A DNA stretch of 22,310 nt from a virus. Location of the stretch: IMG/VR virus record IMGVR_UViG_3300039186_000243, positions 1-22,310 of that record; one strand, given 5' to 3'. The notes under the pieces are model-generated. The model saw only the letters and a program-made list of their open reading frames with translations, made no database searches and was not told the origin of the DNA. Positions within the stretch are counted from its first letter, which is position 1, and each line of letters begins with the position of its first letter. Shown here one piece after another: positions 1-22,310 of this stretch. The translations under genes were made by a program, and so were the position numbers.

Positions 1-819
1 AAAACCTCAGCTGCTAAAGTTTTAGTAAAACATTTTAAACATCCTTACCTTTATATAAATGCATCAACTGATACTTCAGTAGATGTAGTAAGAAACCGAA
101 TAACTGACTTTTGTGCCAATCGTTCTATTATGGATGAACCTGGTAAATTAAAAGTAGTTATCCTTGATGAGATCGATGGTGTATCTGATCAATTCTTTAA
201 AGCACTAAGAGCTACTATGGATCAATTTGCAACAAATGCAAGATTCGTAGCAACATGTAATTATATCAACAAAGTACCAGATCCAATTCAATCAAGATTT
301 GAAATGATTGATTTTGATTTTTCTAAAGAGGAAGAAACTGAAATAATGAAAAGTTACATTATGAGGATCTTTAAAATCTGTAAAGATGAAGGTATTAAAA
401 TTGAAAAACATGCAGCTGTAGAATTAGTAAAAAGGAAATTTCCAGATTTAAGAACTATGCTTAATCAGCTACAAGGGTTCCAATCACAAGGAAAGGATAC
501 TATAACTGTCGAAGATATAAAACAATTTAGCTCGGTTTATAAAGATATTTATGATTTAGTCATAGATGAATCAGATCCAGTAAAAAATTATCAATATATG
601 TTATCTAACTATGCGAATAGATCTGATGATGTTTTATCTTCTTTAGGGGCTGAGTTCGTAGAGTTTATCCAACAGGAAAGACAATCATATATTCAATTTA
701 TACCACAAGTAATCATAACTGTGGCTAAATACCAATCACAACGACAGCAAGTAATTGATCCTGCGGTATCAATGCTCGCATGTATCTATGAACTGCAATC
801 AATTTTAAACGGCGTATGA
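1..819 (+). CDS. 44: Clamp loader large subunit, gp44-like AAA+ ATPase (5' partial)
   Basis: This is the ATPase subunit of the sliding-clamp loader, which opens the clamp ring and places it on primer-template DNA for the phage polymerase. The frame is open from base 1, so the true start lies upstream. The first in-window residues, KTS, look like the tail of the Walker A loop (GKT/S). Other AAA+ marks follow: Walker B-like ILDEIDG (bases about 157-180), a sensor-1 TCN (about 256-264), and an SRF motif (about 292-300) matching the SRC arginine finger of clamp loaders. The visible 272 codons plus a missing N-terminus of about 45 residues would fit T4 gp44 (319 aa). The stop overlaps the next start as ATGA. 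The family call is secure; the assignment to gp44 rather than another clamp loader rests on the surrounding T4-like genes. Confidence 0.9.
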   Translation, partial: KTSAAKVLVKHFKHPYLYINASTDTSVDVVRNRITDFCANRSIMDEPGKLKVVILDEIDGVSDQFFKALRATMDQFATNARFVATCNYINKVPDPIQSRFEMIDFDFSKEEETEIMKSYIMRIFKICKDEGIKIEKHAAVELVKRKFPDLRTMLNQLQGFQSQGKDTITVEDIKQFSSVYKDIYDLVIDESDPVKNYQYMLSNYANRSDDVLSSLGAEFVEFIQQERQSYIQFIPQVIITVAKYQSQRQQVIDPAVSMLACIYELQSILNGV

Positions 820-971
820 GAGCACAATTCTTAAAAGCATTAATAAAAAAATATTCTAACTATTATGAATTAGGAGCAGCAGTAAGTACCTATTATCATT
901 TGAGAGAGAAAGGTTTAGATAAAGATGAATGCGAAGAAAAAACTATAAAAACAACTTTCAAAAACAACTAA
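816..971 (+). CDS. Small unknown protein, 51 aa
   Basis: This short ORF starts at an ATG that overlaps the clamp-loader stop (ATGA), a classic sign of translational coupling, and ends with TAA at 969-971. The 51-residue product is lysine- and tyrosine-rich, has no predicted membrane segment and no motif I recognise. In T4 the gene directly after 44 is 62, the small clamp-loader subunit, but this product is far too short for that role and a better gp62 candidate lies at 2289-2699. It could be a small regulator or a remnant. The overlap and the open frame are seen directly; function is unknown. Confidence 0.55.
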   Translation: MRAQFLKALIKKYSNYYELGAAVSTYYHLREKGLDKDECEEKTIKTTFKNN

Positions 972-973
972 AG

Positions 974-996
974 TTTGTTATAATTATATTAAATAC
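974..996 (+). promoter_or_regulatory. Possible early/middle promoter before RNase H
   Basis: An AT-rich stretch beginning TTTGTTA and continuing into TAATTATATTA lies just before the RNase H start at 1003. A very similar arrangement (TTTGTTA, three bases, TTATAATATA) lies at 18150-18172, before the 109-aa gene. Sharing this layout between two otherwise unrelated gene starts suggests a promoter class other than the TATATAAA motif. It does not fit an E. coli sigma-70 spacing, and a Bacteroidota -33/-7 promoter fits only loosely. Confidence 0.3.
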
Positions 997-1002
997 AATA
1001 AC

Positions 1003-2241
1003 ATGAGAAAAACAGGAAGACATACCTTTGTCATAGATGGCAATTATTTTCTTTTTAGAACATTATATGTTTTACCAAGAAAATCAAAGAAAGAAGGAAT
1101 GTTAGCTACTGATGAAGACGCGATAGTTTTTATGAGGAAGTTAGCAACTGATTTTGCATATCAGATTAGATTATTCGAAGGACTTATTGATAAAGTAGTA
1201 TGGACTATTGATTCAAGATCATGGAGAAAGGATTTTTATCCAGATGCAGAATATAAAGGTAATCGTAAACAAGACACTACAATTAACTGGAAAAACTTTT
1301 CTAAAGTTACTGATGAGTTTACACAATTACTTGTTAAGCAAGGTGTTATTTTTTCAAAAATAGACGGAGCTGAAGGTGATGATTTAATGTATGCATGGAA
1401 TACTGAATCATTAGCAAATGACAAATCAGTTATTATGTTTACTGGTGATAGAGATTTAGTTCAATTAGTAAATAGAAGTAAAACTAGCAGTACTCACACA
1501 ATCCTATTTTCACCAGCCCATAAGAAAATGTATACTTATCAAGGTTTCTCCGAATGGCTTACTGCAAAGGAAGAAGGTACATCAAAAGATATATTCGATG
1601 TATTAAAAGCATCATCTACACCAGAGGCTCAATCTAAAAAATTACTTGCATCAATTATTGATAAAAAACAAGTAGCAGTAATAGAAGTAGATCCAGAAGA
1701 ATTCAGATTCCGTAAAGTTTTAACAGGTGATTCAGGTGATAATGTACCACCTGCATATTGGCATATTTCCAAATCTAAAAATGGAAAACAGCGAAGATTT
1801 GGTATTAGCGAAAATAAAGCAACTGCTATTATAGATGAGTTCAAAGCAAAACATGGAACATTATCTCATATGTATTTATACGAAGATGGTTATATTACTG
1901 ATTTAGCTAATATTATTGTTAAACATATGAAAGCAAAGCATATGAGCAGAGAGCAGATTATAACTAATCTTAGATCAAATGTTAATTTAATGGTACTTAG
2001 TTCTCATACTATACCTGAAGGAATATTAGATGAAATGTTTAAATCTGTAGAATCTCAAATAAATGTTAATGAATTAAAATTACCTAATGTATCTACTATG
2101 AAAAAAATAGTTGCAGGTACTGAATATGATGGTGATGATAATTCTGCATTTAAAGCAAGTTTCTTTAAGGATGATAATGACAATGATAAAAATGATATGT
2201 CATTTATTACAAATAAAAAAACAAAAGGAAAGATTTTCTAA
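1003..2241 (+). CDS. rnh: RNase H / 5'-3' flap exonuclease, T4 rnh-like
   Basis: A FEN1/PIN-fold 5' nuclease of the T4 RNase H type, which removes RNA primers and a short stretch of DNA from Okazaki fragments. The acidic metal ligands of the family are all visible: D12 in VIDGN, D70 in TID, the helical-arch YKGNR (84-88), D126 and D127 in AEGDD, D149 and D151 in TGDRD, and D243/D246 in GDSGDN, which begins the helix-hairpin-helix DNA-binding part. At 412 aa it is longer than T4 RNase H (305 aa). The extra length is an insertion at about 160-235 and an acidic, Asp/Asn/Lys-rich tail from about 375. It sits 31 nt after the 51-aa ORF, within the replication cluster. The start at 1003 has an A-rich leader. 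Confidence 0.9.
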   Translation: MRKTGRHTFVIDGNYFLFRTLYVLPRKSKKEGMLATDEDAIVFMRKLATDFAYQIRLFEGLIDKVVWTIDSRSWRKDFYPDAEYKGNRKQDTTINWKNFSKVTDEFTQLLVKQGVIFSKIDGAEGDDLMYAWNTESLANDKSVIMFTGDRDLVQLVNRSKTSSTHTILFSPAHKKMYTYQGFSEWLTAKEEGTSKDIFDVLKASSTPEAQSKKLLASIIDKKQVAVIEVDPEEFRFRKVLTGDSGDNVPPAYWHISKSKNGKQRRFGISENKATAIIDEFKAKHGTLSHMYLYEDGYITDLANIIVKHMKAKHMSREQIITNLRSNVNLMVLSSHTIPEGILDEMFKSVESQINVNELKLPNVSTMKKIVAGTEYDGDDNSAFKASFFKDDNDNDKNDMSFITNKKTKGKIF

Positions 2242-2270
2242 AAAAAGAAAACAATTATATTAACAAGTCG

Positions 2271-2278
2271 TATAAATA
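2271..2278 (+). promoter_or_regulatory. TATAAATA, identical to the T4 late promoter octamer
   Basis: The octamer TATAAATA lies 10 nt before the ATG at 2289. It matches the T4 late promoter core exactly, but in AT-rich DNA this could be chance, and the downstream gene is a replication protein, usually not late. The leader also contains AAAGGAA directly before the ATG, one of very few purine-rich, Shine-Dalgarno-like stretches in the window. Confidence 0.3.
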
Positions 2279-2288
2279 ATAAAAGGAA

Positions 2289-2699
2289 ATGAAATTATTT
2301 GATTACATAAAAGTCTTGTTTGGTCGAGACATACAGTGGGAGAAATTAAAGAGGTATGATAAATCTAAAAATTCATTTATGACTAATAGATTCATGAGTA
2401 CTAAGTTTCCTATACAAGCAAATATGTTTAATGCACTTAAGATTGATCCAGTAGGACAAGCAGAAGCGTGGAGAATGGTTGCATCAAAGTTTAGTAGAGT
2501 ACCTGGTTTTATTTATACTAAAACAAAGGCCTCTAAAAAAATAAAAATATGGGAACCTAACACTAAGGCTTTAGAAATGTATTTAAAGATTAATGAAATA
2601 GGTGAACGTGATTTTCTAGAAGCAATGAAGCATAACCCAACTGAAGTTAAGAAGGCAATAAATGTATTAGAAAAACAAATGAGCGATGATATCAATTGA
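2289..2699 (+). CDS. 62: Probable clamp loader small subunit, gp62-like
   Basis: A 136-aa protein whose middle resembles the conserved core of gp62, the small subunit that joins gp44 to form the clamp loader. The core reads FMTNRFMS (30-37), then FP (40-41), N45 and an aromatic/basic stretch to about residue 80. T4-like and cyanophage gp62 proteins have a comparable block: a hydrophobic-NR-LS segment, an aromatic, a spaced asparagine, and a hydrophobic-basic end. I see the pattern from memory and cannot align it. T4 gp62 is 187 aa, so this would be short. It is separated from the gp44-like gene by RNase H, unlike T4 where 62 follows 44 directly. The start of the next gene overlaps this one. 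An unrelated small phage protein remains possible. Confidence 0.55.
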   Translation: MKLFDYIKVLFGRDIQWEKLKRYDKSKNSFMTNRFMSTKFPIQANMFNALKIDPVGQAEAWRMVASKFSRVPGFIYTKTKASKKIKIWEPNTKALEMYLKINEIGERDFLEAMKHNPTEVKKAINVLEKQMSDDIN

Positions 2700-3351
2700 T
2701 AAACAATTTGAATTAGAAATACCAACACATATTGCATTTACATTATACAAAAACGATTACATAGATAATTTAATTATATCTAGAGTAAAAAAAGAATGTA
2801 AAAATGAATCAGAAAATCCTTCTGAATTTATTGTTTCTTTAGATCAATTCGAGCGGGCTATAAAAACCTCATCGTTCTTAAGAGCTGAGTTACAAAAAAC
2901 TAATGATTATGATTCACCTGATCCTGAATTTAAACCTAATTCCATTTTCTTTTTAAAGTCTATTCTTGATAGACTTTCTAACTTAGAGCGTATTACATTT
3001 AAAATATCTAATGATAAAATATTCTCTAGGTTAATAAAGTTAGAGAATGGTCGTGAAATTGTAAGCTTTCATTTTAATATAGTTGAAGGTATATTTGACC
3101 TTACACAAATATTGGATAGAGAGCAACTAGATACCTTTAATAAAAAGTTTATAGAGATAGGAATTCTAAGTAATAAATATTTGGATAGATCTTCTCATTT
3201 TTATATTAAAGCTACTTTATTGTTTGATATACTTGCTGAAATGGAGGAATCACAAATCATGGATGCATTTGATATTATCACAGCAATAGACCCTAAAATC
3301 GAAGAAGACGACCCTATCTTATTGGTCAAGACTGATTATACCTCATATTAG
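2686..3351 (+). CDS. Unknown protein, 221 aa, coupled to the gp62-like gene
   Basis: The ATG at 2686 lies inside the end of the gp62-like gene, a 14-nt overlap in another frame, so the two are probably translated together. The product is soluble, rich in Ile, Leu, Phe, Asp and Lys, with no membrane segment and no enzyme motif I recognise. By size and position it could be compared with the T4 helicase loader gp59 (217 aa), but I see no convincing similarity and do not claim it. Position in the replication block suggests a replication or late-transcription accessory role; this is inference only. Confidence 0.75.
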   Translation: MISIDKQFELEIPTHIAFTLYKNDYIDNLIISRVKKECKNESENPSEFIVSLDQFERAIKTSSFLRAELQKTNDYDSPDPEFKPNSIFFLKSILDRLSNLERITFKISNDKIFSRLIKLENGREIVSFHFNIVEGIFDLTQILDREQLDTFNKKFIEIGILSNKYLDRSSHFYIKATLLFDILAEMEESQIMDAFDIITAIDPKIEEDDPILLVKTDYTSY

Positions 3352-3359
3352 AACATGAA

Positions 3360-3367
3360 TATATAAA
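3360..3367 (+). promoter_or_regulatory. Late-promoter-like motif TATATAAA (preceded by GAA)
   Basis: GAATATATAAA lies 18 nt before the ATG at 3386 and just after the stop of the previous gene. It is one of the five best copies of the recurrent GRM-TATATAAA motif, and marks the switch from replication genes to lysis/virion genes. It resembles the T4 late core TATAAATA. Confidence 0.5.
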
Positions 3368-3385
3368 CCAAATAAGGTTTGTATT

Positions 3386-3646
3386 ATGAAAAAGATTATA
3401 GAATGGCTCAAAGGTCTCTTAAGAGACGAACAGGGAGATCCTTCATCAAAAAGATTTATTGGAATTATTGCAGGTTTAACATTATGTGCAGCTCTGTTTA
3501 TTAATCTGTACACAGAGTACCCAGTTGAACCAACACTAGTGAATGCGGTTGCAGCAATATGTATTGGTGGTTTAGGATTATCATCAGCTGATAAAATATG
3601 GGGTAAGAAATCCAACAAAAAAGAAGATCAACAAATAAACTCATAA
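3386..3646 (+). CDS. Small two-helix membrane protein, holin-like
   Basis: This 86-aa protein has a charged amphipathic N-terminus (1-23), a hydrophobic helix at about 24-42, a short turn with Glu and Pro, a second more glycine/alanine-rich helix at about 50-67, and a strongly charged C-terminal tail rich in Lys and Glu. Size and two-helix layout fit a phage holin, which would open the inner membrane at lysis, and the motif DEQGDPSSKR before the first helix recalls small membrane proteins of phages of Bacteroidota. No endolysin gene is adjacent, so the role is not confirmed by context. It is the first gene after a late-promoter-like motif and ends one base before the next start. An alternative is another small inner-membrane phage protein. 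Confidence 0.6.
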   Translation: MKKIIEWLKGLLRDEQGDPSSKRFIGIIAGLTLCAALFINLYTEYPVEPTLVNAVAAICIGGLGLSSADKIWGKKSNKKEDQQINS

Positions 3647-3647
3647 C

Positions 3648-5630
3648 ATGGCAGTAACAGGATCATCAACAGATGCTAGTGGAGATCAACTATTAGTTAG
3701 TCTCCAAACTCCTTATGAAAATGTAACAGAAGTATTAGGATTTACCGATTCAATTACAGGTGAAACTACATCATGTTATTATGATAAGGATTATAGGTGG
3801 GGTATAGACGGTGTCACATATTCAGACTGGGTACCTCTAACAGATATAAATTTACAAAAACTAGTATTAAATCCAGCAAATAATTTTTGGATTGAATTCA
3901 GATATACACAAGTTGGTGAATGTACATTGACATTTAATTCAATTGCATTAGAGATTGTAACTGATGGTGGTGTAATATGTAAAATTCCACAAATTGACTG
4001 TGGTGGTGTTGACGGTTGTTCTGGTGCATTAAACTTAGCATTTGATTGTTGTGGTGGTGGTTGGAATCCTTATGACATAACCAGAGCAGGGCAGATGTAT
4101 ACTCAGCTATCTGCAATGGCATCTAATCTATTTGGATTCTGTGTAACTTATTATAAAACTAAAGCAGATCAACGAAGCCAGGATGTTATTCTAAAAGAAT
4201 ATTCATTATTTGATGTTATCAAATCAGGAGAAGTTAAGATAATGATTCCTGATAATGAATTGCCTACTAGAGATATTGCATTTAATCCATTAATGATGGA
4301 CTTTCCTGTTCAGTTTGAAATTCATATTGTCAAATCTGCATTTGAGGCAATCTTTGGGATTGGTTCAAAGCCACAGATGAGAGATTATCTTTACTTTGAG
4401 CAGTTTATGAATCGTATGTATGAAGTTGATGCAATAGCAGAAGCTGATGACTTTATGTATGCAGGATCTTATTGGAGAGTTAGTCTTGTAACATATCAAC
4501 AAAGAACCAATGTAGGTTATGAAGATACTGTTGAAGGTTTAGCTGCTGAACTTTCTACTGATTCGTTAGTATCTAATGTAGAAGAAAAGTTTAGAGTTGA
4601 AAGAGAAAACGAATTTAAAGATGTTAGAAAACCTAACGAGTATAATACTATAGGTAGCCAAGCAAATGATTATGTAAGAAGATCTTTGAATAAAAAAATG
4701 AGTATCACTGAAGAAAATGTTTATAATCAGTGGACTATTATTTCAAAATATCATTATGCATTAAAAACTCTACCAAAAAATACAATAGGTGTTAAGTACA
4801 GATATACTGGTGGTTGGGATGCTACTGATAACAGGGCATTTACATTCTGGTTTAGACCACAGTACACAAAGCCTGTTGGTTCAAGTTTTGTAATTAACTC
4901 AATAACTAATAATGCAGGTAATCCTATGATATCTGCAGATGCTTTGCCTTTGGGTGATCTTGCAATTTCTGCAGGTGATTGGATTGCGATAAGAGGTACT
5001 ACTTCATATAACAGTATACAACCGGTAAAATCTGTTGATACTGATACAAAAACTATTACTTTAGATATACCTTATATAGATGGAACTATTAGTAATAATA
5101 CAACATTTAAAAAAGAAGTTAGTAATACTGTCATACAATATGATAATTATGAATTTAAATCCCCAGTAACATCGTATGTTCAATTAACATATACTACGAA
5201 TTGGTTTATTATTAAACTTAATGATATCTATTATAAGTATGATTTATCAAAAGCATCTGTTGTACTTTCGCAAGGTAAATGGTATGCTGCGACTATTAAC
5301 TTAAATAATTTAGCACAGCAACTATCATTGTTTTTATATAATACTGTAGAAATGACAGGGGCTATAAACCCAGATAGAACTGCTGATTTAACAAGTATCT
5401 ATACAAATACACAAACAATACCAACAACAGTAATACCAAGTGGATTTGCTTGGAAGTTACTAGGAGGTCAGACTGATTTAACTAATATCAGAATATGGGG
5501 TGAAACTATTGAAGAAGAGCTACAAGAATTAATACTATCACAATATGTAGTTAAAGATTCTCATTTAGCACTACTACTCGATAATGCATCACCAGAACTA
5601 ATGCTCCCGACCGCTACTAACCCGAGGTAA
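3648..5630 (+). CDS. Virion structural protein with a lectin-like (LamG-type) C-terminus
   Basis: A 660-aa protein directly before the terminase genes. The N-terminal part (1-105) is beta-rich. A cysteine cluster follows (C111, C118, C124, C134, C135) in a glycine-rich stretch. The middle (about 140-380) is more helical and conserved-looking, with many aromatics. The C-terminal part (about 385-655) has the alternating aromatic/hydrophobic pattern of a concanavalin/LamG-like sandwich, including GKWYAA, LSLFLY and a terminal NIRIW...EEE stretch of the sort that closes LamG domains. In T4 the genes before 16 encode neck and tail-completion proteins, but this protein is too large and shows no likeness to gp13, gp14 or gp15. 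I infer a head-neck or fibre-like surface protein; the exact place in the virion is unknown. It starts one base after the previous stop. Confidence 0.65.
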   Translation: MAVTGSSTDASGDQLLVSLQTPYENVTEVLGFTDSITGETTSCYYDKDYRWGIDGVTYSDWVPLTDINLQKLVLNPANNFWIEFRYTQVGECTLTFNSIALEIVTDGGVICKIPQIDCGGVDGCSGALNLAFDCCGGGWNPYDITRAGQMYTQLSAMASNLFGFCVTYYKTKADQRSQDVILKEYSLFDVIKSGEVKIMIPDNELPTRDIAFNPLMMDFPVQFEIHIVKSAFEAIFGIGSKPQMRDYLYFEQFMNRMYEVDAIAEADDFMYAGSYWRVSLVTYQQRTNVGYEDTVEGLAAELSTDSLVSNVEEKFRVERENEFKDVRKPNEYNTIGSQANDYVRRSLNKKMSITEENVYNQWTIISKYHYALKTLPKNTIGVKYRYTGGWDATDNRAFTFWFRPQYTKPVGSSFVINSITNNAGNPMISADALPLGDLAISAGDWIAIRGTTSYNSIQPVKSVDTDTKTITLDIPYIDGTISNNTTFKKEVSNTVIQYDNYEFKSPVTSYVQLTYTTNWFIIKLNDIYYKYDLSKASVVLSQGKWYAATINLNNLAQQLSLFLYNTVEMTGAINPDRTADLTSIYTNTQTIPTTVIPSGFAWKLLGGQTDLTNIRIWGETIEEELQELILSQYVVKDSHLALLLDNASPELMLPTATNPR

Positions 5631-5637
5631 CTTGGAA

Positions 5638-5650
5638 TATATATTATAAA
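5638..5650 (+). promoter_or_regulatory. Weak late-promoter-like element before the small terminase
   Basis: The sequence GAATATATATTATAAA contains a degenerate copy of the GRM-TATATAAA motif, about 10 nt before the ATG at 5660. It differs from the best copies at two positions, so it may be only AT-rich leader. Confidence 0.25.
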
Positions 5651-5659
5651 TTTAAACAT

Positions 5660-6271
5660 ATGAAAGAATCATCGAAAGATAAATTTCGAGATAGTTTAGG
5701 TGACTTGTTAAACGATCTACCTGACGAAGTTGAAGGTTATGCTGAGAACAATGTAGAACTGGAACCTGTTAAAATTAATAGCAATCAAAACGCGCAATTA
5801 ATCAAAGCTAAGAACAGGGCAGAGAAGACAATAAACAGTTTACTTTCATTTTATTTAAGCGAGGAGATTATAGCCGAGCATGAATATATCAGAGCAAAGG
5901 CACAGCTTGATGAATATGCACTATCAATGCTGGTAAGACAAATGCAAAATAGTGAAACTGCTATTACCTTATTAATGGAGACAATTCATGAAGGTGATGT
6001 TTCGCCAAGAATGTTCGAAGTACTTTCTGATTTACAGCGGACTTTATTAGATATTATAAAGAGTCAAACAATGTATCTTATAGCAATTGAGGAAAATGCT
6101 AAGAAGATATCTCGTGATGTTGATGTTTATCATAGTACTGAAAGTTCCTCATCATCCAATAAACAAAGTGGTATTAAGTCCAGAGGTACAAAAGATTTAA
6201 TGAGAGCTTTACAAGATACAATCAAAGAAGAAGATATACAAGACGTCGATGGAAATGAAAATGAAGAATAA
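5660..6271 (+). CDS. 16: Terminase small subunit, gp16-like
   Basis: A 203-aa acidic, largely alpha-helical protein immediately upstream of the large-terminase locus. The central part (about 45-150) has heptad-like hydrophobic spacing that predicts coiled coil, the core of T4-type small terminases, which form rings that regulate the ATPase and bind the packaging substrate. The C-terminus has a serine run (about 161-166) and an acidic end. T4 gp16 is 164 aa. There is no sequence motif that alone proves the identity, so the call rests on position, size and coiled-coil character. Its last 23 bases overlap the GroES-like gene. Confidence 0.7.
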   Translation: MKESSKDKFRDSLGDLLNDLPDEVEGYAENNVELEPVKINSNQNAQLIKAKNRAEKTINSLLSFYLSEEIIAEHEYIRAKAQLDEYALSMLVRQMQNSETAITLLMETIHEGDVSPRMFEVLSDLQRTLLDIIKSQTMYLIAIEENAKKISRDVDVYHSTESSSSSNKQSGIKSRGTKDLMRALQDTIKEEDIQDVDGNENEE

Positions 6272-6503
6272 TTATTTGTTAGTTCAGGAAATTGAACAAC
6301 AAGAACAGCAAACCCCTAGCGGTATTATTATACCTGTTGAAAAACACAATCGTAAAGCAACAGTTATTAATGCCGGTGATGCAGAGCATATAAAAGAGGG
6401 TGATACTATATTAAAAAATATGGGCAAAGGTACTATGGTTACACTTGATAACATTGAATATGAAATTATACATATTAACCAACTTATTGCCATTATAGAA
6501 TAA
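6249..6503 (+). CDS. GroES-like co-chaperonin (Cpn10 / T4 gp31 type)
   Basis: This 84-aa protein follows the Cpn10 pattern from end to end. It begins with a beta strand YLLVQEIE (9-16), followed by a polar mobile-loop region ending in SGIIIP (24-29), equivalent to the GGIVL that docks on GroEL. Next come the strand ATVINAG (37-43), KEGDTIL (49-55) corresponding to the KVGD turn, and a terminal DNIEYEII...LIAII, equivalent to the GroES tail. GroES is about 97 aa; the deficit falls between residues 43 and 49, where the GroES roof hairpin would be, and T4 gp31 also lacks that hairpin. The likely role is to act with host GroEL to fold virion proteins such as the capsid. In-frame ATGs at 6249, 6255 and 6261 are all possible starts. 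It lies between the two terminase genes. Confidence 0.8.
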   Translation: MEMKMKNNYLLVQEIEQQEQQTPSGIIIPVEKHNRKATVINAGDAEHIKEGDTILKNMGKGTMVTLDNIEYEIIHINQLIAIIE

Positions 6504-6508
6504 ACCAC

Positions 6509-8323
6509 ATGGCTAAACCACAAGCAGAATCAGCAGGATTCGAATTAAAGATAACTAAAGGACAAGAACAGTTTTCATGGACTTCTAAGAAAGTGGAACA
6601 ATTAATGTTGGCCATAGACGAGGGATACAAACCAAAGTCTACACCATTTTATGAAGGGAATCCTAATTTAAGAAAAGGTAATATTGTATTTAGTTATACT
6701 GACGAGGAGATAAGAGAAATTAAAAAGTGTGCAAAAGATATTGTATACTTTGCTAATACTTATTGTACTGTAATGACTGATCATGGTTTGCAAACTATTA
6801 AGTTGCGACCTTACCAAGAAGAAATGTTAAGACAGTTCCAAGCAGAACGATTTAATGTATGTCTTGCAAGTAGGCAGGTTGGTAAAACTATATGTTCATC
6901 AATATTCATTGCATGGTATTCTGTATTTAATTTTGACAAAAATTCGCTAATACTTTCAAATAAGGGTGCTACAACAAGAGAAATTATTGATAAAGGTAAA
7001 ACTATATTAGAACATTTACCCTTCTTTATCAAGCCCGGTACTCTTAAATGGGATGTGTTTAACTCAAAGTTTGACAACGGTTGTAGGATCATTGGTCAGA
7101 CTACTACTAAGAAAGCAGCAATCGGTTTTACTATTCATCTATTATTCATGGATGAGTTCGCCCATATACCTGCAAATTTTGTAGATACGTTTTATGAAAA
7201 TGTATACCCAACAGTTTCTGCATCAGCAAATTCTAAAGTTATAATTACAAGTACACCGAATGGCTTTAATAAGTTCTATGACATATATACTGCTGCTGAT
7301 CAAGGATTGAGTGAATATACACCATTCAGAGTAGATTGGTGGGATGTTCCAGGTAGAGATGATGCATGGATGAGACAAGAGGTTGCTAACTTAGGTAGTG
7401 AAGAAGCATTTAATAGACAATATGGGAATCAGTTTATAGCAGGTTCTTCATTATTATTAGGAGCAGCTAGTTTAAAGAAGCTTACTGAAAACCAAATTGA
7501 ATTTGAGCACCAAGAGATTGTTGAATTTGATGATGCTGAGATTGATTACTCTGGTTTGCTATGGAAGCCAGGATTTAATTTAGATGAAATAGAGGAAGAC
7601 TATAATTATTGGGTATTTTCTGTAGATATTGCAGAAGGTGTAGGCGGTGATTATTCTGTCATTAATATTTTCCAAGTAAAAATACTAGACCAAAAAGACT
7701 GGAAATCTGTAACAACACCTGGTAGTTTTGTTGACTTTTTTGCAATAAGCCAAGTAGGCCGTTTCCGAAGTAACGAACATACTATAGAAGAATTCGCAAA
7801 ATCTTTGTATATTCTAACATTTGATATGTTCTTTTCAGAAAATGTAAAATTAATCATTGAGTGGAATATGTTTGGTGGGGAGTTAATAAAAAGAATGGAA
7901 ACTGTCTTTCCACAGCGGAATGAATTCGATGAAGAATCTGTTGTTAAATTTAAACATAGAGTAGATGCAAAGACAAAACAGTTTGGTCTTAAAGTTAAAA
8001 AAGATAACAAACCTATTTTTTGCCAAAACTTTAAAAAATATATTACACAAAACAAAATCCAAATATTTGATAAAGATACTGTAAAGGAATCATCAACATT
8101 TGGGAAGCTACCAAACGGATCATATGCAGGGCAATTAGGTAATGACGATTTAATTATGACTTGTATAAATAGTTCTGAATTCTTTACTACTTTAGATTTC
8201 TCCGATTTTGTTGAAGAGATTTATGATGTGATTGATCCAGCTATACAAATTAAAATAGAAGAAATTTTAGAAAAAGATTCAAAAGGTGGTAATCTCAATT
8301 TTGATATCTACGACTTAGTATAA
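6509..8323 (+). CDS. 17: Terminase large subunit, gp17-like packaging ATPase/nuclease
   Basis: The motor that cuts concatemeric DNA and pumps it into the prohead. The ATPase half shows Walker A SRQVGKT (121-127), Walker B LLFMDE (211-216) and the coupling motif in TSTPNGFNKFYDIY (from about 247), which is very close to the T4 gp17 block. The C-terminal RNase H-fold nuclease shows its acidic triad: D373 in SVDIAEG, E451 in IIEWN, and D546/D547 in GNDDLIM. At 604 aa it matches T4 gp17 (610 aa). It begins 5 nt after the GroES-like stop and is followed by the sheath gene, keeping the T4 order 16-17-18-19. Confidence 0.97.
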   Translation: MAKPQAESAGFELKITKGQEQFSWTSKKVEQLMLAIDEGYKPKSTPFYEGNPNLRKGNIVFSYTDEEIREIKKCAKDIVYFANTYCTVMTDHGLQTIKLRPYQEEMLRQFQAERFNVCLASRQVGKTICSSIFIAWYSVFNFDKNSLILSNKGATTREIIDKGKTILEHLPFFIKPGTLKWDVFNSKFDNGCRIIGQTTTKKAAIGFTIHLLFMDEFAHIPANFVDTFYENVYPTVSASANSKVIITSTPNGFNKFYDIYTAADQGLSEYTPFRVDWWDVPGRDDAWMRQEVANLGSEEAFNRQYGNQFIAGSSLLLGAASLKKLTENQIEFEHQEIVEFDDAEIDYSGLLWKPGFNLDEIEEDYNYWVFSVDIAEGVGGDYSVINIFQVKILDQKDWKSVTTPGSFVDFFAISQVGRFRSNEHTIEEFAKSLYILTFDMFFSENVKLIIEWNMFGGELIKRMETVFPQRNEFDEESVVKFKHRVDAKTKQFGLKVKKDNKPIFCQNFKKYITQNKIQIFDKDTVKESSTFGKLPNGSYAGQLGNDDLIMTCINSSEFFTTLDFSDFVEEIYDVIDPAIQIKIEEILEKDSKGGNLNFDIYDLV

Positions 8324-8342
8324 AAGTTCAAAGGTTAGTGGA

Positions 8343-8350
8343 TATATAAA
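8343..8350 (+). promoter_or_regulatory. Late-promoter-like motif TATATAAA before the tail sheath
   Basis: GGATATATAAA lies 31 nt upstream of the sheath ATG, in a 58-nt gap between terminase and sheath. It is one of the five best copies of the recurrent motif. A strong late promoter here would suit a protein needed in more than a hundred copies per particle. Confidence 0.5.
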
Positions 8351-8381
8351 AAAACTAATAAACAAAAAAATATAATACAAG

Positions 8382-11300
8382 ATGGCACTAGATCCAAAAA
8401 TCGCTTCTCTTAAAGCAGCGGGTACTTATCGTTTCGAATTTGACAAAAGTCAAGTAGTTAGTATACCTGCAAATCAAACACGACTGGTGGTCGGGTTTTC
8501 AAAGAGAGGTCCGTTTAACACACCCGTCTTTATTCCAGATACAGCTTTCTTTAAGCAAGTATTCGGTGATATCGACAGAAACTTAGAAAGAAAAGATTCA
8601 TTTTTCCACAGAAGCTGTTTAGCTGCATTGGAAAGAGGACCAATTCTTGCCTTGAATCTACTTAATTTAGATCAAGATGACAAAATAAATGCTGTTAGAT
8701 TTTCAACATCATCAACACCTGATACATTACAGGCTAATGGTGGTGCAGAATTTGAATACCAAAGATTTTACAATAGAGATAAATTTTGGTTTCCATCGAC
8801 TGACGACTTTTTAAATAATGTTGGTGCAAACCAATCTGTTTTATCTGGAACATCTGTTAATGATTTATTAGATATTACTAATTTAGGTCAAACTCCTATA
8901 TCTGTAATCGCTAAAAAATCTGCATTAACAAATGTATTAGCTTACCAAGTAACCGTTGAAGAATGGTATGGTGCTGCTAATGTACCTGGATTTTTAGATA
9001 AAGATAGTTTAATATCTGACTTCTTCGTAGATATCTTTGTAATAGGAGGTAACTTTGGTGGAGACTATAGTTCAACTACACCTTATTCAAGATTTAATGC
9101 TGATCCAACATTTCAAGAATACTTTGATTCAACACAAGGATTAAAACGTAGAGTATTTGCTAATGATAAAACTGACACTAAATTATTAGAATTCTTTAAT
9201 TTACCTGAAGTAGAATTACAAGCAACTTATACTGCATGTTTAATTCCTGATTTTGTAGATTTATTAGGTAATAACCTTTTCGTTGAAAAAGTTGTTAATG
9301 CTGATACTGCATCTACTGGATTATTTGTTACTGTGAATGAAAATTTATTCAGTGGTGATTTTCTTATTGATGGTGTAGCTGGTGGAATTGATATGGTAGG
9401 ACACAATCTTGAATATCAACAATCACAATCATTCCAAGATGATATTAATATGTTATCATATAGTGGTTCAATTGTTTCTGATTTACTTTACTGTAGAGCA
9501 CCAGAACCTGGAACTGATGTAACTAATGTATCAAGCATAATAACTGTGTCTGTACCAACTGGAAATACTGGTGTACAAATACAAGTAACTAATGCAAATG
9601 ATCCTGAGGATGCATTATGGACTGCATTTAGTACAATGACCGCGAATACATCTACTGTAGTAGGTTCATTTATTAAAACAAATGGATTAAACGCAGTAAA
9701 ATATGTACCAGTAATTAATGTACAAACTAGCGGAAATTCAGTAACTGTATTGTTATCAAACGAAGGTAGTATTACAGCATCAGACTTTACAACAGGTGCA
9801 ACTGATACATATAATTATATTAACGAAGTAGATATTGATTTTACAGTCGATGAACATGAGCCTGCTAATCCAATTGCTGGAATTATAGGTTCTTATGGAT
9901 CTGCTATAGCAACACAGTTTGCTAATGGCGTTCTAACTGATGGAGATGAAGCTGTTTATGAAGATGGTGGAGTTGAGTATCAATCATTCTTAGTAGTAAA
10001 TGCTGTAGATTATGGTTTTATCCATACAGCTGAACCAACATCTGTTGCAAGTAAAATTGCAATATCTGATCCTGCATATTTCTTACCAGGAGTAAGAATC
10101 GTACCTTACCAAGGAGATGATTATGCATTCCTTACACCACATGCTGAATTTACTTTAGACGGTACTGGATTATTTAGAACATCTGCAACTGTACCAACAT
10201 ATGCTGCTGCTAATTGTTTAGATGTACAAACTCTAAAAGGCGCTCTTAATCTTACTATTGATATTCTTGGTGATTCAACAACTGAACCGCTATTAAAACC
10301 CAATCAAGTATTAATTGCAACAACTTCAGCTGAAGCACCAGATGTTTCAGTAGGAAACTACTTAGTAAACAACGAAGGATTAGTATCTGGTCATTCAAGG
10401 TTAACGAGAATTAATTCTGTTGTTGGTGGAGTAACACCTTCACAATATCCAACAGTTATACCTGCAGGAACTACTGCGCTATTAGTAACATGCCAATCTG
10501 AGGTTAGTGTAACAACAGCTGCATCAACAGTTCAGAAGGTAGAATTATATTATCCAATTGATAGTTGGGTTGACTACCTTAACGTATTTGCTTTACCTGG
10601 TTTTAATTTACTAGCGACTAAGCACATGCCTGATGGATCTAATTCTAGACAGAACTACTGTTTAAGTCCGATCTTAGGTGGTACTAATTTATACAAAGCT
10701 TTAACTGATAAAGAAACTATTAACTTCCGTTATGTAGTAGATACTTATGGAAATGGTATAGAAGCAAACTGTAAATCTGTTTATACAAATTTATGTGCAG
10801 GAAGGAAAAACTCATTCGCAATTGTTAATGCACCTTCTGCTAAAGATTTTAAAGCAAATACAGATCCAAGCTTTACTGATGCAACTGGTGGTTTATCTTC
10901 TAAGATGATATCTGAAGGTGGAAACCTTGCATTGAATCCAACAGTTAGATATTCATTACCTTCGGCAACGAGTGGTGGATCTTGGGGTGGTTATTATTAC
11001 CCATTCATTACTGTTAGAGATTTAGGAAAGAACATAAGTGTTCCTCCTGCTGCGTATGTATCTAATAACTACATACTTAAATATGAAAACGCATTACCGT
11101 GGTCAATCGTGGCTGGAGTAAGACGTGGAGTTATAGGTGGAAGTGGAGTTGTAGGTTTAGAATTAAATTTAGACCAAGAAGATCGTTATTTCTTAGAACC
11201 ATTCGGATTCAATCCAATTGTATTCCAAAGTGGAACAGGACCAACTATCTTTGCAAATAAAACTGCGCAACAAGTTCCGAAATCTGCGTTAAGTTCAATT

Positions 11301-11618
11301 AATGTTAGAGAGGTTGTAATTTATATCCAAGATGGTATAGATGCAATTCTTAAAAACTATTTATTCGAATTTAATACAGCTCAGACAAGATTAGAAATCA
11401 AAACGTTAGCTGATAACTTCTTATCAACTGTTCAAAACGATGATGGTGTTTATGATTATAGAAATATAATGGATGAAACAAATAACACGCCAGATGTAAT
11501 TGATCAAAATGTAGGTATCCTTGATACATATATTGAACCAGTAAGAGGAATGGAAATTCTTGTACAAAGAACAACTATTTTAAGAACTGGAGCAATTAGT
11601 TCAGGAAACTTCCAATAA
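8382..11618 (+). CDS. 18: Tail sheath protein, gp18-like, enlarged
   Basis: The contractile sheath subunit. The N-terminus has the usual sheath opening, a strand VVGFSKRGPFNTP followed by FxxxFG (about 36-65). The C-terminal part, from about residue 723, holds the conserved core: INFRYVVDTYGNG, WSIVAGVRRGVI, and a terminal VRGMEILVQRTT strand that forms the inter-subunit handshake in contractile tails. At 1078 aa it is much longer than T4 gp18 (659 aa). The extra length lies between about residues 200 and 720, in Thr/Ser/Val-rich, beta-type sequence that looks like surface-exposed inserted domains. It follows the terminase and precedes the tail tube, as in T4. Confidence 0.95.
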   Translation: MALDPKIASLKAAGTYRFEFDKSQVVSIPANQTRLVVGFSKRGPFNTPVFIPDTAFFKQVFGDIDRNLERKDSFFHRSCLAALERGPILALNLLNLDQDDKINAVRFSTSSTPDTLQANGGAEFEYQRFYNRDKFWFPSTDDFLNNVGANQSVLSGTSVNDLLDITNLGQTPISVIAKKSALTNVLAYQVTVEEWYGAANVPGFLDKDSLISDFFVDIFVIGGNFGGDYSSTTPYSRFNADPTFQEYFDSTQGLKRRVFANDKTDTKLLEFFNLPEVELQATYTACLIPDFVDLLGNNLFVEKVVNADTASTGLFVTVNENLFSGDFLIDGVAGGIDMVGHNLEYQQSQSFQDDINMLSYSGSIVSDLLYCRAPEPGTDVTNVSSIITVSVPTGNTGVQIQVTNANDPEDALWTAFSTMTANTSTVVGSFIKTNGLNAVKYVPVINVQTSGNSVTVLLSNEGSITASDFTTGATDTYNYINEVDIDFTVDEHEPANPIAGIIGSYGSAIATQFANGVLTDGDEAVYEDGGVEYQSFLVVNAVDYGFIHTAEPTSVASKIAISDPAYFLPGVRIVPYQGDDYAFLTPHAEFTLDGTGLFRTSATVPTYAAANCLDVQTLKGALNLTIDILGDSTTEPLLKPNQVLIATTSAEAPDVSVGNYLVNNEGLVSGHSRLTRINSVVGGVTPSQYPTVIPAGTTALLVTCQSEVSVTTAASTVQKVELYYPIDSWVDYLNVFALPGFNLLATKHMPDGSNSRQNYCLSPILGGTNLYKALTDKETINFRYVVDTYGNGIEANCKSVYTNLCAGRKNSFAIVNAPSAKDFKANTDPSFTDATGGLSSKMISEGGNLALNPTVRYSLPSATSGGSWGGYYYPFITVRDLGKNISVPPAAYVSNNYILKYENALPWSIVAGVRRGVIGGSGVVGLELNLDQEDRYFLEPFGFNPIVFQSGTGPTIFANKTAQQVPKSALSSINVREVVIYIQDGIDAILKNYLFEFNTAQTRLEIKTLADNFLSTVQNDDGVYDYRNIMDETNNTPDVIDQNVGILDTYIEPVRGMEILVQRTTILRTGAISSGNFQ

Positions 11619-11636
11619 GGAGTTAAGTAAGACGAA

Positions 11637-11644
11637 TATATAAA
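11637..11644 (+). promoter_or_regulatory. Late-promoter-like motif TATATAAA before the tail tube
   Basis: GAATATATAAA followed by an A-run lies 15 nt before the tube ATG at 11660. Its flanks resemble the copies at 3360 and 8343. A dedicated late promoter would raise tube output relative to the sheath transcript. Confidence 0.5.
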
Positions 11645-11659
11645 AAAACAATATAAACT

Positions 11660-12214
11660 ATGCCGTTACCACATTATACCCAATCAAGGGCCAGTAGCCA
11701 AAGGTTCGAACCAATACAGCCTAACCTGTTTGAGGTTACTATATTTTCACCATTAGGGGATGATACAGGACTTATCTTAGAACAAGTAAATTCAATTGGA
11801 GGTTTAAATAACTTAAATCCATCAGTTGATGCTGTCGGACAAAAATATAAATTTGCCGATAGATCTTTCGCAGGTATGCCAGGTCAGACTTTTGCTGATT
11901 TAACAGTTAACTTCAGTCTTAACTTGAATGATGCTAACGAAAACTACATATACAATACATTCCGTAACTGGAATACTGTAATCTATGATCCATTAACTGG
12001 TGAAATGGGATTAAAGAAAGATTATGTAGGTAGTATGATCGTTGTTCAATATAACAGAGCAGGAGATATCTTCAGAAAGATTACATTTAAAGATGTATTC
12101 CCAACAGGACAACCTGATTTTGTAGACGAACTTAATTACACTACACAAGATGCAGCTCAGTTAACAATGGTATTCCGTTGTGACCATTGGGTTGAGGAAA
12201 ACGTAGGATCGTAA
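11660..12214 (+). CDS. 19: Tail tube protein, gp19-like
   Basis: A 184-aa protein (T4 gp19 is 163 aa) that forms the inner tube through which DNA passes. It carries the gp19-type features: an N-terminal arm, then FEPIQPNLFEVTIF (about 17-30), an invariant-looking LNLNDANENYIYNTFRNW (about 90-107), and a final strand pattern AAQLTMVFRCDHW (about 164-176). Position right after the sheath and right before a terminator agrees with the 18-19 order of T4. Confidence 0.9.
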   Translation: MPLPHYTQSRASSQRFEPIQPNLFEVTIFSPLGDDTGLILEQVNSIGGLNNLNPSVDAVGQKYKFADRSFAGMPGQTFADLTVNFSLNLNDANENYIYNTFRNWNTVIYDPLTGEMGLKKDYVGSMIVVQYNRAGDIFRKITFKDVFPTGQPDFVDELNYTTQDAAQLTMVFRCDHWVEENVGS

Positions 12215-12233
12215 ACAACAATAATTAATTAGA

Positions 12234-12267
12234 AAACTGGGATTGTTAAACTATTCCCAGTTTTTTT
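12234..12267 (+). terminator. Rho-independent terminator after the tail tube gene
   Basis: A perfect 9-bp stem AAACTGGGA / TCCCAGTTT with a 12-nt loop is followed by a continuous run of T to 12267. It lies 19 nt after the tube stop, and is the only clear intrinsic terminator in the window. It closes the terminase-sheath-tube transcription unit. Confidence 0.9.
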
Positions 12268-12281
12268 GACCTTCACCCCAA

Positions 12282-12289
12282 TATATAAT
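12282..12289 (+). promoter_or_regulatory. Late-promoter-like motif variant before the GIY-YIG gene
   Basis: CAATATATAATATAAA lies 22 nt before the ATG at 12312 and just downstream of the terminator. It differs from the best copies (GRM-TATATAAA) in its first base and its last. Because the terminator stops upstream transcription, a promoter is expected in this gap. Confidence 0.4.
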
Positions 12290-12311
12290 ATAAATTATAT
12301 AATATAGAACT

Positions 12312-12782
12312 ATGATAATCTATAAATTACAACAAGAAAAAACAGACAAAGTCTATATTGGATATTCAGTAAATGATAATCCCAATAACTTTGGAACTGG
12401 TAAATACATTAAGCGTGCAGTTAAAGATTTTGGAACTAATTCATTTAGCCGTGAGGTTGTTGAAGTCTTTGCAACAGATCATGCATTAAGTGATGTTTTA
12501 AAAAGAGTAGAATATTGGATTAATAAATTTAAATCTGATAATGCTAAGTATGGTTTTAATGAAACTGTACAGGAACTTATCCCACAGAGGAAACGACTTA
12601 CTAAAAAATTACAAGTATTAGTAACTCCAGAAGATGAGGATAGTCTAAATACAATCATTATACAAAAATCAATGGAAAACAGAATTAAACCTGTTGCTAT
12701 TTCAAGATATGTAAGACAGTTAATAGTTGAACATATAGTTGAAGAAACTAAACCAGAAAAACAATTAACAAAAAACAAATAA
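12312..12782 (+). CDS. GIY-YIG nuclease with a C-terminal DNA-binding segment
   Basis: A 156-aa protein with a GIY-YIG nuclease domain in its first 85 residues: IIY (2-4, replacing GIY), YIG (15-17), a candidate catalytic arginine near R35 in KYIKRAVKDFG, a histidine further on, and the metal-ligand glutamate E67 in VEYW. The segment after about residue 95 (VTPEDEDS ... ISRYVRQLIVEHI) looks like a ribbon-helix-helix or similar DNA-binding unit. Such stand-alone enzymes are often homing endonucleases in T4-like phages, where they spread by cutting intron-less or gene-free alleles. It sits between tube and hub genes and its stop directly abuts the next start, so it shares that transcript. The first motif is atypical (Ile for Gly), so activity is not certain. 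Confidence 0.75.
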   Translation: MIIYKLQQEKTDKVYIGYSVNDNPNNFGTGKYIKRAVKDFGTNSFSREVVEVFATDHALSDVLKRVEYWINKFKSDNAKYGFNETVQELIPQRKRLTKKLQVLVTPEDEDSLNTIIIQKSMENRIKPVAISRYVRQLIVEHIVEETKPEKQLTKNK

Positions 12783-13784
12783 ATGATGTCAAAAGAACAC
12801 GATGATAATATCCAAAGGGAATTCGACAAGGCCGAAGCTGTTCAAGTAGAAGCTACCGAGACTCCAAACAATGTAGTAGAAAACTTAGGTAAGGTTGATA
12901 CTAACAGACAAATGAACAAAATTACTTCAGATGATCCTGAAATTAAAAGGTTGAATGCTATGGTTGGTTATACTAGGCTGGATCTTAATAGTTTTCCATC
13001 AGGTGGTAAATTTTATAGAGATGATTTTGAAATTCATATTAGACCTGCAAAGGTTGCTGAAGTTAGAAGTTTTTCAACTATCGATGAAAATAATCTTAGA
13101 GAAGTAGATGAAGGTTTAAATAACCTTATTATATCATGTTCTAAAACAACGTATGGAACTCAAAGGGGATCTTATAAAGATATTCTTGAAGAAGATCGAA
13201 TTTATTTAATACTGTCTATTAGAGAATTAACATTCAAAACCGGAGAGCATACATTAATGATGCCTGTTTCAACAAAAGCATGTAAGTCTTCAATGTGTAA
13301 ATCACAAGAATCGGTTGAATTAAGAACTAATAATTTACAATTCAATACAGTTGTAGATAAGTTTGAAAAATACTATGATAATGCTGATAGGTGTTATTCT
13401 ATTGCTACAAAAAATTATGGAGTGATTCAGATGGCGCCACCAACTATTGGTATCATGAGAGCTATAACTGATTATATCAGAGATAGAGAGGAGAATAACA
13501 AAAACTGGGATAAATCTACACTGGCTATCTTACCTTACCTACAGAGGGAATGGAGAGGATGGACTGAAAAAGATATCTTTGCAATGATTACCAGCTTTCA
13601 GGGTTGGGATTCTACAAAATATACAATAGTCTACAGATTAGCTGAAGACATGAAAATCGGTGTCAAACCCGAGATGGTATTCCCATGTAAAAGCTGCGGT
13701 GAGGAGGTCACTGTACCGCTCACGTTTCCCGGCGGTATCAAGGCTTTATTCCTTATTCCAGATATCTCTACTGAACTTCTTTAA
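12783..13784 (+). CDS. Baseplate-hub (gp26-type) or tail-chaperone-like protein, zero-frame product
   Basis: A 333-aa protein with an acidic disordered N-terminus (1-55), then LNSFPSGGKFYRDD (68-81), recalling the PSxGxFY opening of T4 gp26-type baseplate-hub proteins. A helical domain follows, with two cysteine pairs, C167/C172 and C302/C305 (FPCKSCG), which could bind zinc. Its frame stops at TAA (13782-13784), but the typical C-terminal part of such proteins appears at once in the +1 frame (see 13783-14028). I read this as a gene whose longer form is made by frameshifting, giving 414 aa. Position between tail tube and tape measure is also the place of the frameshifting tail-assembly chaperones (lambda G/GT type). 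ATG 12783 is directly followed by a second ATG at 12786, either may be used. Confidence 0.65.
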   Translation: MMSKEHDDNIQREFDKAEAVQVEATETPNNVVENLGKVDTNRQMNKITSDDPEIKRLNAMVGYTRLDLNSFPSGGKFYRDDFEIHIRPAKVAEVRSFSTIDENNLREVDEGLNNLIISCSKTTYGTQRGSYKDILEEDRIYLILSIRELTFKTGEHTLMMPVSTKACKSSMCKSQESVELRTNNLQFNTVVDKFEKYYDNADRCYSIATKNYGVIQMAPPTIGIMRAITDYIRDREENNKNWDKSTLAILPYLQREWRGWTEKDIFAMITSFQGWDSTKYTIVYRLAEDMKIGVKPEMVFPCKSCGEEVTVPLTFPGGIKALFLIPDISTELL

Positions 13785-13785
13785 G
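13779..13785 (+). other. Candidate +1 (or -2) ribosomal frameshift site CTT-TAA-G
   Basis: In the zero frame the codons read GAA CTT CTT TAA. If the tRNA on the last CTT slips one base onto TTT, the next codon is AAG and translation continues for 81 residues. This is the same CTT-stop arrangement used for +1 frameshifting in bacterial release factor 2 genes (CTT TGA). The G+A-rich Shine-Dalgarno-like stimulator found in prfB is not visible here. A 6-bp hairpin TCCAGC/GCTGGA lies at 13817-13835. A real indel in the assembly would look the same. Confidence 0.6.
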
Positions 13786-14028
13786 GTTCGAGTATTGTTA
13801 TTAGAAAAGTTGCATCTCCAGCCATCAGAGCTGGATTTGCTTCCTTTTTACGAATATGAATATACTTTGGAAATCTTTAATGATTTGTTAAAAGATCGTA
13901 ATAAGCAAGAGGCACAAAATACCAAAGACACACAGGATAAATACAATATGGATGGAATGAAAGCAAACGCCCAACAAAACATGGGTAAGTATAAAATGCC
14001 TTCATTACCAAGTATGCCAAAAATGTAA
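13783..14028 (+). CDS. C-terminal extension in the +1 frame of the hub/chaperone gene
   Basis: Starting from AAG at 13783, this frame encodes 81 residues: a helix beginning KVRVLLLEKLHL, then ELDLLPFYEYEYTLEIF, and a Lys/Gln/Met/Pro-rich tail. The frame is open back to an ATG at 13660, but that upstream part overlaps the zero-frame zinc-ribbon-like region and reads as an unlikely basic sequence, so I do not take it as the start. There is no ATG near the beginning of the believable part; TTG codons at 13795 and 13810 are the only alternatives. The helix with PFYEYE fits the C-terminal part of gp26-type proteins, which supports production as a fusion with the preceding gene. It ends 14 nt before the tape measure. 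Confidence 0.6.
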   Translation, partial: KVRVLLLEKLHLQPSELDLLPFYEYEYTLEIFNDLLKDRNKQEAQNTKDTQDKYNMDGMKANAQQNMGKYKMPSLPSMPKM

Positions 14029-14042
14029 AAAATAAAATCTAA

Positions 14043-17000
14043 ATGGCTGTCGCAACTATTAAAGACTTATTGGATCCACTATCAAAGATTCAAGCTACTT
14101 CACAATCATCAGCTGATTCGTTATCTGCTATAAATATAGCACTAGGTGCACAGGTTACCGGTAACGATGCTATGATGAGCAAAATGGACAAACTAATTAA
14201 AGTTAGTAGTGGACTAGAGCTGAGTGTGCTTGATCTTAAAATGTTAAACAATCTTAGAGAGCAAACTAAATTACTACGAGTAATAGCTAAGGGTGCTGGT
14301 AAAGGTGGTAAAGCTGGTAAAGAAAGTGGTGGTGGGACAGGAGCTAAATTAAAATCTGCAGGAGCAGGTCTTAAATTATTGGGCCAAGGTGCTGTATTAA
14401 TGGCAAAGGGTCTGATATTATTTAGAATAGTCCCAAAAAAGACTATACTTAAGTTCCAAGACTTTATCAAAACTATGATTGAGCGATTTGGTAAAATGAA
14501 AGTAAAGAAAGTTGAGAAGGGCGCTAAGGCATTAACAGCAATGGGAAATGCAATTTTCTTATTCTCTAAATCTCTAGCAATGTCTGCACTACTATTAATA
14601 CCAGCAGTAATAGCAATACCAATGCTATACATTGCAGTTGCATTATTAGTACCGATGTTCCTTTTATTAGGAATGGGCTCAAAACAAATTAAGAAAGGTG
14701 CTAAATCATTAGATATGATGGGTGATGCTATAAAATCATTCGGTATCGGTATAGCAATATTTGCATTAGCCACATTATTTATATTAATGAAGCCAGTAAT
14801 TCTATTAGGAATGGTCGCAGCATTAACATTGATAAGTGGAGCAGTATATGTAATAGGAATGTTCGCTGATAAAATACAGGATGGTGCATGGGCATTGGGT
14901 GCAATGGGATTAGGTTTAATCGCATTCGGTTTAGGATTTGGGATATTCGCTGGAGCTGTTGCATTAGCTGCACCAGACATAGGAACTGTATTTTTACAAG
15001 TTGGGATAATACTTGGGATGGGATTGGCTATTGGTTTACTAGGTGAATTTGTTGGAGACATTGCATACGGTGCATTAGCAATTGCAGCAATGGGATTAGG
15101 ATTATTTGTATTTAGTTTAGGATATTTACCATTTGCGTTAGTCGCTAATACTATGACTGCTGGTGATGTTGTTACACAAGGTGCAATATTACTTATGCTA
15201 GGTTTAGAATTTGCTGCTGCTGGGTTTGGTGCATTGTTTATTGGTGCTGGTGCTATCGCATTTGCTGCTATAGGTGGTGCTCTATTATTATTAGCACCAG
15301 GTTTGGCTGCGATGAAAGCATTAAAATATACTACATCGGATGCAACTGATTTAGCAACAGTCTTAGCAGCAGTTAAGCTTGCGTTTATGGGTGGTGAAGC
15401 TGAAGGTGGATTCTTTAGTAAAATAGGTGGTGCAATAGGTGGTGCAATCGATGCAGGAGGAATGGCAGCATCAGCTGTTGGTTTCGCAGCAGCAGGAATG
15501 GCATTAACTAAATTAGCACCAGGATTAAAAGCATTTAGAGCGGTTGGTTGGACTGACGCTGATAGTATAGTATTAAGTACTGCATTAACAGGAATTACTA
15601 CATCATTCGCAGCGGCAGGTGGCGAACCTGCTTCACCTGGCGGAGTATTCGGTGCTATTTTTGGTAATGCGTTTAGCCCAAACTCAGTTGAGCGAGGTAT
15701 TGATTCAGTAATGGATGCAGGTAAAGCATTAACCAGTATAACCGAAGGTTTGGTTGCATTCCAAAAACTAGTTGATAAAGATGTTGACTTTGATGTATTA
15801 GGTGCAGCAATCAGTACTACCGTTGGTGTTGTACAAACTGCATTTGCTGCAATAGGTGGTGAAGGAACTGTTGACCAAGGCGGATTCTTTGGCTCATTAT
15901 TAGGACTAAAGCAAAATAAAGTAGAAGAAGGTATTGATTCTGTGATGAATGCCGGTGATGCGTTAACCAGTATAGTAGATGGGTTAACTGCGTTCCAAGT
16001 ATTAGTTGATCAGAAGGTTGATTTTGAAGTACTAGGTAAAGCAATCAGTGATACTGTTGGTTTCGTACAGAGGGCGTTCTCTGCAGTTGCAGAAGAAGGT
16101 ACAGTTGAAGCTGGTGGATTTTTCAATTCTCTGTTTGGTATTAAAAAGAATAAAGTAGCAGAAGGTATTGATTCAGTATCTGAAGCAGGTGATGTTTTGA
16201 AAAGTATTGCTGATGGATTAGTAGGATTCCAATCACTAATTGATAAAAAAATTGATTTTCCAACATTAGGTAAAGCTATTAGTGATACTATTGGGTTTGT
16301 ACAATCTGCATTCGCAGCTGTTGCTGATGAAGGTACAGTCGAAGCTGGTGGATTTTTCAATTCACTGTTCGGTATTAAAAAGAATAAAGTACAAGAAGGT
16401 ATTGATTCAGTATCAGGTGCAGGTGATCAATTAAAATCAATTGCAGATGCTCTTACATCGTTCTCAGGTTTAAAAGATCCTGAAGCAACTGCTGGTAAAA
16501 TCAAAGCAGTCTTGGGAATGGTTGGACAAGCCTTTGCTTCTATTGGTGGTTCAGAAAACGAAGAAAGCGATGGAAATTGGTTTATATCATGGGATGAAAA
16601 CAAAATCCAAAAAGGTATAGAAGCAGTAGATGGTGCAGGTGATGCACTAGTTGATATAGCAGCTGGGCTTAAGGCATTCAGTGGGGATTTTGACCCAGTA
16701 GGAGTAGCAACATCAATAGGAACATTACTTACATCAATAGGAACTGCGTTCAGTGACCTATACGAAACTAACCCGGTTATATCAGACCAACTGCATGACT
16801 TCTCTGATTTTATTGTAACATTAGGTAATGTTGCAGAAAAAGGTCTATTAGACAAAGCAGCTGATGGTATTTCTAAAATAGCAGATTCTATTAATAAAAT
16901 AGATATTGACAAGACTGTTGCTTTCGGTGAGCTATTTAAATCAAGTGCTACACTATCTAACGACGATGACGCGTATAAAGCTTTAGCTAATGCAGTTGAA

Positions 17001-17231
17001 GATATCCGAGACATGATGGCTGAGGGTAGTGGTGGTGGTGGAGAAAGCCTATTAGATAAAGGGCTTAATGCAGTAGGATTAGGTTCTGATAAACCAGACA
17101 AAGCGGCAAAGAAAGGTGCAGACCCAATGAAAAAATTAAATTCTACATTAGGAAGACTCGAAACTGCAATCACAGCGTTACCAACTGCAATCCAAACAAT
17201 GAAGCTCGAAGTTTCATTACCAAACCAGTAA
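14043..17231 (+). CDS. Tape measure protein with two internal repeat families
   Basis: A 1062-aa protein that sets tail length and is expelled ahead of the DNA. It opens with a helical head (1-80), a Gly/Lys-rich linker (about 83-105), then a long hydrophobic region (about 170-430) with at least four units of about 60 aa marked by the box GAxxLxxMG (from about residues 160, 219, 281 and 343). The C-terminal half holds a second repeat of 78 aa, marked by KVxEGIDSV ... GGFFNSLFG. An acidic, then Gly-rich stretch (about 990-1005) and a helical tail finish it. Length, hydrophobic segments, repeats and position after tail tube and chaperone-like gene all agree with a tape measure. T4 gp29 is 590 aa, so the tail may be long. 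Sequence likeness to gp29 itself is not evident. Confidence 0.85.
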   Translation: MAVATIKDLLDPLSKIQATSQSSADSLSAINIALGAQVTGNDAMMSKMDKLIKVSSGLELSVLDLKMLNNLREQTKLLRVIAKGAGKGGKAGKESGGGTGAKLKSAGAGLKLLGQGAVLMAKGLILFRIVPKKTILKFQDFIKTMIERFGKMKVKKVEKGAKALTAMGNAIFLFSKSLAMSALLLIPAVIAIPMLYIAVALLVPMFLLLGMGSKQIKKGAKSLDMMGDAIKSFGIGIAIFALATLFILMKPVILLGMVAALTLISGAVYVIGMFADKIQDGAWALGAMGLGLIAFGLGFGIFAGAVALAAPDIGTVFLQVGIILGMGLAIGLLGEFVGDIAYGALAIAAMGLGLFVFSLGYLPFALVANTMTAGDVVTQGAILLMLGLEFAAAGFGALFIGAGAIAFAAIGGALLLLAPGLAAMKALKYTTSDATDLATVLAAVKLAFMGGEAEGGFFSKIGGAIGGAIDAGGMAASAVGFAAAGMALTKLAPGLKAFRAVGWTDADSIVLSTALTGITTSFAAAGGEPASPGGVFGAIFGNAFSPNSVERGIDSVMDAGKALTSITEGLVAFQKLVDKDVDFDVLGAAISTTVGVVQTAFAAIGGEGTVDQGGFFGSLLGLKQNKVEEGIDSVMNAGDALTSIVDGLTAFQVLVDQKVDFEVLGKAISDTVGFVQRAFSAVAEEGTVEAGGFFNSLFGIKKNKVAEGIDSVSEAGDVLKSIADGLVGFQSLIDKKIDFPTLGKAISDTIGFVQSAFAAVADEGTVEAGGFFNSLFGIKKNKVQEGIDSVSGAGDQLKSIADALTSFSGLKDPEATAGKIKAVLGMVGQAFASIGGSENEESDGNWFISWDENKIQKGIEAVDGAGDALVDIAAGLKAFSGDFDPVGVATSIGTLLTSIGTAFSDLYETNPVISDQLHDFSDFIVTLGNVAEKGLLDKAADGISKIADSINKIDIDKTVAFGELFKSSATLSNDDDAYKALANAVEDIRDMMAEGSGGGGESLLDKGLNAVGLGSDKPDKAAKKGADPMKKLNSTLGRLETAITALPTAIQTMKLEVSLPNQ
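15684..16601 (+). repeat. Tandem 234-bp (78-aa) coding repeats in the tape measure
   Basis: Four consecutive units start at 15684, 15918, 16152 and 16386. The first three are exactly 234 bp, the fourth is 216 bp, and a partial fifth begins at 16602. Units 2 and 3 are nearly identical at DNA level around their joins. Two more degenerate units can be traced before 15684 in the protein (from about residues 415 and 490). Because the period is a multiple of three, gain or loss of a unit keeps the frame. Confidence 0.9.
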
Positions 17232-17283
17232 TAATATTATTTAAAAAAGTTTATAAATTCTTAAAACAATTTCTGATATTGGC

Positions 17284-17291
17284 TATATAAA
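17284..17291 (+). promoter_or_regulatory. Late-promoter-like motif TATATAAA before the exonuclease
   Basis: GGCTATATAAAA lies 31 nt before the ATG at 17323, within the 91-nt gap after the tape measure gene. I see no intrinsic terminator in the same gap. Confidence 0.45.
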
Positions 17292-17322
17292 ATTTAATAA
17301 TAACAAAGTTAAATAGTATAGT

Positions 17323-18129
17323 ATGAAGAAAAATATAGTTTGGTTTGATCTTGAGACCACAGGAATAAGTACAACATCAGATCGTATCATTGAGATATGT
17401 ATGATCAAGACTGATTTAGACGGTAACGAAATTGAATCTTATCGATCATTAGTTAATCCAGGCATAACAGAGATGAGACCTGAAGCACAAGATAAGCATG
17501 GTATATCTATTGAAGATTTATCTGATCAACCATCTTTTGAATCCATAGCATCTGAAATAAATGATTTTATTGGCGATTGTGACCTAGGTGGTTATAATGC
17601 ATTATATTTTGATGTACCATTCTTATGCGAGGAATTTATGAGATGCGGTATAGCATTCAATCATAGGAGCCGAGCAGTATTAGATCCTTTCCTTATTTAC
17701 AGTAATTACGAAAAGAGAGATTTAACCAATACTTACAAAAAGTATACAGGTAAAGATTTAGAGGGTGCACATAGAGCTGAAGCAGATGTAAGAGCTACTA
17801 TGGAGATATTCCAAGTTCAACGAGAATTATATTCAATGGCAGCAACAGCTGAAGAAATTGATAAAGAAGTAAATACTCGTAGAGCTGATCAAGTTGATTT
17901 AGGAGGCAAGTTAAAATTTGCTGAGGTTGATGAAAAAAGAACCATCGTGTTTAATTTTGGTAAACATAAAGGAATTCCATTCAAGACTGTATATGCAAAT
18001 GATGCTAGGTATTTAACATGGATAATTGAAAAGGGTGAGTTTTCACAAGAGCTTAAAATAATTTGTAAAAAACTAATAGAAAAGTTTAAACAAGAACAAG
18101 AAAATAAAAATATAGAATTACCATATTAA
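17323..18129 (+). CDS. DEDDh 3'-5' exonuclease, DnaQ/ExoX-like
   Basis: A 268-aa exonuclease. The five active-site residues of the DEDDh class are visible: D9 and E11 in FDLETTG, D97 in ALYFDVPFL, H150 and D155 in AHRAEADV. After the catalytic domain (1-170) and a linker, residues about 211-242 (FNFGKHKG ... YLTWIIEKG) match the small C-terminal domain found in exonuclease X and related proteins. It is not obviously the T4 DexA protein. Possible roles are proofreading in trans, DNA repair, or degradation of host DNA. It has its own late-promoter-like motif and no close neighbour of related function. Confidence 0.85.
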   Translation: MKKNIVWFDLETTGISTTSDRIIEICMIKTDLDGNEIESYRSLVNPGITEMRPEAQDKHGISIEDLSDQPSFESIASEINDFIGDCDLGGYNALYFDVPFLCEEFMRCGIAFNHRSRAVLDPFLIYSNYEKRDLTNTYKKYTGKDLEGAHRAEADVRATMEIFQVQRELYSMAATAEEIDKEVNTRRADQVDLGGKLKFAEVDEKRTIVFNFGKHKGIPFKTVYANDARYLTWIIEKGEFSQELKIICKKLIEKFKQEQENKNIELPY

Positions 18130-18149
18130 TCTTTCAGAAAGCAAATTAA

Positions 18150-18172
18150 TTTGTTACTATTATAATATACTG
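18150..18172 (+). promoter_or_regulatory. Possible promoter before the 109-aa gene
   Basis: The TTTGTTA start and AT-rich continuation (TTATAATATA) closely resemble the element at 974-996. It lies about 20 nt before the ATG at 18192. Confidence 0.3.
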
Positions 18173-18191
18173 AACATAAACATAAAAAACA

Positions 18192-18521
18192 ATGAATAGA
18201 TTCCAACACGCTAATTTATCTTCGATGATATCTTTTCACGGCCACGAAGTAACAGCTTCTAAACAAGACTTAGAAAAAGTATGCGGGAAAGTAATGTACA
18301 GCGACAACGACATTAATGAAAAAACACAAAACGAATGGGAAATGCAATCTGAAGATGGTACACCATTCACAATATATGATTATAAAGAATATCGTGAATA
18401 TGATATAGCAGAAAAAATTGTATGGCATATTGGTGCAGAGAATAGATTTGGTGCAAAGAAAGGTTATGAAGAATTAGCCAGGTCATTTCATCTACATCCA
18501 AAAATTGATTATAATATATAA
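18192..18521 (+). CDS. Small unknown protein, 109 aa, with a WHIG motif
   Basis: A 109-aa soluble protein with the blocks FTIYDYKEY (about 58-66) and IVWHIGAENRFG (about 76-87). Short phage proteins with a similar pattern (a TIYDxK block followed by WHIGG) occur in many tailed phages as conserved proteins of unknown role; I recall the pattern but cannot confirm a family. The start has an A-rich leader without Shine-Dalgarno. Its stop codon overlaps a TATATAAA motif that precedes the tmRNA. Function unknown. Confidence 0.7.
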   Translation: MNRFQHANLSSMISFHGHEVTASKQDLEKVCGKVMYSDNDINEKTQNEWEMQSEDGTPFTIYDYKEYREYDIAEKIVWHIGAENRFGAKKGYEELARSFHLHPKIDYNI

Positions 18522-18522
18522 A
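18515..18522 (+). promoter_or_regulatory. TATATAAA motif upstream of the tmRNA
   Basis: TATATAAA overlaps the stop of the 109-aa gene and lies 25 nt before the first base of the tmRNA. The flank (TAA rather than GRM) is less good than in other copies. If used, it would give a short 5' leader removed by RNase P. Confidence 0.35.
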
Positions 18523-18546
18523 GAGAATACAGTTCTTTGAATTATT

Positions 18547-18897
18547 GGGGGCGTTTTTGGCTTTTGACAATCTGATTGAAATAAAAACTACAGCACCGGG
18601 TGATGACCTACATCAACATGTTAAGTGGAAACGCTGAACTTGCAATGGCAGCCTAGTAACTAGGTCCAATGCACACCATGTTACTTAGTATACTTGTACG
18701 TGAATAAGGTGTAAAAGGAAGTAATATGGGTTTTTGAATTGTACCCTAAACAATTCTCTCAACAGTGCTTTTTGATACATGTGGCCATGAGTAACATAAT
18801 CTATTTTTGGAAGTTTTTAGAAAACTTATACTAAGCTGTAAGAAATGTTTTTAGGGAAACTTATTGGACGTGGGTTCGAATCCCACCGCCTCCACCA
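18547..18897 (+). ncRNA. ssrA: Transfer-messenger RNA (tmRNA), one-piece, phage-encoded
   Basis: A complete tmRNA of 351 nt. The 5' end GGGGGCG pairs with CGCCTCC at the 3' end to give a 7-bp acceptor stem with a G3-U70 wobble, the alanine identity signal, followed by A and an encoded CCA. The T arm is GTGGG-TTCGAAT-CCCAC, and the stretch GGACGTGGGTTC before it is almost the same as in E. coli tmRNA. The 5' part has the conserved TTTTTGGCTTTTGACA. The tag reading frame starts at the resume codon GGA (18627) and reads GNAELAMAA, then TAG TAA (18654-18659). The stops lie in a hairpin (18641-18673), as in known tmRNAs. It would rescue stalled ribosomes and tag proteins for degradation, with SmpB from the host. 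Confidence 0.95.
18627..18656 (+). other. tmRNA tag peptide frame, GNAELAMAA
   Basis: The resume codon GGA follows TTAAGT, in the same place as the GCA resume codon after ATAGTC in E. coli. The tag is 9 aa and ends AMAA instead of the common ALAA; TAG is followed directly by an in-frame TAA. The hydrophobic-Ala-Ala end should still be recognised by ClpXP, but residues 2-6 differ from typical bacterial tags. Confidence 0.85.
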
Positions 18898-18904
18898 TTA
18901 CATA

Positions 18905-18978
18905 GGGGAATTAGCTCAGTTGGCTAGAGCGCCTGCCTTGCACGCAGGAGGTCATCGGTTCGACTCCGATATTCTCCA
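18905..18978 (+). tRNA. tRNA-Ala, anticodon TGC
   Basis: A full cloverleaf: acceptor GGGGAAT/ATTCTCC with a G3-U70 wobble, D arm GCTC/GAGC, anticodon arm CCTGC-CTTGCAC-GCAGG with anticodon TGC, and T arm ATCGG-TTCGACT-CCGAT. The discriminator is A. The 3' CCA is not encoded (the sequence continues CAAAA), so it must be added by a nucleotidyltransferase. It starts 7 nt after the tmRNA and is probably cut from the same transcript. It reads GCA, the alanine codon seen very often in the tape measure and other late genes. Confidence 0.97.
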
Positions 18979-18992
18979 CAAAACAACAACAT

Positions 18993-19205
18993 ATGATATT
19001 TACATCTGACCTTAGAGAAGATTACCAATTTGTGAAACGTGCAATTGAGCATACTGATAATAAACTTGTGCATTACCCATCGCTTAAAAATCTTATTACA
19101 ATTTTTGCATCAAAATGGAAAGACAAAATATCAACAGCAGAGAATTCTGCATATCAGTTTTCATTACATTCACTAAAGTTATTGTTGAAAAGATCGTTTA
19201 GGTAA
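18993..19205 (+). CDS. Small unknown protein, 70 aa
   Basis: An ORF of 70 codons starting 14 nt after the tRNA. The product is basic, helical-looking, with FTSDLREDYQFVKRA at the start and a Leu/Lys-rich C-terminus. There is no motif I recognise. The A-rich leader and the codon pattern are like those of neighbouring genes, which supports a real gene. It ends shortly before the promoter-like motif of the methyltransferase gene. Confidence 0.5.
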   Translation: MIFTSDLREDYQFVKRAIEHTDNKLVHYPSLKNLITIFASKWKDKISTAENSAYQFSLHSLKLLLKRSFR

Positions 19206-19223
19206 ACAAATAATAAAAATGAC

Positions 19224-19231
19224 TATATAAA
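19224..19231 (+). promoter_or_regulatory. Late-promoter-like motif TATATAAA before the methyltransferase
   Basis: GACTATATAAAA lies 11 nt before the ATG at 19243, the shortest spacing of the set. With this spacing the mRNA leader would be only a few nucleotides long. Confidence 0.45.
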
Positions 19232-19242
19232 AATAAATAATA

Positions 19243-19965
19243 ATGAACAAGAGAACATATATAGCAAGAACATCTGATGGTTATATCGAACAAGATAGTG
19301 ATAACCAGAAAAAACATAATATCAATCATTTAATAAAAACTAATAATTTTACTAAATACTTAGAAATTGGTGTTGATGATCCAACAGGTAACTTTGACAA
19401 AATTATATGTAAACACAAGCATTCAGTAGATCCTTGTATCGAATTTGATACTGATGATGTAGACTACAAAAAAACATCTGATGAATTCTTTAACTTATTA
19501 GATAGTGATAAATTAGATTTACCTAAAGATTATAAATGGGATGTAATTTTCATAGATGGTTTACATATATCAGATCAAGTAGAACGTGATGTTAATAATG
19601 CCCTCAGTCATTTATCAGACAATGGATTTATATTATTACATGATACAAATCCTCCAACACTATGGCATGCAAGAGAAGACTATATATTACCTGACGGTAA
19701 CCGTGCACCGTGGAATGGTACGGTTTGGAAATGTGTATATAAATTAAATGCAACTAGGAGAGACCTTAAAATACATACTGTTGGTAGTACAGATCGGCCA
19801 GATTTTAATAATGATATATGCTGGGGTTTAACTATCATTAGTAGAGGAGAACAGGAATGTTGTGATTTTGATAATTCTTTTTATGAATACCGAGAATTTG
19901 AAAAGAATAAGTCTAGGCATCTTAATTTAATCAACATTGATGAATTTTACAAAATTTATAAATAA
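19243..19965 (+). CDS. Class I SAM-dependent methyltransferase-like protein
   Basis: A 240-aa protein with a Rossmann-type methyltransferase core: motif I YLEIGVDDPTGNF (about 40-52), an acidic end of strand 2 at VDP (about 63), and motif IV-like WDVIFIDGLHISDQV (about 99-113), followed by LSDNGFILLHDTNPP (about 124-138). This DGxH...D...GG/NG...HD layout is that of the Methyltransf_24 type, whose members modify sugars or other small molecules. The C-terminal part (150-240) is not recognised. In phages such genes often sit with glycan or capsule-modifying enzymes, but no such neighbour is visible. The substrate is unknown. It ends 6 nt before the topoisomerase gene and is probably co-transcribed with it. 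Confidence 0.75.
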   Translation: MNKRTYIARTSDGYIEQDSDNQKKHNINHLIKTNNFTKYLEIGVDDPTGNFDKIICKHKHSVDPCIEFDTDDVDYKKTSDEFFNLLDSDKLDLPKDYKWDVIFIDGLHISDQVERDVNNALSHLSDNGFILLHDTNPPTLWHAREDYILPDGNRAPWNGTVWKCVYKLNATRRDLKIHTVGSTDRPDFNNDICWGLTIISRGEQECCDFDNSFYEYREFEKNKSRHLNLINIDEFYKIYK

Positions 19966-19971
19966 AAGAAT

Positions 19972-21846
19972 ATGGCAATAAACATTGAAAAGAAGTATCA
20001 AAAATTAACAGATACCGAGCATGTACTATTGAGACCAGGTATGTACGTAGGATCAATTAAGCCTCATACTGAAGAAGTGTTTTTACCAACAAAAGGTAAG
20101 GATCAATTTCAACTTACCGAAGTAACATACAATCCAGGCTTTCTTAAACTCTTTGATGAAATAGTTTCTAATTCTGTTGATGAACATAAGAGAAATGCTA
20201 AACTTGATAAAGTTAAAGTCGATATAGACATGTCGACCGGTTTAATTTCAATTTGGGATAATGGAGGAATACCTGTAAAGATTCATAAAGAGTATGATGA
20301 GTGGGTACCTGAAATGATATTTTCAAATTTAAAGGCTGGTAGTAATTTTGATGATACTGAAGATAGAGTAGTAGTTGGGACTAATGGTGTAGGTAGTACA
20401 TTAACAAATATATTTAGTAAAGAATTTATAATTGAAACCTGTGATGGTAAAAAACAATTTGTGCAGACTTTTAAAAATAATATGTCTGAGCGAACTAAAG
20501 CCAAAATAACAAATAAGAAAACTGCATATACTAAAATAACATATCTTACTGATTTTGAAAGATTTGGTTTAAAGGGTATCGACAAGAATCATTACTTAAT
20601 GATAACTAAAAGACTTATTGATATTGCAGCATGTAATCCTACTCTTAAAATATCGTTAAACAATAAACCTATTGAGTTTAGGACATTTAAAGACTATGCA
20701 AGTCGCTATGTAACTCCAGTATTTTATGATCAATCAGAACATTGGAAAATTGGAATAGGTCATTCAACGACAGGCTTCAAAGCAATATCATTTGTAAATT
20801 CAGTAGAAACTAAAGATGGCGGTACTCATGTTAATAATATAGACTGGCAAATTACATCTTATCTTAGAGAAAAAATTAAAAAGAAGTACAGGGTTGATGT
20901 AAAACCTTCTGAATTAAGACAACATTTATATTTGTTTATTAACTGTACTGTTATTAATCCATCTTTCTCATCACAAACAAAGGAAAAGTTAATTACACCA
21001 CCTAAAGATTTTGGTACAAGTCATGTATTAAGTGAAAAGGTTTTAAAACAAATTCTAAATTCTGAAATCATACAATCTGTTTTGGATTGGATCCAACGAA
21101 AGGATGAGGCAGATGAAAGAGCAAAGCTTAGGAAATTAAATAAAGGATTAGATAAAACTAAAGTACTTAAATTAATTGATGCAAAGAAACGAGGTGATAG
21201 AGAAAAATGTACACTTGCAATATTTGAGGGTGATTCTGCATCTTCTGCATTTAGGAGGTATAGAGAACCACAATATCAAGGAGCATTCCCATTAAGAGGT
21301 AAATTCATTAATGTTAGAGAATTGGCTGCATCTAAAGTTGTACAGAATAAAGAGGTACAATCGATGATGGCTGCTATGGGTTTAAAGATAGGACATGAAC
21401 CTAAAGACTTAAGGTATGGTAAAATACTCTTATACACCGATGCGGATGTAGACGGTAATTCTATTGCTGCATTATTAATTAACTTTTTAGGTAAATATTG
21501 GCCAGAGTTATTTACTGAAGGTAGGATCTTGAAAGTAGAAACACCACTTATGGTTGCCAAGAAAGGTAAAGAATCTTTAAACTTTTATTCTGATGACGAT
21601 TATAAAATATGGGAAGCTAAACAAAAGAACCTAAATAGTTGGTCAATTGAATACAAGAAAGGACTTGCTGCATTAGAAGACGCAGAGTATAAGGAGATCA
21701 TCAGAAGCCCGAGAACATTCACTCTCACGAAGGATAGTGGATTTAACAATACACTAGATATTTGGTTCTCTAAAGACTCAACACCACGTAAACATAAGAT
21801 ACTAGGTGAGGACATAATAATCAAAAATGACAAATCATTATTTTAA
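19972..21846 (+). CDS. 39: DNA topoisomerase II large subunit, gp39-like (ATPase + TOPRIM)
   Basis: The ATPase and TOPRIM part of a type IIA topoisomerase. In the N-terminal GHKL fold the ATP-binding motifs are FDEIVSNSVDE (about 62-72), DNGGIPV (96-102) and GTNGVGSTLTNIF (about 136-148). The TOPRIM metal-binding residues are in FEGDSA (about 418-423) and DADVDG (about 489-494). At 624 aa it covers what T4 splits into gp39 (516 aa) and gp60; here the TOPRIM domain is not interrupted. The stop is directly followed by the start of the gp52-like gene, so the two subunits are translated in tandem. It would remove supercoils ahead of replication forks, perhaps also helping origin initiation. Confidence 0.95.
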   Translation: MAINIEKKYQKLTDTEHVLLRPGMYVGSIKPHTEEVFLPTKGKDQFQLTEVTYNPGFLKLFDEIVSNSVDEHKRNAKLDKVKVDIDMSTGLISIWDNGGIPVKIHKEYDEWVPEMIFSNLKAGSNFDDTEDRVVVGTNGVGSTLTNIFSKEFIIETCDGKKQFVQTFKNNMSERTKAKITNKKTAYTKITYLTDFERFGLKGIDKNHYLMITKRLIDIAACNPTLKISLNNKPIEFRTFKDYASRYVTPVFYDQSEHWKIGIGHSTTGFKAISFVNSVETKDGGTHVNNIDWQITSYLREKIKKKYRVDVKPSELRQHLYLFINCTVINPSFSSQTKEKLITPPKDFGTSHVLSEKVLKQILNSEIIQSVLDWIQRKDEADERAKLRKLNKGLDKTKVLKLIDAKKRGDREKCTLAIFEGDSASSAFRRYREPQYQGAFPLRGKFINVRELAASKVVQNKEVQSMMAAMGLKIGHEPKDLRYGKILLYTDADVDGNSIAALLINFLGKYWPELFTEGRILKVETPLMVAKKGKESLNFYSDDDYKIWEAKQKNLNSWSIEYKKGLAALEDAEYKEIIRSPRTFTLTKDSGFNNTLDIWFSKDSTPRKHKILGEDIIIKNDKSLF

Positions 21847-22310
21847 ATGAAAAAAATAAACAGAACAGTAACATCTTTCTTTGATAAAGAATATTTAGAG
21901 TATGCAAGATACGTTGTAGAAAATAGAGCTATACCGAGTTGCATAGATGGTCTTAAACCTACACAGCGAAAAGTTGTCTATATTGCTAATAAGATATGGA
22001 AAACTGGTAATGAAAAACCGATGAAATTGTTTCAGCTTGCTGGTCGAGTTGCAGCTGAGGCATTTTATCATCATGGTAATACTTCATTAGAATCTTCAAT
22101 GGTTGGTATGGCTCAGAAATTTAAAAACTCATTACCTTTATTACAAGGTGTTGGTCAGTTCGGTTCTTTAAGAAGTCCAGCTGCAGGTGCACCTCGTTAT
22201 ATAAGTGCAAAACTTCACCCTAACTTTAGACTACTTTATCAAGATTTTGATTTACTAGAAAATAAAATAGAAGAAGGCGAAAAAATAGAACCTGCATTCT
22301 TTTTACCAAT
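21847..22310 (+). CDS. 52: DNA topoisomerase II medium subunit, gp52-like (3' partial)
   Basis: The DNA-cleaving subunit, with ATG immediately after the stop of the large subunit. The 154 visible codons show the GyrA/ParC-type opening: ARYVVENRAIPSCIDGLKPTQRKV (in two parts, 18-29 and 30-41), then AFYHHGNTSL, and APRYISAKL, in which the tyrosine is the expected catalytic residue that binds DNA. The gene runs off the end of the window, so the C-terminal part is not seen. T4 gp52 is 441 aa. Confidence 0.95.
   Translation, partial: MKKINRTVTSFFDKEYLEYARYVVENRAIPSCIDGLKPTQRKVVYIANKIWKTGNEKPMKLFQLAGRVAAEAFYHHGNTSLESSMVGMAQKFKNSLPLLQGVGQFGSLRSPAAGAPRYISAKLHPNFRLLYQDFDLLENKIEEGEKIEPAFFLP

Follow-up and report, generated by a model that had tools for sequence, protein, structure and literature searches.

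tmRNA genes are known from a range of phages and were found in 402 of 18,146 phage genomes (Buchholz et al., PMC9004378). The same work describes Melnitz, a marine T4-like methylophage that carries its own two-piece tmRNA (PMC9004378). A 2014 tmRNA survey includes Bxz1 and further mycobacteriophages as well as Bacillus phage G (PMC4131195; see also PMC9583779 for phage-borne tmRNA of this kind in cluster C mycobacteriophages and phage G). Huge phages with both tmRNA and SmpB have been reported (Al-Shayeb et al., 2020, PMC7162821), and one tmRNA is present in Mar_Mega_1 (PMC9723777). A preliminary description of the locus examined here called a phage tmRNA unusual; such genes are indeed uncommon, but they are already known in phages (PMC9004378, PMC4131195, PMC7162821), and our locus adds a further case. 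The new element is constancy across an entire phage group, whose members carry the tmRNA at one place and with a conserved degradation tag of their own.

The stretch of DNA that we analyzed, here called the window, is an entire virus record of 22,310 bases, a linear fragment. ARAGORN found a single tmRNA in it, and the Rfam model RF00023 matched the same 351 bases over its full length (1-374 of 374; E 2.8e-31), well above the curated cut-off of 47 bits (Table 1). Both programs place the gene at exactly 18547-18897 on the plus strand, and ARAGORN gives the tag GNAELAMAA, in full agreement with the complete tmRNA that had been proposed. The acceptor stem with its G3-U70 pair, the T arm, the resume codon, the tag, and the stop codons in a hairpin can each be read in the sequence, the tag frame running from the resume codon to a hydrophobic-Ala-Ala end with its stops inside P5. 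The G3-U70 pair is the alanine identity element, and the G-U is invariant in 16 relatives. The encoded CCA was also correctly noted for the window, but in many relatives CCA is not encoded.

With bacterial one-piece tmRNAs (RF00023), the window tmRNA shares the G3-U70 stem, T arm, tag frame, P2, P5, and pseudoknots; it differs in being carried by a phage and in having a tag that was not seen in sampled bacteria apart from a look-alike in one spirochaete. Melnitz resembles the window phage in being T4-like with its own ssrA, but its tmRNA is two-piece, permuted, and under a glutamine riboswitch, whereas that of the window is one-piece and Rfam matched no riboswitch in the window. Bxz1 and its cluster C kin, together with Bacillus phage G, also have phage-borne tmRNA, but these phages are unrelated to ours.

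Table 1. Positions of the tmRNA gene, its structural parts, and the phage genes discussed in the text, numbered along the window.
Feature	Position	Strand	Basis
Large terminase, used for phage tree	6509..8323	+	PHROG 5989
DnaQ-like exonuclease, conserved left neighbor	17323..18129	+	PHROG 192; synteny
Small ORF directly upstream of tmRNA, conserved in the close clade of the window	18192..18521	+	Synteny; no PHROG match
tmRNA gene (ssrA), one-piece, 351 nt	18547..18897	+	ARAGORN; RF00023, 83.3 bits
Acceptor stem P1, 5' strand GGGGGCG; third pair G-U	18547..18553	+	Sequence
P2, 5' strand TAAAAAC TACAG	18582..18593	+	Double compensatory changes in 4/7 P2b pairs, from L098
Pseudoknot PK1, GGGU GAUG ACCU A CAUCA (GGGU/ACCU, UGAUG/CAUCA)	18598..18615	+	143/144 cells paired, 16 relatives
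Tag frame, resume codon GGA at 18627, peptide GNAELAMAA	18627..18653	+	ARAGORN; relatives
P5 hairpin surrounding the end of the tag and the stops	18642..18672	+	One double change in L098; segment fold
Stop codons TAG TAA, inside hairpin CCTAG-TAA-CTAGG	18654..18659	+	Sequence
Pseudoknot PK2, CACC/GGTG; loop TACTT with AAGTA	18674..18723	+	One double change per helix
Pseudoknot PK3, H-type, GGGT/ACCC; GAATTGT/ACAATTC	18728..18756	+	Fold; L099 vs L103 covariation
Hairpin AAGTTTT...AAAACTT at the place of PK4	18811..18827	+	Fold; PK4 laid out as hairpin alone
P2, 3' strand CTGTA-AGAAAT-GTTTTTA	18836..18853	+	Pair count among relatives
T stem-loop GTGGG TTCGAAT CCCAC	18870..18886	+	Sequence; invariant in 16 unique relatives
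P1, 3' strand CGCCTCC (18887-18893), A73, encoded CCA (18895-18897)	18887..18897	+	Sequence
tRNA-Ala (TGC), 3' of tmRNA	18905..18979	+	ARAGORN
Small ORF, conserved right neighbor	18993..19205	+	Synteny
Topoisomerase II large subunit, conserved right neighbor	19972..21846	+	PHROG 543; synteny

PHROG matches in the window comprise a gp44-like clamp loader, an exonuclease, GroES, the large terminase, a tail sheath, a tail tube, a homing-endonuclease-like protein, a DnaQ-like exonuclease, and two topoisomerase II subunits. A gp17-type terminase, a contractile tail, a gp44-type clamp loader, and a T4-type topoisomerase are thus all present, and the attribution to a T4-like phage stands. The description of the surroundings as a late region needs correcting: replication and structural genes are mixed in the window, which is not purely late. 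The terminase shares 50% identity with its counterpart in LR756500, a 462-kb uncultured phage and the nearest named relative, and 36-39% with those in LR756502, LR745206, and LR756504 (635-642 kb); among cultured phages the nearest matches, at 35%, come from Sphingomonas phage PAU and from Tenacibaculum phages.

Shine-Dalgarno-like 4-mers precede none of 15 genes in the window and 3 of 143 genes in a 181-kb relative, a count not above that in shuffled sequence, as would suit a host in which such motifs play no part. As Bacteroidota largely do without Shine-Dalgarno motifs, we infer that the host may belong to this phylum. Leaders of the window genes and of G012 (L262-L271) are very A-rich, with no Shine-Dalgarno-like motifs before the starts.

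Relatives were retrieved from IMG/VR with two sequence patterns, one matching the tag and the other the tmRNA 3' end. Pairs in P1, the T stem, P2a-c, PK1, P5, and PK2 were scored in 16 unique relatives, with strands located by motif; standard pairs fill 809 of the 816 cells laid out, for helices chosen by eye after viewing the same alignment. Double compensatory changes occur at eight pairs, of which four lie in P2b, two in PK2, and one each in P1 and P5. The change in P1 is at pair 6, C-G in the window and U-A in most relatives, and those in P2b and P5 all come from one sequence, L098, where the P5 change (GCA/UGC to GCG/CGC) is synonymous in an Ala codon of the tag. PK1 and the T stem are nearly invariant in the 16 relatives, and PK1 is without covariation. 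The window and the L099/L103 group both have a PK3 of the H type, with a double change that sets GTAATGT/ACATTAC in L099 against GCAATGT/ACATTGC in L103. The pseudoknots, whose lack had been named as evidence against a tmRNA, are in place: PK1 to PK3 can be laid out, and PK2 and PK3 covary among relatives. A chance fold is ruled out by the full-length RF00023 match and the pair counts in relatives.

The segment from PK3 to PK4 (18728-18829 in the window) is modular. L137, L097, L129, and L119 have a different sequence in place of PK3, and the segment there reads as a module exchanged between close phages with flanks unchanged; L137 resembles the window closely on either side of the segment from PK3 onward but differs within it.

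Homologues of the tmRNA found with the 3'-end pattern occupy one locus in 26 other viral contigs. As far as each contig extends, the gene order is dnaQ, small ORF, tmRNA, small ORF, topoisomerase; one small ORF is unmatched in a few contigs (L128, and L280 of a more distant group), and the left side of the locus is not visible in L282. Since the same flanking genes recur in 26 other contigs, a host/phage chimera, the other circumstance that had been named as fatal to the claim, is excluded, as is host contamination. A general tmRNA 3'-end pattern gave at least 120 matches in IMG/VR, many of them confirmed as tmRNA by ARAGORN, although some of these loci possibly represent prophage junctions or stretches of host DNA. 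When the window tmRNA region was compared with named phages by blastn, matches were mostly to tRNA.

In a terminase tree comprising 18 tmRNA-positive rows and 10 rows whose visible interval is free of tmRNA, presence and absence need only one change. The gene is therefore inherited vertically with the phage, with a single loss or displacement from this locus. In the tmRNA-free sister subclade the interval is occupied by a run of small ORFs, and no GTTCRA (T arm) motif occurs in any of nine intervals; a hidden divergent tmRNA there is ruled out on both counts. Along L284-L293, these small ORFs between dnaQ and topoA, where relatives have the tmRNA, are conserved. Absence from the locus in a sister subclade suggests that the gene is non-essential for such phages, or that it lies elsewhere in the subclade that lacks it here.

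That absence, and the variable tRNA content of the adjoining slot (18905..18979; Ala, Gly plus Ala, or Thr among relatives and none in L137), would suit a tmRNA that is a passenger, a captured host gene without function. However, the compensatory changes in the fold and the exclusively synonymous change in AMAA indicate selection on the window tmRNA, and we regard a functionless passenger as highly improbable. While diverging, this group of uncultured T4-like phages has retained a ribosome-rescue RNA of its own at a single locus, with compensatory changes in the fold and a conserved tag.

As had been observed, there is no smpB in the window, and none was found in close relatives either. PF01668 (SmpB) had no match in LR756500, in 28 fragments of related viruses, or in two more close-clade fragments, G073 and G074, and a search for weak matches in five of the larger records gave nothing even at E 10; these include LR756500 and the 181-kb relative, for which a divergent SmpB is thereby rejected. 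The searches covered close-clade fragments, the largest of 181 kb, and one 462-kb relative, so that a gene elsewhere in the genome is possible. With no SmpB gene in close relatives, host SmpB is the simplest assumption, and it is probably what the window phage uses. LR756500 has a tmRNA too, about 100 kb from its terminase and again with no SmpB match.

Unlike LR756500, the phages LR745206, LR756504, and LR756502 (L116, L117, and L118; about 640 kb) encode clear SmpB (PF01668). LR756502 and LR745206 have no tmRNA above the RF00023 cut-off, and a permuted tmRNA was rejected, as RF01850 gave nothing convincing; the partner RNA of their SmpB may be divergent or that of the host. In LR756504, 279007-282363 (L087) holds an RF00023 match of 65 bits that ARAGORN missed, with a tag read as DNVNSFEQSILNELFAPVEMAVAA.

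Taken together, we consider it likely that the window encodes a functional phage-borne one-piece tmRNA that would perform trans-translation with host SmpB and host proteases. If expressed, the RNA would receive alanine from the host's charging enzyme via the G3-U70 pair, would bind host SmpB, and would enter ribosomes stuck on broken mRNA, adding the tag A-GNAELAMAA to the unfinished protein and freeing the ribosome. A ClpXP-like protease of the host would then receive the tagged protein and read its hydrophobic-Ala-Ala end. mRNA cut by phage or host defence would be the source of ribosomes to rescue, and the likely benefit would be that ribosomes are kept working while host transcription is shut down. 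A ribosome-rescue role fits what can be read from the gene. In Escherichia coli, propagation of the hybrid phage lambda imm-P22 drops about 10,000-fold without tmRNA or SmpB (PMC2862035), and in T4 infection host tmRNA stays abundant while host tRNAs are degraded (PMC9697503).

Two other roles can be considered for the RNA. A decoy that binds SmpB and inhibits host trans-translation has been discussed for the RNA of mycobacteriophage DS6A, which is barely more than the tRNA-like domain (PMC4131195), but the window's group has kept the conserved tag frame, stops, P5, and pseudoknots, all needless for a decoy, so that this role seems extremely improbable. A sensor of ribosome stalling that times lysis has been named as a role for huge-phage tmRNAs (PMC7162821). 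For the window we think it highly improbable, as no regulatory target is visible, replication genes adjoin the locus, and no lysis gene is recognized in the window.

The tag is GNAELAMAA in the window and L137, DNAELAMAA in most relatives, DNAEFAMAA in L132, DNAEYAMAA in L097 (where the ARAGORN call is wrong), GNTELAMAA in L098, and, read by eye, GNTQLAMAA in L281; LR756500 has GNNAEMRMAA. Counted from the end, position five holds L, F, or Y in the close group, and the final AMAA is invariant while its codons vary (GCA/GCG, GCA/GCT); synonymous variation is also seen 5' of AMAA (GAA/GAG, CTT/TTA). Because AMAA is constant despite synonymous codon changes, the peptide appears to be under selection.

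Across 84,980 bacterial and archaeal species, one genome per species, the exact pattern NAE[LF]AMAA was found in one contig only, from a Sediminispirochaeta MAG, with the tag ADNNNAEFAMAA. This tag is a look-alike on a tmRNA body that is GC-rich and differs from that of the window, and the ORF directly upstream reads, by eye, like smpB. The window tag thus does not seem to be copied from any sampled bacterial tag of the exact NAE[LF]AMAA form, although the host may be unsampled. The proposal that the phage chose its own tag gains indirect support from conservation in the clade and near absence from sampled bacteria, with the same proviso about the host.

In its stronger form, the proposal holds that the phage RNA outcompetes host tmRNA and that the phage tag sends proteins to a different fate, such as another protease or slower or faster degradation. 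Beyond the conservation of the tag in the clade and the near absence of NAE[LF]AMAA from the bacteria scanned (a single spirochaete), this draws on a sister lineage, G040-43, whose tmRNA at this locus has a wholly unlike tag of 24 residues; tags of that type are preserved at the protein level in many viral contigs. However, A-M-A-A is an ordinary kind of degron end, and the bacterial scan was for exact NAE[LF]AMAA alone. Replacement of the host tag is therefore conceivable but rather doubtful, and rescue with ordinary proteolysis remains our preferred reading. Whether a freed ribosome is enough for phages or their own tag is needed too becomes a testable question, with a short tag, a long tag, and absence at one locus in sister lineages as a ready natural comparison.

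The long tag is more surprising than the window tmRNA itself and deserves a separate study. The sister lineage G040-G043, whose terminase is 84% identical, has a tmRNA at the locus of the window with the tag GEEKSSFTWEDAMAFIGADYAVAA, and the body of this tmRNA shares 61-72% identity with six further tmRNAs of the long-tag type and 60-65% with the window family. Tags of about 24 residues, ELSTxTFEDAM[AS]FVGADYAVAA, occur in many viral tmRNAs including those of this lineage. More broadly, the family (L093 of G040, L189, L234, and L297-L414) reads roughly as [VED][EN][LK]S[TS]x[TN]FEDAM[AS]F[VI]GA[DE]YAVAA. The pattern FEDAM[AS]F returned from IMG/VR at least about 50 distinct tag strings, in at least 60 dereplicated sequences, and Rfam confirmed a tmRNA at 16 of the 17 loci checked, the exception being L315, a pattern match not among the tag carriers.

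Variability is concentrated at third codon positions, both before the searched motif (0.52-0.67 bits at positions 1 and 2 versus 1.09 at position 3) and after it (0.57 versus 1.39 bits). All 60 dereplicated sequences among the matches listed have a serine four codons ahead of the motif. The interior of the long tag is thus constrained at the protein level, which suggests that it recruits a specific partner, beyond the action of a generic degron. Tentatively, tags of phage tmRNAs might be phage-owned signals under peptide selection and not copies of host tags, although we would not put this above a possibility. The long tag had no tblastn match in named phages and no match in the PDB. Among the records searched, a few that carry the long-tag pattern or tag also carry SmpB (G051, G070).

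Two further observations concern these viral tmRNAs. The tags ANAQIEANMNKVFSLLREEVAVAA and GNTKENTQVQANMSKVYSLISSVEEVAVAA (L236, L243) look related to each other and are maybe a second long-tag family. A GOLLD RNA (L234, 4293-4702; L345, 7898-8381) lies within a few kilobases of both a large tRNA array and a tmRNA with the long tag.
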